A stretch of DNA of 64,000 nt from the NCBI GenBank assembly GCA_020060765.1, contig JAGUZQ010000060.1:62001-126000 (forward strand). Reading direction: 5' to 3'. This document shows positions 1 through 64,000 of the stretch, one piece after another. The translations under genes were made by a program, and so were the position numbers. Source of the stretch: Planctomycetota bacterium (GTDB taxonomy: Bacteria > Planctomycetota > SZUA-567). The notes under the pieces are model-generated. The model saw only the letters and a program-made list of their open reading frames with translations. It did not search any database and was not told where the DNA came from. Position 1 is the first letter of the stretch, and the number at the start of each line of letters is the position of its first letter.

Positions 1-75
1 CGCCTGTCCCCCGGTTCCGGATTCTTCCCGCGAAGACGCCAGGATGCTGCTACGCGGACATCTGCGCTCACATAA
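1..75 (+). CDS. Possible C-terminal end of an upstream gene (partial)
   Basis: The first reading frame is open from the window edge to a TAA at 73-75. That stop overlaps the AAGGAG ribosome binding site of the next gene, an arrangement typical of adjacent genes in an operon. Only 24 residues are visible and they are rich in Arg, Ser and Thr, so no family can be named. The open frame could be chance. Confidence 0.25.
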   Translation, partial: RLSPGSGFFPRRRQDAATRTSALT

Positions 76-85
76 GGAGAGACTA

Positions 86-823
86 TTGCGCATACCCGAT
101 CTATCGCGGTCATTCTGGCGCAGGCAGGCGGCGTTCACGTTGGTGGAGATGCTGGTCGTGATCGCGATTATCTCGATCTTGGCAAGTCTGCTTCTGCCGA
201 TCCTGGGCAAGGTGCGCGAAACCGCACGCGCCGGAGTCTGCATGTCCAACCAGAAACAGGTGGGAATGATGTTCATGGGCTACATCGACGACAACAACGG
301 CTGGATTTGCAGTCACTATTTCGGCTCTTCCTCTCCCACCACCGACAGAAGATGGCACCAGCGGCTGGAAAACATGAATTACGCCAATTCCCGGGAGACG
401 TTCATGTGTCCTTCCGACCCGAGTGTCACAACCTCCACGACAACAACCACCACGGACTGGCGTTGGTATTGGGGATTCACCTATGGGTTGAGCCTGGGTC
501 TGACCGTGGATTACTGGCACAGTCCTATTGTTTGGAAGGTGCAGAATATTTACCGCCTGCGCAACCACAGCGCGACGATCTTCACCACCGATTCCATCTG
601 CAATAATCCTGCTTATCCCGACATGCGGCAGGCATATGCGGTTTATCCTTCCTATAGTTCCACCGAAGGCATCCCTTTCGGCAGGCATAACGACGGCTGC
701 AACGTGTTATGGATAGACCTGCATGTGACGTCTGTCAAAAATCCTGTCCCCAGCGACCGCAGTGAAATCTACAGCGTTCTTACCACCCGCTGGGATAATC
801 CGAATAACTGGGATCCTTACTGA
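86..823 (+). CDS. Prepilin-like protein (type II pseudopilin N-terminus, DGH-like C-terminus)
   Basis: A secreted or inner-membrane pseudopilin-like protein of 245 residues. After a short basic leader it has the FTLVEMLVVIAI class III signal and hydrophobic helix, including the conserved Glu at +5, and then a soluble domain. Near the C-terminus is the pattern GRHNDGCNVLWIDLH, a variant of the H-x(n)-[FWL]xDGH motif seen in PVC pseudopilins. I chose TTG at 86 because AAGGAG lies six bases upstream (74-79). An ATG at 44 in the same frame has no ribosome site. The residue before the cleavage-site Phe is Ala, not the usual Gly. It is followed at 15 bp by a small exported protein and then a large one, so this probably starts an operon of secreted carbohydrate-active proteins. 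Whether it builds a pseudopilus or acts as an individual anchored subunit cannot be told. Confidence 0.85.
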   Translation: MRIPDLSRSFWRRQAAFTLVEMLVVIAIISILASLLLPILGKVRETARAGVCMSNQKQVGMMFMGYIDDNNGWICSHYFGSSSPTTDRRWHQRLENMNYANSRETFMCPSDPSVTTSTTTTTTDWRWYWGFTYGLSLGLTVDYWHSPIVWKVQNIYRLRNHSATIFTTDSICNNPAYPDMRQAYAVYPSYSSTEGIPFGRHNDGCNVLWIDLHVTSVKNPVPSDRSEIYSVLTTRWDNPNNWDPY

Positions 824-838
824 TCGCGGGAGAGAGAC

Positions 839-1552
839 TTGACTAGAGGCAAGCGGGGAAGCGCTGCGTACTGGTTTTTCGTGTCTATAGGATTTGCCGG
901 TATCCTGCTCTGCGGTTTTATGGCCTGCCAGACGCAGTGCCGACAGATACCCACCGGATCGGCGCCCTTGATCAAGGCGCAGACCGAAGTCGTGACCGCG
1001 GAAAACCTGTTTCCCTATTCTCTCGCTGACCGCGACGGCGACGGCTGGCCGGAGGATTTTCTCTCGCGCCCGGAATGCGCCGGCAAAATCAAAATTTCCG
1101 GCGCTCCGGACGATCCGGAAGCGGAGGTGGAACTCGAACAGACCGGTTGCGGCTATCTCGATTCGAAAAATTTCGCGGTGGAAGAAGGGCGTCGTTATTT
1201 GTTCGCGGTCGATCTGAAAATCGAAAACATGCGTTTCGACCTGTCCGATAACCAGGAAACGCGCGGGATTATCTGCTTTGTCTACTCAGTCTGCGGCAAG
1301 CGCAACATCGGCGGTCGCGTGTTCGCACCCGGCAGCACTGGCGGCTGGGTTACGCTGATGCTGCCGTTCGACACCGCGAGAACCCCGCAACTGGCGAAAC
1401 TCCGGATCATGCTGCGCTGCTATAATCTATCCGGTACGGTGCATTTTAGAAGGCCGACCGTAATTCCCCTGCCCCGGGAAATTCTGATGAAAACCCACTA
1501 TATCGACATGGACGGCAGGATTTACACCGAAAGCGACGCGATGATGCGCTAA
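839..1552 (+). CDS. Exported hypothetical protein, possible carbohydrate-binding fold
   Basis: A 237-residue protein with an N-terminal hydrophobic segment (about residues 11-29) ending in FMAC. This could be a weak lipobox or an ordinary signal peptide. A DRDGDGWPEDF segment near residue 63 resembles a calcium-binding loop. The rest alternates short beta-type stretches and ends in a strand-like region (GTVHFRRPTVIPLP), compatible with a jelly-roll carbohydrate-binding module, but no family is securely recognised. The start is TTG behind GGGAGAGA. It lies 15 bp after the prepilin-like gene and 38 bp before the large exported protein, so the three are likely co-transcribed. Confidence 0.7.
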   Translation: MTRGKRGSAAYWFFVSIGFAGILLCGFMACQTQCRQIPTGSAPLIKAQTEVVTAENLFPYSLADRDGDGWPEDFLSRPECAGKIKISGAPDDPEAEVELEQTGCGYLDSKNFAVEEGRRYLFAVDLKIENMRFDLSDNQETRGIICFVYSVCGKRNIGGRVFAPGSTGGWVTLMLPFDTARTPQLAKLRIMLRCYNLSGTVHFRRPTVIPLPREILMKTHYIDMDGRIYTESDAMMR

Positions 1553-1590
1553 TAAATACGAGACCAGGGACTCTATCACGGGAGAAAAAC

Positions 1591-4425
1591 ATGCGCGGAA
1601 AAATCTTCACCAGAACTTTTTGTGCCTCGATTGCGGGTTTGCTTCTCTGGCAAAGCGCCATTCTTGCAGCCAGTGCCGAGGTTTATCCGGCCGAACGCCG
1701 ACCGGACAATACGGTCTATGCCATAGCCGGGGAAAACAACTACGTGCTGGTTTCCCTTTATGCGGAAAACCAGGGCAAGCACAGTCTGCCGGAAATTTCC
1801 GCCGATACCAAGGATGAGTTTATGCTGACTGTCGAAACTCCCGCCTCGGTCGAATATGTCGGCGTATTCGATTTTCAGGGAAAGAATGCCCCGCGCCAAT
1901 TCGTGGCGGTCGGGGAAAGCGCGGACGTGACCCGCGCTGGCATAGCGTATAAAACCCGCAAGATAAAACTCAACCGCGAGTTGCTCATGGAGCGGATCGT
2001 CAAGGGAAAATATTATTACCGGATTTACGTCTGGTTCAAGCCGCCGCAGGGAGCGGGTGGAACGTTTAACTGGAGCCTCGATTTGGGCGAAACCAATCTC
2101 GCCCAGGCAAGCAACCCCCTGCACGTTTTGCCCCCGATAGACGCGGCCAAAAAACTACCGAAAGATTTCATCGTTTATATGTGGTCTGCGAATTCCAATG
2201 TGCCAGACGAATATGCCACGCATGAAGCCGGATTCTACCGCCGTCTTGGCGTTACACATATTGGCATACAATTCTGGCCTGGCACGACTGATGAAAACTG
2301 GAAAAGCAATTACCGTTCCGTTTGGGCAACAACCATGCGCAAGGCGGGACTTAAAGTCATTGCCGAAAGAGGCGGAAACTACGAAAAAGAAATTCACGGC
2401 ATTCGCCCCGACGGCTACAAAGACATTGGCCTTGCGGCGGGATCGACCCAGGCCTGCGAACAGCTGCAATCGGAACAGAATGCGAAGGAATATGCGGTTG
2501 TCGCGCCCTACGTGGACGGTTTGCTGTGGGATTATGAGCCGCACGGCCCCGGCAAACATCCCGGTTACGACGACGTCAAAACAATCGCCGCTTTCGCCAA
2601 GGACAAAGGCATTGCGGAAGAGCTGACACCGGAAGTCCTTAAAACCAAGTATGAAAAAGAGTATTACGATTATCGCATGAACCTGATGTGCGATCCCATA
2701 CGGGCGTTGGGCAAGATGGTACGCGGAGTCAAATCCGACAGCAAATTTTACGTCTGCCAAGGATCCAGCCTTCCCGTCGGCATTTTGCTTGAATGGAAAA
2801 ATTACGATCAGGATGTCGACCTGCATATGCCGATGCTGTATCCCGCCTATGCGCAAATCTATCATGAGCAAGTTGATGCGGTGGCGGAATATATCGGCTG
2901 CAAAAAACTTCTGCCGATCGGCTCGATCGGCTGGAGGCAGGGCGGAGTGCGACCGCATCCAAACCGGATATTCATGGAATACCTCAGTTCCGCCGTCTGC
3001 GGCACTGTCGGCTACGCCCACTGGCCGGATATTTCGCAAATGGACGGCGCGGTTCTGCACGGCATCTGGCGGGCGGGAACCGTCCTGGCTCCGGTCGAGA
3101 AATTCTTCAGCAACGGTAAGCGCTTCACCCAATTCTCCGCCGTGCCCATCCCTTATGTCGAGCGCACCTTGCAGGTCGGCGCGCGCGCCGTCGATTTGTC
3201 GCAACCGTACTGGAAAGGCTATACCACCGCGCGCGCCTTCGCACTCGGCGGGGAAACCGCCTTCGCCTTGCTCAATTTCCACATGGAGGAAAAAGCATTT
3301 TTCCGCTTCGCAACCGACGCCTTCCCTCAAGGCGGGTATCTCGTAAATCTGGAGAAAGGCGTCTATCTTTCGCGCAACGGCAAGTCTTTCTTCGATGCGG
3401 AGGCACTGAAAGACGTAGTCCTGCCGGTCGGGGCAATGAACGCGGAAATATGGGTGTTCACTGCCGACAAAGATGGAATTGCGGGTCTGCAAACCTTACC
3501 GGAAGAAGAATCGCGCAATGAATTTATCCAACGACAGAAAGATTTTTCAGCCAAGGGCGCGTCTTCCGTCGATCTCGGTAAAAAGGGAGATATCGAAACC
3601 GCCTACGCGCTGGTGCCGTTCAACGACAGCGAGGATGTCTGCCTGAAGGTAGCCACATTATCCCAGGAAGTGTATTTCTCCGAACTCGGCGGCAAGATCT
3701 GGAAATGGACTGTGGGAGAAACCGATCTGGTGGAGCGCGGTTCTCACGCCCAAAGCGGCATCGGTATGGACTTGCTGTGGAGTCCGTCTTCGGCACGCTG
3801 GTGCGGAGACCAGTTGCGTCCGATGCGGCTGGTGAAATGCGTCAACGACGGCAAGCAGGTTGAACTAATCTACGAAGGTGATATGAAAACCGGCGTACCC
3901 GGCCTGACGCTTGAAAAAACTTATCGCATCAGCGCTGAAAAAGCCGCAATCGCAGTCACCCTGAAAATGCGCAATGAAACCCCGCTGCCTCTGACGGTTT
4001 CGTACTGGTGTCATAACACGCTGGCACAGGTTGGCGCAAACCGAGAGTTACTGGTGAAAGACGCCGACGGAAAATGGCAAAGCTACCCTGCGGACAGGGG
4101 TGGCGAGCTGGTTTTCCCGCGGCAGGGATTGCCAGCGGCGCAGGCGGAATTTTTGTTCAAGGCTCATGTTAAAACTCCGGCAGGGGGAACCGTGTTTGGT
4201 GATTATTTCGCCGACGCGAAACTGGGCGTTAAATTATACATGCCGGAAGACTTTCTGCAAATCTACCGCTGGCACAGCAGCAGGCCCGGTGTAGCCAGCG
4301 CCGAATGGATGCAGGAGGCGGTGGAAATCGGAGCAGGTTGCGTCAAGACTATCGACTTTGGCTACCAAGCGGTAGATAAAATCGACCAGGCAGCTTTTAT
4401 TGCCAGCATGGAGTCAAAACAGTAA
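1591..4425 (+). CDS. Large secreted TIM-barrel-like protein, putative glycoside hydrolase
   Basis: A 944-residue protein with a clear signal peptide (basic start, hydrophobic core, cleavage near ASA-E at residue 30). The middle, roughly residues 180-500, looks like a (beta/alpha)8 barrel: strand-like segments such as HIGIQFWPG, GLLWDYEP and DVDLHMPMLYPAYA are separated by helices, with acidic residues at strand ends (WDYEP) that could be catalytic. The C-terminal 400 residues look beta-rich (WKWTVGETDL onward), as in glycosidases with accessory beta domains. I cannot assign a GH family by eye. Its position after a pseudopilin-like gene and an exported protein supports extracellular polysaccharide work. 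The start is ATG with GGGAGA upstream. Confidence 0.75.
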   Translation: MRGKIFTRTFCASIAGLLLWQSAILAASAEVYPAERRPDNTVYAIAGENNYVLVSLYAENQGKHSLPEISADTKDEFMLTVETPASVEYVGVFDFQGKNAPRQFVAVGESADVTRAGIAYKTRKIKLNRELLMERIVKGKYYYRIYVWFKPPQGAGGTFNWSLDLGETNLAQASNPLHVLPPIDAAKKLPKDFIVYMWSANSNVPDEYATHEAGFYRRLGVTHIGIQFWPGTTDENWKSNYRSVWATTMRKAGLKVIAERGGNYEKEIHGIRPDGYKDIGLAAGSTQACEQLQSEQNAKEYAVVAPYVDGLLWDYEPHGPGKHPGYDDVKTIAAFAKDKGIAEELTPEVLKTKYEKEYYDYRMNLMCDPIRALGKMVRGVKSDSKFYVCQGSSLPVGILLEWKNYDQDVDLHMPMLYPAYAQIYHEQVDAVAEYIGCKKLLPIGSIGWRQGGVRPHPNRIFMEYLSSAVCGTVGYAHWPDISQMDGAVLHGIWRAGTVLAPVEKFFSNGKRFTQFSAVPIPYVERTLQVGARAVDLSQPYWKGYTTARAFALGGETAFALLNFHMEEKAFFRFATDAFPQGGYLVNLEKGVYLSRNGKSFFDAEALKDVVLPVGAMNAEIWVFTADKDGIAGLQTLPEEESRNEFIQRQKDFSAKGASSVDLGKKGDIETAYALVPFNDSEDVCLKVATLSQEVYFSELGGKIWKWTVGETDLVERGSHAQSGIGMDLLWSPSSARWCGDQLRPMRLVKCVNDGKQVELIYEGDMKTGVPGLTLEKTYRISAEKAAIAVTLKMRNETPLPLTVSYWCHNTLAQVGANRELLVKDADGKWQSYPADRGGELVFPRQGLPAAQAEFLFKAHVKTPAGGTVFGDYFADAKLGVKLYMPEDFLQIYRWHSSRPGVASAEWMQEAVEIGAGCVKTIDFGYQAVDKIDQAAFIASMESKQ

Positions 4426-4739
4426 CGTCGCACGACGCACGCAGATGATTGTTTGTGTAACCGCCCTGTGAAGCTTTCAATGACCCACAACTCTGCCAAG
4501 CACGAAGCCATGGTGGATGGCCAGTTCCACCCTGGCAGCAGGAACTCTTCCAGAATACGGCGGCAGTAGCCATACGCTTTTGCCCCGTAAGAGACAGTAG
4601 CGCCTGTTTGGTGGTCGGCGAAATGATCCGCCAGTAAATGCTCCTTCCTCGGCGCCACGCGTTCCTTACGCGCTTTGATGGTGCAGGCGAAAACCGGGAA
4701 CTGCCGCGCCACCTCTCCGCAAAGGGAGGAAGCGGTCAG

Positions 4740-5040
4740 AATTTCCAGGGAGACATCGTCGATGTAAAGGGCTTTCTCGGGATCATTGGGTTTATGCAGG
4801 ATGACATTCAGGCCGCGTTCCAGCGTTTTGGCCGCCTCTCCCGAGGATATTTCTTTTCCATTTCAATCGTGCGCGTAACCCCGTGTTTTTCCGTCCTCCT
4901 TCTGATGGCTTCCGGCCAAACGTGCAACTCCGCGTCGGCATGATTTCTCGCAAAAACGAATGCCACCTATTTTCCCGTGACCTCGATCATCTTGATCTGC
5001 CGAACTCCACTGTCGATCTCTTGTATTGCCGTTCATATTT
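4740..5040 (-). pseudogene. Decayed sugar-binding or glycosidase gene fragment
   Basis: The 887 bp between 4426 and 5312 have no intact gene. On the minus strand a coherent protein can be followed only by crossing a TAG at 4967-4969 and a frame change near 4845-4862. One piece reads EIDSGVRQIKMIEVTGK, then after the stop VAFVFARNHADAELHVWPE, then in the other frame KTLERGLNVILHKPNDPEK followed by ALYIDDVSLEI. The last motif is a typical end strand of carbohydrate-binding jelly-roll modules. Downstream the frame stays open to 4362 but the translation no longer looks like a folded protein. The reading is inferential; it would be a broken relative of the exported proteins nearby. Confidence 0.45.
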
Positions 5041-5235
5041 TTCAATAAACATCTTTTCATGCTGAATGCAGGTCAACACACTTGGGAAACTGGTTTTCTT
5101 TGGCTTCCTGCTGCTGATTCTCCCACTTCCGCAGCTGATTTATTCAGTGTAATGGTGGCATTGAGTAAGGCTTCGTTTTGAAAATTATGAACGCTCCTTC
5201 AGTTTTCATCTGCGTTCTTTTTACAGAGATCAGAG

Positions 5236-5268
5236 TTGACAAAGCGCGTTTATTTAGTATAATAAACG
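5236..5268 (+). promoter_or_regulatory. Sigma-70 promoter with overlapping palindromic operator
   Basis: TTGACA (5236-5241) is followed after 16 bp by a perfect TATAAT (5258-5263), 50 bp before the prepilin-like gene at 5313. The -10 lies inside a perfect 8-bp inverted repeat, CGTTTATT (5247-5254) and AATAAACG (5261-5268), separated by 6 bp. A repressor bound there would cover the -10. No regulator gene is adjacent, so the binding protein is unknown. Confidence 0.7.
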
Positions 5269-5312
5269 TTTAAAAGTGCTATCGGAGTTTACTTTTCGAG
5301 GAGTCATAAATA

Positions 5313-6041
5313 ATGACCCTAAATCACCAGAAAAGGTTTACCCTGGTGGAACTGCTGGTGGTGATTACCATTATTACGATTCTCGCGGCTCTTATGCTGC
5401 CAACGCTTGCCCAGGCGCGGCAATATTCCCAGCGTATCGCCTGTATCAGCAATCTCAAGCAGACCGGTCTGGCCAGTTTATCCTACACCGACGAAAAAGG
5501 CGGCTGGCTGCCGCTGTCGCGGATGTCAAATGGATGGCCGATTGGCTGGCGAGTGGAAATCGCCCCCTATCTGGGCATGACCGACATTTCATATTCTTCG
5601 TGCTGGGATGTTAGAATGATGAACGGCGTCTTTCTTTGCCCGTCGTGGGATCACCCTGAGTTCGACCTGTCTTCGCCCAGCGGCGGCGCAATCTACTGCG
5701 GCGGTTATGGCTGGAATAAACTGGCTGGCACCGCCGATTCCTCCGCTGCTCCCTTCAATCGCTGGAAACTCTCTAAAATCACGCACCAGTCTCAGACCAT
5801 CGCCATCGGCGACACCTCGGACGCGAAGCCAGCGTCAACCAGCATGTACGCGCGCCTGTATTATCCCAGTGCCACCTGGACGCTACCCAGCCAGGATCCC
5901 TATATCGGCAACCGCCACCCCGGAGCCGGAGACGGGGGCATTTGCCTGGCCTGGCTGGACGGGCACGCCAGTTGGAAACCACGCGCGGAGCTGATGGCGG
6001 GGCAAAACGGAAACATCAACTGGTTTTATCAGACCCCGTAA
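5313..6041 (+). CDS. Prepilin-like protein
   Basis: A 242-residue pseudopilin-like protein with a very short leader (nine residues), then [19 protein letters not shown] as the class III signal and N-terminal helix. The soluble part ends with GNRHPGAGDGGICLAWLDGH, the conserved RH-x(n)-LDGH signature. The residue at -1 is Arg rather than Gly. The start is ATG behind GAGGAG. It lies 12 bp before the GH20-type gene, which strongly suggests one operon driven by the promoter at 5236. By analogy with its paralogues in this window it probably serves export or surface placement of the adjacent hydrolase, but that is inference. Confidence 0.88.
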   Translation: MTLNHQKRFTLVELLVVITIITILAALMLPTLAQARQYSQRIACISNLKQTGLASLSYTDEKGGWLPLSRMSNGWPIGWRVEIAPYLGMTDISYSSCWDVRMMNGVFLCPSWDHPEFDLSSPSGGAIYCGGYGWNKLAGTADSSAAPFNRWKLSKITHQSQTIAIGDTSDAKPASTSMYARLYYPSATWTLPSQDPYIGNRHPGAGDGGICLAWLDGHASWKPRAELMAGQNGNINWFYQTP

Positions 6042-6053
6042 ATAGGAGAAAGC

Positions 6054-9000
6054 ATGATCGAAGTAAGGAAATCCGTAAAGAAAATGCTGATTGCCGTGGC
6101 GCCGTTCTGCTGCCTCATGCTGGCGACCTGCCAGCAACCAGGCACTATCGATGCTATGAAACCGACGGTGTCACTACAACCTCCGACGCCCCCGTCCGTG
6201 CCTGAACTGCATGTGGACAGCAAAGGCGCGGCGCTGAATGTCTCGTTTGGCGGACGCAATATCCTGATCAACGGGCAGTGCTATTTTTCCAATCCGGACT
6301 GGCAGAATCTGCACAACGTCAATTACGCGCAACTCGCCACGGTGCACAAGGACGGCGTTACCCGCGCCGAACTGAAAAGCCAGGCCAAGACCAAGGAAGG
6401 GCGGGAGATAGGAGACTATACCCTGCGTCTGCAATGGACGGCGACGCGCCTTGAGCTTGAGTTTGAATATGACATCAAGCCGGGTTCGCCGGTCGGATTC
6501 GCCGTCTGCGATCTGTTCCTGAACCGGGAACTGTTTGAACCGATCATGGAAGCAGGCCCGAAGCGGAAAACTACCGGTGAATTCCAGTCACTGGGGCTGG
6601 CGCGCGAATTGACGTTCGACACATTTTTCGGCAAAGTGAAATGGATCTTCAAGGAAGAGCGTTCCGACAGCGGCAAGGTGCAGACGTGGCTGTTCCGGGA
6701 TGTGCGCAACCGGCCGTGGGGCGCGCCTGAATTGCGTTCCTTCAGCTTCCTTAATTCGCTGGAGCGCAAGCCTGAGGAAGCGGTGCGTCAGAAAATTACC
6801 GCCGTGCTGGAAATCGAGCCTTCGCCCCACGCCGCGGCGGCGCTAGAGGCAGACTGCCTGTTACGCGCAATGGGTAAGGTAAAGGAGCGGGAAGCGCGTT
6901 TTATCGTCAAGACGGTTGACGCCGCCGACTTCGCGCAACTACGGGAATCGCTGGAAAAACTGCGGGACGGAAAGCTTTCCCTCCAGGCCGAAATCGATGC
7001 AACGCTGGCTCAGGCGCGGCTCTGCTTGCCGGAATGGATCGACGCGACTTCCGGCGAAGCGGCGCAAAAAGCCAACCCGCCGCTGGTGATTCCGCAGCCT
7101 CGTGAAATCACATATCAACGGGGAAGTTTCGTCGTGGATGGCAACACGGCAATCATCGTGCGTGGCGACGCCGACGCGGTGGCGCTTCGCGGCGCGAGCG
7201 TGTTGCGCGAGGAACTGCGCGACTATTACGGCTTTGAAGCAGGAATTATTTCGAGTGAATCATTGCCTCGGGGCAAGCGACCGATTCTCGTGGGAGTGGC
7301 AGGCAAGAGCAAACTGCTGGACAGTATATGCCATCGGGAGGGAATCGTCGTCACGGCAGAAAATCCCGGCGCGGAAGGCTATGTGCTCAAGGTAACGCCG
7401 CAACGCATCGTCATTGTCGGCAGCGACGAGGCAGGCGCGTTTTACGGGGTGCAGACCCTGCTGCAACTGCTGCGTGTTGACGCCTCCGGCAAAAGTGCGA
7501 GCGCTCCCTGCGTTGCGGTGCGGGATTGGCCGCTGATGAAGGTGCGGGGTTATAATTTCATGCTGTCGGGGTGGGATAAGGCGTTTTTCAAGCGTACCAT
7601 CCGGCGGGTATTGGCGCGGAACAAGTGCAATCAGATCTGGGTGGGCGGCTCACCGGGCGGAGTCCGCTGGACATCGCATCCGGAAGTGGCGCGCAAAAAT
7701 GCCTGGGACAAGGAAGAACTGCGGGAATGCCTGGATTATGCCAGGGAGCATTTCCTGGAAGTAATTCCCCAGGAGCAGAGCATCGGCCACGTTGACGAAA
7801 TTCTGGCGGTGCATCCCGGGCTGGCGGAGCAGAAAGGATATGGCAACACCTTCTGCCTGTCTAATCCCCAAGTGAAGACTTATCTCACCGATATCCTGAC
7901 CGAATGGATTGACCTCTGCCATCCGCGCGCGTTTCACCTTGGCAGCGACGAGGCCTATCCCATCGGCGTGTGCGAGGCCTGCAAAGGGCATTCTCCCGGC
8001 GAACTGGTGGCGCAACACATCACCTTCCTTCACGACTGGCTGGCCAAGCGAGGCATCAAGACCATGATGTGGAGCGACATGCTGCTGGATCGGAAAGCCT
8101 GGCCCGGCGTCAAGGCCAACAGCAATTCCGGAGGCGAGTTCTCCGCCGCGGTGCATCCGGCGCTGGACTTGCTGCCCAAGGACATTATTATCACGTACTG
8201 GGATTACGACGGCGACCAGGTGGAAAAATACGCCGGCGCGATCAGGCATTTTCAGGACAAGGGTTTTCCGGTTGTCGGCTGCCCCTGGTACGATCAGGCA
8301 GGCAATTACGCTTTCGCCCGCGCCCTCCATCAGGAAAAATCCCTGGGCTTTACCGGCACTACTTGGATGTATGCCAGTTGGCATAATCCCAATATGCTGG
8401 CGCTGATCTCCGCCGAATATGCCTGGTCTCCAGACGCGCCCGCGCCGGACAGGTTGCCGTATATTCCTGAACGCGAATTGCAGAAAATGACCCTGCCGCC
8501 TCTGCCATCGCTGACGGCGGTGGAACAGACGCCGGTCGATCTGCGGGAGTGGTGCAACCGCTCTTTGCGGGACGAGGTCGCGGGCGACGGGCGCGGCTGT
8601 TTTGACGAAGGCGCTACTTACGACCTGCGGTTCCTGCGCGAGGGCAGGCGCAAGCTGGAAGGCGTGCTGTTCGAGATTCTCCCTGCTTCCGACAAGCAGG
8701 CTGTGGCGGTGGCGGGCAAGGACATAGCTGCCGCCGGTATGCCAGGCGCCGTTACCGGCATACGAATAAATAGCCCGGCGAGAAGCCTGGTGTTTCTGCA
8801 TGGCTCCACGATTGTGGGAAGATATAGCGACTTCGCGAAATATGTCGTCAACTATGCTGACGGGACGACCGAGATTATTCCGCTACGGGAGACCAGCAAC
8901 ATCATGCCGGTCCGAAAACCCGGCTCCTATAATCCGCCGTTCCTGGGTCCGATGTACAGCGGCTATCTCGAACAGGTGCGGCGGAGTTGGGTGGGCTGCA

Positions 9001-9146
9001 ACCTGGCGGGCGAGGAAATCGACCTGCAAGGATTGGAATGGGTCAATCCCCACCCGGAAAAGGCTATCGCTACCGTGGATCTGAAAGTCACTACCGACAA
9101 CCGCAACGCCGCGGTGATCCTGGTGGCGCTGACTGTAATTCCCTGA
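6054..9146 (+). CDS. GH20-type beta-N-acetylhexosaminidase, lipoprotein
   Basis: A 1030-residue secreted enzyme predicted to release terminal N-acetylhexosamine from glycans. It has a lipoprotein-type signal (hydrophobic core ending LATC near residue 24), an N-terminal beta-rich region to about 340, a GH20 domain 2 (about 342-480: NPPLVIPQPREI, then EGYVLKVTPQRIVIVG and GAFYGVQTLLQLL), and a GH20 catalytic barrel (about 485-760). The family's catalytic Asp-Glu pair is visible as HLGSDEAYPIG, D632-E633. About 270 residues follow the barrel with no recognised domain. Domain order and the DE pair make the family call firm; the exact substrate is unknown. The start is ATG after AGGAGA, 12 bp downstream of the prepilin-like gene. 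Confidence 0.88.
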   Translation: MIEVRKSVKKMLIAVAPFCCLMLATCQQPGTIDAMKPTVSLQPPTPPSVPELHVDSKGAALNVSFGGRNILINGQCYFSNPDWQNLHNVNYAQLATVHKDGVTRAELKSQAKTKEGREIGDYTLRLQWTATRLELEFEYDIKPGSPVGFAVCDLFLNRELFEPIMEAGPKRKTTGEFQSLGLARELTFDTFFGKVKWIFKEERSDSGKVQTWLFRDVRNRPWGAPELRSFSFLNSLERKPEEAVRQKITAVLEIEPSPHAAAALEADCLLRAMGKVKEREARFIVKTVDAADFAQLRESLEKLRDGKLSLQAEIDATLAQARLCLPEWIDATSGEAAQKANPPLVIPQPREITYQRGSFVVDGNTAIIVRGDADAVALRGASVLREELRDYYGFEAGIISSESLPRGKRPILVGVAGKSKLLDSICHREGIVVTAENPGAEGYVLKVTPQRIVIVGSDEAGAFYGVQTLLQLLRVDASGKSASAPCVAVRDWPLMKVRGYNFMLSGWDKAFFKRTIRRVLARNKCNQIWVGGSPGGVRWTSHPEVARKNAWDKEELRECLDYAREHFLEVIPQEQSIGHVDEILAVHPGLAEQKGYGNTFCLSNPQVKTYLTDILTEWIDLCHPRAFHLGSDEAYPIGVCEACKGHSPGELVAQHITFLHDWLAKRGIKTMMWSDMLLDRKAWPGVKANSNSGGEFSAAVHPALDLLPKDIIITYWDYDGDQVEKYAGAIRHFQDKGFPVVGCPWYDQAGNYAFARALHQEKSLGFTGTTWMYASWHNPNMLALISAEYAWSPDAPAPDRLPYIPERELQKMTLPPLPSLTAVEQTPVDLREWCNRSLRDEVAGDGRGCFDEGATYDLRFLREGRRKLEGVLFEILPASDKQAVAVAGKDIAAAGMPGAVTGIRINSPARSLVFLHGSTIVGRYSDFAKYVVNYADGTTEIIPLRETSNIMPVRKPGSYNPPFLGPMYSGYLEQVRRSWVGCNLAGEEIDLQGLEWVNPHPEKAIATVDLKVTTDNRNAAVILVALTVIP

Positions 9147-9353
9147 CACGGAAGACAGGTTGACGTTTTTTCCAATCTGGTGCGTGGCCTTAATTGCGAT
9201 TCAATGCAGGCGTACTGAATTCAAATTTTCTTTCGCTGGGTTCCCGCCCATTCAAAATACCACTGTTTTGTCATTAACCATGCTAATATATTTGGGAGGG
9301 CATCGGCATCAACCTCGCCTTGTTTATGGAAGTTGTCTTGGAAAAGATGGAGT

Positions 9354-9381
9354 TTGACAATCATCTTTTTGAGGGTAGAGT
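9354..9381 (+). promoter_or_regulatory. Possible sigma-70 promoter of the third prepilin-like gene
   Basis: TTGACA (9354-9359), a 16-bp spacer and a weaker TAGAGT (9376-9381). The -35 and spacer length match the promoter at 5236, but the inverted repeat is absent. The 274 bp between 9147 and 9420 otherwise show nothing clear. Confidence 0.4.
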
Positions 9382-9420
9382 TCAGATGAGTGAATTGGTG
9401 AACATGGAGGCGGTAGAGCC

Positions 9421-10176
9421 ATGAGAATTTTGACCAAGGGAAAAAACAGACCGGGGAAACTGGCAGCTTGTTTCGGTTCCGGGATGAAAGTTTTCACTTT
9501 GGTGGAACTGCTGGTGGTAATTGCGATTATCAGTATTCTTGCTGCAATGCTGATGCCTGCCCTGAGTCGAGTATTGGAAATTACCCGGACAACTGCCTGT
9601 GGAAATAATCTGCGCCAGAGCGGACTGACAATGACTATGTACGCCGACGACTACTCGGGATGTATGTTAATCAAAACCTATCAGCCGGTTAAGGGAGAGA
9701 CGACCTGGTGGCAACCATTATTTGACGGGGAATACTGCAGCGATACCAATATATACCTGTGTCCGTTCTGGCCGCCGACGAAGTGCGCGAAATATAACTG
9801 TTACGGAATCCGCCGTTCCCATCCAGCCGGACTGGTTTGCCAAATTTCTCTCGCGTCGCCTTATTATCTTACTTATTTCTGGCCGCATAAGTCGCGGAAG
9901 CCGTCAGATTACCCCATGCTGACTGACACTATCGGCGCCAATCCAGCCGCAACCAGCACTTACAACAAACAGGTTTACGGTTTTTATCTGAGCATGACCG
10001 GCGAGGGCAGGATGCACCAGCGCCACTTGAACAAGGTGCAAGGCTGGTTTCTCGACGGCCATGTCGAAAATATGGACAACAAGCGGTTGGTAGAGGCTTT
10101 CCTGCAGGAAATGCCAGCATCAACCGTGGTTGGGGTCATTACCCCTGAGGGTGATGCGCTGCAGTTAAATCCTTGA
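9421..10176 (+). CDS. Prepilin-like protein
   Basis: A 251-residue pseudopilin-like protein. The leader is 24 residues ([19 protein letters not shown]), followed by [19 protein letters not shown], the class III signal with Glu at +5. The C-terminal signature appears as [21 protein letters not shown]. Val occupies the -1 position. The start chosen is ATG 9421 with GGAGG about ten bases upstream; a second in-frame ATG at 9484 would leave only a three-residue leader. No hydrolase follows on this strand: the next gene converges from the right, so this copy stands apart from the paired arrangement of the other three. Confidence 0.85.
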
Positions 10177-10181
10177 ACTGA

Positions 10182-11444
10182 CTATGGCTGCTTGACGTCG
10201 CCACAAGCCAGAATCGCTCCCAGATAGCATATCGTGCCGTCGTAGTCGGCGGGATTGTCTATGGTTATGTTTTTTTGCGCCAGGATCGCGGTCTTGTCTG
10301 GCTGCCGGGAATCGATTTTGAGTACGGCTTCGTGTCCACCGCAGCCGAAGTTTTCTGGGGTAAGGGCGTAATGTACGCGCCAACCGCGAGAGTGGGTGCA
10401 GTAGCTGTCGAACATGACCAGCGGCTGGCGCTCGATGCCATCGACGGTCAGGCGCAACTGGCAGGACTTGGGGCCGACGCAGCCGAAAATTCCCAGCACC
10501 GACCCGGAAAACCTGAACCGCAGCGCAGCGCCGGGAGTCTCCGCTTTCCACAATTCAGGCAGATAAATCTCGGAAGGATGCCGCAGCCCGTCATCGGCCA
10601 GGCGCAGGCGTTTCCAGTCTCCAATCCGCTCAATTCTGGAAAGCGGTTTCATGCAGGCGTTTTCCCAATTGTCGGGATAGAGAGCTGGCGGCAGGGTTCT
10701 CTCTCCGACCGATTCATTAACCTCCAGCAGCGGCTCCAGCGACCGTTTCAACACATCCATGTAGAGCAGATGCCCCTCGCCGAGAGTAGGGTGGACGCTG
10801 TCGAAACTGAAGATGGCTTGTCCCTGCGCGCGCGCGGCGGCTTCTTCCGCCGATTTCCACGCGGCTTGGTAGGCAAGTTCGCCGGCTTGTTCGCGGCGTA
10901 GCACTTCCGGGCCGAAATTGATTGAGGGCAAGCCGTAGTGGTCGGCGATTTTTTCCATGATGCTGTTGGTCCAGGAGCATTTCCCCTCTTGCAGCTTTTC
11001 CCTGATGGGAGGACTCACCGTGTACAACAGGCAGATGTCGGCGCCCGGCGCCTGCCGGATGATCTGGCGAATAATGCCCTCGAAGGAATCGGCGCATTGT
11101 TGCGGAGTGGTGCCGCCGTGATCGTTTACCGCGAATTCGACCAAGACGACGTCGGGCTTGTGGGGATGGGACAGCAGATTATCGCCGACGCGGAAAGCTC
11201 CGAGAATAGAACCTGTGCCGCCGATACCGGCGTTGGTGTGGAAAATCTGGCAGTTGAGCCATTTTTCCTGCATCCAGGCGGTAAGCCGGGGGCGGTAACC
11301 TTCGCCCAAGGTGATGCTGCCGCCGAGGAAACCGAGGTGTATGCCTTCGCCTGAGCGCAACCTGGTCGCCAATCGCGGCAGGCCGCCGCGCCTGTTCAGT
11401 TCGACTGCCGGAACCAGTTGCACGTCTTCGATGGTTGTATACAT
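10182..11444 (-). CDS. SGNH/GDSL-family hydrolase
   Basis: A 420-residue esterase-like protein. The SGNH blocks are visible: block I GFLGGSITLGEG (nucleophile Ser43), Gly in NAGIGGTGS, block III FAVNDHGG (Asn107) and block V DSVHPT (Asp215, His218). Family members deacetylate or de-esterify glycans and lipids. After the catalytic domain (about residues 36-245) comes a roughly 170-residue beta-rich C-terminal part, possibly a ligand-binding module. No signal peptide is visible. The ATG start is preceded by GGAAAG. It follows the phosphoglucose isomerase gene by 21 bp and is likely the last gene of that operon. The physiological substrate is unknown. Confidence 0.85.
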   Translation of the reverse strand: MYTTIEDVQLVPAVELNRRGGLPRLATRLRSGEGIHLGFLGGSITLGEGYRPRLTAWMQEKWLNCQIFHTNAGIGGTGSILGAFRVGDNLLSHPHKPDVVLVEFAVNDHGGTTPQQCADSFEGIIRQIIRQAPGADICLLYTVSPPIREKLQEGKCSWTNSIMEKIADHYGLPSINFGPEVLRREQAGELAYQAAWKSAEEAAARAQGQAIFSFDSVHPTLGEGHLLYMDVLKRSLEPLLEVNESVGERTLPPALYPDNWENACMKPLSRIERIGDWKRLRLADDGLRHPSEIYLPELWKAETPGAALRFRFSGSVLGIFGCVGPKSCQLRLTVDGIERQPLVMFDSYCTHSRGWRVHYALTPENFGCGGHEAVLKIDSRQPDKTAILAQKNITIDNPADYDGTICYLGAILACGDVKQP

Positions 11445-11465
11445 GACTTTCTTTCCAGCGGGAAT

Positions 11466-12872
11466 TTATAACAGAAATTTCGCATTCTTGGCCGGACGGG
11501 CGGCGATTTCCTTTGCTTTCGCCTCGTAACCCTTGCGCCCCATCTGCGCGTAAGCCGCGATCTTGCCGCCTTCCACGCCGGGCTGGTTGAAAGCGTCGAT
11601 CTTATAAAGCTTGCCCGCGATGGCGGTGGCGACTTCCAGCATGAAGAAAAGCTGGCCGACAGTGTTGGCGTTGACTTCCGGCAGGGTGATGGTCATGTTC
11701 ATGCGGTGCGCTTCGCACAGCGCCAGTTCCGTCCCCACGCGCTCGGCGTCCATCAGTTCGTTGAAAGTTCTGCCGTTGAGATAGGCCAGCGCGTCCACCG
11801 TGCCGAAGCGGGAAGGAATGGTCAGCGTTTTTTCAAACTTCTCCACGCCGACGAAAACCGTCACCTTGTCGAAGGGGCCTTCGGTATACATCTGCACCTG
11901 GCTGTGCTGGTCGGTGGCGCCCAGCGCCTTGACGGGGGTGGAGCCGACAAAGGCGGGCGTACCGTCGTCATGCACGGCCTTGCCCAAAGACTCCGCCCAG
12001 AGCTGGCAGTACCAGTCGGCGACGTCTTTCAGCCCGGAAGCGTAGGGCATCATCACGCTGAGACGCGCGTTCTTGTCGCGGTCGGCGAGGAAGTGGATCG
12101 CGGCGAACAGGGCGGCGGGATTTTTCATGAAATCCTCGGTCTTGCAGATTTCGTCCATCTCCGCCGCGCCCGCCAGCAGCGCCTCGATATCCATCCCGCA
12201 CAGCGCGGCCGGGAGCAGCCCCACCGGCGACAGGACGGAAAAACGCCCGCCCACGCCGTCGTCGATGACGTAGCTTTCCAGTCCCCAGTCGTCGGCGATG
12301 GGGCGCAGCACCCCCTTGGCCTTGTCGGTGATGGCGATGAGATGATCCTTGATCTTGTCTTTGCCGAGCTTGTTTTCGATCAGTTCCACCGCCAGCAAAA
12401 ACTGGCTCATGGTTTCAGCGGTGGAGCCGCTTTTGGAAATGACGATAAACAGCGTGCGCGAGAAATCGATCACGTCGGCGAAAAACGCGGCGAGCTGGTC
12501 GGGGTCGATGTTGTCAAGTACGTGCAGGCGCGGCAGGCCGCCGCGCTTGTCGTTAGGCAGCATATTGTGGAACGGATGCACCAGGGCGGTGCGTAGCGCA
12601 ATCGTTCCCAGCGCCGAGCCGCCGATGCCGAGGACGACCACGTCATCGAACTTGCCTTTTTTGGCGGCGGCGCTGTTCAGGATTTTCTCGACCTGTTCGG
12701 TTTCGTAGGGCAACTCGTACCAGCCGGTCATGCCTTCGCCGCGGGTGTCGTTGCAGTGCCTGACGGCGGCGACAATTTCTTCGCGCAGAGCGGCAAGGTT
12801 TTTCTCATCCAGACCCTTTTCCCCGATGGCGGCGCTGAAACAGTTGGCGAAATCGAATTTTAAAGCAGTCAT
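11466..12872 (-). CDS. pgi: Glucose-6-phosphate isomerase
   Basis: A 468-residue cytoplasmic enzyme interconverting glucose 6-phosphate and fructose 6-phosphate. The sugar-isomerase segments are clear: VVVLGIGGSALGTIALRTA (sugar phosphate loop), FIVISKSGSTAETMSQF (second SIS phosphate-binding Ser/Thr loop), GVGGRFSVLSPVGLLPA (PGI signature) and GATDQHSQVQMYTEGP. The C-terminal part retains the lysine-containing end region typical of PGI. The length fits the shorter bacterial form of about 450 residues. It sits between a UDP-sugar pyrophosphorylase and an SGNH hydrolase, linking glycolytic hexose phosphates with sugar-nucleotide supply. Confidence 0.95.
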   Translation of the reverse strand: MTALKFDFANCFSAAIGEKGLDEKNLAALREEIVAAVRHCNDTRGEGMTGWYELPYETEQVEKILNSAAAKKGKFDDVVVLGIGGSALGTIALRTALVHPFHNMLPNDKRGGLPRLHVLDNIDPDQLAAFFADVIDFSRTLFIVISKSGSTAETMSQFLLAVELIENKLGKDKIKDHLIAITDKAKGVLRPIADDWGLESYVIDDGVGGRFSVLSPVGLLPAALCGMDIEALLAGAAEMDEICKTEDFMKNPAALFAAIHFLADRDKNARLSVMMPYASGLKDVADWYCQLWAESLGKAVHDDGTPAFVGSTPVKALGATDQHSQVQMYTEGPFDKVTVFVGVEKFEKTLTIPSRFGTVDALAYLNGRTFNELMDAERVGTELALCEAHRMNMTITLPEVNANTVGQLFFMLEVATAIAGKLYKIDAFNQPGVEGGKIAAYAQMGRKGYEAKAKEIAARPAKNAKFLL

Positions 12873-12907
12873 TATGTTCTCCTGTAGGATTTAGTGTTAA
12901 ATGAAAT

Positions 12908-14305
12908 TCAGAGTACGATTTTTTCTCCGACCGCGAAACCTTCCGGCAGTTTAGCCTTCAACTCGTTTTCGTCAAGCGCGAACAGCGGCGAGATTTCGAT
13001 CGGGATAGTCACGTCGCCGTTTTCGTTGCGCGGGACGGAGACACCCGCCGCTTCCAGCCAGCGCCCGAAGTAATTTGACAGAAGCTGGCGGCAGCTTTCG
13101 GCTGAGTCGACGCCGGTCGCGTTTTTCACCGGCGCGAACTCATCTTCCCGCGCCACCTCCATCGTTACGCTGGCCTCGGTCAGCGGCAGCGCATCGAAGA
13201 CGAACGTCTCGAACTTGATGCCGTTGGGCTGGTCGGGAGTGACTATATTGCCATTATCGTAATACGGAATTTTCTTTTTAGCGAGGTGCCAGGGCAGGCG
13301 CGCCCCGCCGCCGACGGATTGCACGAAATCCACCGACAGCATGTGGATGGCGATGGAACCGGCCCAGAATTTCAGCCTGCCGCTGGATTCGCGCGCGTGC
13401 ATGTTTTCTTCGTCGAGATCGGAATACTCGATCACCGTGGTCTTGCCATTTTGCAGGCAGATGTGTCCCACTTTTTCCTCAGGGCAGGATTTGTCCAGGA
13501 TTTTCGAGGACATCTGCGCGTGCTGTTTGAGATGGTAGCCGATAAAGACGGGATCGCAGATGGTGACCAGGGGATTGTCGACCTGGAAATAACTGATAGT
13601 GTCGACGCCGCGTTTTTTCATGTCAGCAATCGCGCCGCTCCGCACCAGGGCGCCGAGGGAACCGCCGTGCCCGTCGGGGTTCAGCGCAAGGCCGCCCCGG
13701 TCGGCGCGGATCAGCTTCCCGTTGAAGTCGACGGAGGGAACGACCGCCTGTTGGAAAAACATCACGTCTTCCTTGTCGAAGCCGAGATAATCATTTTTCG
13801 CGAAATATTTTCGGGTGTCGGCGTCGTTGGCGCGGCTGGTCATGATGTACCAGGGGATCGTCGCGCCGTAGCGTTTCGCGCGGGCGAGAATCTGTTCGGC
13901 GTGCCAGCGGAACAAGGTCTTATCCGTAACCGGCCCCACCTCATAACATCCCTTGGGGCCGTCGAACCCAAGGCGCGTACCCTGTCCGCCAGCGACCAGG
14001 AATGCCGCCAGCCTTCCGGCGCGCAACGCTTCCTCTCCGACGGTGCGGGCATCTTTTTCTCTCGCCAGCTCGCTTCTGGTTTTCGGCAGCGCGACGATCG
14101 GCGCCGGCTCGATCTCAATGGTTTTAACCGCGGCGTTCTCCTCTTGCTTGAACTGTTGTATCCTTTCCGCCAACCAAGAGAAATCGACCGACGCGCAATC
14201 AGACAGCAGGGTCTGTTTCTCGTTTGCGGAAAGCGCGTCGAAGTCGGCGAAAATTTGGCTCTGATCGTTTTCGGTAAAAAGCGCCTTTATGTTTTTTCCA
14301 TCCAT
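12908..14305 (-). CDS. UDPGP-family uridylyltransferase (UDP-sugar pyrophosphorylase)
   Basis: A 465-residue nucleotidyltransferase making a UDP-sugar from UTP and a sugar 1-phosphate. The nucleotide-binding loop LVAGGQGTRLGFDGPKGCYE is intact, with the uridine-binding region GHGGSLGALVRSG and the SYFQVDNPLV segment (metal and UDP binding) following in family order. The FDGPKGCYEVG variant and overall length resemble UDP-GlcNAc/GalNAc pyrophosphorylases of the eukaryotic AGX type more than GalU. Substrate choice between GlcNAc-1-P and Glc-1-P cannot be fixed by eye. I use the ATG at 14305 with AGAAAGG six bases upstream; a longer version would need a TTG at 14347. It is followed 35 bp later by pgi. 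Confidence 0.88.
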   Translation of the reverse strand: MDGKNIKALFTENDQSQIFADFDALSANEKQTLLSDCASVDFSWLAERIQQFKQEENAAVKTIEIEPAPIVALPKTRSELAREKDARTVGEEALRAGRLAAFLVAGGQGTRLGFDGPKGCYEVGPVTDKTLFRWHAEQILARAKRYGATIPWYIMTSRANDADTRKYFAKNDYLGFDKEDVMFFQQAVVPSVDFNGKLIRADRGGLALNPDGHGGSLGALVRSGAIADMKKRGVDTISYFQVDNPLVTICDPVFIGYHLKQHAQMSSKILDKSCPEEKVGHICLQNGKTTVIEYSDLDEENMHARESSGRLKFWAGSIAIHMLSVDFVQSVGGGARLPWHLAKKKIPYYDNGNIVTPDQPNGIKFETFVFDALPLTEASVTMEVAREDEFAPVKNATGVDSAESCRQLLSNYFGRWLEAAGVSVPRNENGDVTIPIEISPLFALDENELKAKLPEGFAVGEKIVL

Positions 14306-14453
14306 GAGAAGCCTTTCTGTCTGTTGTTGCCTGGTGCTGATAATCAATGGTTGCAGCGAGCGGGTATTTTTTCGAGTGCGCGAACCCCGCGAATCTCAAA
14401 CTTATGATAGCAAGGAAAAATCCGCGCGCAAGGCCTGACGCCGCGAAGAGGGA

Positions 14454-15878
14454 TTATTTGTAGCTTTTTTTATCAATGCCGTGTTTTTTCATTTTATCGT
14501 ACGTTGCCCGCGAGGTCATGCCAGCTGTTTTCGAGGCCTGTGCGATTCTGCCGCCGGATTTTTTCAGCAGCGAATCGAAATAGGAGGACTCGAAACGATC
14601 CACGATTTTTTGTTTAACTTCCCGCCACGGCAGGGAAAGCCACGGTTCCGGCAAGGGCGCTTCCCCAGGAGCGGCGCTTACCTGGGAAGATTTGCCCTGC
14701 AACTGCGAGATTTTGGAGATTTCATCCGGCAAGTCGCACAGGCGGATGGTTTGCCCCTCGCACAGCAGCATGGCGCGTTCGATGACGTTTATCAATTCGC
14801 GCACGTTGCCCGGCCAGGGATATTTTTCCAGCGCCGCCAAAGCCTCGTCGCCGATGCTGTCCACCGTCACCCCGATCCGCGGAGCGAGGTAACCGATATA
14901 ACTTTGCACCAGTTCCGGAATATCCTCCCGCCGTTCGCGGAGGGGCGGAATAAGAAGCGTCATCACGCTCAGGCGATAATACAGGTCGCGGCGGAAACGG
15001 TTTTTCTCGATCTCCTCCTGCAGATTGCGGTTGGTGGCGGCCATGATCCTGACGTCAACCTTGATCGTTTTCTCGCCGCCCAGCTTGGCGAATTGCCTGT
15101 CTTGCAGAACCCGCAGCAGCTTGACTTGCAACTGCAAGGGCATGTCGCCGATTTCGTCGAGAAAGACCGTACCCTTGTGGGCGAGTTCAAACGCTCCCCG
15201 CCGTGTGCGGGTGGCACCGGTGAAAGCTCCTTCCTCGTGCCCGAACAGTTCGCTTTCCAGCAGATTGTCCGGCAGCGCCGCGCAGTTGATCGGGATAAAG
15301 GGGCCGCTGGAGCGGTTGCCTTCCGCGTGTATCGCCAGCGCCAGCCGTTCCTTGCCGACGCCGGTCTCGCCCAGGATCAGCAGGGAGGAATCGGTCTTCG
15401 CCATTTTCCCCGCGATATTCATGAACGCCTGCATCGGTTGGCTGTGGGAGACGAAATCGGTCAGGCGAGGTTCCGCCAGTAGTCTGCGTTCGCTCAGAGC
15501 CTCGGGCGGTGTGCCGGTTCTTTTCAGTAGAATGGTTTCGATCGCCTCAATCAGGCTGGTGGAGGACAGGTGATGCGTCAGCACCGCGTCGCAGCCTGCG
15601 GCCAGCAACGCGACCCGGCGCGTTTCGTCTTCCTTGTCTACCAGCAGGAGAATGATGGGCGAATCCGGCAGTTGTGCAACCAGGGGAATGGAAGTTTCCA
15701 GAGGAGACTGCAGCCGGTGTTCGTCTGTGATCAGCAGGTCGCACGGCTCCTTGCGTAGGATCGTCAAGGGGTCGCCACTTTTCAGGACGGAAACTAACAT
15801 GTCCCGCTTGCGCAATGCTCGGGACAGCTCGGTCTGGAGCTTGGCGTTATCCAGAGCGAGTGTGGCGCGGATTAGCAT
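14454..15878 (-). CDS. NtrC-family sigma-54-dependent response regulator
   Basis: A 474-residue transcription activator. The N-terminal 120 residues look like a divergent receiver (CDLLITDEHRL with a candidate phospho-acceptor Asp near 51, then an alpha/beta pattern). A sigma-54 AAA+ domain follows (about 140-370): Walker A LILGETGVGKE, the sigma-54 contact loop GAFTGA at about 216-221, Walker B TVFLDEIGDMPL and the arginine-containing LYYRLSVMTLLIPPLRERREDIP region. The C-terminus is a Fis-type helix-turn-helix (GGRIAQASKTAGMTSRATYDK). It is divergent from the operon at 16121, whose promoter matches sigma-54, so direct control of that operon is a strong inference. A kinase partner is not adjacent. 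Confidence 0.93.
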   Translation of the reverse strand: MLIRATLALDNAKLQTELSRALRKRDMLVSVLKSGDPLTILRKEPCDLLITDEHRLQSPLETSIPLVAQLPDSPIILLLVDKEDETRRVALLAAGCDAVLTHHLSSTSLIEAIETILLKRTGTPPEALSERRLLAEPRLTDFVSHSQPMQAFMNIAGKMAKTDSSLLILGETGVGKERLALAIHAEGNRSSGPFIPINCAALPDNLLESELFGHEEGAFTGATRTRRGAFELAHKGTVFLDEIGDMPLQLQVKLLRVLQDRQFAKLGGEKTIKVDVRIMAATNRNLQEEIEKNRFRRDLYYRLSVMTLLIPPLRERREDIPELVQSYIGYLAPRIGVTVDSIGDEALAALEKYPWPGNVRELINVIERAMLLCEGQTIRLCDLPDEISKISQLQGKSSQVSAAPGEAPLPEPWLSLPWREVKQKIVDRFESSYFDSLLKKSGGRIAQASKTAGMTSRATYDKMKKHGIDKKSYK

Positions 15879-15939
15879 TTTTATATTCTCCGGGTAAGGA
15901 TGCTATCACGATTTCGGAAGTTATAGTTCATGTTTTGCG

Positions 15940-15954
15940 GGAAGTCAAGCTTCC
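15940..15954. promoter_or_regulatory. Candidate activator-binding dyad upstream of the sigma-54 promoter
   Basis: GGAAG (15940-15944) and CTTCC (15950-15954) form a dyad 94 bp upstream of the -24/-12 element at 16048. The distance suits an NtrC-type enhancer site. The dyad is short and could be chance. Confidence 0.35.
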
Positions 15955-16047
15955 TGTTTTTAGCTACGCAATAAATCCGTTAAAAGTTGATTTATGCAAA
16001 ACGCCTGCGTGTAAGGTGATGGAAGAAATGTGGTTTTTCAATTTTAC

Positions 16048-16063
16048 TGGCACGGCGAATGCA
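16048..16063 (+). promoter_or_regulatory. Sigma-54 (-24/-12) promoter
   Basis: TGGCACGGCGAATGCA matches the sigma-54 consensus TGGCAC-N5-TTGCA at all but one position. The invariant GG (16049-16050) and GC (16061-16062) are exactly ten bases apart. Transcription would start near 16074, about 47 bp before the small gene at 16121. A sigma-54 activator gene lies divergently upstream. Confidence 0.75.
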
Positions 16064-16120
16064 CCTATACAAGCTCATGCAGCTGCGGGAGGCTGTTAAA
16101 AGAAAAGGGAGGAAGTTTAG

Positions 16121-16222
16121 ATGACTGACAAGAAGAAGCCGGAAAAAAAAGAAGTCGAAAAGAAAGAACCTGAAAAGAAGTGCGGGTGCAAAAAGGGCGG
16201 ATGCGGCGCTCCCAAGCGCTAA
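16121..16222 (+). CDS. 33-residue Lys-rich, Cys-containing peptide
   Basis: A small open frame with a strong ribosome binding site (AAGGGAGGAAG) and ATG start, ending TAA. Residues 1-20 are almost only Lys, Glu and Pro; residues 21-29 are CGCKKGGCG, giving three cysteines in a CxC-x4-C arrangement suited to metal or redox chemistry. No signal peptide and no family recognised. It is the first gene behind the sigma-54 promoter and is followed 29 bp later by a tiny lipoprotein gene. The ribosome site and promoter argue that it is real. Confidence 0.6.
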   Translation: MTDKKKPEKKEVEKKEPEKKCGCKKGGCGAPKR

Positions 16223-16251
16223 TTCCGTGATTATTTATAAAGGATATAAGA

Positions 16252-16368
16252 ATGAAAAGTTTTATTCTGGTGGCGTTGGCTGCGGTTATTCTCGCCTGTT
16301 CCATTGGGGGAACCGGTTGCGATTATTTTAAGGGGAAATCCGCAGGCGACAATTCGGCAACAAAGTAA
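16252..16368 (+). CDS. 38-residue small lipoprotein
   Basis: A complete small frame with AAGGA upstream of its ATG. The product is a short basic start, a hydrophobic helix (SFILVALAAVILAC) with a lipobox-like Cys16, and a short polar tail containing a second Cys23. This is the layout of entericidin-like or other tiny lipoproteins, but similarity is architectural only. It belongs to the sigma-54-controlled small-gene cluster. Confidence 0.6.
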   Translation: MKSFILVALAAVILACSIGGTGCDYFKGKSAGDNSATK

Positions 16369-16450
16369 AAGAAATTTTGTGAATGGGGTGGCATGTTGCC
16401 ACTGCTTGGTTACGCCGGAGGAGCAGGGAGCGAAATATTAGTGTTCCCGG

Positions 16451-16485
16451 CTCTTGATGGCGTAGGGAGTTTGGGTTATCAAGAG
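16451..16485 (+). promoter_or_regulatory. Inverted repeat overlapping a ribosome binding site
   Basis: CTCTTGAT (16451-16458) pairs perfectly with ATCAAGAG (16478-16485). The right arm runs into the GAGGAGG ribosome site of the gene at 16497, so an RNA hairpin would partly hide it. A second dyad, GTGGCA-TGT-TGCCAC, lies at 16388-16402. Either could control translation of, or read-through into, the next gene. Confidence 0.45.
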
Positions 16486-16496
16486 GAGGATGGGTA

Positions 16497-16838
16497 ATGT
16501 CGAAAGTGATTTGGTTTCTGGCGGTAGTTCTGTTCGCGTCAACCGGCTTTGTCTTCGCGGAAGAGGAAGCTGGCGAATGGGTTGACGGCAAGGTCGTGGT
16601 AGCGAAGGACAAGGACGGCAAGGTCACGGCGATCACGGTAGAGACCGTTGATTTTGACGCGGACGACAAGGAAGTCAAGGTCGTCTACAACGTCGTGCTT
16701 GACGAAAACGGCAACAAGCTCGCCGAACTCAACGGCAAGAACGTGAACGTGCTGTGCAAGCTCGAAAACAAGGGCACCAAGGAAAAGCCCAACTTCGTTA
16801 TTACGGTCAAGAAGTTCGAGGAAGTCAAGGCCGAGTAA
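16497..16838 (+). CDS. Small secreted protein, first member of a paralogous pair
   Basis: A 113-residue protein with a signal peptide (MSKVIWFLAVVLFAS, cleavage near VFA-E at residue 21). The mature part is highly charged (Lys, Asp, Glu) with repeated strand-like segments: GEWVDGKVVVAKDKDGKV, AITVETVDF, KVVYNVVLDENG, LNGKNVNVLCKL and FVITVKKFEEV. The pattern V-x-G-K-V ... DGK ... G-K-x-V-x-V ... [FV]x[VI]xx[FL] recurs in the gene at 16960, suggesting a small beta-barrel (OB-like) fold. Function unknown. The ribosome site GAGGAGG is strong and may be masked by the upstream hairpin. It is 128 bp after the small lipoprotein gene. Confidence 0.78.
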   Translation: MSKVIWFLAVVLFASTGFVFAEEEAGEWVDGKVVVAKDKDGKVTAITVETVDFDADDKEVKVVYNVVLDENGNKLAELNGKNVNVLCKLENKGTKEKPNFVITVKKFEEVKAE

Positions 16839-16884
16839 AATGCGGGCTGAGATACATGCCTGCCGCTGTTCTGAATTTAAACGG

Positions 16885-16925
16885 GAAGGGTCAGGGAAAA
16901 GCTTTTCCGTGACCCTTCTCTTTTT
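16885..16925 (+). terminator. Rho-independent terminator
   Basis: A near-perfect palindrome (16885-16918): GAAGGGTCA pairs with TGACCCTTC and GGAAAA pairs with TTTTCC, with one G-G mismatch. It is followed by TCTTTTT. It ends transcription of the small-protein operon. Confidence 0.8.
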
Positions 16926-16959
16926 GCATATCCGCGTATGCCATTTGGGGAGGATTGCC

Positions 16960-17499
16960 ATGAGAAATATCGCATTGTCAGTTACTGTGTCTGCGTTTGT
17001 CGCTTTCTGCTTAATATCCGGAAATGACGTTCGCGCTGGGGAAGCCGCCTATGTCGGCAAAGTCTCCGCGACCATCAATGATGCGGGCAAGGTAGAAGAG
17101 GTTTCTCTAGCTGCCGAAGACGGCAAGACCTATCGCATCGCTCCCTCGGGCAAGGGTGAGAAACTGGGCAAGGAAGCCAACGGCGAAAACGCCGAAGTCA
17201 AGGGCACTCTCAAGACCAAGAAGGGCAAGGACGGCGACGAGGAATGGCTTAACGTGTCTTCGTTTACTGTCGTATTCAAGGGTGCGGTCGCCGTCGAGAA
17301 GGACGGAAAAAAGATAACCAAGGTCACGCTGGGCGGAGTGGAAGTCAAGATGAGCGCTGTCGCCAAGAAGATGGCGGAAACGGCGGAAGGGAAAAACGTC
17401 ACCGCCACCGGTGCCAAGTCCACCCATAAGTCCGGCAAGGAAGAGGTGGTTGTGCTGACCCTGAAGGAATTCAAGATAGACGGCGAAGAGAAAAAATAA
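16960..17499 (+). CDS. Small secreted protein, two-repeat member of the same family
   Basis: A 179-residue protein. I start it at ATG 16960 behind GGGGAGG; an earlier in-frame codon at 16840 would run through the terminator and lose the signal peptide. The signal peptide ends near VRA-G (residue 26). The mature chain seems to contain two copies of the fold seen in the preceding gene: about 30-102 (YVGKVSATINDAGKVEEVSL ... WLNVSSF) and 105-175 (GAVAVEKDGKKITKVTL ... VVVLTLKEF), each ending in a strand-x-F motif. Function unknown. It lies after the terminator, so it may have its own promoter or rely on read-through. Confidence 0.78.
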   Translation: MRNIALSVTVSAFVAFCLISGNDVRAGEAAYVGKVSATINDAGKVEEVSLAAEDGKTYRIAPSGKGEKLGKEANGENAEVKGTLKTKKGKDGDEEWLNVSSFTVVFKGAVAVEKDGKKITKVTLGGVEVKMSAVAKKMAETAEGKNVTATGAKSTHKSGKEEVVVLTLKEFKIDGEEKK

Positions 17500-17536
17500 G
17501 CGGCGTGGGTTTCCGCGTGCCGGGGAGCGCTGAACA

Positions 17537-18439
17537 ATGGATAAGCTTCTGCAGGCCGCCGGCAAGACGGCTCGGGGGTTCGCTTTTATTGTCGGACTCC
17601 TGGCTATTGCCATGATCGGACTGATCGATTATTACACCGGTTACCGGCTGGCACTTTCCACCCTTTACCTGATCCCCATTCTGTTTACCACCTGGCACGC
17701 GGGGCGGGGCGCGGGACTTGCAACAGCCGGACTCGGTTCCCTGGCCTGGGGAACCGCGGAGGCGCTGGGGCGGGAAGAGCCTCTGCCGTTGCACATACTG
17801 GTGTGGAACGTCAGTATGCGCCTGGTTGTTTTTGTTATCGTCACGGTCATGCTTGCCCGTATCCAGGAATCGCTGGAGCATGAAAAAAGCCTGTCGCGCA
17901 CCGACAACCTTACCGGCTTGCTCAATGGTCGAGCCTTTCTGGAGGCGGTCGGACGCGAGGTCGATTTCTGCAGCCGCAATCTTGCGCCTTTTGCCCTGGC
18001 GTATATTGATCTGGACGACTTCAAGCAGATCAACGACCGATTCGGCCACGCCATGGGCGATACGTTGCTGATGCACGTTGCCAGATGCTTTTCCCGCAAC
18101 ATCCGCGGTGCCGACCTTGCTGCCCGCCTGGGAGGGGATGAATTTTCCATCCTGTTGCCGCATACTGGCGGCGACAGCGCTGAGGTAGTAATAAATCGGT
18201 TGCGGGAGGATTTTCTCAAGGAGATGTACAAGAACGACTGGCCGGTTTCTCTCAGCATCGGGCTGGTCTCGTTCGAGCTTCCGCCGCCTTCAGCGCACGA
18301 GGCGGTCAAACTCGCCGACGGGCTGATGTACGAGGTGAAGCGCCAGGGTAAAAATGCGGTCTTGCACCAGCGCGTGAAATCGGCTAAAAAAGAGACCAGC
18401 GGCGAGTCAGAACGCCGCAAGTACTCTGTTGTCGTCTGA
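17537..18439 (+). CDS. Membrane diguanylate cyclase (GGDEF)
   Basis: A 300-residue enzyme predicted to make cyclic di-GMP from GTP. The N-terminal half has about four hydrophobic helices (residues 14-115), forming a small membrane sensor of unknown ligand. The GGDEF domain starts at DNLTGLLNGRAFLEAV (about 130) and contains IDLDDFKQINDRFGHAMGD and an intact RLGGDEF active site near 198. Five residues before it is RGAD, a complete RxxD inhibitory site, so product feedback is expected. The start is ATG with GGGGAG nine bases upstream. It is 37 bp after the secreted two-repeat protein and 15 bp before the ATP-grasp gene. Confidence 0.92.
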   Translation: MDKLLQAAGKTARGFAFIVGLLAIAMIGLIDYYTGYRLALSTLYLIPILFTTWHAGRGAGLATAGLGSLAWGTAEALGREEPLPLHILVWNVSMRLVVFVIVTVMLARIQESLEHEKSLSRTDNLTGLLNGRAFLEAVGREVDFCSRNLAPFALAYIDLDDFKQINDRFGHAMGDTLLMHVARCFSRNIRGADLAARLGGDEFSILLPHTGGDSAEVVINRLREDFLKEMYKNDWPVSLSIGLVSFELPPPSAHEAVKLADGLMYEVKRQGKNAVLHQRVKSAKKETSGESERRKYSVVV

Positions 18440-18454
18440 CCTACGGGACACATC

Positions 18455-19366
18455 ATGCGCGGTTGGATTCTGTACAAGATACCCCGGCAGGAACTGGGAC
18501 CGAACGCTTATGAGATGCGTCGGTTTCTGGAGACCGCCGAGGAACGCGGCATCGACCTCCGCGTCGTCACGCAGGAGCAGGTAGACCTGATCGTCGCCGG
18601 CGACGACCGCAAGAGCGTCCGTCTTGAAGGCGAGATTGTTGCCCTGCCCGATTTCATCCTGCCCCGGCGCGGAGCAGGCACCACTTATTTCTGCCTGGCC
18701 GTGATCCGCCAACTGGAGCGAATGGGCGTCTATTCCGTCAACAGATCCTCCAGCATTGAGATAGTCAAGGACAAGCTGTACACCCAGCAGATTCTCGCCG
18801 AAAGCAAGCTTCCTTTCGCCAAGACCATGCTGGTGCGATTTCCCATCGACGTGCGATTGGTGGAAAGCGTGCTCGGTTTTCCCGTGATCGTCAAAACCGT
18901 TTCCGGTTCGCAGGGCAGGGGGGTGTTCCTGGCCGAGACCCGGCGACAGTTCGAGGATCTCATGCACCTTATCAGCGTCGCGGCCAGCGGCGTGAATGTG
19001 ATCCTGCAGGAATTTATCGAAACCAGTTTCGGTCGCGACCTCCGGGTGATCACCGTCGGTGGAAAAGCTGTCGCCTGTATGCAGCGCACCGCGCCGCCGG
19101 GCGCGTTCAAGGCCAATTACAGCGGCGGGGCCAGCGTCGACGCCCGCGAACTCACGCCGGAAATCCAGCGTCTCTCTACCGAAGCCAGCCGGATTTTCGA
19201 TCTCGACGTCGCGGGGGTGGATTTGCTGTTCGACCGCGAGGGCTTCAAAATCTGCGAGGTCAATTCCAGTCCCGGTTTCGAGGGGATGGAGTCCTGCCAT
19301 CCCGGCCTGAGTATGGCCGATGAGATATACCGTTTTGTCCGAAACAGGTTGAAACTTGAGAGTTGA
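18455..19366 (+). CDS. RimK-like ATP-grasp ligase
   Basis: A 303-residue ATP-dependent carboxylate-amine ligase related to RimK, which adds Glu to a protein or small-molecule acceptor. An N-terminal preATP-grasp domain (1-95, with PDFILPRRGAGTTYF) is followed by the ATP-grasp fold: NRSSSIEIVKDKLYTQQIL, FPVIVKTVSGSQGRGVFL (nucleotide-binding Lys and Gly-rich loop), QEFIETSFGRDLRVITV and the metal-binding end KICEVNSSPGFEGMES. Substrate unknown. It is likely co-transcribed with the diguanylate cyclase; RimK homologues have been linked to cyclic di-GMP signalling in pseudomonads, so the pairing may be functional. A weak palindrome, AAACCACGTGGTTTTTT, follows the stop. Confidence 0.88.
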   Translation: MRGWILYKIPRQELGPNAYEMRRFLETAEERGIDLRVVTQEQVDLIVAGDDRKSVRLEGEIVALPDFILPRRGAGTTYFCLAVIRQLERMGVYSVNRSSSIEIVKDKLYTQQILAESKLPFAKTMLVRFPIDVRLVESVLGFPVIVKTVSGSQGRGVFLAETRRQFEDLMHLISVAASGVNVILQEFIETSFGRDLRVITVGGKAVACMQRTAPPGAFKANYSGGASVDARELTPEIQRLSTEASRIFDLDVAGVDLLFDREGFKICEVNSSPGFEGMESCHPGLSMADEIYRFVRNRLKLES

Positions 19367-19400
19367 AACCACGTGGTTTTTTGCGGAATGATGACGCGTC

Positions 19401-20327
19401 TTAATCGCCGGAAAGCTTTCGCAGGATTTCCTGCAGATCCTCCCAGGTCTTGCGGTCGGCGGGAGTTTTTACACCCTTCCCCGCGCGGCGGCGTTCGCGC
19501 AGCAGATATGATGGATGGTAAATCGCGCGTAGCGGGATATTTTCAAACTCCCACCATGTCCCGCGCAACTGTCCCATGGACAGGTTCTGCCCCGTCAGGG
19601 CGTTACCGGCATAACGACCGAGCGCGACTATGACTTTCGGTTTGATGATCGACACCTGTTGTTTCAGGTAGGGAAAGCAGGAAACAATTTCCGGCAGTTC
19701 CGGGTCGCGGTTGCCGGGCGGGCGGCATTTCAGAATATTGCCGATATAGACCGACTGGCGCGGCAGGCGCATTCCTTTTTCGATCATGTCGGTCAGCAAT
19801 CGTCCCGCCGCGCCGACAAACGGACGCCCCTGCTCGTCTTCCTCGCGCCCCGGCGCTTCGCCGACAAACATCAGTTCCGCCTCGACCGAACCTTCGCCGA
19901 AAACGACGTGGTTTCTGGTTTCCCACAAGCCGCACCTGCGGCAGGAAAAAGCTTCCGCTCGTATCGGCAGCAAAGCCGCTTGCCGTTCGGCGGAACCGGA
20001 ATCGTAAGTACCCGCCTCTTCCGGCGTGAAGGTCGTGTTTGATTTTTTCAGTGATAGAGCGGTTTTCCCGACCGGTTTTTCCTCAGGCAGCGGCGGCAGA
20101 AAATCCCGCGTCAGCGCAGGTTGTTCCTGCGGAACCGGACGAGGAGCGGCTACGGTTTGCCCGGCTGATTTTGCACGCGAAACGTTGACCAGTTCACGCA
20201 GGCGGTCGGCTTCCTCCTCAGGCAGGGACGGCGACTGGACGTGGCTGGTGCCCATCGAAAATTCCAACTCCAGCCTTGCGGACAGGGATTGCGCGATTGC
20301 GGCCAGACGCGGATCGGAATTAGACAT
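19401..20327 (-). CDS. Uracil-DNA glycosylase, family 4
   Basis: A 308-residue DNA repair enzyme removing uracil from DNA. The first 110 residues are a poorly conserved extension. The catalytic domain begins with the iron-sulfur cluster motif FSCRRCGLWETRN, then motif A FVGEAPGREEDEQGRPFVG, the segment YIGNILKCRPPGNRDPE with the third cluster Cys region, and motif B IYHPSYLLR. All hallmark segments of the thermophile-type, Fe-S-containing family are present. It starts two bases after the glutamine amidotransferase gene stops, so they are translationally close and probably one operon. Confidence 0.93.
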   Translation of the reverse strand: MSNSDPRLAAIAQSLSARLELEFSMGTSHVQSPSLPEEEADRLRELVNVSRAKSAGQTVAAPRPVPQEQPALTRDFLPPLPEEKPVGKTALSLKKSNTTFTPEEAGTYDSGSAERQAALLPIRAEAFSCRRCGLWETRNHVVFGEGSVEAELMFVGEAPGREEDEQGRPFVGAAGRLLTDMIEKGMRLPRQSVYIGNILKCRPPGNRDPELPEIVSCFPYLKQQVSIIKPKVIVALGRYAGNALTGQNLSMGQLRGTWWEFENIPLRAIYHPSYLLRERRRAGKGVKTPADRKTWEDLQEILRKLSGD

Positions 20328-20329
20328 GC

Positions 20330-20896
20330 TCAGATTTCCAGAAAATTCTTCAGCAGCAGACAGCCTTCCGGCGTGAGAAAACTTTCCGGATGATATTGCA
20401 CTCCTTCGATGGCGAACTCGCGGTGGCGGATGCCCATCAGTTCTTGCTGGTCGACCGTATGGCTGGTAGGCATGAGGCAGTCGGGCAGCGTGTCCTCGCG
20501 CACGGTGAGAGAATGGTAGCGCGTGGCGACGAAGGGACAGGGCATTCCCTTGAGTACGCCGAGATTGTCGTGAGTGATTTCGCTGGTCTTGCCGTGCATC
20601 AGGCGGGGCGCGCGCACCACGTCGCCGCCGAACGCCTGCGCGATAGCCTGGTGCCCCAGGCAGACGCCGAGGATCGGCACTTTTCCGGCGAATCTCGTTA
20701 CGACCTCCAGGCTGATGCCAGCTTCGTTAGGCGTGCATGGGCCGGGAGAAAGAAGAATCCGGTCGGGTGCGATTTTATCCAGTTCGTCCACGGTGAGGGC
20801 GTCGTTGCGGAAAATTTTCATCTCCGCGCCCAGTTCGCCCAGCGCCTGCACCAGATTGTAAGTGAATGAATCATAGTTGTCGATAACCGCCAGCAT
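20330..20896 (-). CDS. pabA: Glutamine amidotransferase of anthranilate/aminodeoxychorismate synthase
   Basis: A 188-residue class I glutamine amidotransferase that supplies ammonia from glutamine to a chorismate-using partner. The family start [20 protein letters not shown] is present, the nucleophile elbow is [15 protein letters not shown] (Cys near 79) and the His-Glu pair is in [12 protein letters not shown]. PabA and TrpG cannot be separated by eye and one protein often serves folate and tryptophan pathways; the partner subunit is not in the window. The symbol is therefore provisional. Standard length for the family. Confidence 0.9.
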
Positions 20897-20926
20897 CTCG
20901 TTTCCTTTTCTACGTGTTTGAATTTC

Positions 20927-22039
20927 TCAGGATTTGTTTCTGTCATTCTGTGCGCGTTTTTTCGCTTTCAGCAGGCGACTGGTATAAGTATCTTCCTGCG
21001 GGGCAGGCTTGTCGACAGTTTTTTCCGCCACAATTTTCTGTGGCGCGACCGGTTTGGCTTCGGTCTTGCCGCTCAGGTCGATTCTGTCAGTACCAGTTTC
21101 GCCCGCCAGTTTTTCAATAAACTCCTTATTGTCCCGCTCACGTGCGACTTCGCGTTTGATCTCGACCAGGCGCCCGATTTTCTCGTCACGCTTTTCTGTC
21201 TTTTTCCCGCGCCACGTTGCCATCGTGCGTTTGATTCCGCTCGCGGCCGCGCTCCAGTCGATCATGACGCGACGCACGAAAACGTCGAGCGGAAACAGCG
21301 CCGCCGCCAGGATCAGCAGCCAGCGCCACAAATCCTGGAAGCCGCTGGCAGGAGGCAGATCGCGGTTGAAGATATCGTCTTTCTCCGGATCGCCGGTCAG
21401 GATTCTGCCGCCGCCTTTTTCCGCCAGACGGTTGAGAAAGGCGGTGTCGGCGGCGAGTTTTTCCATCTCGGCGCTGCGCGGCACCGACAGTCCGCCGTAA
21501 GCCGCCACCCGTTCCTGGGGGTTGTCACCGGGCGCGCCGGTGACCGCGACCTGGTAACGGCCGATGCCTCCGGCTGGGAAATCCGCTTCGTAGGTCGACA
21601 TGCCGGTCTGCCGCAGCGGCACCCGCAGGCTCTTGTTGTCGGGCGTGGTGACGCTTGCCACCAGGTTCAGGAACGGCAGCGGTTCGCCGTTCTGGTCGAA
21701 GGCGTTCACTACCACGCGGCCGCGGTCGCCTTCCTGGCCGGTCTGCATCTGCAGGTTGCTGGGCGGCTCGCGCAGGAGGCGGTAGACTATCTCGCTCCAG
21801 AAATCGCCGTACTTATTCCAGGCCAGCCAGTCCCGTCCCCAACGGTTTTTCGCGTCGCTGGTAAAGGCGACCGCCTGGCCCAGGCCGTACTGCCAGTGCG
21901 CGAGGATAGGGTTGCGGTCGAGGCCGCCGGTCACAGGGTCTTTCTCCAAAGCCACCAGCGGCACGTCGGCGGACTGTTTGGCCGTGGTTACGATATAGCC
22001 GTGCAGTTGGGGCAGGCCGTCCGAGATTACCTTTTCCAC
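20927..22039 (-). CDS. C-terminal part of a frame-disrupted VWA-type membrane protein
   Basis: A 370-codon open frame beginning at a GTG that is really internal sequence. It continues the protein encoded at 22070-23951 in the +1 frame. It carries a segment with strand-helix alternation (GYIVTTAKQSADVPLVALEK, RWGRDWLAWNKYGDFWSEIV), a beta-sandwich-like stretch (RVVVNAFDQNGEPLPF), one membrane helix (LWRWLLILAAALFPLDVFV) and a long charged tail (about residues 265-370) rich in Lys and Glu. Together the two parts would form a protein of about 1007 residues. Its three nearest neighbours on this strand are intact. A single missing base near 22070 would explain the break. Confidence 0.7.
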   Translation of the reverse strand: MEKVISDGLPQLHGYIVTTAKQSADVPLVALEKDPVTGGLDRNPILAHWQYGLGQAVAFTSDAKNRWGRDWLAWNKYGDFWSEIVYRLLREPPSNLQMQTGQEGDRGRVVVNAFDQNGEPLPFLNLVASVTTPDNKSLRVPLRQTGMSTYEADFPAGGIGRYQVAVTGAPGDNPQERVAAYGGLSVPRSAEMEKLAADTAFLNRLAEKGGGRILTGDPEKDDIFNRDLPPASGFQDLWRWLLILAAALFPLDVFVRRVMIDWSAAASGIKRTMATWRGKKTEKRDEKIGRLVEIKREVARERDNKEFIEKLAGETGTDRIDLSGKTEAKPVAPQKIVAEKTVDKPAPQEDTYTSRLLKAKKRAQNDRNKS

Positions 22040-23951
22040 AAATTCGAGATTCTCGTTGCTGACGATCTGGCGTGAACGGCTTTTCCATCAGCAGGCTTTT
22101 TTTCACTACCATGGTTTCCTTGACGAAAATCTGCGGCAGTTTCTTGGGATCCTGCACCATGTAGAATCTGCCGCCGCCGATGTTCTCCGCCAGTGGCTTC
22201 ATGATGTTCTGCACGGAATGAGAACCGATGGCGATGGCGGACAGCGTCAGACTTTTGTCGTTCTTGATCAGAGCCTGCACGGCGGGGCTGGGCGGGGAGG
22301 GGTCGCCGTCAGAGATGATGATAATGTGCCGGAGCGAGGCCGGAGTGCTTTGCAGCGCCTGCACCGCCATGGTCACAGTGGGGTCGAAGGCCGGCATGTC
22401 TTCCGGCTCAACCGTGTCGATCATCCGTTTCAGGCGGGGCTTGTCGGACGCTGGCTGCAACTTGAACAGCCAGCGGTCGCCGCCGTTATAGGAAAAATAC
22501 AATACGCCCGCGTAATCGTGGGGACTGAGGCTGGTAATGGCTTTCTTGGTGATTTCCTTCGCCCACCAGTTGCCGTTCTGGAATTCGCAGGTATGCAGGA
22601 TAATCGCCAGCGCGCCGTTAGGCATGACTTTTTTGTGCTTCAGATCCATGTCTACCGGCAGCGCCTTTTCCAGCGGTGTATCCAGATAGTTGCCTGCGCC
22701 GAAGGAGCGCTCCCCGCCGATCATCACCAGTCCCACGCCTTGGTCGTTGACGAGGGTGCGGATGCGCTCCATCCGGGGCGCGCCGATGTCCTCGGCGGCG
22801 ACATTGTCGATGATGATGCAATCGTAGCCGTTCAGTTCGTCGGTGGAAGGAATTTCGGCCACTGTCACCAGGTGCAGTTTCACGTCTGCCTTGTCCGAAC
22901 CGCCGCGTGCGATCAGTTTCAGCTTCTGCGCCAGTTCCGCGTGGAGCCGGGGTTCGTATCCTTCCTCGAAGCCGATGTTGCCGTCGATGTACAGCACCGT
23001 CGGCGGGCCTTGGATGCGGGTGAAATCCTCGGCGGTGTTGTTCTGGGTGATGTGGTCATCCTCGCTGTTTACCGCCTCGACTGTGACGGCGTAGCTGAGC
23101 AGTCCCAGCAACGGCTTGTCTTCTTCGGAAACCGCGACGGTGGGGATGGCGACGACGTTGCGCCCTTTTTTCAGATCGCAGAGGATGTTCTCCACCGGCA
23201 CTCCGCCCCGGCTTAGAGTCAGGCGCCCCCGCGCGTCGGAAGTGGAACTAATCACCGCCCGCGCCGCGAAGGGAACCCCTTCCTGGATTTTTTCCGGCAG
23301 GACGATTTTCTCCGCCGCGATTTCTCGGTCGTAGAAATATTGCAGCGGATAGACATCGACCACCGCGCCCTGCGCGCGCGCGGCCTGGGCTTCCGCCAGG
23401 GCGTCGCCCCGGTTCTGGTTGCCGTCGGTGGCGAGTACGATGCGTTTCTTGCTGCCGGGGGGCAGGGTGGACAGAGCAAGACGCACTGCCGAGGCGATGT
23501 CGGTGGCGTCGGTTTCTATAATAGCCTGCCGTTCGCGGGGAGGGGCGGCTGGTAGTGGCGGCGATTCGCAGGTGGCGTCTTCCGCGAAGTAGATCAATCC
23601 CACCAGATCATCCTGCCCGACCAGTGCTCCCTTGCGGCGGTCGGCAGAGGCTTTTTCCATGTATGCCAGCAAGTCCTCGCGCAGTTTCGCCGGCGCGTTG
23701 GGGATGGAATCAGACCAGTCCAGCAGAAAATAGACCGCGACGTTTTCCGCCGGGCTTCTCCACTGAATCTGAGAACAGGCAAATATCAGCAGCGCCACGA
23801 TCAGCACACGCAAGCCCAGCGCGAACCAGCGGCGGACTTTTCCCAGTCCGGCCAGGCTGTTTAGCGCCATCATCCAGAAAACCGGCAACAGCAGCAGCAG
23901 GAACAGAAACCAGGGCTGTAGAAACCGCACCGGCAGATTTTCCATTAACAT
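21813..23951 (-). CDS. N-terminal part of a frame-disrupted VWA-type membrane protein
   Basis: The open frame covers 712 codons, but only about the first 627 (23951 down to 22070) are authentic; the end is Arg/Gly/Pro-rich out-of-frame translation. The real part has two membrane helices (about 10-30 and 44-62), a von Willebrand A domain with an intact metal site (YFLLDWSDSIPN, DxSxS), a middle region with YDCIIIDNVAAEDIG and GLVMIGGERSFGAGNY that resembles a glutamine-amidotransferase-like fold, and a second VWA-like domain (HIIIISDGDPSPP). Such proteins occur in PVC bacteria as large periplasm-facing membrane proteins of unknown role. It starts 3 bp after the NHL gene stops, implying co-expression. 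Confidence 0.72.
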   Translation of the reverse strand: MLMENLPVRFLQPWFLFLLLLLPVFWMMALNSLAGLGKVRRWFALGLRVLIVALLIFACSQIQWRSPAENVAVYFLLDWSDSIPNAPAKLREDLLAYMEKASADRRKGALVGQDDLVGLIYFAEDATCESPPLPAAPPRERQAIIETDATDIASAVRLALSTLPPGSKKRIVLATDGNQNRGDALAEAQAARAQGAVVDVYPLQYFYDREIAAEKIVLPEKIQEGVPFAARAVISSTSDARGRLTLSRGGVPVENILCDLKKGRNVVAIPTVAVSEEDKPLLGLLSYAVTVEAVNSEDDHITQNNTAEDFTRIQGPPTVLYIDGNIGFEEGYEPRLHAELAQKLKLIARGGSDKADVKLHLVTVAEIPSTDELNGYDCIIIDNVAAEDIGAPRMERIRTLVNDQGVGLVMIGGERSFGAGNYLDTPLEKALPVDMDLKHKKVMPNGALAIILHTCEFQNGNWWAKEITKKAITSLSPHDYAGVLYFSYNGGDRWLFKLQPASDKPRLKRMIDTVEPEDMPAFDPTVTMAVQALQSTPASLRHIIIISDGDPSPPSPAVQALIKNDKSLTLSAIAIGSHSVQNIMKPLAENIGGGRFYMVQDPKKLPQIFVKETMVVKKSLLMEKPFTPDRQQRESRICGKGNLGRPAPTARLYRNHGQTVRRRAAGGFGERPCDRRPRPQPYPRALAVRPGPGGRLYQRREKPLGTGLAGLE

Positions 23952-23954
23952 CCT

Positions 23955-24899
23955 TTATTTTCGCACCCAGTCTTTTTCGTCGATCACGGTCACGCGGAAA
24001 TTATATGTATCGGCGACGTAAGCCTTGCCTGCCGGAGTCACATCCACTCCCCACGGATGCGACAGGCTTTCGCCGTCCCGTCCGAGTTTGCCCCACCAGC
24101 CCAGCAAGTCTCCGGTCGGGGAAAAAACCTGCAAGCGGCTGGCACCGTATTCGACCAGGAAAACCCGGTTGCTCGCGTCGATAGACACATCATAAGGATA
24201 ATTGAATTCGCCCGGTTTGTCACCCCGTTTCCCCCACGCCCTGACGAATTTCCCTTCCCGGGTGAAAACCTGCACGCGGTGATTGGCGGCGTCGGCCACG
24301 TACAGCAAGCCGTCGGCGCCGAGAGCCAGCCCCGCCGGGCGCATGAAACTTCCCTTCTCCACGCCGAATTTTCCCCAATTGGCAAGCAATTTACCCTCCC
24401 CGCTCCATTTCTGGATGCGGTCGTGGCCGCCGTATTCGGCGGTGAAGACAGTGCCGTCCTGGTCGATTACGATTGCGCAGGGCCAGAAAAATTCTCCCGG
24501 CTGCGTGCCTTCTTTACCGAAGGTGAAAACGATTTTTCCGTCAGGCGCGAATTTCACGACCTGGTTGTAATGGGTGTCGGCGACCCAGACAAAACCTTCC
24601 GCGTCGATGTCGATGCCCTGCGGGCGGCCGACGGAAACGTCAGGCATGTGCAATTCGTCGAGATATTTTCCGGCAGGGGTGAAGTGCTGGATGCGCCCGG
24701 TCAGATCCAGCACGTATAGCGTTCCGTCCGGAGCCAGCGCCACGCAACGGGGCTTGTCGAAAGTGGACGGCTCTTCCCTGCCCGGCTTGCCCCACGAACG
24801 GGGCGAGCCATTGTTTTTGGCCGGAGAACCCGGTTTTGCGCAAAGGATCACGCCCAATGCGCAGACAAGAACTAGCGAGAGACCGCCGAGTTTTTTCAC
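23955..24899 (-). CDS. Exported NHL-repeat beta-propeller protein
   Basis: A 314-residue protein when started at GTG 24899, which has GGAAAG upstream and gives a clean signal sequence (KKLGGLSLVLVCALGVILC, possibly lipidated at the Cys). A longer version would need a TTG at 24971 and would bury the signal. About six NHL repeats follow, with the recurring pattern G-x-[IVL]-[YWF]-V-A-D ... N-x-[RV]-V-x-x-F-x-x-x-G-K-x-x: for example FVWVADTHYNQVVKFAPDGK and LLYVADAANHRVQVFTREGK. A six-blade propeller used for protein or ligand binding is likely. It overlaps the head of the VWA membrane protein operon and may present a partner to it. Confidence 0.88.
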   Translation of the reverse strand: MKKLGGLSLVLVCALGVILCAKPGSPAKNNGSPRSWGKPGREEPSTFDKPRCVALAPDGTLYVLDLTGRIQHFTPAGKYLDELHMPDVSVGRPQGIDIDAEGFVWVADTHYNQVVKFAPDGKIVFTFGKEGTQPGEFFWPCAIVIDQDGTVFTAEYGGHDRIQKWSGEGKLLANWGKFGVEKGSFMRPAGLALGADGLLYVADAANHRVQVFTREGKFVRAWGKRGDKPGEFNYPYDVSIDASNRVFLVEYGASRLQVFSPTGDLLGWWGKLGRDGESLSHPWGVDVTPAGKAYVADTYNFRVTVIDEKDWVRK

Positions 24900-25094
24900 C
24901 GGGAATTTCTTTCCGCAACAGTGTCGGTCTGCGCGCGAACGCGGTAAATTTTCCGCGCGCGACGCCGACAAGATAAACGCCGGGAAGTTTCCGGTTGAGG
25001 AAACCGCTCGCGCGTGGTATTTTTATATGGTATCTTCCCTGAATGAGAATGGCAAGCTTTCACCCGCTGGCAGCACCTCGGCAACCGGAAAACC

Positions 25095-25787
25095 ATGGCC
25101 GTAATCGAACTGAAAAGCATCAGCAGAACTTACCATACCGGGGGCGAGCCGGTACATGCGCTGCGCCCCCTCGACTTGTCTTTCGAGGAAGGCGTGTTCA
25201 CCGCCATCATGGGGCCGTCGGGATCGGGCAAGTCCACCATGCTTAACCTGCTGGGTCTGCTCGACCGTCCCAGCACCGGCCAGTTCTTTCTGGAGGGCGA
25301 AGACGTTTCCTCCCTCAGCGACAATGCCTTGTCCGAGGTGCGCTGCCGCAAGATCGGGATGATCTTTCAAGCCTTCAATCTTTTTCCCGGCTATACCGTT
25401 CTGGAAAACGTCTGCGTGCCGATGCGCTATGCCGACAAGCCGGAAAAGGAGATGTATATCCGCGCCAAAGAGATGCTTGCCCTGGTCGGTCTGGCCGATA
25501 GAATCACCCATCGCCCTACCCAGCTTTCCGGCGGTCAGTGCCAGCGCGTCGCCATCGCTCGCGCACTAGTTAACGACCCCGCCTTTATCCTCGCGGACGA
25601 ACCGACCGGCAATCTCGACGAGAAAACCGGCGAGGAGATACTGGCCATTTTCAGAAACTTGCGCGATCAGGGGAGAACCGTTATCATGGTCACTCACAAT
25701 CCCGATTATACCCAGGAAGTGGAGCGGGTGGTCTCTCTCCACGATGGAAGCATTTCCACCGATGTCAGGACGGAGAAAACGCCATGA
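25095..25787 (+). CDS. ABC transporter ATP-binding protein, MacB/LolD type
   Basis: A 230-residue ATPase energising export or lipoprotein-type transport at the inner membrane. Walker A is GPSGSGKST (residues 40-48), the Q loop is [19 protein letters not shown], the signature is [15 protein letters not shown], Walker B is [12 protein letters not shown] and the switch His is in VTHN. The [11 protein letters not shown] and adjacent segments are typical of MacB/LolD-class ATPases. It overlaps the adaptor gene by four bases (stop and ATG share ATGA), so the cluster is one operon with the permease. Confidence 0.93.
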
Positions 25788-27307
25788 ACCGGGGAAAGTT
25801 GAGCACAAGCCTGCGCAAACCCATCGCGACCCTGGCCGTTATCGCCCTGTTGGCGGCGGGAGGATATTTCGCGTTTGCCCGCGCAATCGGCGGGGGTGCT
25901 GAGAATCCGGAGCGCAAGTCCGTTACGGTCGACAAGTTTTTCCCGATGAAGCGCGGCGATTTCAACATCACCATCATGCTTGACGGCACCCTCGACGCCA
26001 GCAAGAATCACCAGATAAAATGCGAGGCTCGCGGCCACTTCGAGATGAAAATCGTCAAGCTGGTGGAAGACAAGTCGCCAGTGAAAGAGGGAGACGTGCT
26101 GTTCGATTTTTCCACCGAGAAATATGAAAAGGCCATCCAGGATCTCAACAGCCAGATCGAGGAGCACCAGAACAACCTGATCCAGGCGCGCGAGGATTTG
26201 AAAATGACCGATTCCTCCAATCTGAACAACATCACCAGCGCCTCCGATGCCCTGCGTAACGCCAAGGATGCCCTGCAGAAATATCTCGACCTGGAGGCGC
26301 GGAAAGCGCGGCAGGAAATGCAGAAAACCATCGCCAAGGCGGAAGACAAACTGGCTCAGGCCAAGGCATCCTGGTCCAAGACCAAGGAAGACCTCGCCGC
26401 CAATCAGACCCAGGATTCCGCCCGGGTTGCGCAATACGAGGAGGCGATAACCAAGGCCGCGCAGGCGGTGGAAGAGGCGGAAACCGCCCTTGAAAACGCA
26501 GAACACAACTATCGCGTCTACAAGCAGTACGATCACCCGCAGAAATTGCGCGGTCTCAGGGACGCCCTGGCGCGAGCCTCGCTGGGGATGGAAAAGGCCA
26601 TGGTCGAAAGCCGCGGTCGCATCGCACAGGTGGAAAGCCGCATCAGGCGTTTTAAGGAAAATGTCGACAGCAGCAAGGACAGGCTCAAGGAGATCACCGA
26701 GGACATGCAGCGCCTGAAAATCGTCTCTCCCGTCGACGGTATCATCACTTTTGGCGATCCTCGACGGGCGCGTTATGGCGGAGATCAGAAGGAACTCAAG
26801 GTTGGCGTCGCCGTCAACGCCAACGAAATCCTAGGCACTATTCCCGACCTGTCCAAGTTTATGGTGCAGGTCATGCTGCCGGAGGATTACCGCTCCAAGA
26901 TCAAACTCGACCTTTCCGCCAGCCTGCGCAGCCCAGCCTTTCCCGATCTGGTCATGGAGGGAAAAATCCGGGAGATTTCGCCCATGGCTGTGAACATCAT
27001 CCGCTGGGATCAGAACTCGCCCAAGGTTTACGAGACTAAGATTTTCACCGACAGCGCCGACAAGCGCTTGATGCCGGGAATGACGGTGAAGGTCGAGATT
27101 GTTTCCGAAACCGTCGCCAACGTGTTGTACGCTCCGGTCGAGGCGGTCTATCACCGCGAGGGCTCGCAGTATTGCAGAGTAAAGACGTTGACCGGCAACC
27201 GGGAAGTAGAGGTGGAAACCGGGCGCAGTTCCATTCATTACGTGGAAATCGTTTCCGGCTTGGAGGAAGGTCAGACCGTTCTGTTGCAGCGCGATTCATT
27301 GCAATAA
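25784..27307 (+). CDS. Periplasmic adaptor (membrane fusion) protein, MacA/HlyD type
   Basis: A 507-residue adaptor. An N-terminal membrane anchor (about 17-34) is followed by the lipoyl/barrel-sandwich half ([20 protein letters not shown]), then an unusually long alpha-helical hairpin (about 110-300, full of Lys, Glu, Gln and Ala) and the second lipoyl half ([15 protein letters not shown]). Beta-barrel and membrane-proximal segments follow. The hairpin would span the periplasm towards an outer-membrane channel, but no TolC-like gene is nearby. Its place between the ATPase and the permease makes the assignment firm; the substrate is unknown. Confidence 0.9.
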
Positions 27308-27317
27308 GGAAGCAAGC

Positions 27318-28586
27318 GTGCGCTTTTACCGCACCGTGCAGATTTCCGGGAGGGACTTGATCAGCCACGCTTTCCGCAGCGCGCTGACGGCGCTGGGCGT
27401 GATTTTCGGCGTCGGCGCGGTGATCGGGATGATGGCGATCAGCGAGGGCGCCCGGCAGCAGTCTATCAGCGGCATAGAGGCGCTGGGCATCGACAATATC
27501 GTCGTCCATTCCCGCAAATCCACCTCCGGCTCCAACGCATCCACTGAGGGCAGCGTCTACACCGCCGCCGCTTATGGCGTCACCGAACGCGACATCGCCC
27601 ATATCAAAAAAGTTTTTGAAAACGTGAAGTTGGTCGTGCCGGTGCGCGACACCCGCAAGAGCATCTACGTGCAGGGCAAGCGCTCCGATATCAACGTCTT
27701 CGCCACCACCCCCGAATTTATCGCCATGAGCAAGTCCCGCCAGTGGGATTCGCGTGGTCGCTTCATCTGCGACCTGGACGGCGCAAGCGTGAACGCGGTT
27801 TGTGTGATCGGAAAAACCGCGGCGCGAAAGGTATTTCAGTTCCACGATCCCATCGACAAGGATATCAGCATCGAAGGCCAGCCTTTCCGCGTGATCGGCG
27901 TGTTCGAAAATCCCCAGTCGGTCAAGATGCTGGGCGAACTCGACTTGAACAATCAGATATTCATCCACCTCGAAACCGCCAACGCGGTTTTCGGCAAGAC
28001 TTCCCGCCAGAAGTCCTCTGGTTCAGTCGAATCCACCAAGGTTGAGGCCGACTGGCTCTACATCAATGTCATCGACAAGACACAGATTGAAAACACCGCC
28101 GCGCGCTTGCGCACCTACCTGCAGACCCTCCATCCGCTGAACGATTACGAGGTACAGGTGCCGTACGAATTGTTGAAGCAGAAGGAGGCGACGCAGCTTA
28201 TATTCACCATTGTCATGGCCTCGATTGCCGCGATTTCGCTGCTGGTGGGGGGCATCGGCATCATGAATATCATGATGGCCAACATCTACGAGCGCACCAA
28301 GGAGATCGGCACCCGTCGCGCTCTCGGTGCCAAGAAGCGAGACATTCTTTTGCAGTTCCTGACCGAATCTGTTTTGCTGACCACTATCGGCGGCATCGTC
28401 GGCGTAGGGTTGGGTGTGGGCATGGCGCATTTCGTCACCCACATGGCGAACTGGCCTACCGAAGTCACCTGGATGTCGATTATTATCTCGCTTGGAGTGT
28501 CGGTGATTGTCGGCGTTATCTTCGGCACATATCCCGCCTGGAAAGCCGCCAACCTCGACCCCATCACCGCCTTGCGCACCGAATAG
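27318..28586 (+). CDS. ABC transporter permease, MacB/FtsX family
   Basis: A 422-residue inner-membrane permease. It has an N-terminal helix (about 28-50: ALTALGVIFGVGAVIGMMAI), a large periplasmic MacB-like domain (about 55-270) and three C-terminal helices (IVMASIAAISLLVGGIGIMNI, VLLTTIGGIVGVGLGVGMA and SIIISLGVSVIVGVIFG). The coupling segment IYERTKEIGTRRALGAKKRDI and the closing PAWKAANLDPITALR are classic for the family. GTG start, 10 bp after the adaptor. It completes a MacAB-type tripartite exporter; whether it moves a drug, peptide or lipoprotein is unknown. Confidence 0.93.
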   Translation: MRFYRTVQISGRDLISHAFRSALTALGVIFGVGAVIGMMAISEGARQQSISGIEALGIDNIVVHSRKSTSGSNASTEGSVYTAAAYGVTERDIAHIKKVFENVKLVVPVRDTRKSIYVQGKRSDINVFATTPEFIAMSKSRQWDSRGRFICDLDGASVNAVCVIGKTAARKVFQFHDPIDKDISIEGQPFRVIGVFENPQSVKMLGELDLNNQIFIHLETANAVFGKTSRQKSSGSVESTKVEADWLYINVIDKTQIENTAARLRTYLQTLHPLNDYEVQVPYELLKQKEATQLIFTIVMASIAAISLLVGGIGIMNIMMANIYERTKEIGTRRALGAKKRDILLQFLTESVLLTTIGGIVGVGLGVGMAHFVTHMANWPTEVTWMSIIISLGVSVIVGVIFGTYPAWKAANLDPITALRTE

Positions 28587-28595
28587 CCGCGCTGT

Positions 28596-30767
28596 TTACG
28601 GTTCGCTGGTTTTGGCGCGGAAAATGCCGGTTTTGAGCGCTCGGCGCTGCTGGGAGGCGGATTTGCGCGAGAGCTTGTACAGTTCTTCCTGGCTGCGGAC
28701 TACTTTCCTGCCCCGCGCCACCCGGCGGTAGCTGCCGTCGGGAAGCATTTCCCACGCTTTGCTGTTGTCGGCGAAAGCGGCTTCGAGGATGGCTAGCGCC
28801 ACCGCTTTCGTTTCCGGCGAAAGCACCGGAAAAAACAGCTCCAGCCGCCGGTCGAAATTTCGCTCCATCCAGTCGGCACTGGAGAGATAAACCTCTTCCT
28901 GTCCGCCGTTGCGGTAGTGGAAAATCCGGGGGTGCTCCAGGAAGCGGTCGAGAATGCTGCGTACGGTTATGTTTTCCGACAGTCCCGGCACCCCGGCTCT
29001 GAGGCGGCACATGCCGCGGATCATCAGCACGATTCTAACTCCCGCCTGGCTGGCGCGGTATAGGGCTTCGATCACCTCCGGATCGATCAGCGAGTTCATT
29101 TTGGCGCGGATGAAGGACGGCGTCTCCGGCGTGTGCTTGTCGATTTCCCGCTGGATCAGAGCCAGCACGCGGTTGCGCAGGTTGGTGGGCGCCATCTCGA
29201 TCAGGTTCCACTTCGGCGGCAGCGAGTAGCCGGTGATTACGTTGAAGAACGCCGAGATGTCGGCGCCGATTTCCGGGCGCGTGGTGAACAGCCCCAGGTC
29301 GGTGTAAAGCCGGGCGGTGCGGTCGTTGTAATTGCCGGTGGAGAGGTGGACGTAGCGCCGGATGCCGTCGTCGTCCTGCCTGACTATCAGGGCGACCTTG
29401 GAGTGGGTCTTGTAGCCGACCACGCCGTAGATGACGTGCGCGCCCGCATCGTCCAGGCGCTTGGCCCAGGCGATGTTGGCCTCCTCGTCGAACCGGGCGC
29501 GGAGTTCCACCAGCACCGCCACCTGCTTGCCGTTTTCCGCCGCTCGCACCAGCGCCTGCACCAACGGGCTGCCGCCGGAGACGCGGTATAGCGTGATTTT
29601 GATCGCCAGAACCTTGGGGTCGTCGGCGGCTTTGTCGATCAGCTCCACCACCGGGTCGAAGCTTTGGTAGGGGTGATGCAGGATGAAATCGTGCTCCCGC
29701 ATGACCGAAAAAATATCTGTGCCGTTGACCAGCAGCGGGTGCATCTGCGGCGGCCACTTTTCGTCCGACAGGTCGGGTCGGTCGATAAGGCCCGTGAAGG
29801 CGAAAAAACGCTTCAGGTTGAGGATGGAAGGAATGCGGTAAATGTCGCGCTCCTCCAGCCCCAGGTCGTGCCTGAGTTCCTCCGCCACCTCGGCAGGCAT
29901 TTCCTCTTCAATTTCCAGGCGCACCGGCATTCCCTTGCGGCGGGTGCGCAATTCCTTTTCGATCGCCTGCATCAGATCATCCACGCGCTCGTCGTCGACG
30001 GTAAAGTCGGCGTCGCGGGTGACTCGGAAAGGATAGGCGAAATCTATCTGGTACCCGCCCAGCAGGTGTTCGGCAAACATGGTGATGATGTCTTCCATCA
30101 GGGCGATGCGGTAACTAGCCTTGTCTCCCGGCAGGCGGACGAAGCGGCTGAGCCCCAGGGGAATCTGCACCAGAACTTTGCTGGCCTTGCGGAAAAACCG
30201 CGAGTCGACGGGCAGGATGCCGGTGGAGCGGCGCGGCAGGTTTCCGTTTTCCGCGCCGGAGTTTATCGGGCTAATCCGGAACATGATGTAAACCGCGCCG
30301 TTAGCAAGAAGGGGAAACGGATGACCCGTGTCGACCGCCATGGGGGTAAGTACCGGCATGATCTGTTCGTCAAAAAACTGGCGCAGGAACCCCCGGTCAT
30401 CGGCGGTGAAGTCATTCCGGCGCGTCAGCCTGATGCCGTTGGCCGCCAGTTCCGGCAGGATTTTTTCGTGCAGGCAGGCGTACTGTCGCGCGACCAGGTT
30501 CCGCGTCTTAACGGAAATCTGCGCCAGCGTTTGCGTGGGAGTGAGGCCGTCGGGGCCGAGGGAGCCGGATTTTTCCTCTTCCGCCCGGTGGTTCATCGCC
30601 ACGCGCACCATAAAGAATTCGTCGAGATTGGAGGAGGCGATGGCGATAAATTTAAGCCGCTCCAGCAGCGGCACCTCCTCGTTCTCCGCCTCGGCGAGCA
30701 CACGGAAATTAAAATCCAGCCAGGACAGGTCGCGGTTGATGTAATGTTCGGGATTAAGCGGTTCCAT
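28596..30767 (-). CDS. ppk: Polyphosphate kinase 1
   Basis: A 723-residue enzyme that reversibly builds polyphosphate from ATP. The N-terminal domain opens with YINRDLSWLDFNFRVLAEA and LKFIAIASSNLDEFFMVRVA. The two PLD-like catalytic halves follow: FDEEANIAWAKRLDDAGAHV, YGVVGYKTHSKVAL with the phospho-acceptor His near residue 455, and near the C-terminus RSILDRFLEHPRIFHYRNGG and YLSSADWMERNFDRRLELF. All Ppk1 landmarks are in order. It lies convergent to the ABC permease with a 9-bp gap, and its leader contains a strong hairpin. Confidence 0.96.
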   Translation of the reverse strand: MEPLNPEHYINRDLSWLDFNFRVLAEAENEEVPLLERLKFIAIASSNLDEFFMVRVAMNHRAEEEKSGSLGPDGLTPTQTLAQISVKTRNLVARQYACLHEKILPELAANGIRLTRRNDFTADDRGFLRQFFDEQIMPVLTPMAVDTGHPFPLLANGAVYIMFRISPINSGAENGNLPRRSTGILPVDSRFFRKASKVLVQIPLGLSRFVRLPGDKASYRIALMEDIITMFAEHLLGGYQIDFAYPFRVTRDADFTVDDERVDDLMQAIEKELRTRRKGMPVRLEIEEEMPAEVAEELRHDLGLEERDIYRIPSILNLKRFFAFTGLIDRPDLSDEKWPPQMHPLLVNGTDIFSVMREHDFILHHPYQSFDPVVELIDKAADDPKVLAIKITLYRVSGGSPLVQALVRAAENGKQVAVLVELRARFDEEANIAWAKRLDDAGAHVIYGVVGYKTHSKVALIVRQDDDGIRRYVHLSTGNYNDRTARLYTDLGLFTTRPEIGADISAFFNVITGYSLPPKWNLIEMAPTNLRNRVLALIQREIDKHTPETPSFIRAKMNSLIDPEVIEALYRASQAGVRIVLMIRGMCRLRAGVPGLSENITVRSILDRFLEHPRIFHYRNGGQEEVYLSSADWMERNFDRRLELFFPVLSPETKAVALAILEAAFADNSKAWEMLPDGSYRRVARGRKVVRSQEELYKLSRKSASQQRRALKTGIFRAKTSEP

Positions 30768-30781
30768 GTTTTCTCCGCTAC

Positions 30782-30819
30782 AGCAGATTTCGCTGCAGGC
30801 ACCCTAGCGGACATCTGCT
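30782..30819 (-). other. Hairpin in the ppk leader
   Basis: AGCAGAT (30782-30788) pairs with ATCTGCT (30813-30819) with further inner pairing (CGCT with AGCG). It sits 15 bp upstream of the ppk start, in the likely 5' untranslated region, and has no T-tract on this strand, so it is not an ordinary terminator. The rest of 30820-30952 shows nothing clear. Confidence 0.4.
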
Positions 30820-30952
30820 AGAAAATTATTAGTAAATCCGCAAATCCGTGTTTTATTGCCAATAGTTTCGGTTATTCATAATATTTCGGGCTAAGACCAA
30901 ATATGGTTCAGTTAAGGAAGACCCGTTCGATTGAACAACTAAACTTACGGAT

Positions 30953-30980
30953 CGTCATTCCTGCCTTCGCAGGAATGACG
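30953..30980. repeat. Short palindromic repeat (CGTCATTCCTGC family)
   Basis: CGTCATTCCTGC and GCAGGAATGACG are perfect 12-base arms around a 4-base loop. The same arms recur at 36471, 41708 and 42463, always between genes. Confidence 0.8.
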
Positions 30981-31030
30981 CGCGTTAATATGTTGGTGAA
31001 CCGGAAAGATTTTCCTTAACCGTATTGCCT

Positions 31031-31903
31031 TTAGTCCAGATAAGGCTGCGCCCGTTTGGTTTCGTCCGGGTTTACTCCCCCGTCCTTACTTTTCCAGGCG
31101 ACGTTAACTGTCAACGCCTCACCGTTTTCCCCGAGATTGTCATAGGTTCTGGTTTCCAGATGGCAGAACCCGGCCATGCGCGCGAGGTCGCGCCAATGGT
31201 TCCAGGTCCAGTAACCGGGACGCCTGAGCATGGTACTTTCCAGCCGGGAGGAGCCGTTGTCGTCGATGATGTATAGGTTGCGTTCGTCGAGGAAATCGGT
31301 GGCCAGTTCCCGCTGCACCAGCTTGGCGCAGGCGAGGCGTCCCTCGCGATGGAACCAGTCGATCGATTCTTTCTGGCCGCTTCCCCACCGGTCGAACAGG
31401 CGGCGCACGCCTTCGTCTTCAGGCGAATTTTCCGGCACGCCGGTAAACATCAGGAAACCGCCGGGATTGAGCGCGTGATACATGCCGATCAGGGAAGAGC
31501 CGAGGCTGTCCCATTCCGGTTCCTCGGCGAGGGAGGTGTTGATGATCGCGTCGAAATGATGGGGCATGTTCTTGGGTATCTGTCCCCAGGAAGAGACGAA
31601 AAAAGTGGTGGAGCAGTTTTCCAGCCGCGCCAGTTCGCGCGCGTGGTTCACGGCGATATGGGAAATGTCAGAGCCGATTACGTTAAGCCCCATCTCCGCC
31701 AGGCAGACGGTCTGCCGCCCCAGCCCGCAGGCGCAGTCCAGCGCCACTTCCGCGTGAACCAGCCGCGCGAGGTCGTGGAACGCCTTGCACACGCCGCCGT
31801 TTGCGCCCAGCAGTTCGGTGCGGAAAGACCGCCGCCACTCCTCCCGCCGGAACCATTCCCAGCGGTGCATCATATCCCAGTCGGTTTTCGGCGCTTCGCC
31901 CAT
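31031..31903 (-). CDS. Class I SAM-dependent methyltransferase
   Basis: A 290-residue methyltransferase. Motif I is VALDCACGLGRQTVCLAEMG followed by the acidic end VIGSDIS (ribose-binding Asp), then FDAIINTSLAEEPEWDSLG as the motif IV region and GGFLMFTGVP. The Rossmann core is about residues 45-170; the C-terminal third is divergent, so the substrate cannot be guessed. There is no operon-like spacing to its neighbours (153 bp to argC, 263 bp to ppk). Confidence 0.85.
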   Translation of the reverse strand: MGEAPKTDWDMMHRWEWFRREEWRRSFRTELLGANGGVCKAFHDLARLVHAEVALDCACGLGRQTVCLAEMGLNVIGSDISHIAVNHARELARLENCSTTFFVSSWGQIPKNMPHHFDAIINTSLAEEPEWDSLGSSLIGMYHALNPGGFLMFTGVPENSPEDEGVRRLFDRWGSGQKESIDWFHREGRLACAKLVQRELATDFLDERNLYIIDDNGSSRLESTMLRRPGYWTWNHWRDLARMAGFCHLETRTYDNLGENGEALTVNVAWKSKDGGVNPDETKRAQPYLD

Positions 31904-32056
31904 GATTTTCCCCTTCTACATTTTCCGCCGCCAGAGGCAGTTACAGGGACTAGGGGACTAAGAAAAATCCTTTGCAGGCGCGGTACCGATAACTCCTGAT
32001 TGCGAAAAACTTACGGCAAGCAGGGAAATCTTTGACCAGAGCCTTAGTCCCTGAAA

Positions 32057-33115
32057 CTACGGATGCGCTCCCGGCAGATCCAGCCCCAGGGTCTCCTCCA
32101 GCCCGAACATTATATTGAGATTCTGCACCGCGCTCCCGGCCTGCCCCTTGACCAGATTGTCGATGTGGCTGATGACGCGAAAAACTCCCGCGCGTTCGTC
32201 GCAGGCGACGGTGATAAGCGCGCGGTTGGAACCGCGCACCGCCCCCGTCGACGCGGGCTGTTTAAAATCCTTCACCAGCACGAACGGCTCGCCTGCATAC
32301 ATATCCCGGTAGGCCGACAGAACTTTTTCCTGCGTCATGCCCGTTGGCAGGCGACCGTACAGGCAACTCAAAATGCCGCGCGTCATCGGCACGACCTGCG
32401 GCGTGAACGTCAAACGCACGTCTGCGCCACAGAGCAGTTTCATTTCCCGTTCGATTTCCATCACGTGCTGGTGCCCGGTCAGGCGATAGGCGTAGGCGTT
32501 GTCGTATTGTTCGGGATAATGGAAGCCGGGCGTCGGTTTTTTTCCCGCGCCGCTGACGCCGGTCTTGCAGTCGCAGGCCACGCCCTGCTTTTCCACCAAG
32601 CCGTGTTTGAACGCCGGAGCCAGGCCGAGGATGCAGCTGGCGGCGAAACAGCCTGGATTGCCCACTACCCGCGCGGCGGCGATCTCCCGCCGGTGCAGTT
32701 CCGACAGGCCGTACACGCTTTCCGGCAGCAACGCGGGAGATTTATGCACTGGATCCTTGCCGATGCGGGTGGCGTATTCGCGGAAGAGTTCCGTGCTGTT
32801 GAAGCGGAAGTCGCCGGAATAATCCAGCACTTTGCGTCCGGCGTCGAGTTCGCTTTGCGCGCCGACCTGTCCCACTCCGTCAGGGGTGGAGAAAACAGTC
32901 ACGTCGGCGTCGGCATTTTTCGCCTCCTCCGAATCAGGCGCAACTATGTTCAGATCGGAATATCCTTCCAGATAAGGCCACGCCTCGGAGATTTTTTTAC
33001 CGGCGTCCTGCAGCGCCACGGCGCAGACGATTTTCATTTCCGGATGCCGCAGGAGGAATTCGATCATTCCCAACCCGCCGTAACCGGTCGCCCCGATCAG
33101 TTTTACTTTTATCAT
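32057..33115 (-). CDS. argC: N-acetyl-gamma-glutamyl-phosphate reductase
   Basis: A 352-residue NADPH-dependent enzyme for the third step of arginine biosynthesis. It starts with the nucleotide-binding motif VKLIGATGYGGLGMIEFLLR. The catalytic Cys lies in VVGNPGCFAASCILGLAPA (near residue 151), and GVSGAGKKPTPGFHYPEQ and YRLTGHQHVMEIE match the family's substrate-binding segments. Standard length. It follows rsfS by 19 bp. Other arginine genes are not in the window. Confidence 0.95.
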   Translation of the reverse strand: MIKVKLIGATGYGGLGMIEFLLRHPEMKIVCAVALQDAGKKISEAWPYLEGYSDLNIVAPDSEEAKNADADVTVFSTPDGVGQVGAQSELDAGRKVLDYSGDFRFNSTELFREYATRIGKDPVHKSPALLPESVYGLSELHRREIAAARVVGNPGCFAASCILGLAPAFKHGLVEKQGVACDCKTGVSGAGKKPTPGFHYPEQYDNAYAYRLTGHQHVMEIEREMKLLCGADVRLTFTPQVVPMTRGILSCLYGRLPTGMTQEKVLSAYRDMYAGEPFVLVKDFKQPASTGAVRGSNRALITVACDERAGVFRVISHIDNLVKGQAGSAVQNLNIMFGLEETLGLDLPGAHP

Positions 33116-33134
33116 GGTTTTCTTCCGGAAAAGA

Positions 33135-33533
33135 TCAGTCCTGTTCCTTGAAAAACTCGCTTCCCCAGTCTATTTTCCGCGCGTCGCCCCACAGGGTTTC
33201 AAGCTGGTAGAATTCGCGGCATTCCGCTGAGAACAGGTGTACCATCACGTCGCCGCAGTCGAGCAAAGCCCACTTGCCCTCGGTGATGCCGTTGCGGGAA
33301 AGCACGCGGCATTTCTCCTCCGCCATCACCCGCTCGATTTCGCGGATAATGCCTTTCATTTGCGGGGAACTGCTGGCGGTGGCGATTACGAAAAAATCGG
33401 TGTAATCGCAGATTTTCCGGAGATCGAGCACGATCACGTTCTCGGCGCGTTTCTCCGCGCACTCCCGCGCCGCGCGCGCGGCCAAGGTTTCGTTGCGCTT
33501 TTCCGCCGCTTTCAGTGTTGCCGTTTTCGCCAT
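33135..33533 (-). CDS. rsfS: Ribosomal silencing factor RsfS
   Basis: A 132-residue protein that binds ribosomal protein uL14 and blocks subunit joining when translation must slow. The DUF143 core is present: AENVIVLDLRKICDYTDFFV, IATASSSPQMKGIIREIE and KWALLDCGDVMVHLFSAE. The C-terminal YQLETLWGDARKIDWGSEFF is the usual family ending. ATG start after AGGGAA. It sits between an unknown protein gene and argC, with short gaps that suggest co-transcription. Confidence 0.95.
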   Translation of the reverse strand: MAKTATLKAAEKRNETLAARAARECAEKRAENVIVLDLRKICDYTDFFVIATASSSPQMKGIIREIERVMAEEKCRVLSRNGITEGKWALLDCGDVMVHLFSAECREFYQLETLWGDARKIDWGSEFFKEQD

Positions 33534-33574
33534 TTAACCGGTTCCCTTTACAAGTAGAAAAATGCTTGAATTGT

Positions 33575-34093
33575 TCACAACCCCCCTCGAAGTTTCATCC
33601 GTTCCAGCGCTTCGGCGATGTTGGCGGGGGCGCTGCGCACCACCTGGCTGCCGATGTAGAGCAGCACCGAGAGCGTCCAGACGTTATCAGGCGCGACCAG
33701 CACGGCGGTGCGGATATCGTTGTCGCGGTCGAGCTGGTTGACCACTTTCTCGATGCTTGCCTCCAGGGGGCCGCGTTCGTCGGTGGCGCCTTCAGATTTA
33801 TTGATGTATTTGGCTATCGGCATCTCGATCTGCCGCGCCAGAAACACCGGGAAAGCCTTGTCTCCGCCGAAGTCGAAGCCTTCGAACTCCGCCGCCTGCC
33901 CCGGCACCGAAATACTGGGACGGCTGGCGGTGACCTCGCCCCGGCGCAGGACGACGTCGCCTGTATTTCTGGCCGAATCCGAGAGACAGACATAAGGCAG
34001 CCTCGTCGCTCCGAAGGTATAGAGCGGGTTTTTGCGGGCGCGGATGATGTTGGTCCGCTGGCTGGCAAAGGCGATGGCTTCGTTGAAATCCAT
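33575..34093 (-). CDS. Conserved-looking protein of unknown function
   Basis: A 172-residue cytoplasmic protein from ATG 34093 (AGGAAC upstream); a longer frame to 34132 adds 13 residues without a ribosome site. It has no membrane segment. Visible features are NEAIAFASQRTNIIRARKNP near the start and a C-terminal alpha/beta stretch (KVVNQLDRDNDIRTAVLVAP, SVLLYIGSQVVRSAPANIAE). I recognise no family. It lies 41 bp before rsfS and 61 bp after the exported protein at 34155, in a run of genes read in one direction. Confidence 0.75.
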   Translation of the reverse strand: MDFNEAIAFASQRTNIIRARKNPLYTFGATRLPYVCLSDSARNTGDVVLRRGEVTASRPSISVPGQAAEFEGFDFGGDKAFPVFLARQIEMPIAKYINKSEGATDERGPLEASIEKVVNQLDRDNDIRTAVLVAPDNVWTLSVLLYIGSQVVRSAPANIAEALERMKLRGGL

Positions 34094-34154
34094 AGGTGTT
34101 CCTGTCAAAAAAATACCGTCGCATGTTACCAAAGACCGAGAGGCGGGGTCAAGC

Positions 34155-35324
34155 TTATTCGTCGCCGGCTGCGGGAGGATAAATTCCCGTGTGCTGCGCT
34201 GCCTTGCGCATCAGCCCCTCCAGATCGGTGCCGGAATGCTTTTCCAGGACATCCCTGGTTGCGTCGATGATTTCCTTCGCCTTCTTTTCCTTGTCTTCCG
34301 GCTTGCTTTCCTCCTTCGCCGGTTTTTCCGGCGGGGGAGGGGTGTTTATACGCGGGGCGTTGCCGAGGGTGAAGGCGGTGTCGGCGCGGCCTTCGCCGTT
34401 GTTGACATGGTCGCGGCAGGTGACAAACAGGGAGTAATTGCCGGGCGGGAGGTCGACCGGGAAGCGCAGCCAGATGCTGACATGCAGATCGCGCACCGGT
34501 CCGCGATAGGTGTGCCGCCACTGGCCGTGGTCGGGGCTTTCCCAGACTATCTTTTGCTTTTCGTCCTTGACGCAGAGGCTGAAGCCCAGGTCGCAGAAGG
34601 CGGCGCCGGTTTCGGTGCGTCGGAATCCGGTTCCGTCCACCTCCACGTAGACCAGCGTGTTGTCGCCGGGCTGGAAAGCGTCATCGGGCTGGGGCGTGTA
34701 GAGGCGATAGGCGTTGATCTCCGAGCAGAACACCGGCGGCGACAGTCTGAGTTCGCGCTCCTGCACCATTCCGAGTTCGATCTGCCGCAGGTATTTTTCC
34801 GCCCGGGGGTAATCGTCCAGCAGGATATGGGTGTAGGCCAGCAGCAGCGGATAAAGCAGGTCTTTTTCATCGGCGGGGCCGGTTTTTTCCAGTTCTTTTC
34901 TGGCTTCCAGCGGCTTGTTGGCGAAAAGACAGTAACGCGCGTAAGTCAGCCGCGCTTCGCGGGAATTGCGGTCTGCCCCGAGTTTAGCCGCCAGGATTGC
35001 GCCCAGTCTCCGCGTCACTTCCTGGTCTTCCGGCAGGGAGTTTTTATCTTTTTTCAGTTGCAGATAGATGAACGAGCGGATCCGGCGCAGCGATGCCACC
35101 CGCACGGGCGAAGTCCCCACCCGCGTCAATTCCTCGTCCAGCAGGTGGTACAGCAGGACGTAGTCGTCGAAGGAAACGCTGCCCGGCGCGCAGCCGTCCT
35201 CGCCGATTTCCGGATCGGGAAGCGTGTCCGCCGCCGGGGCGGGGAAAGCGAAGGCCGCGATCACGACGAACGCGGCCTCGATGGAATAAATTCGGGCTAG
35301 TGACAGGCTACCAGTCGATATCAT
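34155..35324 (-). CDS. Exported protein with helical repeats, unknown function
   Basis: A 389-residue protein with a signal-like N-terminus (hydrophobic core IEAAFVVIAAFAFPAPAA, cleavage near residue 32). Residues 50-180 are alpha-helical and resemble TPR-type repeats (REARLTYARYCLFANKPLEA, LYPLLLAYTHILLDDYPRAE). The middle is beta-rich (NTLVYVEVDGTGF, LHVSIWLRFPVDLPPGNYSL), like an immunoglobulin-type or GLUG domain, and the C-terminus is a low-complexity Pro/Glu/Lys linker followed by a helix. It overlaps the preceding membrane-protein gene by 17 bp, so the two are translationally linked. Confidence 0.78.
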   Translation of the reverse strand: MISTGSLSLARIYSIEAAFVVIAAFAFPAPAADTLPDPEIGEDGCAPGSVSFDDYVLLYHLLDEELTRVGTSPVRVASLRRIRSFIYLQLKKDKNSLPEDQEVTRRLGAILAAKLGADRNSREARLTYARYCLFANKPLEARKELEKTGPADEKDLLYPLLLAYTHILLDDYPRAEKYLRQIELGMVQERELRLSPPVFCSEINAYRLYTPQPDDAFQPGDNTLVYVEVDGTGFRRTETGAAFCDLGFSLCVKDEKQKIVWESPDHGQWRHTYRGPVRDLHVSIWLRFPVDLPPGNYSLFVTCRDHVNNGEGRADTAFTLGNAPRINTPPPPEKPAKEESKPEDKEKKAKEIIDATRDVLEKHSGTDLEGLMRKAAQHTGIYPPAAGDE

Positions 35325-36294
35325 TTGTCTCCGCGTCTTTTTTCTCCGTATTCTTAGCGGCGTCGGTTTTTTTCTCCGCGCCGGTTCCGGCGTCCCATTC
35401 GTTTGCCAAGGCAGATTCGGCGCCGCCGGAAGCAGCCTGTTTTTTCATTTCCTCATACAACTTCATTTCCGGCATGGTCAGTGTTTTGCGCCACTGGGAA
35501 AGATAAAGCCGGATGTCGTCGTCTATCTTGCCCGAACTTTCGATCCTGGCGTTGATGATTTCCGTCCCTTCGTTGCGTCGTAGTTCCTCGACAATCGCGC
35601 CCATTTTTTCAGCAGCATCCTCAGCCATGAGAATGGCGCTGATTTTTTTCCTCGGCTCTTCCTCGTCCTGGGACTGGCGATACAGTTCCTTGGCGTCTGT
35701 GAACAGTTTTTTCCCCACCGGCGTCGCCTCGGAGGCGCGCTTGAGCAGATCCTTCACGTATTTCTCTTCCAGAACATCGCCTTGCCTGGTCTTATAGCCT
35801 ATTTCCTTCTTGACTTCTTCTACTTCCGACTCGACAGCCTTGTAAGTGCCCCAAATGGCTTCGTAAATCCACAGGGCAGGGGGGTATGGTTTGGACTTGC
35901 CGATAAGCAGGGGGATTTTATAGGTTCCGGCGATCACGCAGAAAACCAGCATGAACAGCTCAAGCCCCCAGGTGACAAGTCTGGCGCGGAAGCGCATTTT
36001 GTCGCGCCGGGCTGAAATCTCCGGCGAGAGAGTTTCTTCTTTTTGCCTTCTGCGGGAGCGCGTGGAGGAGATCGGTGTACTGATAGCCGCAATGCCGCCG
36101 CTTACCGGAAGGAACGCGCCGGTGTCTTCCTCGTCGGCGTATTCTTCCTCGGGAATCAGGAAGCACAGCGGGATTATTTCGTCTGTTTCGCCGGAGTTGT
36201 TTTCCGTCAGCGGCGCCAAGCTTTCCTGGAAAGGATATTCGCTCAATTCGGTCGCTTCCTCGGCGGCGGTCAACGGCTCCAGCGTCATCGTCAT
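35308..36294 (-). CDS. Single-pass membrane protein with coiled coil, unknown function
   Basis: A 328-residue protein with an acidic, disordered N-terminal 110 residues (many Glu and Ser), an Arg-rich patch (RSRRRQ, SARRDKMRFRARL), one membrane helix (about 131-150: WGLELFMLVFCVIAGTY) and a long alpha-helical, charged C-terminal half with coiled-coil character (AVESEVEEVKKEIGYKT, EKMGAIVEELRRNEGTEIIN). No family is recognised. It is the first gene of the run leading to rsfS and argC and has a good sigma-70 promoter upstream. Confidence 0.78.
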   Translation of the reverse strand: MTMTLEPLTAAEEATELSEYPFQESLAPLTENNSGETDEIIPLCFLIPEEEYADEEDTGAFLPVSGGIAAISTPISSTRSRRRQKEETLSPEISARRDKMRFRARLVTWGLELFMLVFCVIAGTYKIPLLIGKSKPYPPALWIYEAIWGTYKAVESEVEEVKKEIGYKTRQGDVLEEKYVKDLLKRASEATPVGKKLFTDAKELYRQSQDEEEPRKKISAILMAEDAAEKMGAIVEELRRNEGTEIINARIESSGKIDDDIRLYLSQWRKTLTMPEMKLYEEMKKQAASGGAESALANEWDAGTGAEKKTDAAKNTEKKDAETNDIDW

Positions 36295-36361
36295 TGGGCA
36301 GGCACCTCGCGTAAAATATACTAAGGTTCACTCCGCAAAGCAGTTTATTACGTTATTCATA

Positions 36362-36390
36362 AGGATAACCTCTGGATAAAATATTGTCAA
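36362..36390 (-). promoter_or_regulatory. Sigma-70 promoter
   Basis: Read on the minus strand: TTGACA (36390-36385), a 17-bp spacer and TATCCT (36367-36362), 68 bp upstream of the gene starting at 36294. This and the repeat at 36471 are the only signals I see in 36295-36596. Confidence 0.6.
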
Positions 36391-36470
36391 ATCGAATTTT
36401 CGTCGGCGTGGAACTATTTCAGGGAAATCATCTTAAAATCCGTGCGCGGCTTTACAAAAGAACTTACGAC

Positions 36471-36550
36471 CGTCATTCCCGCGGAGGCGGGAATCCAGTG
36501 GAGAAACCGTACGCCACGACGTCTGGATTTCCGCTTGCGCGGGAATGACG
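36471..36550. repeat. 80-bp composite palindromic repeat
   Basis: The outer arms CGTCATTCCCGC and GCGGGAATGACG are perfect complements. Inside lie GCGGGAATCCAG and CTGGATTTCCGC, so each end is itself a small hairpin. The 80-bp length is identical to the element at 42463-42542, which suggests a miniature mobile or REP-like element. Confidence 0.8.
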
Positions 36551-36596
36551 ATACAGGTTTTCCTATAATTAAACCGTATCAGCTTTAAGCCGCAGG

Positions 36597-39500
36597 TTAA
36601 AGAATCGCATGACCGAGAGCGGCGTCGATTACGCCGGTTTTGTCGCCCAGCCGATAACTGCCCTGCATGGAATTTTCAAACGAAAAAGCCATGCTGTCAT
36701 GTTCAGTAGAGGCGGGGAGAAGGTGGGAGGGGGTGAAATCGTTCAGGTATAACTCCCGGGGAGAGACGCGGAGTTCGTCGATAACCGCTTGCGCGGGGGA
36801 AAGGCCGCTGTTGAAACTGCCGACCTGCGCGGTGAAGATGCAAGGCGAGACTTTTATCTGTTCTTTTACTTCCGCTCCCCACTGGGTCGGGGTATTGCTG
36901 GAAAGCTTGCCGTCCAGGTAGATTTCCAGTTTCCCCACGATTCCTGTTCGCAGATTCCACACGCAGGCGACATGGTGCCACTCGCCCGGTTTCCAGTCGG
37001 CAATCCCGGCATTCACCTGCCGGGATTTGTACTCCGTATTGGCTATGCGCAGGGAAATATTGCCGTTTTTATGTTGGAGAATCGCCAGGTTGTGCAGATT
37101 GGTATGGGTGGGATGATCCTGGCGGATGATGCCGCAATGAAATAGGCCTCTTTCCTGGAATTCTCCCCAGTTCATCTTCGGTTCGCGACCCGGCCAGGAA
37201 GGTTTGAGCCAGAATTCGATGGTGCCCTGGTTGAAATCCAGCACCTGTCCGGCGGGAGTATTGGTGTCGACGTAGACCGGACAATTCAAACCTTTGGTGT
37301 CGGGAGTCGTGCCTTCCGCATAAATGTCTTCGTTTGCGAGGAGAGAGGCAAGGTTGCCGACAGAAAAGGTTTTTTCCGTTTTGCGCTGCTCTCCGTCCAG
37401 TGTGGAGTAAGTCAGCTCCACCTGCACCCAGACGCCTTCGTGCATCACTTCAAGCTGTTCCTGCAGGGGGGCGCTTGTGACCCACCTGAGCGGCAGATAG
37501 GGAGTTTCAAGCACCGTCTTTTCCCGCACTACCTGTTTTTTTTCGTCCAGGTAGCGGACTTTCAATACGACATTCTTCAACGGGCGGGTAGTCTCCACCT
37601 GCAAATTCATACTTACCAGACTGCCCGCGCCGGAAGCGTGAGTCTGTCCCTTCATCTCCAGATTTTTGCAGACGATGGCGGGCGCGTAAGCGACCGGAGC
37701 TGAAGGTTTTTCCGCAAACAGCAGTGCAGGATACGACAAAATATCGTGAAAGGATTTTCCCGCGACGTAACGGCAGGAGAACGGCTCAAGCTCTTTTGGC
37801 GTTTGCGAAGACAGATGGTTGTAGGCGAGAAAGCTTTTCCAGCCCGCGCCGGGTTTTTTCCCAAGTTTTTCCCAGGACAGGGCAATTTCGCATATCCACG
37901 AATTTTCCGTGCGGGAAACCGCCACGCGCGCGCCGCTGTCCCAGCCTAATTCCTCGGTGACGGGGCCGGTGTCGGAGGGAATCCGCTTGAGAGAAAACAG
38001 GTTCCCCGCCGAATCAAACGCGAACTGGTAGAACGTCCCTTCCTTGGCGCCGGGAGAGAGAAACCATTCCAGCGATTCGGTATCGGGATATTGCGAGGCC
38101 GTGCGGGCAGGTTCCTGCAATTTACCGATTAACGGCTGGGTCGCGGTAAACGACAGGTAGAGGCAGTTATCGTCATAAGCCAGTCTGGCCGAGGCGGGAG
38201 TCGGCGCCAGTCGCAACGTTTTGTGCGCGACAAAATGCTCGACCGGCGCGGCTTGCCGCCAAACTTCTTCGTCAAGCTTTCCGTCGACGTTCACCGGTTC
38301 CTTCGTGCGCAAAGCCTGCAAATCGATTTTTGCCAGCATCGGTTCCAGCCAGGAAGGAACGTTGTGCGCCTGGAACAGCGCTTCCTTTTTGGCAGACAGG
38401 TCGGCGATGTCGGCGGCCAGTTTGTCGAAATCGGGATTAAGCATCCTGGCGTCGAGAAAGCCCCTGCTCCAGTTGCCGAGTTTATCCCACGTCATCCGCA
38501 CCGGAGCGTCTTTCAATTCGAGAGAAGCTTTCTCAAATTCGGCTTTCCCGTTGGCTAAAGCTTTTCTGCCCTGCTCCAGCAGATCGTCCGCCTCCGGCAT
38601 CTTCCCCGCCAGCGCCAGCGTCCGGGCGGAATAAACAAGGTAATGTACGTCGAGATATGGTTTGGCCGCTTTGGTCATGAGATAAAACTGGTTGAAGAAC
38701 GGCTGGACAAAAGGAGAAAGCGGTTCTTCTCCGCGTTCTTTCGCCTGGTCAATCCGTGCCTGGGCGCGCTCGAAAGCGGCAAGGGCTTGGTCGATGGCGG
38801 CGCGGTTACGTTTAATCAGGGGAAGACAGTCTGCGAGATTGAAACGCTCTGCCGCTTTTTCCGGATCGGCGGCGACGTAAAAACTCAGACCGTAGCGATA
38901 GAAGTCTTTCAAATCCTGACCGAGGTCGTACCCCCACATTCCCACCGCCGCGCGTTCGGCCAGGATGTCATACGCTTCCTGTTCGGTTTCAGAAGGCCAC
39001 GGTTCGCCTCTTTGCTGCCAGCTTTCCCAACCCGAACGGTCGAGATCGCTCCAGCCGGGGAATTTCACGTTCCAGGCGTATTCGCTGGCCACCGCCCAGG
39101 AGGCCTCGGTGAATTTGCGGGAGGTGTTAAGCCAGATGATATCCTTGTCGCTTGTTTCCGGGTCGGTGTCGCCGCGGTACGCGCTCCAGAAGCAACGGAT
39201 TTCGGGAGAGAGAAACGGTCTCGTGTCGCGGTTGGTGTGATGGACTTCGTAATAAATCCACTGCGGCCGACCGGGGAACGCCTGGTAAAACAATTCCATG
39301 CTGCGCCGGTTGCTTTCGCGTACGCAGACGCGGATGTTCTTGTCGATCTTTTCATTGACGCCCAACGTCCAGGCTTTCAGATTTGCGATCAGCCTGTCGG
39401 CTTCCAGCCGGTTGCCGGGGGTGTCGCTCATGCCGAGGTTTTTCAGGACAAAAGCGGGATCAAGATAATTACCGGAATACGGATAAACCACTAAAATGGG

Positions 39501-40706
39501 TTCCGCCCCCGCGCCGGAAATGGCGTCGGAGTAGATTTTGAACATGTCCACGTCTGCCCGGATGCGGTCGTCGCCGTATTTTTCGAGCGTGAGTTTATCG
39601 CGATTTGACCACTGTTCCGGATCGCGGATGCCGCCGCCGTCGACGGCGTGGATATACATCTGTCCCATGCCGGAGCGCCGGATATATTCCGCCATGAGGT
39701 CGGCTTTTTTCTGGTGCAGGTCGTGCCGCGCCCAGGAATGGTATTCCTTATGCACGCGGTAGTGCATCATCTCCTTGATTTCCGGGCGGTCTTTGTCCTT
39801 ATTTTCCCAACCCAGCGCCACGGTGCCGGAATCCAGGAACACGATGCCGCGCTGTTTGGCGTAGTCGGCGACGGCTTTCACCGTCGCGTAATCCTCGTCG
39901 GTAAATGGCAGCTTGTCGGCGAAGGGCGACCACTGGCGGTAAGTCGAAAGCGAGTTGCGAAAGCTGGACGTCGCCTTCATGCGGAAAAGATAGTCGACGG
40001 CTTGCTTCATCAATTTCAGGTGTTCCTGATAATTTTTCGCAACCATGTGTTCGGTGTAATATACGGAAAACAGGGTCGAAATCTGTCGGTTTTTGAAGTC
40101 GGGCCAGTCGATTATTTTCGCGGGATGGAGCAGGATCTGTTCACTGTTGCGTTCGATCAGCCAGCGCAAAGTCACGGCGGCATACAGCATTCCCGTCTCG
40201 CCCTGACCGGACAGGATGATCCCGTTTTCGACCGGATACAGGCCGTAAGCCTGATCGGTGGAAGAGGATTTTTCCGAGCGGGTTTCGTCTTGCGTGAAAG
40301 TGTTAGGCCACTGGTTTTCGATAATGATGTTAAAGGCGTCTGCCTGGGGCGCGGCAACCACCGAGACGGCAGTTTCCGGCGAGAGTTCACGCACGCGGGA
40401 AATGATTTCCTCCGCCGCGACAGTTCCTTTGTCAGATTCCCGCGAAAGAACAAGAGCGATTTTCCTCGCGTCCACTCCCTTGATGACAATGGCGGAATCG
40501 GCGAATGTCAGTTTTTTCGGAACCGGCAGCAAACGCAGTCCGCGTGCGCGCAAAGCTTCCCAGTTGCGTTGCAGTTCCGAGGTTTCGGCATTAGGGGTAT
40601 TGCGCCAGTTGGCGGATGAATCGCCGGCTGCGGTGAATTCTTCCTGGCCTGAAATCTTGCCTGCGAGCAGCATCAAGAACAGCAACAAAGCGAGATGTTT
40701 TTTCAT
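36597..40706 (-). CDS. Giant secreted glycoside-hydrolase-like protein with CBM9-like and LamG domains
   Basis: A 1369-residue secreted protein (signal peptide HLALLLFLMLLAGKISG). About 50-200 resembles the beta/alpha domain preceding hexosaminidase-type barrels (LRLLPVPKKLTFADSAIVIK, GETGMLYAAVTLRWLIERN). About 200-560 is a barrel-like region (GIVFLDSGTVALGWEN, YIHAVDGGGIRD) related in layout to GH20/GH84-type enzymes, with no clear catalytic pair identified by eye. A helical region follows. At 805-980 is a CBM9-like domain (NVDGKLDEEVWRQAAPVEHF, CLYLSFTATQP). At 1160-1320 is a LamG/concanavalin-like domain (GTIEFWLKPSW, LEIYLDGKLSS, VIDELRVSP). It is 28 bp downstream of a prepilin-like gene on the same strand. 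Confidence 0.82.
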   Translation of the reverse strand: MKKHLALLLFLMLLAGKISGQEEFTAAGDSSANWRNTPNAETSELQRNWEALRARGLRLLPVPKKLTFADSAIVIKGVDARKIALVLSRESDKGTVAAEEIISRVRELSPETAVSVVAAPQADAFNIIIENQWPNTFTQDETRSEKSSSTDQAYGLYPVENGIILSGQGETGMLYAAVTLRWLIERNSEQILLHPAKIIDWPDFKNRQISTLFSVYYTEHMVAKNYQEHLKLMKQAVDYLFRMKATSSFRNSLSTYRQWSPFADKLPFTDEDYATVKAVADYAKQRGIVFLDSGTVALGWENKDKDRPEIKEMMHYRVHKEYHSWARHDLHQKKADLMAEYIRRSGMGQMYIHAVDGGGIRDPEQWSNRDKLTLEKYGDDRIRADVDMFKIYSDAISGAGAEPILVVYPYSGNYLDPAFVLKNLGMSDTPGNRLEADRLIANLKAWTLGVNEKIDKNIRVCVRESNRRSMELFYQAFPGRPQWIYYEVHHTNRDTRPFLSPEIRCFWSAYRGDTDPETSDKDIIWLNTSRKFTEASWAVASEYAWNVKFPGWSDLDRSGWESWQQRGEPWPSETEQEAYDILAERAAVGMWGYDLGQDLKDFYRYGLSFYVAADPEKAAERFNLADCLPLIKRNRAAIDQALAAFERAQARIDQAKERGEEPLSPFVQPFFNQFYLMTKAAKPYLDVHYLVYSARTLALAGKMPEADDLLEQGRKALANGKAEFEKASLELKDAPVRMTWDKLGNWSRGFLDARMLNPDFDKLAADIADLSAKKEALFQAHNVPSWLEPMLAKIDLQALRTKEPVNVDGKLDEEVWRQAAPVEHFVAHKTLRLAPTPASARLAYDDNCLYLSFTATQPLIGKLQEPARTASQYPDTESLEWFLSPGAKEGTFYQFAFDSAGNLFSLKRIPSDTGPVTEELGWDSGARVAVSRTENSWICEIALSWEKLGKKPGAGWKSFLAYNHLSSQTPKELEPFSCRYVAGKSFHDILSYPALLFAEKPSAPVAYAPAIVCKNLEMKGQTHASGAGSLVSMNLQVETTRPLKNVVLKVRYLDEKKQVVREKTVLETPYLPLRWVTSAPLQEQLEVMHEGVWVQVELTYSTLDGEQRKTEKTFSVGNLASLLANEDIYAEGTTPDTKGLNCPVYVDTNTPAGQVLDFNQGTIEFWLKPSWPGREPKMNWGEFQERGLFHCGIIRQDHPTHTNLHNLAILQHKNGNISLRIANTEYKSRQVNAGIADWKPGEWHHVACVWNLRTGIVGKLEIYLDGKLSSNTPTQWGAEVKEQIKVSPCIFTAQVGSFNSGLSPAQAVIDELRVSPRELYLNDFTPSHLLPASTEHDSMAFSFENSMQGSYRLGDKTGVIDAALGHAIL

Positions 40707-40734
40707 AGTGGTTCCTTTTTGTCAGAGTGGAAAA

Positions 40735-41643
40735 TTACCACCAGCCATAACCAGGCCCGCGCGCATCGCCATAGAAAACGTCTTTGTATGAATCAGGATC
40801 AGGCGGATTGGAAGGGACGGCCTCTTCCTTCATGTATTTGAGATGGCCGTCAAGGAAAAATACGTTCCACCCTCCGTTGTGGCGGAACGATTTGCCATAT
40901 TGATACCAGAAGTTCATAAAGCTATCTGGTTCCTTGTCGCCCATTAATGCTATATCCGATCTTCTGGGGATATTGCGCAAGGACGCCCATTGTTGGAGGT
41001 ATTTGGGTTCGGCATTCATTAATGTATAATTGATGGCGTAATGTCCGCCTTTCCACGTGTTCCAGTTGGTTTTTCCGTCAACGTTTGGGCGGCTTTCGCT
41101 GGGGCAGTTATAGATGCCCATGACCTTATCCGGGGCGGTGCTGGGCCAGTTCAGCCAGGAGCTTTCGTCCACGTATCCGTCTTCAATAAAAAAGCGATAC
41201 CAAAGAAAGTGACCGGTTACATAAGTAATCGGTTCATATCTGTAGTCCTCCTCGTAGCTTGACCAGGCGAAATGCACTTGTCGCAAATTATTGGCGCAGG
41301 CGAGCGTGCGTGCTTTGTCAATGGCCTGCGAAAGCATAGGCAGCAGCATTGCCGAAAGAATGCTGAGAATCGCGATTACCACCAGCAGTTCCACCAGCGT
41401 AAACGCGGCGCGCGAAAATATCCCGGCGCCGCGCGGTACCCGCAGACGCAGGACTTGCGCATTTCCCGGAGACGCGGCAGACTGATTTCCCGGAGCGGCA
41501 AACAGCGCGGCCAGCGACTTCGCGTTCATCATTGCAGCCTGGGGGACGGTCGCCGGTTCGGCGGCGAATCCGGTTTTGCCGAATAATGAAAAAAGACGGT
41601 TGTCCAGCCGGGAAAAAACCCGGTCGTTTTCCGATTTGTTCAC
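40735..41643 (-). CDS. Prepilin-like protein with an unusually long leader
   Basis: A 302-residue protein. GTG start behind AGGAAAGGA. An 82-residue Ala/Pro/Arg-rich leader precedes [19 protein letters not shown], the class III signal; typical prepilin leaders are 5-30 residues. The residue before the Phe is Ala. The soluble domain carries CPSESRPNVDG and ends with FRHNGGWNVFFLDGHLKYM, the family signature, followed by a short Gly/Pro/Asp-rich tail. It is the upstream partner of the 1369-residue secreted protein, with 28 bp between them, so they should be one transcript. An internal start (for example the Met pair near residues 38-39) would shorten the leader. Confidence 0.85.
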   Translation of the reverse strand: MNKSENDRVFSRLDNRLFSLFGKTGFAAEPATVPQAAMMNAKSLAALFAAPGNQSAASPGNAQVLRLRVPRGAGIFSRAAFTLVELLVVIAILSILSAMLLPMLSQAIDKARTLACANNLRQVHFAWSSYEEDYRYEPITYVTGHFLWYRFFIEDGYVDESSWLNWPSTAPDKVMGIYNCPSESRPNVDGKTNWNTWKGGHYAINYTLMNAEPKYLQQWASLRNIPRRSDIALMGDKEPDSFMNFWYQYGKSFRHNGGWNVFFLDGHLKYMKEEAVPSNPPDPDSYKDVFYGDARGPGYGWW

Positions 41644-41707
41644 GTCGCATCCTTTCCTAAGGACTTATTCAAGAATAAGTTGTGCGTCAAACCAGTCTTC
41701 TTTGCTT

Positions 41708-41735
41708 CGTCATTCCTGCCTCCGCAGGAATGACG
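41708..41735. repeat. Short palindromic repeat (CGTCATTCCTGC family)
   Basis: Arms CGTCATTCCTGC and GCAGGAATGACG with a 4-base loop; same unit as at 30953, here between the prepilin-like gene and the ECF sigma gene. Confidence 0.8.
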
Positions 41736-41812
41736 ATTCGTAAATTTTATTGTTGCGCACTACAAGACTGTAATCAGTATGTGAAAACCGGCGCAGGCGT
41801 GCAGTGAAAAAA

Positions 41813-42382
41813 TCAGATTTTGAAAAAAATGCGGATTTTGTTCAGGGCGTTGCGTTTGGCGCTTCTGATAGTGGCTTCGGCGGTAGCCAGTTTTTCCGCG
41901 ATTTCGCTGGTGGAAAGGTGTTGTTGATAAAACAGCAGGATAATTTCCCGCTCGCGTTCGCCCAGCGTCGCCAGCGCCGCGTCAAGCTGCCAGTCCTCGA
42001 TGTCAGGCAATTCGTCCAGACTGGAGGTAGTCGCTATTTCCTGCGGATTCAGGTCGTCAAGACGGTGGTGGACAGGGCGCTTGTTTTCCCGGCGAAGATT
42101 TTCCAGTGCGGTCGTGCGGGCGATCATGGCGAGATAAAGCGCCAGCGTTCCCCGCGAGGAATCGAATTTTCGCAGCAGGCGGAAATCGTCGGACAGTAAT
42201 TTTACGAAAATATCCTGAAATGCGTCCTCGCGATGTTGGTTGTCTTCTTTCGCGAAAAACCGCCACAACACCCGCCAGACCACCGGCCCCGCCCGCTCGA
42301 CAAATTCCTGCCAGGCGGCGGTATTGCCGTTCAGGCAGGCGTCTACCAGAGTCTGGTCGTCAGCGAATGTGCCGTCTGTCAT
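41813..42382 (-). CDS. ECF-type RNA polymerase sigma factor
   Basis: A 189-residue sigma factor with only regions 2 and 4. Region 2 is about 15-95: AAWQEFVERAGPVVWRVLWR, DAFQDIFVKLLSDDFRLLRK and LALYLAMIARTTALENLRRE. Region 4 is about 135-185: LGEREREIILLFYQQHLSTS and EIAEKLATAEATIRSAKRNA, a helix-turn-helix. No anti-sigma factor is encoded next to it. It lies upstream of, and on the same strand as, the prepilin-like gene at 40735, with a palindromic repeat between them. Confidence 0.9.
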   Translation of the reverse strand: MTDGTFADDQTLVDACLNGNTAAWQEFVERAGPVVWRVLWRFFAKEDNQHREDAFQDIFVKLLSDDFRLLRKFDSSRGTLALYLAMIARTTALENLRRENKRPVHHRLDDLNPQEIATTSSLDELPDIEDWQLDAALATLGEREREIILLFYQQHLSTSEIAEKLATAEATIRSAKRNALNKIRIFFKI

Positions 42383-42462
42383 TGTTATCCCCGCGTAGCT
42401 GCTTCAAGCATAACCTATTTTTTCGCCAGCACAAGCTTCCGGTTAAGTGAATATCTATCGAC

Positions 42463-42542
42463 CGTCATTCCTGCGGAGGCAGGAATCCAGGCGGGGTTGC
42501 GTGCGGTTTCACCACTGGATTCCTGCCTCCGCAGGAATGACG
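42463..42542. repeat. 80-bp composite palindromic repeat
   Basis: Outer arms CGTCATTCCTGC and GCAGGAATGACG, inner GCAGGAATCCAG and CTGGATTCCTGC. Same length and design as 36471-36550. It lies in the 325-bp gap between the ECF sigma gene and recR, where I see no other feature except a decayed half copy. Confidence 0.85.
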
Positions 42543-42623
42543 ATTTGTCAGTTTAAGTGACTAACCGAACCGCATTGGTAGTATCCGAAACATCACCAAG
42601 ACCCAAAAAAATGCGGTATTTTT

Positions 42624-42650
42624 CTGGACTCCTGCCATGCGGGAATGACA
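42624..42650. repeat. Degenerate half copy of the palindromic repeat
   Basis: CTGGACTCCTGCCATGCGGGAATGACA-like sequence corresponding to the right half of the 80-bp element with several mismatches, 81 bp after the intact copy. It lies just upstream of recR. Confidence 0.5.
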
Positions 42651-42707
42651 ATAGGAACGCATACGGCGAGTCTGGAAACATAGTATTCCCAGGAGTCAAA
42701 GACAAAA

Positions 42708-43334
42708 ATGGAATCCCCCTATCCCCCATCCATCCAGAATCTGATCGACCAATTTTCACGTCTGCCCGGCATCGGCAAACGTTCGGCGGAGCGGATGGCG
42801 TACCACGTGCTGTCCTCTTCCAAGGAAGACGCGATGGCGCTGGCGCTGGCGGTGCGGGATATCAAGAAAAATATCCGCGCCTGCCGCCGTTGCTTTAACG
42901 TGGCGGAGGCGGAATTGTGCGAAGTCTGCGCCGACTCCCGCCGCGACCACTCGCTGGTCTGCGTGGTCGAACTGCCGCGCGACATTATTTCAGTCGAGAA
43001 AACCGGAGCATTTCGCGGAGTCTACCACGCCCTGCAGGGCAAGCTTAATCCGGCGGAAGGAATCGGCCCGGAAAACCTGCGCGTGCGGGAACTGCACGAA
43101 CGGGTGAAAAATCCCGACGACGGCGTCAATATCCGCGAAATCATTCTGGCGCTGAACCCCACCACCGAAGGCGATGCCACCGCTGCTTTTCTCGCGGGTG
43201 AATTTTCGGCGTACGAAAACCTGCGCGTGACCCGCCTGGCGCGCGGCCTGTCTTCCGGCACCGACCTGGAATCGACCGCGCCCAGTTCCCTCCAGTTCGC
43301 GCTGGAAGGGCGGCGGGAAGTGGATAAGGCCTGA
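42708..43334 (+). CDS. recR: Recombination mediator RecR
   Basis: A 208-residue protein that works with RecO and RecF in recombinational repair. The helix-hairpin-helix is LIDQFSRLPGIGKRSAERMA, the zinc finger is CRRCFNVAEAELCEVC (four Cys), and the Toprim region runs from LVCVVELPRDIISVEK through ILALNPTTEGDATAAFL. The C-terminus has TRLARGLSSGTDLE. All landmarks are present at standard length. ATG start with GGAGT upstream. dnaX and a YbaB-like gene, the frequent neighbours, are not here. Confidence 0.96.
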   Translation: MESPYPPSIQNLIDQFSRLPGIGKRSAERMAYHVLSSSKEDAMALALAVRDIKKNIRACRRCFNVAEAELCEVCADSRRDHSLVCVVELPRDIISVEKTGAFRGVYHALQGKLNPAEGIGPENLRVRELHERVKNPDDGVNIREIILALNPTTEGDATAAFLAGEFSAYENLRVTRLARGLSSGTDLESTAPSSLQFALEGRREVDKA

Positions 43335-43390
43335 AAACCATGCGCGGAAATAAACGATGGTGTTAAAAGCTGTTTTTCAGGAGGAACTAT

Positions 43391-43430
43391 AAACTGGAAA
43401 TTCCAGTTTTAGTAGCCGGTTTTACTGGAA
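43391..43430. promoter_or_regulatory. Palindromic enhancer-like site plus half site
   Basis: AAACTGGAA (43391-43399), a central A and TTCCAGTTT (43401-43409) form a perfect 9-bp inverted repeat. A further ACTGGAA half site follows at 43424-43430. The sites lie about 160-195 bp upstream of the -24/-12 element at 43587, a usual distance for NtrC-type enhancers. Confidence 0.5.
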
Positions 43431-43586
43431 AATTCTTTTCTGTATACATATTTATGCTCGCGGAAACAGTTCCAATCCCCTTCCTATGGAAAAAAACATT
43501 GCGTTTTTCCCGGCCTGAGTCTTAAAATACCTCCGGAACGGTGAAGGTTGCCGATTATGCCGTTTTTTCGCAAAAGCCTTTGCCTC

Positions 43587-43602
43587 TGGCAAGGTATTTG
43601 CC
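43587..43602 (+). promoter_or_regulatory. Sigma-54 (-24/-12) promoter
   Basis: TGGCAAGGTATTTGCC: TGGCA and TTGC boxes with the invariant GG (43588-43589) and GC (43600-43601) ten bases apart. It lies 73 bp before the Ser/Thr kinase gene, in the 340-bp gap after recR that holds no other gene. Confidence 0.75.
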
Positions 43603-43674
43603 TGTGTTCAGGATGGACAGCCCTGATTTTTTAACAGGCAGTTTGTTTTATTTCGCTTTACCGAGGAGAAGGTG

Positions 43675-46422
43675 ATGCCAGACAATACCGTTTATCCGGA
43701 AAATGGAAATGGTCGCACGGTTATGCCCGATGTCAGCCAGGTAGAATCTCCCGATCAGGCGACCAGGCTGGAATCGCCTCCTCCCTCGGCGCAGAAAAAA
43801 GCAGAACCTCTGGCGACGGCGGCGACCATCGTCGAACAGGCAGCCGCTCCCGCCGCCGGTCAGGATGGCGCGGAATTCACCAAGGTGAACAGCTTCATCA
43901 ACCTCATGTCAAAAATCGAGGAATCCAGCGCCACCGCCATGATGGGCGCCACGCAGGTGGATGCGAAAATGGCCAACGCCAAGGAACTCGCTCCCGAGGA
44001 CAGCGCCGAGCTGAAACCGGGGCAGGTGTTGGGCAAATGCCGCATCGTCAAGGAGCTCGGGCGCGGCGGCATGGGCGCGGTTTATCTGGCGGAACACACC
44101 ACGCTCGAAGTCAAGGTGGCGGTGAAAATTCTCCCTCCCAGCATCGCGGTCAAGAACAAGCAGTTCGCCGAACGCTTCATGCGCGAAGCCCGGCTGGCGG
44201 CCAAGATCCAGCACGGCAACGTCATCCAGGTTATGGACGCCGAGCAGGACGCGGGCACGGGGCTGTATTACATCGTCATGGAATTTGTCAACGGCGGCTC
44301 GGTGAAGGATCTCATGAGAGAAGGTCCTATGGATCAGGTGCAGGCTATCGACATCGTGATGAAGGTCGCCGATGCTCTCACCTCCGCCGCCGACATGCAC
44401 ATCGTCCACCGCGACATCAAGCCTGACAACATCATGCTGACGGAAAAGGGACAGGTCAAGCTCGCCGACCTGGGCATCGCCAAGGAAAAGAGCAGCGAAG
44501 CTCCCGGCATCACCATGAGTTCGGTTATGATGGGTACCCCCGCCTACATGAGCCCGGAACAGGCCATGGACGCGAAAAACGCCGATGCCCGCGCCGACAT
44601 CTACAGCCTCGGCGCGACCCTCTACCACATGCTGGTGGGGGAAGTGCCATTTAACGGCGAGACTACCTATTCAGTGCTGACCAAACTCGCCACCGAACCC
44701 ACCCCCGACCCGCGCAAAAAGCGCAGCGACCTCAACGACAATGTCGCCAATATCTGCATGAGGATGATGGCCAAGGAAAAGGAAGACCGCCCCCAGAACG
44801 CGGCGGATCTGATGGAAGAACTGATGCAGGTGCGCAGCATCCTTACCACCGGTGTGGGTACCGTCATCACCAAGGGCACTATCGGCTTGAAGATGGCAAA
44901 GAACCCCAAGCCGCAAAGTACCCCCACCGTCGGCATGACCGGCACCGCCTTCGGCCAGCCTGTCCAGCCACAACAGCCAGCTGTCAGCTATATGCCTTAT
45001 ATCTGTGCAGCCGCCTGTGCTTTGGTGATTATGGGCGGTATCGGCTGGTGGATGCTTTCCGGCGACGACGAAGAAAATCATGCAGCCACTCCCAACGTTA
45101 GCCAGGCCGCTCCTGATACAACCAACGTTGCGCAGGCACCGGTCACTCAGCCGGCGGAAACCCCGATTACTCCTGTTGCCCCGGTCGCAAATGTTACCCC
45201 GACTAATCCAGTTAAGCCGGTTATTCCCACTCAGCCCAACGAAATCACACCTCCCGCAGTTACCACTACTCCGACCCAGCCTGTCGCGCCGGTGACCGTG
45301 CAGGAACCGGTTGACGCCGACTTCGTGAAACAGGCGATGGATGAACTGGAAAAAGCCCCGGCGGGCACGGTCAAGGTTTATTTCAAGAACAACCAGAAAC
45401 CGAAATGGCCGCAGGACACCGAGTTCAAGCTGGCTTCGCTGGGCGACTCGCCGGAAGCGGCGGAAAAGGCGGCCTATACCGAAGCCTTGACCGAGTTGCT
45501 CGCGCAGGTCGTGGCCAGCCCCGACCAGATGGAATCGCAGACTGTCAAGAACATGCTGGAGAAATCCGACAAGTACATCCAGAAAGCCAGCGAGTTCAAG
45601 ACCGGCGAAAAAGACGGGCTTAACATGGTCGCTATCGGCCTTACCCCGCTGACCGGAAAGATCGGCCAGGAACTCTATAAGAACGACGTGAAGGTGCGGG
45701 ACTTTTACGAACTGGTCGGCCGCCCCCGCATCGGCGTAGATTTGAAGACCATTGTCGCCACCGGCGAGGGGGAAAAGCCCTATTCCAACAATCTCGTTCT
45801 TAAGAGGATCGAGAAAGCGCTGGGGGCCTCGGGGGTGGAGATCGTCGCCCTCGCTGGGGAAAACCGCAAGGAGATGATGAAGGAATGCGACCTGCTGCTG
45901 ACTGGCACCTGCGTGGCGCGCGAAGCGGTGAAACTTCCTGACGGCGCCAATACTATCTACCGCTACAACCTCTCCGTCGACGCGGAACTGATCATCACCT
46001 CCACCGCCAATAAGGTGCCGCTGGAGCAGTTCAACTTCGACACCGGCGGCGACCTCGCCGAGGAATACGCCACCTTCAACGCCGCGCAGGCCGCGCAGAA
46101 AGTGATCGAGAACGGCACGCAGAAACTCGCGCCGGTCTTTTGCGAGAAGATGCTGGAGGAATGGATCAGCTTCGCCAGTGATATCTATTACACGGTCGAA
46201 ATAAGCGGCTTGCAGGGTGGCGACGACCTGGAGGAAGCGCGTACGCACCTTGAGAAAATCGACGGCATCACCAAGGTTCACCGCCGCTCCTACGCCGACA
46301 ACACACTCACCCTTGGCGTCGCCTACAGCGGCACGGCGGTGCAGCTCTGCAACCTGATCCGCAAGAACTGCGGCCTGCGCCTCGACGCGCAGTCTGGCAT
46401 GAGATTGAAATTTGTGAAATGA
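43675..46422 (+). CDS. Transmembrane Ser/Thr protein kinase with extracytoplasmic LPP20/FlgT-like domain
   Basis: A 915-residue protein from ATG 43675 (GAGGAG six bases upstream). After a 110-residue linker comes a complete Hanks-type kinase domain (about 120-400): ELGRGGMGAVYLAEHTTLE, VAVKIL (Lys151), HIVHRDIKPDNIM (Asp247), ADLGIAKE in the DFG position, and MMGTPAYMSPEQAMDAKNAD. One membrane helix (YICAAACALVIMGGIGWWML, about 443-462) precedes a Pro/Thr/Val-rich stretch. The outer part, about 545-915, has EAAEKAAYTEALTELLAQVV and EFKTGEKDGLNMVAIGL, resembling LPP20/FlgT N-terminal folds that follow a repeated-strand pattern. It is the first gene of a sigma-54 transcript; a signalling link between envelope and cytoplasm is inferred. 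Confidence 0.88.
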   Translation: MPDNTVYPENGNGRTVMPDVSQVESPDQATRLESPPPSAQKKAEPLATAATIVEQAAAPAAGQDGAEFTKVNSFINLMSKIEESSATAMMGATQVDAKMANAKELAPEDSAELKPGQVLGKCRIVKELGRGGMGAVYLAEHTTLEVKVAVKILPPSIAVKNKQFAERFMREARLAAKIQHGNVIQVMDAEQDAGTGLYYIVMEFVNGGSVKDLMREGPMDQVQAIDIVMKVADALTSAADMHIVHRDIKPDNIMLTEKGQVKLADLGIAKEKSSEAPGITMSSVMMGTPAYMSPEQAMDAKNADARADIYSLGATLYHMLVGEVPFNGETTYSVLTKLATEPTPDPRKKRSDLNDNVANICMRMMAKEKEDRPQNAADLMEELMQVRSILTTGVGTVITKGTIGLKMAKNPKPQSTPTVGMTGTAFGQPVQPQQPAVSYMPYICAAACALVIMGGIGWWMLSGDDEENHAATPNVSQAAPDTTNVAQAPVTQPAETPITPVAPVANVTPTNPVKPVIPTQPNEITPPAVTTTPTQPVAPVTVQEPVDADFVKQAMDELEKAPAGTVKVYFKNNQKPKWPQDTEFKLASLGDSPEAAEKAAYTEALTELLAQVVASPDQMESQTVKNMLEKSDKYIQKASEFKTGEKDGLNMVAIGLTPLTGKIGQELYKNDVKVRDFYELVGRPRIGVDLKTIVATGEGEKPYSNNLVLKRIEKALGASGVEIVALAGENRKEMMKECDLLLTGTCVAREAVKLPDGANTIYRYNLSVDAELIITSTANKVPLEQFNFDTGGDLAEEYATFNAAQAAQKVIENGTQKLAPVFCEKMLEEWISFASDIYYTVEISGLQGGDDLEEARTHLEKIDGITKVHRRSYADNTLTLGVAYSGTAVQLCNLIRKNCGLRLDAQSGMRLKFVK

Positions 46423-46452
46423 CTTTTCCTCCGATTTTAATGAAGGAAGATT

Positions 46453-48345
46453 ATGAATATTCTACGGCAGTATAAAAAAGTCCTGTTCGCCGCGCTCGTG
46501 GCCTGTGCGCTGCATTCTCCTGCTCGCGCGGAGGAGCAGAAAAACCTGAGAGTGTTTTTCGTGCTGGAAGGAAAAATCAAGGGGCAGGGTATTGGCGACG
46601 CCGACCAGGCCGAGGCGCGCACGCGCACGCAGATCACCCTCACCCGCGCCTTGCGCAAGGTGCTGGCCTTGGACGTTGTCGACCCCACCCTGCTGGAATC
46701 TGTGAAAAACGACGCGCAAAAGATGGCGATTCTCCGTGGCGGTTCCGCCGCCGACGTGCGCAAGGCTCTGGCCGAACATGAGGTCGCCGCGTTCGTGCGC
46801 GTGACCTACCGCACCGCGCCGGTAGTGAATGTGGACGGGATGTTCAGGGGAGTGGCGGCGCTGGTGATGGAAATGATCGACCTGAAAAGCGCTGAAAAGG
46901 CGCTGATTATCGAAAGCCAGCCTATGGGCACCCCTGACTGCGGCCCCGACATGGTGGCGCAGAAAGGTGCTACCATCTATAACGCCGGATTTCAGGCCGT
47001 CACCGCCGCCGCAGCCGACCTGGTGAAGAAATTCGAAAACCATGCCGCCGTGCAGCGCCTCCGCGAAGGCAAGCCTTTGGTCGAACCCGCGCCTGTCGAT
47101 CCGAAACTCGACACAAAAAAGAAAGTCCTCTTCATCATCGAAGGCAACGTCAACGGCCAGTATATCCAGACCAGCGCCGATGGCAAGGCGGAATTGCGAG
47201 GCGAGGCGATGGACGAAACCGATTTCCAGCTCGCTGCTCGCCGCCTGGAAGCGACCCTGTATCGCAAGATGGCCGACGTGCTCAAGATCACCAATTTCGA
47301 CAAGGACACTCTCGACAAGCTGAAGGAAGACCAGAAGAAATGGGCGATCCTGCGCGGCGGTTCGGTGGGCGAAGTCAAGCAGGCCGTCGCCGGCATGAAC
47401 GTCGACCAGGTCATCCGCATCAACTACCGCACCGAGCCGATGACCGCGTTGAAAAGCGGCGAGCTGCTGATGTACAGCGGGCTGGCGACGATGAGCGGCT
47501 TCTTCATCGACCAGCGCACCGGTAAGATGGTTGACTTGATGACGCCGCTGATGGGCACCAACGAGCATCCCGCCAAGCGCGCGATCGACCCGTTCAACTC
47601 CGGCTTAAGCGCCCTCGACTATGCCAGTGATTTACTTATCGACGACCTCAAGGAACAGCTTGGCCTGGGCGTTTTGAAGATGGACACCAACGATAATGTC
47701 GTGGACGACCCCAACAAGCCGACAGTCGCCGTGATCTGGATTCGCCCCTCGGCGGAATTCAAGCCCTGGCACACGCCGCGCGCGAGCAATCCGGCTCTTG
47801 GCATGAAAAAGCGCAAACAGGTCGCCGAATTCGTCAAGTACATGCGCGAAACCGGCGATATCGGCGTGGACGTGTCGGATTATCTCGTCAAGGGCCTGAG
47901 CGACAGCGGGGTCTTCATCCCCATCGAGGAATCGCAGAAAATCCGCGGCCAGATCGCGGAAGTGAAAAACCAGTTGCTGGAGTATCGCAAACTCGGCTGG
48001 GTGGGAGAGAAGCTGCCGTTTGATTCGCCCGTGACCGCCGCCGGGAAAATCCAGGCCGACTACGCCGTTACCGCCACCATCGACAAAATCCATGAGGAAT
48101 CCAGTTCCACCTCGCTGATCCTCGTCAGTAAGGGCAGCCTGAAATCGGTGGCCGAGGCGACGGTGGTAGTCACCAACGTCAAGACCGGGCAAAGCAAATC
48201 CTTCAAGGGCACGGGTTCGCTTTCCCTCTCCGGCTACGGCACGGTTTACTCCTTCGAACCGGGCGCGATGAAACTGGACAAGCTGCTCATCGGCCAGGCC
48301 ATCAAGGAAGCTTTGTACAACGCAGCCAAACAGGCCACGCTCTGA
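46453..48345 (+). CDS. Secreted protein with duplicated domain and CsgG-like C-terminus
   Basis: A 630-residue exported protein (signal peptide ending PARA-E, about residue 27). Residues 30-205 and 220-415 are an internal duplication: LRVFFVLEGKIKGQGI matches VLFIIEGNVNGQYI, and QKMAILRGGSAADVRKALAE matches KKWAILRGGSVGEVKQAVAG. The C-terminal 210 residues (TVAVIWIRPSAEF, VDVSDYLVKGLSDSGVFIPI, ADYAVTATIDKIHEESSS, ATVVVTNVKTGQSKSFKGTG) follow the CsgG/LpoB plan of a periplasmic or outer-membrane assembly factor. It lies 30 bp after the kinase gene. The conserved Cys for lipidation, usual in CsgG, is absent from its N-terminus. Confidence 0.8.
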   Translation: MNILRQYKKVLFAALVACALHSPARAEEQKNLRVFFVLEGKIKGQGIGDADQAEARTRTQITLTRALRKVLALDVVDPTLLESVKNDAQKMAILRGGSAADVRKALAEHEVAAFVRVTYRTAPVVNVDGMFRGVAALVMEMIDLKSAEKALIIESQPMGTPDCGPDMVAQKGATIYNAGFQAVTAAAADLVKKFENHAAVQRLREGKPLVEPAPVDPKLDTKKKVLFIIEGNVNGQYIQTSADGKAELRGEAMDETDFQLAARRLEATLYRKMADVLKITNFDKDTLDKLKEDQKKWAILRGGSVGEVKQAVAGMNVDQVIRINYRTEPMTALKSGELLMYSGLATMSGFFIDQRTGKMVDLMTPLMGTNEHPAKRAIDPFNSGLSALDYASDLLIDDLKEQLGLGVLKMDTNDNVVDDPNKPTVAVIWIRPSAEFKPWHTPRASNPALGMKKRKQVAEFVKYMRETGDIGVDVSDYLVKGLSDSGVFIPIEESQKIRGQIAEVKNQLLEYRKLGWVGEKLPFDSPVTAAGKIQADYAVTATIDKIHEESSSTSLILVSKGSLKSVAEATVVVTNVKTGQSKSFKGTGSLSLSGYGTVYSFEPGAMKLDKLLIGQAIKEALYNAAKQATL

Positions 48346-48386
48346 ACCATTGCATTCCGTTCCTCCTTTCCGTATGATTATGGAAT

Positions 48387-48755
48387 ATGGAACATTTGCC
48401 CCAGGCGAAACTTGTCGCCGCCGTCCTGTTATGCCTGTCGGTTTTTCCCGGCTGCCAGCGCAAGCCGCGTCCCGATGATTGCCGGGAGCGCGATCGAGTG
48501 ATCCATGCCCGTTTCGACAATCTGGAAAACCGCCTCACCGCCATCAACCGCCAGCTTGACGAAATAAAGGGAATTCCGCCACAAACCCCGACTTCCGGGC
48601 CGGCAGCGGTTGCCGAGGTACTCCCCGCAAAAGTCGCCGAGGCGGAAGAAGCCGACAAACCCCCGCCTCGCAGGAAGATTTCAACCAGAAAGATTTTTTT
48701 CAAGGTTTTCAGGATTTTCCGAAAGGGATTCAACCTTTTCCGAAAGTTGTATTGA
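48387..48755 (+). CDS. Small lipoprotein with coiled coil and basic C-terminal tail
   Basis: A 122-residue protein with a lipoprotein signal (LVAAVLLCLSVFPGC, lipobox FPGC, Cys23). Next comes a short coiled-coil stretch RDRVIHARFDNLENRLTAIN, a Pro/Ala/Glu-rich linker, and a strongly basic, aromatic tail (STRKIFFKVFRIFRKGFNLF). The coiled-coil segment matches that of the following gene (RDKNIHTRFDALEKELGDLQ), so the two share ancestry. It is 41 bp after the CsgG-like gene and likely in the same transcript. The basic amphipathic tail may bind membrane or polyanion. Confidence 0.78.
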   Translation: MEHLPQAKLVAAVLLCLSVFPGCQRKPRPDDCRERDRVIHARFDNLENRLTAINRQLDEIKGIPPQTPTSGPAAVAEVLPAKVAEAEEADKPPPRRKISTRKIFFKVFRIFRKGFNLFRKLY

Positions 48756-48780
48756 CAGAATAGGCTTCTGTCGGTATCAA
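48752..48780 (+). promoter_or_regulatory. Possible internal sigma-70 promoter
   Basis: TTGACA (48752-48757) overlaps the stop codon of the preceding gene. After 17 bp comes TATCAA (48775-48780), followed by an AT-rich run. It could drive the peptidoglycan-binding lipoprotein independently. Confidence 0.45.
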
Positions 48781-48830
48781 TATATATATGTAGTAAGGTG
48801 TCTTGTGTTTACATAATACGGAGATTTACC

Positions 48831-49403
48831 ATGAAGCTTTCGAAATTAGTCTACGTCGTCGCCGCTGCCCTTGCCCTGTTGTCAGCTCCCGGTTGCAAGA
48901 CTGCCAAGGAAAAAGCCGAGGAAGTCGAGCGCGACAAGAACATACATACCCGCTTTGACGCGCTGGAAAAGGAACTGGGCGATTTGCAGGAACGGCTGGG
49001 CGGCATCAATCAGGATCCGTCCGCCCCTTCCATGACGTTGCGCCCCGTGGTGCCGGTCGAACCCGCGCCCCCGGCGACGATGAGCGAGAAGGAACGGCTG
49101 GAAACCCTTTCGCAACGCCATAACCTGAAACCAGTTGTCGGCTCCCACGCAGGCAAATCAGCGAAAAGCGGCAAAGGCGGCGTCGATCCTAAAAACAACA
49201 TCCGGGTGCCGGTGCCTGCTATCGAAGTCCAGCGCGCATTGAAGCGCGCCGGTACCAATCCGGGTACGATTGACGGAAAAGTCGGTGCGCGCACCGTCGC
49301 CGCGATCAAGGCGTTCCAGGCCAAGGAAGGACTCAAGCCCGACGGCATTGTCGGCCAAGCCACATGGGCGCGCCTGCAGACCTATCTGGACATCGAGAAG
49401 TAA
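48831..49403 (+). CDS. Lipoprotein with peptidoglycan-binding domain
   Basis: A 190-residue lipoprotein started at ATG 48831 (CGGAGA upstream). The signal LVYVVAAALALLSAPGC gives Cys22 as lipid site. A coiled-coil segment (RDKNIHTRFDALEKELGDLQ) like the one in the preceding gene follows, then a linker with a Gly/Lys patch, then a C-terminal PG_binding_1 domain (VPAIEVQRALKRAGTNPGTI, DGKVGARTVAAIKAFQAKEG and PDGIVGQATWARLQTYL). It would tether an outer-membrane or inner-membrane lipid anchor to the cell wall, and is the natural wall contact for the kinase/CsgG cluster before it. Confidence 0.88.
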   Translation: MKLSKLVYVVAAALALLSAPGCKTAKEKAEEVERDKNIHTRFDALEKELGDLQERLGGINQDPSAPSMTLRPVVPVEPAPPATMSEKERLETLSQRHNLKPVVGSHAGKSAKSGKGGVDPKNNIRVPVPAIEVQRALKRAGTNPGTIDGKVGARTVAAIKAFQAKEGLKPDGIVGQATWARLQTYLDIEK

Positions 49404-49431
49404 AGTCGCGTTTCTTAAAAAAAAACTACTG

Positions 49432-49460
49432 CGGCGCGGCGGATTCTTTTCGCCGCGCCG
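49432..49460 (+). terminator. Strong hairpin after the lipoprotein gene
   Basis: CGGCGCGGCG (49432-49441) and CGCCGCGCCG (49451-49460) are perfect 10-bp arms with a 9-base loop, between the lipoprotein stop and ribF. The following T-run is weak on this strand; on the other strand a run of nine T follows. It may act as an inefficient terminator. Confidence 0.5.
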
Positions 49461-49477
49461 AATCTTTGGGAATAAAC

Positions 49478-50422
49478 ATGCTGCGCGTTTTCGACCTGCC
49501 GCCATCCCCCTTTCCCGGCCGCCGCCCGGTCGTCACTATCGGCATGTTCGACGGTGTTCACTTGGGGCATCGGAAGATATTAGAAGAAACCGTTTCCCGC
49601 GCCGCCGCGGCGCACCAACCGTCTATCGCCATCACCTTTGACATTCATCCCCGAGCGGTGGTGGCCGGTTTTTCGCCGCCGCCGATGATTACCAGTCTTG
49701 AACACCGGCTCAAGCTGTTCGAGCAGTCCGGCCTCGACGCTGCGGTGATACTGCCTTTTACGCCGGAACTGGCCGCAATGTCGGGCGAGGACTTTGCGCG
49801 GAAAATTCTCGCGGGAATTCTTCGCGCCGAAATCGCTGTCCTCGGTTACGACGCCCACTTCGGCAAGAACCGTTCCGGCAATTTCGAACTGCTTTCCCGC
49901 CTTGGCCCTGGTCTGGGCATGAGCGCGGTCAACATTCCGGCCTGCGCCGTGGACGGGGAAACCATCAGCAGCACCGCTGTCCGCAAGTATGTCTCAGCGG
50001 GCGAACTGGATCGGGCGGCGGCGATGCTGGGCAGAAAAGTTTCCGTGCTGGGCACGGTGGTGGAAGGGCAGGGACTGGGACGTACGTTGGGGTTCCCCAC
50101 ACTCAATCTTGATCCGCATCACGAGTTGCATCCGCCGCGCGGGGTTTACGTCACCCGCACCTGCTGCGGCGACACCTGCTGGCGTTCCGTCACCAACATC
50201 GGCCACCGCCCCACGGTCTCCGCCCGCAATCCCCACGACGTGCTGATCGAGTCGCACCTGCTGGATTATTGCGGCAATCTCTACGGCCAGGTTGCGGAGG
50301 TGAAATTTCTCCAGCGCCTGCGCGATGAACAGAAATTCGCCGACGCAGTCGAACTGAAGGAAAGAATCGGACGGGACGTACAGGCCGCTCGGGATTTTTT
50401 TAAAAATTGCGGACAGTTGTAA
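49478..50422 (+). CDS. ribF: Bifunctional riboflavin kinase/FMN adenylyltransferase
   Basis: A 314-residue enzyme making FMN and then FAD. I use ATG 49478 behind GGGAA; the frame continues upstream through the hairpin but without signal. The N-terminal nucleotidyltransferase has PVVTIGMFDGVHLGHRKIL and FAGILRAEIAVLGYDAHFG; the linker has SSTAVRKYVSAGELDRAAA. The C-terminal kinase has EGQGLGRTLGFPTLNLDPHH with the conserved PT and GVYVTRTCCGD, then the family ending HLLDYCGNLYGQVAEVKFLQ. Standard length. Confidence 0.95.
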   Translation: MLRVFDLPPSPFPGRRPVVTIGMFDGVHLGHRKILEETVSRAAAAHQPSIAITFDIHPRAVVAGFSPPPMITSLEHRLKLFEQSGLDAAVILPFTPELAAMSGEDFARKILAGILRAEIAVLGYDAHFGKNRSGNFELLSRLGPGLGMSAVNIPACAVDGETISSTAVRKYVSAGELDRAAAMLGRKVSVLGTVVEGQGLGRTLGFPTLNLDPHHELHPPRGVYVTRTCCGDTCWRSVTNIGHRPTVSARNPHDVLIESHLLDYCGNLYGQVAEVKFLQRLRDEQKFADAVELKERIGRDVQAARDFFKNCGQL

Positions 50423-50602
50423 CCTTCTCGCAGGCAGGAGAATGCACGACCAAGTGAAAAAATCGCAATACTTTTGTCAAGCAAAATATTTGACAAATCG
50501 ATTTTCTGTTGTACGATAACAGTTGAGAGGCTTAAGCGTGGATGGTTGGCGGGGCGTCATCCGTCATGGAGGGTCGGTCGATGGATCGACCCTTGCCGTT
50601 TT

Positions 50603-52348
50603 CTAGCGCCTTCTTTTCCCGGTCTTTTTACCGCTTTTCGGTTCCAGCCGTTTTTCTCCCAGCAGGATTGCGTGTTGCGCCAGGCGCTCGGCATCTGTCC
50701 GGGCGACGTGAATGGGCTTGCCCTGTACGTCGACTCCGGCGAAATACATCGCGGTCGCCAGCGTACCCGGCGTGGGAATGAAACATTGCACCTGTTCCGG
50801 TCGCCAACCCCGGGAGCGCAGCCAGTCGGCCAGTTCCTGCATGTGGCGTTCGGTGCAGCCGGGGAAGGCGCTGATGAGATAGGGAATCACGAACTGCCGC
50901 TTGCCGCATTTTTCGGAAACGCGCCCGAACTCATCCAGAAAACGCAGGAATTTTTCAAAGCCGGGTTTGCGCATCAGCCGCAGCACCTCCGCGGAAAGAT
51001 GTTCCGGCGCAAGTTTCAACTGTCCGCCGGTGAATTCGCCCACCAGCGCTTCCACGTATTCGTCGGACATAAGCGCGAGGTCGTGCCGCACGCCGCTGGC
51101 GACGCGCAGATGTTTCACTTCCGCCCGCGCCGCCAGTTCCCGCAGCAAGGAGACGATTTTTCCCTGGTCGCAGGTAAAATTCGGGCAGACTTCCGGCACC
51201 AGGCAGCTTTCCCGCGAGCAGTTTGCAAAATCCCCCCGGCAGTGCGCGCCCCACATGTTCGCGCTGGGGCCGCCGACATCGGAGAGGCTGCCGCGCCAGT
51301 CGCTGTTTTTCGTCATTCGCGCTACTTCGGCGACAATCGATTCCCGGCTGCGGCTGGAAATTTTCCTGCCCTGATGCAGCGTGATGGAGCAGAAAGAACA
51401 GCCGCCCGCGCAACCCCGGTGGGTCGTAACGCTGTCGCGGATCATCTCCACCGCTGGAATTTTTTCCCGGTACGCAGGATGCGCCGCGCGCGTGAACGGG
51501 AGCGAATAAATCTGGTCAAGTCCCGCCGTAGATAACGCAGGCGCGGGCGGTGCGAAGTAAACGTTTCGCGCCTCGATTTGTTGCCGCAGCCAACCGGTGC
51601 CGCGTTGCACCTGTCTTTCCATAATTTTAGTGGCGTCAATCAGCAGGGAATGATTTTCCTCCAGCGCCGCGAGAGAAGGCAACTCCTTCGCTTCTCCTGC
51701 GAGGAAATCAGGTGCGCCCGCGAAAACCGTGCCGGGAATATCGCGGGGAATATCGCCGGTCTCTTCCAGCCGCCGCGCGATTGCCAGAAGCGGAATTTCG
51801 CCCATGCCGTAAACCAGCAGATCGGCCTTGGCGTCCAGCACCAGCGGGCGGCGCAACTTGTCTGTCCAGAAATCATAATGCACCGCGCGCCGGAGCGAAG
51901 CCTCGATCCCGCCCAGCACAATAGGCAATCCCGGAAAAGCCGCGCGCGCCAGCCCCGCGTAAACGAGGCACGCCCGGTTGGGGCGCTGGCCGGAAACTCC
52001 GCCGGGAGTATAGGCGTCATCATGCCGTTTCTTGCGGAAAGCGGTGTAATGCGCCAGCATACTGTCCAGGCAACCGGCGGTGATTCCGGCAAACAGGCGC
52101 GGCCTTCCCATGACGAGGAAACCGTCAGGCGAGTTCCAGTCCGGCTGGGCGATTATCCCGGTACGAAAACCGTTTGCCACCAGCCATCTGCCCAGCAGCG
52201 CCACACCGAAAGCCGGATGATCGACGTAAGCATCGCCGCTGACGAGGAGCACGTCGAGACTGTCCCAACCGAGACGCGCCATCTCCGCGCGGGACATGGG
52301 CAGGAATTCCGGTTGCGGAATGGCCGATTCAGATTGATTTCTGGGCAA
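50603..52348 (-). CDS. YgiQ-family radical SAM protein
   Basis: An Fe-S radical SAM protein of the YgiQ (UPF0313) family, role unknown. The conserved N-terminus PEFLPMSRAEMARLGWDSLD and VSGDAYVDHPAFGVALLGRW and IIAQPDWNSPDGFLVMGRPR, and the cluster motif CAGGCSFCSITLHQG (CxxxCxxC), followed by SLSDVGGPSANMWGAHC, are all characteristic. The start is uncertain: TTG 52348 keeps the conserved FLP segment, ATG 52297 loses it. TTG overlaps the end of the preceding small gene by about 20 bp. Length is close to that of other YgiQ proteins minus a shorter C-terminus. The 180 bp after ribF hold nothing I can name. Confidence 0.9.
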   Translation of the reverse strand: MPRNQSESAIPQPEFLPMSRAEMARLGWDSLDVLLVSGDAYVDHPAFGVALLGRWLVANGFRTGIIAQPDWNSPDGFLVMGRPRLFAGITAGCLDSMLAHYTAFRKKRHDDAYTPGGVSGQRPNRACLVYAGLARAAFPGLPIVLGGIEASLRRAVHYDFWTDKLRRPLVLDAKADLLVYGMGEIPLLAIARRLEETGDIPRDIPGTVFAGAPDFLAGEAKELPSLAALEENHSLLIDATKIMERQVQRGTGWLRQQIEARNVYFAPPAPALSTAGLDQIYSLPFTRAAHPAYREKIPAVEMIRDSVTTHRGCAGGCSFCSITLHQGRKISSRSRESIVAEVARMTKNSDWRGSLSDVGGPSANMWGAHCRGDFANCSRESCLVPEVCPNFTCDQGKIVSLLRELAARAEVKHLRVASGVRHDLALMSDEYVEALVGEFTGGQLKLAPEHLSAEVLRLMRKPGFEKFLRFLDEFGRVSEKCGKRQFVIPYLISAFPGCTERHMQELADWLRSRGWRPEQVQCFIPTPGTLATAMYFAGVDVQGKPIHVARTDAERLAQHAILLGEKRLEPKSGKKTGKRRR

Positions 52349-52607
52349 AGGAATTGATGTCCCGTTCGATGCGTCCGGCTTCCTCGCGGGTGACGCCGTC
52401 CAGCCCGCCGCCCTCGGCAGCGAGTTTCCGCAGATAAGCCAGTGCGACCTCTTGCATCCGCGCGTGGGTTTCCTCGCTGCCGCCGATGAGACGGAAATCC
52501 TCAGCCGAGGTGAGGCGGATGTGCCTGCCGAGGCTGTCGGTAGCATAGCCTACCAGAACCGCGCGTCCTCTGGGGGCGGAATCGGTGTTCCTGCCGTAGT
52601 CCTGCAT
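52329..52607 (-). CDS. Small protein of unknown function
   Basis: A 92-residue cytoplasmic protein with a strong ribosome site (GGAGGAG) before its ATG. The N-terminal half suggests a small beta-domain (GRAVLVGYATDSLGRHIRLT), the C-terminal half a helix pair (HARMQEVALAYLRKLAAEGG, REEAGRIERDINSFAQ). No family recognised. Its end overlaps the start of the YgiQ gene, so translation of the two is probably coupled. Confidence 0.7.
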   Translation of the reverse strand: MQDYGRNTDSAPRGRAVLVGYATDSLGRHIRLTSAEDFRLIGGSEETHARMQEVALAYLRKLAAEGGGLDGVTREEAGRIERDINSFAQKSI

Positions 52608-52875
52608 GGTGCTCCTCCGTTCGTCTGCGCGCGGTGAAAGTGACAGGCGAGTATATGAATCCGTTCAGGACGATTCAAGCTAATCCGGCAAATACCGGAA
52701 ACTTTCCGAATGCGGTTGACTCAGGCGACCACACCGCTGGCAAGAAAATTTCCGACGGATTTCAAAAAAAAATCCGACAAACCGAACAATTTACTTATAT
52801 AATAGCAGGGTACTTGCATATAATGAATAATTGATCAGACATCTTGTTACGACACCCTTGAGGATATCAATTAGA

Positions 52876-54525
52876 ATGAGCGACTCCCCCCTTGAAGTCG
52901 GCTTACGAAGCTATCACGCCAGCGCCGGAGCATCTTGCATCCACCATGATGAGGAGCAGGCGAGTCTGCCGTTAAACGTTTATGTGGTGGAGGATACAGA
53001 TTCTCTCCGGAAAATCCTGTCTGGTTCGGTCAGAAAATTAGATCACAATGTTTCCGCATTTTCCACTGCCGAAAGCGCTTTGGACGATCTTGCCTGCAAT
53101 CCGCCAGAGCTGATTTTCCTGGACTGGACCTTGCCGGGGATTTCGGGCCTGGATTTCTGCAAAAAAATCCGGGAGATGAAAAATATTTTCCAGCCTGTCA
53201 TTGTCATGACCACGGCCAAGACCGATGATGATTCTTTTGAACTGGCGATGAGTTCCGGGGTTGACGATTATATCTTCAAGCCCTATTCGGTCAAGGATAT
53301 GAGCGCCCGGATCAGGATTGCGGAAAAGCGCGCTTATCACCGCAAGGAACGCTATTTGCTCGAACATAAGGTCAGGGAAGGCGGACATTACCTTGCCGAC
53401 CTTACCTCCAGCATTCCCGCAGGCCTCCTTGTGGTGGATGAGAAAACCCACGATATTATTGAATGCAATCCCTACGCTGCCGAAATGGTAGGGTTGAGCT
53501 CTGAAAAAATCTGTGGTCGCAACTGCCACCAGTTCATCTGCCCCAGGGAGGCAGGAACCTGCCCCATCTCAGACCGCAAGGAGAATTTCTTCCAGTGCAA
53601 AACCGTTATTCTGAAAGCTGGCGGTGAACAGATCCGAGTGCTGAAAACCGCGCAGCTTGCCACCTACCACGGCAAGCAGGTCATTATCGAAACCTTTATC
53701 GATATCGAGGAACAGGAACAGGCGCAAGAACGGCTGCAGGTTTTTGCCCGCGACATGGAGCGCTTGGCCATGGAGCGCGCGCAGCAGCTTATCCACAGCG
53801 ACCGGCTGGCGTTGCTGGGAACGATGGTGGCGGGGCTGTCTCACGAGATCAGTAATTGCCTGACTGCGATCGGCCCCAACATCGACATGGCGCTGAAATA
53901 CTGGGAGGAGATCGCGCCAGTCGTCAACCTGGCGGCGGCGGAACCGACTGCCCCGCAAAAGCTGAAACTCGCCGATGCCGAGTTAAAACCCACTCTCGAT
54001 GCCGTTAAGGCCGGAGCCGGTCGCACCACCAGCCTGCTGTCTGGCCTGAAGAACTATTCCCGCAAGATGGACGCTGGTGGCGAACCTTTCCTTCTCGCCG
54101 GTTGCGTAGACGATACTCTCAACCTCTGCCATAATTTACTGAAGCACGGTATTACAGTTTCGACGGAGATACCCGGCGACTTCCTGGTGAAAAACTGGAA
54201 CCGCCAGCACATGGAACAGGTTTTGATGAACCTGGTTAACAACGCCAGCCAAGCCATGAAGGGAAAAGGAAAAATCGCTTTTACTCTCGCGGCGGGCGAA
54301 GCACAGGCGGTTCTGACTGTCGAGGATAACGGGCCGGGAATCCAGGCGGATAGTATTTCAAAGATATGGGAGCCGTTTTACACCACGAAAACGAAAACCG
54401 GCGGCACCGGACTGGGACTGTATATCGTAAAGGGTATAGTCGACCAGTACGCAGGCTCTATCATTGTCACGCGTTCGGAAAAACTGGGCGGCGCGGCTTT
54501 CATTATTAAGTTCCCTAACTTCTGA
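52876..54525 (+). CDS. Receiver-PAS-histidine kinase hybrid
   Basis: A 549-residue soluble signalling protein. An N-terminal receiver (about 33-150) has the acidic start VYVVEDTD, phospho-acceptor Asp83 in FLDWTLPG and the switch Lys in DYIFKPYS. A PAS domain (about 180-285) contains four Cys in CGRNCHQFICPREAGTCP, possibly a metal or redox site. The kinase core has His323 in LSHEISN, then NLVNNASQAMKGKGK, DNGPGIQ and TKTKTGGTGLGLYIVKG. It lacks membrane helices. I use ATG 52876 (GAGGA eleven bases upstream); a TTG at 52831 is possible. It is followed by the parS and the exopolysaccharide operon. Its 268-bp upstream gap has AT-rich TATAAT-like sequence near 52821. Confidence 0.9.
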   Translation: MSDSPLEVGLRSYHASAGASCIHHDEEQASLPLNVYVVEDTDSLRKILSGSVRKLDHNVSAFSTAESALDDLACNPPELIFLDWTLPGISGLDFCKKIREMKNIFQPVIVMTTAKTDDDSFELAMSSGVDDYIFKPYSVKDMSARIRIAEKRAYHRKERYLLEHKVREGGHYLADLTSSIPAGLLVVDEKTHDIIECNPYAAEMVGLSSEKICGRNCHQFICPREAGTCPISDRKENFFQCKTVILKAGGEQIRVLKTAQLATYHGKQVIIETFIDIEEQEQAQERLQVFARDMERLAMERAQQLIHSDRLALLGTMVAGLSHEISNCLTAIGPNIDMALKYWEEIAPVVNLAAAEPTAPQKLKLADAELKPTLDAVKAGAGRTTSLLSGLKNYSRKMDAGGEPFLLAGCVDDTLNLCHNLLKHGITVSTEIPGDFLVKNWNRQHMEQVLMNLVNNASQAMKGKGKIAFTLAAGEAQAVLTVEDNGPGIQADSISKIWEPFYTTKTKTGGTGLGLYIVKGIVDQYAGSIIVTRSEKLGGAAFIIKFPNF

Positions 54526-54647
54526 AAGCATACCCTTATCCGGCATATTGCACTGCAAAGTCTATGAGAAAAAGACTTTACATGTTCGGAAAAAGTTGAT
54601 GTCGCTATATTACCGCGTACACCAAACGGATGAATACACGCATTCAT

Positions 54648-54663
54648 TGTTTCACGTGAAACA
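54648..54663. other. parS site (ParB-binding centromere)
   Basis: TGTTTCACGTGAAACA is a perfect 16-bp palindrome and matches the bacterial chromosomal parS consensus TGTTNCACGTGAAACA at every fixed position. ParB would load here for origin segregation. No parA or parB gene is in the window and I found no second exact site. Confidence 0.85.
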
Positions 54664-54811
54664 TTTTCCGTGGTTTTCTCTCGCTAAACGCTAAAAAAAA
54701 GCCATTTTCTCCAAGTCATAGAGAAAGGGTGACGGAAAAATAATCAAACAATACATTGGTGCTTATATAGCATCTCGCGAAACTTCTTATCTTTGCTTCG
54801 AGGGTGACGCA

Positions 54812-54876
54812 GGTTCTTGAAAAGGTTGAATGATGGCTTTCACCTCTGGTTTTTGCGCCGCCCAGGTTCAAGAACC
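54812..54876. promoter_or_regulatory. Two enhancer-like sites upstream of the exopolysaccharide promoter
   Basis: GGTTCTTGAA (54812-54821) and GGTTCAAGAACC (54865-54876) share the core GGTTC-WW-GAA and are 53 bp apart, close to five helical turns. They also pair as an inverted repeat (GGTTCTTGAA with TTCAAGAACC). They lie 118-182 bp before the -24/-12 element at 54994, fitting NtrC-type activator sites; an RNA hairpin is the alternative. Confidence 0.5.
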
Positions 54877-54993
54877 GGGAACACCCCGACCGGCTGACTT
54901 TTCGTACATGCCACTTCCTTCGCAACATACTCCGCTGCACGTCCGATAGTATTTTTTCTTTCGGAGTTATCTTGTCTCGCCCAAGTTTTTCCC

Positions 54994-55009
54994 GGCAAAT
55001 AATTTGCAA
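54994..55009 (+). promoter_or_regulatory. Sigma-54 (-24/-12) promoter
   Basis: CGGCAAATAATTTGCAA: GG (54994-54995) and GC (55006-55007) ten bases apart, with the -12 box TTTGCA perfect. It lies about 135 bp before the export lipoprotein gene. The 618-bp gap 54526-55143 holds this promoter, the enhancer-like sites and parS, and no supportable gene. Confidence 0.75.
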
Positions 55010-55143
55010 CCCCGGAGAAAGTTGTTCCTTCCGCATTTTTTGTGCAGAGTCCCGCCGCGTAGTGCCGATAAACAATATGGTATCTGTCCGGAGGCGGTGG
55101 CGTCCGCAGCCTGTTGCTTGCTTAGGGGGAGACTGGTTTTCGC

Positions 55144-56133
55144 ATGAAGAAGATTTTGATATTCGTCGGCACTCTGCTGCTTGCCGCCGGTTGCGAACCG
55201 GAAGGACAGCCTCCGCGCAAGCGTTTCCAAGCGCCTCCGGCATATCTGACGGTTGCACCGGTGCTGCCCCAGGTAAGCAGTTACCCGGAATTCGACGGCG
55301 CGACCGAACCGCCGGAAGGCAGATTGCGCGACTTGCCCACGCTGCCGGGAATGACAGGTATTTCCAATCCGCACATGGGACTGCGCCCCATCAGCATGGA
55401 AAAACGCCGCGACGGCCAATCTCCGGTGGTGGCGATGAATCCGGGCGGTCTGGATCCGGCTGGGCGGCATCCTATCGAGCAACTGATTTACGGCGGCGCC
55501 TATCCCGAGCATGACGCGGGAGAGGAATGCGTTATCCGCAGCGGCGATAAACTCCATCTCCGCGTCGAGGAACACGAGGAATTCAGCGGCGAGGCCGAGG
55601 TGGGGCAGGATGGCACGATCCGCATCCCCCATACCGAAGACCGGGTGGCGGTGGCGAAACTGACCCGCCAGGACGCGGCCGCGGCAGTGGCAAAACAGAT
55701 CGCGCGCTATATCAAGGGCGCACCCGAGGTCGAGGTGCGTTTCAATTATGCCCAGGGCGACTGTTATTACATTTTCGGCGAGGTGCACAACCAGGGGCGT
55801 TTCCCCATGGGCTTGACGCCTATTCGCCTGCGCGAGGCGATTCTGCGTGCGAATTCCAAAAAGACGGCTACTGACGAAAAACCGGGCAGTGGCGAAAATC
55901 TGCGGGAAGATTTTTTCTTGTCGCCGCACGCGGACTTGCGCCAGGTCAGTGTCATCACCCCGCACCGCAGCCGCCCCTCGCGTCGGGAGTATAATGTAAA
56001 AAGTTCTCTTCTGCAGGGTCGTACGGGGGAAGACCCGGTGCTGAAACCAGGCGACATCGTGTTCGTGCCTTCCACCACCGACAAGAAAATTATCGGCCTG
56101 TTCTATCGGGTGATTCTGCCGGTCAGGCGTTAA
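55144..56133 (+). CDS. Polysaccharide export lipoprotein (Wza-like)
   Basis: A 329-residue outer-membrane-type export channel protein. The lipoprotein signal is MKKILIFVGTLLLAAGC (lipobox LAAGC, Cys17). The first 120 mature residues are Pro-rich and unrecognised. The poly_export domain (about 125-200) has CVIRSGDKLHLRVEEHEEFS and EVGQDGTIRIPHTEDRVAVA; a SLBB-like segment follows (CYYIFGEVHNQGRFPMGLTP) and the C-terminal PVLKPGDIVFVPST closes the family pattern. It is the first gene of the cluster: a Wzz/GumC-like protein follows 10 bp later. Confidence 0.92.
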   Translation: MKKILIFVGTLLLAAGCEPEGQPPRKRFQAPPAYLTVAPVLPQVSSYPEFDGATEPPEGRLRDLPTLPGMTGISNPHMGLRPISMEKRRDGQSPVVAMNPGGLDPAGRHPIEQLIYGGAYPEHDAGEECVIRSGDKLHLRVEEHEEFSGEAEVGQDGTIRIPHTEDRVAVAKLTRQDAAAAVAKQIARYIKGAPEVEVRFNYAQGDCYYIFGEVHNQGRFPMGLTPIRLREAILRANSKKTATDEKPGSGENLREDFFLSPHADLRQVSVITPHRSRPSRREYNVKSSLLQGRTGEDPVLKPGDIVFVPSTTDKKIIGLFYRVILPVRR

Positions 56134-56143
56134 GAGGTTGACC

Positions 56144-58198
56144 ATGGCCATCGACATGCTGCTTGCCAGTTGCCGCAACCCGCTGCGGATTTTTTTCCGG
56201 CGGCTGCGCTGGATTCTCTGCGCCGTCTTTCTGGCGGTAGCAGCGGCGTGGGTGTGGCTAGGCTGTTTCGCCACCAAGGAATACGTCACCCGCGTGGAAG
56301 TCAGCCTGAAACCCGGCGTCGGAGTTCCGGTCGGAACCGGCTTGGAGGGACAGATCGCCGCGCGGATGCAGTCTGAAGCCAGCCTGCGTCAGCTTTCGCG
56401 CAATCTCCGCTTCGCCGTCAAGGAAAACTATTGTGACCACCTCGACGAGGAAGCGTACAAACTGCAATCCCTGGACGAGGACAGTCTGCGCGGGAAACTG
56501 GACGGTGAACTGTCTCTCTTCCCGCGTACTGAAAAGCTTCGTCCCGGCGGGGCGCTGCTTTCGCACTGTTGGTGGCTGGCGCGGGAGATTCCCGTCAGTC
56601 TCGACGACCTGGCCACGCAGATGGATACGCAAACTCTGGCCTACGCGCTGGAAGCCTTGCAGCGAAACCCTGGCGAGGAAGTTTCCCAGCAGATGATTTC
56701 CGCCGCCGCTACCGAGGACTCGGCCAGCGACCGCTTGCTTGACGCCTTGCGGAAAAAAGTGTGCGCTGACGAGCCTGAGGCGAAATACTCCCGTGTGCGG
56801 GGGCGCGCGGTCGAGGAGCTGAAGAAAAAACTGGCGCAGGGTTCGGCTGCTTTCGGGCGGCAGGGTCTGCTGGAAATATTGCGGGAAATCCGCGCTCTCC
56901 GACCTCTGCTGGAAACCGGGCTGTTTTACGCGGGCGGGGAAACCGTAGCGGAACTGCGGGAAAACCTGAATATCGCCTCCACCGGCGGCGGCTTGGAAAT
57001 GGAATGTCGCAACTTATTGCATCCGTCCCGTCCGCCCTTCGACAAGCAGGAAAACGTCATTACCCATCTGGCGGTACAGGCGGTGCTGGCGATGATGAAA
57101 CAGGAATTCGCCTCTACGGGCGGCGAGAAACGCGGCGAGGAGGAGATGCTGCTTAACCGCCGAAAAGAAGCGGCAGAAACAGAAATCGAAAAACTGGATC
57201 GGGAAATCTACCGGCAGGAAAACCTGGAAAAAATCGCCGGTCATTTTCCCGGCGCGCCGACATTCAAAAGCCGGGTCGAACGGGAGAAATTCGCTTCCCA
57301 GACCGCAGAGGTCGACGACCCCTTCGCGGGACTGCTGATGGAAAATCCCCACGCCGCGCGCGCCGAAAAACTGGCAGCGGAAAGCGCGGCGGCGGAACGG
57401 GAACTGGCGGCATTACGGGAAAAGACCGAACCTCTAGGCGAAAAGCTGAACGATCCGCGCCTGCAGGCCATAGAAGTGAAACAAAAGCGTGAACGCAAGG
57501 TAGCCGATCCTAAGGCTCTCAAGCTGGCGGAAGACCTCGCTGCGAAAAAAGCCGAGTGGGAAAAGCTTCTGCTCACTTGCACCGAGCGCCATCCCTTTGT
57601 CCGCAAGGTCACGCGCGAAATCGGGGAACTGACGGCGGAACTGGAAAAACTGGGCGCGTCCGATCTGACGCAGGAACAGGAAGAATATTACGTCCAGACT
57701 CTGCCTAATCCCGAGTTGAAAAAGTGGCGGGAGGAGCTTGGCGCGCTGGAGCGCGAGCGCAACGCCGTCGAGAAAAAGCGCGCCTTGGCCTCGGCGCTGG
57801 CGGCCAAGGAAAAAGTTTCGGGCAAGATCGCCGCCGATCTGCGCAACCTGTATGCGGGGCTGCTGGCGGAAAGGCGGTCGCTGCGCGTTCGCCTGGAGCG
57901 GCTGCAGCGGCAGGAGGATATGCTGAAAATGCAGACGGCGGAAAAAGGCGGCGCCGGGGTGGAGTTCAGCGTCAGCGTCCCGCCCGCGCGTCCCCTGTCA
58001 TACGTCAGCCCCAACTGGAGCGGGTTGCTGCTGTACGCGCTGGGCTCCGGCGTACTGCTGGCGGCGCTGGCGGTGTTCCTGCTGGAGAAGTCCGACCGCT
58101 CCCTTCGTTCGGCCGAGCACTTCAAAAAACGCGTGCGACTGCCGGTGCTGGGAGAGATACCAGACCTGGGGCAGGTCGGCGGGGGAGGAAACGCATGA
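56144..58198 (+). CDS. Wzz/GumC-like chain-length or co-polymerase protein
   Basis: A 684-residue inner-membrane protein from ATG 56144 (AGAGG upstream). It has an N-terminal membrane helix (about 23-41: ILCAVFLAVAAAWVWLGCF), a long periplasmic region dominated by coiled-coil helices (about 300-600, many Ala, Glu, Lys, Arg) and a C-terminal helix (LLLYALGSGVLLAALAVFLL). The segment RPLSYVSPNWSGLL and the closing LPVLGEIPDLG resemble the Pro-rich end of GumC-type proteins. It has no kinase domain of its own. It overlaps the next gene by four bases (ATGA), whose ATPase would be its cytoplasmic partner. Function in exopolysaccharide assembly is firmly implied by context. Confidence 0.88.
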   Translation: MAIDMLLASCRNPLRIFFRRLRWILCAVFLAVAAAWVWLGCFATKEYVTRVEVSLKPGVGVPVGTGLEGQIAARMQSEASLRQLSRNLRFAVKENYCDHLDEEAYKLQSLDEDSLRGKLDGELSLFPRTEKLRPGGALLSHCWWLAREIPVSLDDLATQMDTQTLAYALEALQRNPGEEVSQQMISAAATEDSASDRLLDALRKKVCADEPEAKYSRVRGRAVEELKKKLAQGSAAFGRQGLLEILREIRALRPLLETGLFYAGGETVAELRENLNIASTGGGLEMECRNLLHPSRPPFDKQENVITHLAVQAVLAMMKQEFASTGGEKRGEEEMLLNRRKEAAETEIEKLDREIYRQENLEKIAGHFPGAPTFKSRVEREKFASQTAEVDDPFAGLLMENPHAARAEKLAAESAAAERELAALREKTEPLGEKLNDPRLQAIEVKQKRERKVADPKALKLAEDLAAKKAEWEKLLLTCTERHPFVRKVTREIGELTAELEKLGASDLTQEQEEYYVQTLPNPELKKWREELGALERERNAVEKKRALASALAAKEKVSGKIAADLRNLYAGLLAERRSLRVRLERLQRQEDMLKMQTAEKGGAGVEFSVSVPPARPLSYVSPNWSGLLLYALGSGVLLAALAVFLLEKSDRSLRSAEHFKKRVRLPVLGEIPDLGQVGGGGNA

Positions 58199-59079
58199 GC
58201 GTGGACGAAGCTTTCCGCCGGATCATGCGGAACAACGCGGTCAGAAAACCGGAACCGCCTCCACCGCCTGAACCTGAACCGCAGCATGAACCGGAGCCGG
58301 AAGTGAAAGCGCTGCCGGAAGAGATTGACCGCACCGCCACGACAATGGTGCGGGTGTTGCCTATCGCGCTCGACCGCGTGCGCACAGTGCCTGACTTTTC
58401 CTGGCGGCCGGGCGCGGAAGAGGAATTCTACAAGCCGCTGCGCGCGCGGGTGCAGGCGCTCAGACTGCGGCGCAACAGTCTCCTTGTCACCAGTTGCCGC
58501 CACGGGGAAGGAAAAACCACCACCTCGCTGAACCTCGCGTTCCTGCTGGCTCGGCGCAGGGAAAAGAAAATCCTGCTGGTGGATTTCGACACCTGCCGCC
58601 CCAGTTTGAGCAAGTTGCTGGGAATACCGGCGGTACACGGCGGGTTGACGGCGGTTCTGCGCGGGGAAGAAGAGCCGGAAGACGCCATCATCTACGGCGA
58701 AAGGGAAAACCTGTTTGTGCTGCCCACTCAGAAGCGCGCCGGCAGCGACACCGATTATTACGAAGCCGACGGCCTGGGTAAATTCCTGCGCCGGGCGCAC
58801 GAGAGTTTCGATTTCATCGTGCTCGACGCGCCGCCCTGTTCGGCTGGAGCCGACGCGGGCGTGGCCGGAGCGCAGGCGGGAGGGGCGCTGCTGGTAGTGA
58901 GAAGCCTCCTCACCCCGCGTGAGGAAGTGACCGACGCCGCTGCCATCCTGACGGAAATGGGCGTCAATGTTGCTGGCGCGGCTCTCACGTTTACGCGGGA
59001 ATTCATCCCCGCTTTCCTGCGCGGAGACAAGAAGCGTTACGGCTACGCGATGGAGGAAGAAACGTCGCCCGTGACCTGA
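58195..59079 (+). CDS. CpsD/CapB-like tyrosine-kinase-type ATPase
   Basis: A 294-residue cytoplasmic ATPase. It starts at ATG 58195 overlapping the preceding stop; a longer frame to 57724 is a shadow inside that gene. The N-terminus is a Pro/Glu-rich linker (about 15-45). The P-loop is SCRHGEGKTTTSLNLAFLLA (Walker A with Lys), followed by ILLVDFDTCRPSLSKLLG (Walker A' Asp) and FDFIVLDAPPCSAGADAG (Walker B). The family's C-terminal tyrosine cluster is not seen; only one Tyr pair (RYGYAM) is near the end. It would regulate chain length with the Wzz-like protein. Confidence 0.88.
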   Translation: MSVDEAFRRIMRNNAVRKPEPPPPPEPEPQHEPEPEVKALPEEIDRTATTMVRVLPIALDRVRTVPDFSWRPGAEEEFYKPLRARVQALRLRRNSLLVTSCRHGEGKTTTSLNLAFLLARRREKKILLVDFDTCRPSLSKLLGIPAVHGGLTAVLRGEEEPEDAIIYGERENLFVLPTQKRAGSDTDYYEADGLGKFLRRAHESFDFIVLDAPPCSAGADAGVAGAQAGGALLVVRSLLTPREEVTDAAAILTEMGVNVAGAALTFTREFIPAFLRGDKKRYGYAMEEETSPVT

Positions 59080-59125
59080 ACTCAATGCGGCAACGGCTAT
59101 ACGCGTACACATAGGAGGCAGGCGG

Positions 59126-60013
59126 ATGTATCTGCAATACTGGGGAATGAACGCCCATCCGTTCGGACAGGGGCATGTCCCGAGTTTTTTCGTTCCCACC
59201 GAAGGCGCGGGGCTGGCGCTGACCAAGCTGCGCTACGTCCTCAGCGCGGAAGTCGGCGTAGCCGCCATTCACGGCATGGCTGGCGCGGGTAAAACTGAAA
59301 TCGCGCGCGTGGCGCTGGCGGAACTGGAAAAAACGGGCTGGGTTACGGCGAGCGTAATCAATCCCTCCGGCGCTTCCGCCGACATGCTGGGTCTGACCGC
59401 GGCGCTGCTGGGCGCTACGGCTGGCGCGGGAATCTCGCCGCTGGAAAGGCTGGTCGCGCGGATCGTGGAACTTGGCGACAGCGGTAAACAGATCTGCCTG
59501 CTCGTCGACGATGTGCACACCATCGGCGACCTGGGCGTGTTGGAAGCGATGCGGATGTTATTAAATCTAGAACGCCACGGGCGCAGGCTGCTCAATCTAG
59601 TACTCGCCGGACAGGAAGGCATGGCCGGAATTTTGGAAAAATGCAGCGCTTTCAACAGCCATGTGGCGCTTAACATCAGGCTGGAGCCGATGAGCCAGGA
59701 CGAAACCAAGAAATACATTCTTTACCGCCTGAAGGTGGCTGGCTGCCGCCGGGGTATCTTCACCCGCTACGCGGCAGAGGCCATCTACCGTTTTTCGCAC
59801 GGCCTGCCCCGCCATGTCAATCGGCTTTGCGAACTGTCGCTGGTAACCGGGTACGGCCTGCAGGCGCGCAAGGTGGCGCCGGAAATAGTTGAGATGGCGG
59901 CTGGTGATCTCAACCTCGCGCCGCAAGAAACCGCTTTGCCAGCCGCGCCCGCACCGACCGCCGCTGCGGCGGTTGAAACAGACGAAGCCGATGATATCAT
60001 GGCGGCGGTCTGA
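59126..60013 (+). CDS. ExeA/XrtA-type AAA ATPase
   Basis: A 295-residue ATPase of the general secretion/exosortase-associated class. The N-terminal MYLQYWGMNAHPFG is typical; Walker A is HGMAGAGKTEIARVAL, Walker B is CLLVDDVHTIGDLGVLEAMR, and the sensor-type segment RLEPMSQDETKKYILYRLKV and FSHGLPRHVNRLCELSLV match the ExeA plan. Such ATPases lie in exopolysaccharide loci linked with PEP-CTERM/exosortase systems. No exosortase gene is in the window. It is the last gene of the operon, ending just before a bidirectional terminator. Confidence 0.88.
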   Translation: MYLQYWGMNAHPFGQGHVPSFFVPTEGAGLALTKLRYVLSAEVGVAAIHGMAGAGKTEIARVALAELEKTGWVTASVINPSGASADMLGLTAALLGATAGAGISPLERLVARIVELGDSGKQICLLVDDVHTIGDLGVLEAMRMLLNLERHGRRLLNLVLAGQEGMAGILEKCSAFNSHVALNIRLEPMSQDETKKYILYRLKVAGCRRGIFTRYAAEAIYRFSHGLPRHVNRLCELSLVTGYGLQARKVAPEIVEMAAGDLNLAPQETALPAAPAPTAAAAVETDEADDIMAAV

Positions 60014-60022
60014 GATAAAAAC

Positions 60023-60052
60023 AAAAGGCTCCGGCAAGCGCCGAGGCCTTTT
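60023..60052. terminator. Bidirectional rho-independent terminator
   Basis: AAAAGGCTCCGGC pairs with GCCGAGGCCTTTT with one C-A mismatch. On the minus strand it is followed by a TTTTGTTTTTAT run, on the plus strand it ends in TTTT. It separates the exopolysaccharide operon from the convergent HU-like gene. Confidence 0.75.
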
Positions 60053-60099
60053 GCAATTCCAATACATCGTGGGTATTACGGGAAAAGCGGGAATAAACG

Positions 60100-60405
60100 C
60101 TACATCGCACCGCCGTCGGTCTGGGCGGAGGGATTGCAGATTTTATCTTCCATCATTTTTCCCGGCTTGAAGGTGACGACCTTGCGTTCAGGTACCATAA
60201 CTTCCTGACCGGTACGGGGGTTGCGCGCCTTGCGCGGCTTGCGGACGCGGACTTCAAAGACGCCGAAATTACGCAACTCTAACCGTTGCTCGCTGGCGAG
60301 AACGTCTATAACTCCATCAAGAGTCATCTGGACGATGCGCTTGATGTCGGTCTGCCGCATATCCATTTCTTTCGCAATCCTCAGTACCATGTCGTTTTTC
60401 GTCAC
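60100..60405 (-). CDS. HU/IHF-family DNA-binding protein
   Basis: A 101-residue nucleoid protein from GTG 60405, behind a G-rich ribosome site (AGGGGGG). An earlier frame start to 60519 adds sequence without signal. VTKNDMVLRIAKEMDMRQTD and LASEQRLELRNFGVFEVRVR and KPRKARNPRTGQEVMVPER are the HU/IHF hallmarks, including the DNA-minor-groove arm RNPRTG. The C-terminus has an extra tail (CNPSAQTDGGAM). Whether it is HU or IHF-like cannot be decided by eye. Confidence 0.92.
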   Translation of the reverse strand: MTKNDMVLRIAKEMDMRQTDIKRIVQMTLDGVIDVLASEQRLELRNFGVFEVRVRKPRKARNPRTGQEVMVPERKVVTFKPGKMMEDKICNPSAQTDGGAM

Positions 60406-60552
60406 GTTAAGTACCCCCCTATATCTCAGGCAACACCAAGTCGTAGCGGTTCTGTGCCACCGCTTGCAAACGACTTCGCTCTTCAGATAAAAGTTTTCTC
60501 CGCAGGCTCCGCCGACCATGATTCTCGCTTAGCAGTCGGCGCACAAGAGTTT

Positions 60553-60580
60553 ATGTTAATTGGTGTTGCGTTTTAGTCAA
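60553..60580 (-). promoter_or_regulatory. Possible sigma-70 promoter of the HU-like gene
   Basis: On the minus strand TTGACT (60580-60575), 16 bp, TAACAT (60558-60553), about 148 bp upstream of the GTG start. Confidence 0.4.
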
Positions 60581-60626
60581 GCATATTTTTTCACGTAATC
60601 GGTAGAAATATTTTTCAGCAAACGCT

Positions 60627-61490
60627 TTATGTTGCGGAAGAACATTTCTCCCGCCTTTGCGGCGAAGAGAAAAATTTTTCCATCAACACGCCCAGACCAC
60701 CCTCCGGCAGCGGCGGCACAACCAGATCGGCTTCCAGCTTTACCTTTTCATCGCCGTTTTCAACCGCCACTCCCAACCCGGCTGCGTGGATCATGTCCAG
60801 GTCGTTCATGCCGTCGCCAACCGCAATCCACTTCTCCAGCGGAATCGAGTATTTGTCGGCAAGAACGCGCAAGGCATTTGCCTTGCTGGCGTTGAGGGGA
60901 AGGATTTCCACGAAGCGGCGGCTGCTGGTGACGATCCGTGCGACCTGGCCGAACTCTTTTGCCAGCGCCGCGTAAGTATCGTCAAGTTCGCCTTCCTCTA
61001 CAATAGTCAGGAGTTTGGTGCGGGGCGGAATCCGCGCAAGTCCGTCCGGCGGGAGGGGATGAAGCTCAATCCCGAAATGCTCGGAATACCAGCGCGCGGA
61101 ACGGTTCATGCCGGAAACGTACAACATGTCGTCGGCGTAAATATTAAGATGAAAACCGGCCTGCTGACAGAACGCCAGCGCCTGTTCCGCCAAATCGTCG
61201 GGCAGAAACTGGTCGTAAATAGGAAGCTGTCCGGGCAGGGCAATGCGGGCGCCGTTGTAACTGACGATGTGGGTAAGGAGTTGGAGCTGTCGCCAGATAT
61301 TATCAATCGCGGGCTGCATCCGGCCGGAAACCAGAAATACTGGCACGCCGCGCTGGGAGAGGTTTTTTACCTGTGAAACAACAAGCGGCTCCAGCTCTCC
61401 GGCGGCGTTAAGCAAAGTGCCGTCCAGATCAAGCGCCAGAGCCTCGTATTGGTTACCTTCGGGCAAAGCCTGAAAGCCCGCGTTATTCAT
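60627..61490 (-). CDS. Cof-type HAD phosphatase
   Basis: A 287-residue HAD hydrolase. Motif I is LALDLDGTLLNAAGEL (nucleophile Asp), motif II is PVFLVSGRM, motif III Lys lies in NASKANALRVLADKY and motif IV is VAVGDGMNDLDMIHAAG. The large C2B-type cap (about 90-190) is typical of Cof sugar-phosphatase or phosphoglycolate-like enzymes. Substrate unknown. Its ATG overlaps the stop of the upstream 36-residue gene (ATGA), so translation is coupled. Confidence 0.9.
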   Translation of the reverse strand: MNNAGFQALPEGNQYEALALDLDGTLLNAAGELEPLVVSQVKNLSQRGVPVFLVSGRMQPAIDNIWRQLQLLTHIVSYNGARIALPGQLPIYDQFLPDDLAEQALAFCQQAGFHLNIYADDMLYVSGMNRSARWYSEHFGIELHPLPPDGLARIPPRTKLLTIVEEGELDDTYAALAKEFGQVARIVTSSRRFVEILPLNASKANALRVLADKYSIPLEKWIAVGDGMNDLDMIHAAGLGVAVENGDEKVKLEADLVVPPLPEGGLGVLMEKFFSSPQRREKCSSAT

Positions 61491-61597
61491 CCGCGGGCGG
61501 TTTTCTTGGCTACGTACAGACTGGTGCCTTTGCGCATCTTGCGCGGACGACGCAGGTTACGCTGGATGCCGGAAGGCTTGTTGGCAGAATGAGCCAT
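61487..61597 (-). CDS. 36-residue strongly basic protein
   Basis: ATG 61597 with GGAGAG upstream, ending TGA inside the start of the Cof gene. The product contains 12 Arg/Lys among 36 residues (NKPSGIQRNLRRPRKMRKGT) and no acidic residue. It resembles small ribosome-associated or nucleic-acid-binding proteins in composition only; I recognise no family. It has its own consensus promoter and ribosome site, and is too short to be picked up by length-based gene calling. Confidence 0.6.
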   Translation of the reverse strand: MAHSANKPSGIQRNLRRPRKMRKGTSLYVAKKTARG

Positions 61598-61631
61598 GAT
61601 CTCTCCTAAATGAAAATTAACGAAACGTCAG

Positions 61632-61660
61632 ACAATAACTGACGGCAGGCGTTGTGTCAA
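61632..61660 (-). promoter_or_regulatory. Sigma-70 promoter with overlapping dyad
   Basis: On the minus strand TTGACA (61660-61655), 17 bp, TATTGT (61637-61632), 35 bp before the small basic gene. CGTCAG (61626-61631) and CTGACG (61639-61644) form a dyad across the -10, a possible operator. Confidence 0.65.
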
Positions 61661-61779
61661 GCCTGTTCATGCGGATATTTAAAAAAAACGGGCAAGCTTA
61701 TGAAAAGTGATAATCATTTGGAAGCACGAAACTCAAATACAAGGAGTGTGCTTAAAAAGTCAGCCGCCGCAATTAGCGG

Positions 61780-61809
61780 TTGCAAACCCGCGCGCCGGGG
61801 TGTTATAAT
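61780..61809 (+). promoter_or_regulatory. Sigma-70 promoter of the glycosyltransferase gene
   Basis: TTGCAA (61780-61785), 18 bp, perfect TATAAT (61804-61809), 24 bp before the ATG at 61833. Confidence 0.55.
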
Positions 61810-61832
61810 CAGGCTTGACCGGAAATAACATC

Positions 61833-63107
61833 ATGCGAATTATTCATATCATGCCCGGAGCGGGAGGAATGTATTGCGGCGCCTGCCAGCGCGACGCGGG
61901 GCTGTTACGCGCCCTGATCGCCCGCGGGCACGAGGTGCAAATCGTTCCTCTGTATACTCCGTTCAAGCTTGACGACGAAACCGGCTTGCCGCTGGAAGAG
62001 CTGCATTTCGGCGCTATCAATATCTATCTGCAACAGATCAACCCCGCTCTGGGACTGCTGGCCGCTCCTCTGCGGAAAATTCTCGACTCTCCCCGGGTGA
62101 TCAATACCGCCACTTCCCTGGTCAAAACCAATGACCCCGCCGAACTGGGAGCGCTGACCGTTTCCATGCTTTCCGGCACTGACGGCAAGCAGAAACGCGA
62201 AGTCGTGCGCCTGGTCGATTTCATCGCCCATCAGCCGCGCCCGGATTTCATCAGCCTGTCCAATTCCCTGCTATCGGGACTGGCTCCCGCGTTGAAGGAT
62301 CGGCTCGATTGCAAAATCGTCTGCTCCATGCAGGGAGAGGAAACCTTCATCGAGCTGTTGCGGGAGCCGCACCGGGGCGACGCCAGGCGACAGATCAGGC
62401 GCAATGCCCGCTTCATCGACCTCGTGCTCGCGCAGGGCAAAAGCCACGCCGCGCGCGCGACCGAATTCCTCGCCGTGCCGCCGATCAGGATGCGCACGGT
62501 CTATCCCGGCATCGAACATGAACCGTACTCCCGCCTCTCCCCCCGCGTGCGGCAGCCCTTTACCATCGGGTATCTCTCCTCAATCAGCTATTACAAGGGG
62601 TTGGACACGCTGGTCGACGCTTTTGGCCTGCTGGTGCGGGAACAGCGCAGAGACGCGTTTCTAAGGGTGGGCGGCAGAATCCAGGACGAAAAATACTGGC
62701 AGATGGTTCTCGCCCAGGTAGGAAAACTGGGATTGTCCGATCGGTTCGAATATGTGGGCGAACCCGACCTCGTCGGCAAGGTGGCGTTCCTGCAGGGGCT
62801 CAGTGTTTTCTGCCTGCCGACCAAGCTGTTTGAGACGCGGGGGCTGGCGGTGATGGAGGCGCTGGCTGCGCGCGTGCCAGTGGTGGTGCCGAGGCTGGGC
62901 TGTTTTCCCGAGCTGCTCGAAGCCGCGCCGGGCGGCATCATGTACCCGCCGGGAGACTGCGGCTATCTCGCCTCGACGCTGGAGGAAATCCTGGCCGGGG
63001 CAGATGAAGCCGACGCCATCGGCAAGGACGGCGCGGCCGGCATCGAACAGAATTTCACCGCCGCCCTGATGGCGGAACGCTTCGAGCAGGCGCTGGAAAG
63101 CTGCTGA
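61833..63107 (+). CDS. GT4-type glycosyltransferase
   Basis: A 424-residue retaining glycosyltransferase of the GT-B fold. ATG 61833 (GGAAATA upstream) opens with IIHIMPGAGGMYCGACQRDA, the N-terminal acceptor domain; the C-terminal donor domain starts near YPGIEHEPYSRLSP and FTIGYLSSISYYKGLDTLVD. The donor-binding EX7E motif lies in ETRGLAVMEALA and PVVVPRLGCFPELLEAAPGG. Similar proteins work in surface glycan synthesis. It stands alone with its own promoter; the acceptor is unknown. Confidence 0.88.
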   Translation: MRIIHIMPGAGGMYCGACQRDAGLLRALIARGHEVQIVPLYTPFKLDDETGLPLEELHFGAINIYLQQINPALGLLAAPLRKILDSPRVINTATSLVKTNDPAELGALTVSMLSGTDGKQKREVVRLVDFIAHQPRPDFISLSNSLLSGLAPALKDRLDCKIVCSMQGEETFIELLREPHRGDARRQIRRNARFIDLVLAQGKSHAARATEFLAVPPIRMRTVYPGIEHEPYSRLSPRVRQPFTIGYLSSISYYKGLDTLVDAFGLLVREQRRDAFLRVGGRIQDEKYWQMVLAQVGKLGLSDRFEYVGEPDLVGKVAFLQGLSVFCLPTKLFETRGLAVMEALAARVPVVVPRLGCFPELLEAAPGGIMYPPGDCGYLASTLEEILAGADEADAIGKDGAAGIEQNFTAALMAERFEQALESC

Positions 63108-63173
63108 ATTCCAGGTTGAGGCCTGTTCCCGAACTTGGATATCACGCAAACAGGTCAAGCCGATCCATCGCGA

Positions 63174-64000
63174 TTACTCAACAATATACACCTGCGCCGC
63201 GCCGCCAGGCAGGAAGAGCTTGCCGCTATCAACACTCTTTTCGCCAGTTAGATCGCGGAAAGTTTTACCATCATGATTGCAAAGCACTACTTCGCGGTCG
63301 CTTTTACCGAAGTTGGCGACAAACAGGCAGGCCTTGCCGTTGGCGTCGGTCAGTTCGATTCCGCGGCACAAGGAAATGTTTTCACCTAACATGTCTATCT
63401 GCCGGACGGTTTGCGCCTGCTGCCGCGTTTTCTCCGCCGTCGCGCCGGAAAGGATCAGGCAGGCGTTATCCAGCAGCGTCTCCCCGCTCCAGACATCCCA
63501 CAAGCCCTCGCGGCAACCGTAGCAGAGTGAGTCGGCGTAGATGCTGTTCAGTCCCAGTTCCCGCGCGCCCTGGCGGTATATGCTCCAACCTTCAGCGCCG
63601 TATACGCCGACAAAACCGAGGCGGTCGTCCACGTTTACCCAGTGCGAGGAGAGGGGGATAATTTCCGTTTTTCCGGTTTCCTCCGAGAGTACAGACAGCT
63701 CGCCGGTTTCGGAAAAATACTTGCGGCGAAAACCGTTAAACAAGTCGCTCGGTATTTCGTATTTTACGCCGCGAATCCGGCGCAGGTAGATGCGCTTGGG
63801 GTGATCGGTCGGTGTTTCCTCGAAATCGTCGCGCCCGCCGGGAAAAACCCGCGGCGATGCCGCTGTCGCCAGTTCGATTCGCGCCAGGGTTCGTCCGTCG
63901 GGCAGGGCGGCGACGGCGAGGTGATGGACGGCGGCGAGATCGCTTTTCCAGCCTTCCGGGATGTATGAATCGACACCTTCGCGAATCAGGCCGGTGGTAA
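63174..64000 (-). CDS. C-terminal part of a protein cut by the window edge, function unknown
   Basis: The frame is open from the right window edge down to a stop at 63174 (275 residues visible); a TTG at 63743 is internal, because the same frame continues upstream as FEETPTDHPKRIYLRRIRGV and KYEIPSDLF. The visible part is beta-rich (VFPGGRDDFEETP, GELSVLSEETGKTEIIPLSS, RGIELTDANGKACLFVANFG) and ends in a small sandwich-like tail (KLFLPGGAAQVYIVE) as in many carbohydrate-active enzymes. I cannot name a family. Start and N-terminal domains lie outside the window. Confidence 0.7.
   Translation of the reverse strand, partial: TTGLIREGVDSYIPEGWKSDLAAVHHLAVAALPDGRTLARIELATAASPRVFPGGRDDFEETPTDHPKRIYLRRIRGVKYEIPSDLFNGFRRKYFSETGELSVLSEETGKTEIIPLSSHWVNVDDRLGFVGVYGAEGWSIYRQGARELGLNSIYADSLCYGCREGLWDVWSGETLLDNACLILSGATAEKTRQQAQTVRQIDMLGENISLCRGIELTDANGKACLFVANFGKSDREVVLCNHDGKTFRDLTGEKSVDSGKLFLPGGAAQVYIVE

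Follow-up and report, generated by a model that had tools for sequence, protein, structure and literature searches.

A divergent activator and sigma-54 promoter conserved in Planctomycetota, with varied target genes and a probable stress role

Activator, promoter and candidate binding sites

The window (the whole 64,000-nucleotide stretch of DNA analysed here) contains, on the reverse strand at 14454-15878, a gene for a 474-residue sigma-54 activator of the NtrC type with an AAA+ domain. Divergently from it, on the forward strand, a -24/-12 element (16047-16063) is followed by open reading frames for a 33-residue peptide, a 38-residue putative lipoprotein and two small secreted proteins. All of these had been named in an earlier, sequence-only reading of the window, and all were present. 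A plausible ribosome-binding site lies before each of the four frames (16121-16222, 16252-16368, 16497-16838 and 16960-17499).

The activator was assigned from its Pfam match, its clade, its receiver residues and a fold match. PF00158 (Sigma54_activat, AAA+) was matched with an E value of 2.5e-70 and 236 bits against a curated cut-off of 20.2, and the GAFTGA loop was intact at residue 217, as the sequence-only reading had held. This sigma-54 contact loop was found in 31 of 35 aligned sequences, the remaining ones carrying conservative variants. At the C-terminus, which is conserved inside the family, a Fis-type helix-turn-helix (PF02954) was matched below the cut-off (E 0.029). Orthologs were searched in sets of 60, 29 and 392 genomes of Planctomycetota, yielding activators from 28 genera. 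In a tree that included other NtrC-type activators of the phylum, 34 activators formed one clade (support 0.95). The activator-like protein of genome G034 (locus L035) fell outside this clade and was omitted from the family. Two clade members lie 7 kb apart on one contig of G084 (L063, at 6483 and 13791), and only one of the two has a sigma-54 site and a Lys/Pro-rich (K/P-rich) peptide.

The N-terminal domain was modelled as a receiver fold (AF2, mean pLDDT 76), with the orphan regulator HP1043 as its best Foldseek match. In the alignment, 6 of 31 family members have Asp in the phosphoacceptor column, compared with 13 of 13 among other activators; the conserved receiver Lys occurs in none of 34 members but in 12 of 12 others. 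The window activator is among the six that retain the Asp and lacks the Lys. The residues that define the two-component NtrC subgroup (Asp, acidic pair, Lys) were not found as a set in the family. Judged from these residues, the receiver domain is degenerate and probably non-phosphorylated, and a partner kinase is unlikely because the phosphorylation residues are missing.

Activators of the PspF/pspA, ZraR and NorR type are similar in their Sigma54_activat AAA+ domain and GAFTGA loop, and in a divergent -24/-12 promoter preceded by dyads about 100 bp upstream. They differ in having a phosphorylated receiver, a GAF domain or no domain where the window protein has a degenerate receiver, and its targets vary from genome to genome. 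It scored below the NCBIfam equivalog cut-offs for PspF (TIGR02974, 252 against 443.55 bits) and ZraR (NF007689, 257 against 760 bits). With orphan response regulators of the HP1043 type it has in common a receiver fold in which the usual phosphorylation site is missing; HP1043 itself belongs to the OmpR type, whereas the window protein is a sigma-54 activator.

Promoters were sought as TGGCAC-N5-TTGC with invariant GG and GC at -24/-12. The window element, CTGGCACGGCGAATGCA (16047-16063, forward strand), agrees at 13 of 14 positions, departing only in ATGC for TTGC, which bears out the earlier description of it as near-consensus. It is the sole match with at most one mismatch within 64 kb. 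With up to two mismatches, four matches were counted where 3.4 were expected, so the sequence alone is weak evidence for a promoter. Over the whole genome, 16 matches with at most one mismatch were found against 19 for a reversed-pattern control. With no excess over the control, the case for the promoter rests on its position and its conservation in relatives, and no wider sigma-54 regulon could be called from the genome-wide listing of sites. The genome encodes sigma-54 (PF04552, E 1.4e-50), and transcription is predicted to start near 16074.

Conservation was measured in the divergent intergenic regions of the orthologs, using corrected activator starts and control windows from the same loci. 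A site with at least 11 of 14 positions was found in 22 of 34 regions against 5.1% of control windows, and one with at least 12 of 14 in 14 of 34 against 0.45%. The binomial probability for the former is about 1e-20, a value that overstates independence since the orthologs are related. The activator proteins are 42-57% identical, and little intergenic DNA is therefore shared among them. The distance from promoter to activator start was about 113-192 nt in most clade members. In a comparison set of 13 unrelated NtrC-type activators of the phylum, a site with at least 11 of 14 positions was seen once, without the GG core. About a third of the family members have no convincing sigma-54 site. By computation, both activator and promoter are conserved. 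The comparison of the element across relatives that the sequence-only reading had proposed thus came out in its favour, and its suggestion that the activator drives the neighbouring promoter is very probably right, promoter, spacing and divergent layout being conserved across the phylum.

Words of the TCGGA type are enriched beside activator starts; ATCGGA occurred near 14 of 33 starts where 1.8 were expected. The dyad TCGGAR-N7-YTCCGA, whose N7 spacing was picked after scanning ten values, was found at 11 or more of 12 positions in 6 of 34 regions and in 0.5% of controls. Two candidate sites were marked in the window: a half-site, TCGGAAGT (15914-15921), and a dyad, GCGGGAAGTCAAGCTTCCTG (15937-15956), which is the candidate upstream activator site, has only a moderate score and shares GGAAGTCAANNTTCC with the site TCGGAAGTCAATATTCCGT of G180. 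The dyad lies about 90-110 bp upstream of the -24 element, and the two candidates together about 90-135 bp upstream of the promoter, which is the usual distance of activator sites from a sigma-54 promoter.

Peptide, lipoprotein and OB-fold genes behind the promoter

The first gene behind the promoter (16121-16222, forward strand) encodes the 33-residue Lys/Pro/Cys peptide MTDKKKPEKKEVEKKEPEKKCGCKKGGCGAPKR. An ATG-started K/P-rich peptide of 33-55 residues was found behind the promoter position at 10 of 34 ortholog loci and in 14 of 1324 control windows (Fisher, 4e-11). When a ribosome-binding site was required, the counts were 6 of 33 and 3 of 1160. Eight peptides (window, G007, G180, G021, G248, G170, G197 and G156) have the C-terminus (P/T)KR, for which the family was named PKR-tail; the distant peptides of G084 (L063) and of locus L078 end in RKYPRPLH and RKYPRPLR. 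Between the congeners G170 and G197, the codons of the 47-residue peptide differ by seven synonymous changes and no nonsynonymous ones, and there are two in-frame indels of 3 nt. This codon pattern is direct evidence that the peptide family is coding and, as regards the copy in the window, indirect evidence. On computational grounds, the peptide family is real.

Cys is absent from 7 of the 10 located peptides, including those of G021, G248, G170, G197, G156 and G084, and peptides with Cys are confined to the window, G007, G180 and G001. The motifs are CGCKKGGCG (CxCxxxxxC) in the window, CGCGCG in G001 and CGEGC in G007. Sequence comparison thus gives K/P-richness and a C-terminal PKR as the shared features, and Cys content, which the sequence-only reading had put foremost in calling the proteins Cys-rich, is incidental.

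The putative lipoprotein (16252-16368, forward strand) has a lipobox read by eye as ILAC or GTGC. It had no Pfam match and no sequence homolog in G007, G180 or G021. The expectation that the small frames would be conserved in relatives was accordingly borne out for the peptide family (10 of 34 loci) and not for the sequence of this putative lipoprotein. At the distant loci L078 and L075, a short K/P-rich or Pro-rich frame behind the promoter is followed by a small lipoprotein-like frame, in the order seen in the window.

OB-protein 1 (16497-16838, forward strand) is a secreted protein of 113 residues. Its orthologs adjoin the same activator in G007, G180 and G021, the ortholog of G001 has no activator beside it, and further relatives occur elsewhere in the class. 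The AF2 model (mean pLDDT 84) has the order strand-strand-strand-helix-strand-strand, that is, the five strands with a helix between strands 3 and 4 by which an OB fold is recognised. SSB and PriB were its best structural matches, with a Foldseek E value of 5.5e-4, VIA Z scores of up to 8.1 at 3.7-4.3 Å and about 7-20% identity. As modelled, the fold does not imply binding of nucleic acid; the protein carries an apparent signal peptide. It is covered by no family in Pfam or NCBIfam, and the OB profile found no significant sequence match in the PDB. BOF/YgiW proteins (PF04076) are likewise secreted, about 100 residues long and of OB fold, but PF04076 was unmatched by the window protein and 12 relatives, and the nearest scored folds were those of SSB and PriB.

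The second secreted protein (16960-17499, forward strand; 179 residues) has two OB-like repeats and is a paralog of the first, whose domain it contains (OB profile, E 8e-10). Its ortholog in G007 lies at the same place with 45% identity. A start at 16840 was rejected, since the frame would run through the terminator-like hairpin described below; 16960 was preferred because it has its own ribosome-binding site and agrees with the G007 ortholog. Both proteins, which the sequence-only reading had left without a recognisable family, are now placed by profile, AF2 model, Foldseek and VIA in a new OB-fold family, the fold itself being a modelled one. A secreted protein behind a sigma-54 site at L070 (G063), OB-like by position, was not counted, G063 being absent from the OB profile matches.

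The two OB genes are separated by a strong intrinsic-terminator-like hairpin (16883-16920, forward strand; -27.5 kcal/mol, z -5.0) with a U-rich tract behind it, and a hairpin was also seen by eye at the same place in G007. A single four-gene operon was rejected, the hairpin separating the second secreted gene from the rest. From this arrangement, the unit under the sigma-54 promoter likely consists of the peptide, the putative lipoprotein and OB-protein 1; OB-protein 2 probably begins a second unit or is reached by read-through. A membrane GGDEF protein (17537-18439, forward strand; PF00990, E 3.6e-36) begins 38 nt downstream of OB-protein 2 and is probably co-transcribed with it. A RimK-type ATP-grasp ligase (18455-19366, forward strand; PF08443, E 1.8e-39; TIGR00768 over cut-off) follows, and a homolog comes after the peptide and OB gene in G001 (L008:6458-7375), where both are present and the activator is absent. 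The GGDEF protein and the ligase are counted only as candidate members of the module; given their close spacing, they and OB-protein 2 probably form the second or read-through unit. An Rfam search of the window at the gathering threshold gave no match. Elsewhere in the window, 9421-10176 encodes a prepilin-like protein, with a terminus of a type common in Planctomycetota and Lentisphaerota.

Targets facing orthologous activators

The peptide and OB genes face the activator in the window, G007, G180 and G021. Behind the promoter position of other orthologs, or next in line, CsbD was found (E 1.8e-23), and the targets also included DUF1328 (E 2.6e-15), PRC-barrel and weakly Hsp20-like proteins, an MscS/MscK-type channel and small lipoproteins. 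CsbD, DUF1328 and MscS channels thus occupy in relatives a place in which they are absent in the window. From knowledge of the families, we take most ortholog targets to be stress or osmotic proteins. In G017 and G337 the activators face genes with no obvious tie to stress. Both loci (L033:1297-4597 and L064:4096-7516, respectively) carry a radical-SAM lysine 2,3-aminomutase-like protein followed by two D-Ala-D-Ala-ligase-like ATP-grasp genes, with an additional GNAT-like gene in G337; they are possibly a beta-lysine-based osmolyte or peptide pathway.

In G385, the gene that comes first behind the promoter (L065:3163-5517) codes for a 784-residue secreted protein with collagen-like GDKGATGDKG repeats. 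In a Victivallales MAG (L092:3298-5677), a relative of the activator faces a PLP-dependent decarboxylase-like gene, followed by a 62-residue peptide composed almost wholly of Asp, Glu and Phe and by a secreted protein; this locus has a weak sigma-54 element. In an independent promoter survey of Planctomycetia, sigma-54 control was enriched for MscS channels and chaperones (PMC12316311). In R. baltica, rpoN was down-regulated, not induced, under high salinity (PMC2754498).

Proposed mechanism and alternatives

The observations are combined in a model of a self-contained sigma-54 stress switch with exchangeable targets, which we favour with some reserve. The activator would bind dyads in the divergent intergenic region, at about 15914-15956, and remodel sigma-54 polymerase at 16047-16063. 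Transcription would begin near 16074, take in the genes for the PKR-tail peptide, the putative lipoprotein and OB-protein 1, and end mostly at the hairpin, with read-through into OB-protein 2 possible. Since the phosphorylation residues have been lost from the receiver domain, control without a kinase is probable; activity would be set instead by binding of a ligand or protein, or by the amount of activator. Across the phylum, switch and promoter would be kept and the target genes would change, being mostly small envelope, osmotic or general-stress proteins. We infer the binding of the activator, its phosphorylation-independent activity and the stress signal from these features, and the most likely role is that of a sigma-54 switch that serves in osmotic or envelope stress and does not depend on phosphorylation. 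The sequence-only reading had proposed one envelope response module. The stress-type genes that face orthologous activators make an envelope response plausible; judged from the sequence, the four genes do not form a single transcription unit, given the hairpin between them.

The activator might instead work mainly elsewhere in the genome, the divergent element driving the small genes incidentally or being a chance match. This would fit the genome-wide count, which is not above the reversed-pattern control, but it is very improbable given that the element keeps its position in 22 of 34 orthologs despite unrelated downstream genes and is nearly absent at other NtrC-type activators (1 of 13). A metal- or thiol-stress module has also been considered, in which the CGCKKGGCG peptide would bind metal in the manner of a metallothionein and the regulator would be a metal-responsive, ZraR-like activator. 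The Cys motifs in the window, G001 and G007 speak for it, as does the proposal of ZraR-type activators for Planctomycetota (PMC12316311). The metallothionein reading of the peptide was nevertheless rejected, since Cys is not conserved across relatives, six of which (listed above) have peptides free of it; no metallothionein family was matched in Pfam or NCBIfam, the receiver lacks the phosphorylation residues and the ZraR model was missed by a wide score difference, so that the module as a whole is improbable.

Less remote, and still unlikely, is that the short K/P-rich frame is a regulatory leader peptide without a job of its own, ribosome stalling or attenuation at its Lys- and Pro-rich codons controlling the OB and lipoprotein genes downstream. 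The frame is nearly always the first behind the promoter, is very rich in such codons, and varies in sequence while keeping its composition. Conservation of the C-terminus, as (P/T)KR in eight peptides and RKYPRPL in two, argues against this reading, as do the in-frame indels within the repeat region of the G170/G197 pair; moreover, no conserved leader/terminator pair was seen, and the downstream genes vary among loci. The PKR-tail peptides may be a family of stress-induced micro-proteins that is ancient, spans the phylum and keeps a C-terminal signature. They would then act as free peptides, cationic and disordered, which the kinase-independent sigma-54 switch produces in bulk when needed while its other targets are swapped between lineages, a proposal that we place somewhat on the doubtful side.

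Activators encoded next to a divergent sigma-54 promoter are of an already known kind. In the literature searched, no account was found of the clade with degenerate receivers, of its exchange of targets or of the PKR-tail peptides; an early in-silico study of Pirellula activators (Studholme and Dixon 2004, as cited in PMC2754498) may mention a member. Sigma-54 control in Planctomycetota is little known, and a conserved activator-promoter pair with exchangeable targets would offer a regulon that can be tested directly, in a phylum whose envelopes are unusual. The locus also exposes tiny genes missed by annotation, among them a peptide family that is recognisable only by its place behind the promoter, its composition and its C-terminus.

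Follow-up and report, generated by a model that had tools for sequence, protein, structure and literature searches.

A receptor-type Hanks kinase and a neighboring CsgG-like protein as a possible envelope-sensing pair in one family of Planctomycetota

The locus comprises four open reading frames on the forward strand, lying 3′ of recR (42708–43334; 337-bp gap) and 5′ of ribF in the window, the 64,000-nucleotide stretch of Planctomycetota DNA analyzed here. They are separated by gaps of 30, 41 and 75 bp, taking 48831 as the start of gene 4, an arrangement that agrees with the original prediction of genes running in one direction with short intervals between them. The four genes are real, and the products of all four are predicted envelope proteins. 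Between recR and the first of them, a perfect 9-bp palindrome (AAACTGGAA-A-TTCCAGTTT, followed by T; 43391–43409, no strand assigned) is the probable recR terminator. It was also considered as the operator of a regulon, a role rejected because the palindrome occurs as a single copy in the genome. Further upstream, the opposite strand encodes a large secreted protein (36597–40706) and a pseudopilin-like protein (40735–41643). A search for plasmid-borne relatives found none.

Expression of the locus had been attributed to a sigma-54 promoter at 43587, a claim that is not supported. The site (TGGCAAGGTATTTGCC; 43587–43602, forward strand) retains the GG-N10-GC core and shows two mismatches to TGGCAC-N5-TTGCA, but nine equally good sites are observed in the window against 11.7 expected by chance. 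The comparison was extended to G003, a Planctomycetota MAG from a different genus within the family (JAFGWW010000051.1). Upstream of its kinase ortholog, the best match with the same spacing scores 6, against 9 for the site at 43587, and a conserved sigma-54 site was not found by this comparison. RpoN is encoded in the genome, and sigma-54 control is therefore possible but unsupported.

The first gene (43675–46422, forward strand) encodes a Hanks-type Ser/Thr kinase of 915 residues, an assignment based on Pfam, sequence motifs and the G003 orthologs. The ATG at 43675, directly behind AGGAGAAGG, is the better choice of start. The protein consists of a disordered N-terminus, a kinase domain (residues ~120–380), a membrane helix (~437–463), a linker (464–552) and an outer part of about 340 residues (~570–915). 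The kinase domain matches Pfam Pkinase (E=2e-49) and carries GRGGMG at residue 130, VAVK at 149, HRD at 246, DLG at 266 and SPE at 294, so that the Gly loop, Lys, HRD and DxG elements of the Hanks class are all in place. Both the intact kinase domain and the single hydrophobic helix had been recognized in the original prediction. By the usual topology of the class, the kinase domain would be cytoplasmic. The 89-residue linker contains 18 Pro, 15 Thr, 14 Val and 12 Ala.

With its intact motifs, one membrane helix, predicted cytoplasmic kinase domain and extracytoplasmic part, the protein resembles the receptor-type Hanks kinases of the PknB/PASTA group. It differs from them in scoring 296.6 bits against the PASTA kinase model NF033483, below the cut-off of 450, and in having an unrelated outer part in which Pfam detects no PASTA repeats; it is not assigned to the PASTA kinases (PknB/StkP). 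The kinase domain also matches the PADLOC models for PD-T4-6, with E-values down to 1.4e-85, which raises the question of a phage-defense kinase of this kind. However, it is mostly the generic Hanks kinase domain that these matches cover, and genes 2 and 4 match no defense model in PADLOC. A defense role was rejected on these grounds and is extremely unlikely.

The 4.8-Mb genome contains about 30 Ser/Thr kinase loci, and many of the kinases inspected carry different, unrelated C-terminal parts, mostly TPR-like. A new outer part alone is therefore unremarkable, and the abundance and diversity of these kinases would fit a routine enlargement of the kinase repertoire, in which the outer part has diverged fast and the neighboring gene is incidental. 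The unusual element of this kinase is its dedicated CsgG-like neighbor rather than its new outer part.

The outer part had been described as an LPP20/FlgT-like domain. Its first segment (45430–45696, forward strand) is weakly DUF2066/LPP20-like, both matches being below threshold. The best Pfam match is to DUF2066 (PF09839, a family with no assigned function), covering just the first 46 residues of the outer part (E=2.5e-4; 20.9 bits, cut-off 23), and the outer part of the G003 ortholog matches LPP20 (E=0.037; 14.9 bits, cut-off 25.9). The three-part order of the outer part presumably resembles that of DUF2066. The middle segment (45700–46130, forward strand) is predicted to be alpha/beta and weakly resembles PelC in Foldseek searches (probability up to 0.90, E 0.04), the underlying model being of low confidence. 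The C-terminal segment (46177–46419, forward strand), formed by the last 80 residues of the kinase, is predicted to adopt a ferredoxin/HMA-like beta-alpha-beta-beta-alpha-beta arrangement, with Foldseek matches to HMA domains at a probability of up to 0.97 and E ~0.08. The AF2 model of the outer part, which was built from a two-sequence input, is poor (pLDDT 48), and the PelC and HMA fold matches are hints only. A sequence profile of the outer part returned only chance hits in the PDB, and neither the outer part nor its pieces matched FlgT_N, FlgT_M or FlgT_C in Pfam.

FlgT (the Vibrio flagellar H-ring protein), Lpp20 and FlgP have an SHS2-like fold in common (PMC12222027), and the first segment of the outer part shows a weak LPP20-type signal. 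Unlike FlgT, the outer part is fused to a kinase, lacks the FlgT matches and ends in a segment predicted to be ferredoxin-like. A distant relative of the outer part was found in another genome, G105, as a predicted lipoprotein (E=6.7e-5) that aligns with the middle and C-terminal segments (hhalign probability 94) and contributes to the assignment of both. Two genes immediately precede that of this lipoprotein, one encoding an LPP20 protein (E=6.3e-10) and the other a small lipoprotein weakly similar to FlgT_N, and the relative appears to offer independent support for the LPP20/FlgT direction. The idea of an LPP20/FlgT-like outer domain thus leads, weakly, in the right direction for the first two segments; it does not extend to the C-terminal segment, and the protein is not FlgT. 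The cluster in G105 (L011, G105:C86), comprising the LPP20 protein, the small lipoprotein and the lipoprotein resembling the kinase outer part, contains no kinase.

Gene 2 (46453–48345, forward strand) encodes a secreted protein with a signal peptide and no lipobox. By sequence and model, it is composed of a ~165-residue domain in two copies, the duplication noted in the original prediction, and a C-terminal domain of ~215 residues that is probably CsgG-like. For the gene 2 model (pLDDT 59), Foldseek returned 25 PDB matches at E ≤ 0.001, almost all of them to CsgG, and the model also matches PelC. The best CsgG match reaches a probability of 1.00 and E=1.7e-5, with an rmsd of ~12, an unreported aligned stretch and the same model confidence (pLDDT 59). 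In Pfam, neither gene 2 nor its C-terminus matched any family, CsgG included, and against the PDB only chance hits came from sequence profiles of the whole protein, the repeat and the C-terminus, the C-terminal profile finding no CsgG.

A paralog of 547 residues in the same genome (L008:1231-2874, reverse strand, G000:C1) contains a zinc ribbon, one repeat of the gene 2 type and a Pfam CsgG domain (E=2.4e-33), together with a weak FlgT_C match. Its repeat aligns with that of gene 2 at an hhalign probability of 99.5, and for its CsgG domain and the end of gene 2 the alignment is weak (E=8.6e-4, probability 24). The domain order of this paralog is unusual. Taken with the predicted fold, a paralog bearing a true CsgG domain suggests that the end of gene 2 is likely CsgG-like. 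The CsgG resemblance in the earlier description of a CsgG/LpoB-like end is accordingly kept at the level of model and paralog, but not at that of a Pfam CsgG match. A description of gene 2 as three tandem copies of one fold is not adopted, since profile comparison detected no relationship between the repeat and the CsgG-like end. Gene 2 resembles CsgG (the curli secretion channel) and PelC in its model matches and through the paralog with the same repeat, whereas it differs from CsgG in missing the Pfam domain, in lacking a lipobox and in possessing extra repeats.

CsgG- and PelC-type folds are known from outer-membrane export systems. The matches to both would suit an outer part that is an assembly module rather than a sensor, anchoring the kinase to an outer-membrane structure, with gene 2 as an export protein and the export of a polysaccharide or fiber regulated by phosphorylation. 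The succession of gene 2 and a beta-barrel gene in G003 also favors such a role. However, no curli or exopolysaccharide genes were recognized beside the kinase–gene 2 pair, and the regions corresponding to the CsgG membrane hairpins look short in gene 2 on sequence inspection. This role for the outer part is unlikely.

The kinase and gene 2 recur in G003. The outer part and gene 2 adjoin there, in the same order and on the same strand as in the window, with identities of 31% for the outer part and 36–42% for gene 2, which has three repeats in G003 and two in the window. The G003 contig carrying them starts inside the outer part, and the kinase half was located at one end of a different contig (63–64% identity, reciprocal best hit; next 45%). 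A contig break inside one kinase gene is the simplest reading. As the two halves are on different contigs, the intact fusion is therefore seen in the window alone. A second candidate for the missing half of the ortholog, a kinase starting at the edge of contig G003:C95, was rejected because it has a different sequence and a TPR-like tail. A gene for a beta-barrel outer-membrane protein (L007:3744-4799, forward strand, G003:C285) comes after gene 2 in G003, at the place occupied by the lipoproteins in the window.

Apart from the distant lipoprotein of G105, the outer part is confined to two of 392 genomes sampled from the phylum, both belonging to one family, and gene 2 to the same two. A scan of genome contigs gave no match with gene 2 alone, and the two-genus alignment recovered the G003 contig only. 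Since only these two genomes carry the outer part and gene 2, the kinase and gene 2 probably work together. Their exclusive linkage at 30–40% identity is the strongest evidence for joint working. Exclusive co-occurrence and adjacency in two genera at this level of divergence would be improbable for an incidental neighbor, and we regard repertoire expansion as an unlikely account of the locus.

Genes 3 and 4 both encode proteins with lipobox signal peptides. Gene 3 (48387–48755, forward strand) specifies a small lipoprotein with a basic C-terminal tail, and gene 4 (48831–49403, forward strand) a lipoprotein with a PG_binding_1 domain (E=4e-18), in keeping with how the two had been characterized. 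Gene 4 behaves as a separate unit: it is present in 15 of the 16 family genomes and adjoins ribF in four genera, represented by the window genome, G003, G001 and G007. Gene 3 is 38–42% identical to the N-terminal part of gene 4, and in the loci examined it was not found elsewhere as a separate neighbor of gene 4 orthologs. It is a local duplicate of the gene 4 N-terminus, and it probably lies outside the conserved kinase–gene 2 pair. Between the two genes, positions 48752–48780 contain TTGACA-N17-TATCAA with a perfect 7-bp inverted repeat (GACAGAA/TTCTGTC), a possible separate promoter of gene 4 with an operator; this element was not listed by the promoter scan.

The original prediction had placed all four products in a kinase-coupled complex spanning wall and membranes, in which the kinase, the CsgG-like protein and both lipoproteins form a four-part trans-envelope assembly with gene 4 as the wall anchor. 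The common strand, the short gaps and the predicted envelope location of every product are consistent with such a complex. Against it, the near-universal gene 4 is far more widespread than the pair, which occurs in two genomes. In G003, the only other genome with the pair, gene 4 lies beside ribF and not on the contig of gene 2, which is followed by the beta-barrel gene instead, and gene 3 is merely an N-terminal duplicate of gene 4. Given the family-wide presence of gene 4, its place beside ribF in four genera and the derivation of gene 3 from it, both lipoproteins were therefore removed from the proposed complex. The four-part assembly is quite improbable, and in G003 the gene order recurs for the kinase and gene 2 but not for genes 3 and 4; the part of the proposal that remains is a kinase with one periplasmic CsgG-like partner.

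We tentatively favor reading the kinase and gene 2 as a dedicated pair that senses the envelope and is restricted to this lineage, with genes 3 and 4 lying downstream by chance, a view drawn from two genomes of one family and from AF2 models with pLDDT values of 48 and 59. For the interaction of the two proteins, their location, the signal and the substrates, we infer the following scheme. The gene 2 product would be exported, its CsgG-like domain would mediate assembly in the periplasm or close to the outer membrane, and its repeats, two here and three in G003, may provide a docking or ligand-binding stalk. The kinase would reside in the inner membrane, with the Pro/Thr-rich linker carrying the outer part across the periplasm, where the outer part could bind gene 2 or a ligand of gene 2. 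This engagement might then cluster or dimerize the kinase, allowing the cytoplasmic domains to trans-phosphorylate and subsequently to phosphorylate downstream proteins, as for other receptor-type Hanks kinases.

Receptor Hanks kinases are best understood through the PASTA domains that read wall fragments in Gram-positive bacteria. A receptor kinase that docks an LPP20/PelC-like head on a CsgG-like outer-membrane assembly, converting the state of outer-membrane assembly or secretion into a cytoplasmic phosphorylation readout, would be previously undescribed, and we put it forward as a doubtful proposal. No paper joining a kinase, CsgG and LpoB was found in the open-access literature. With its narrow spread across two genera, both in one family, the kinase–gene 2 pair is limited in generality. 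A kinase served by its own CsgG-like partner in the periplasm would offer a candidate route by which a Gram-negative-type cell links the state of its outer membrane directly to Ser/Thr phosphorylation.
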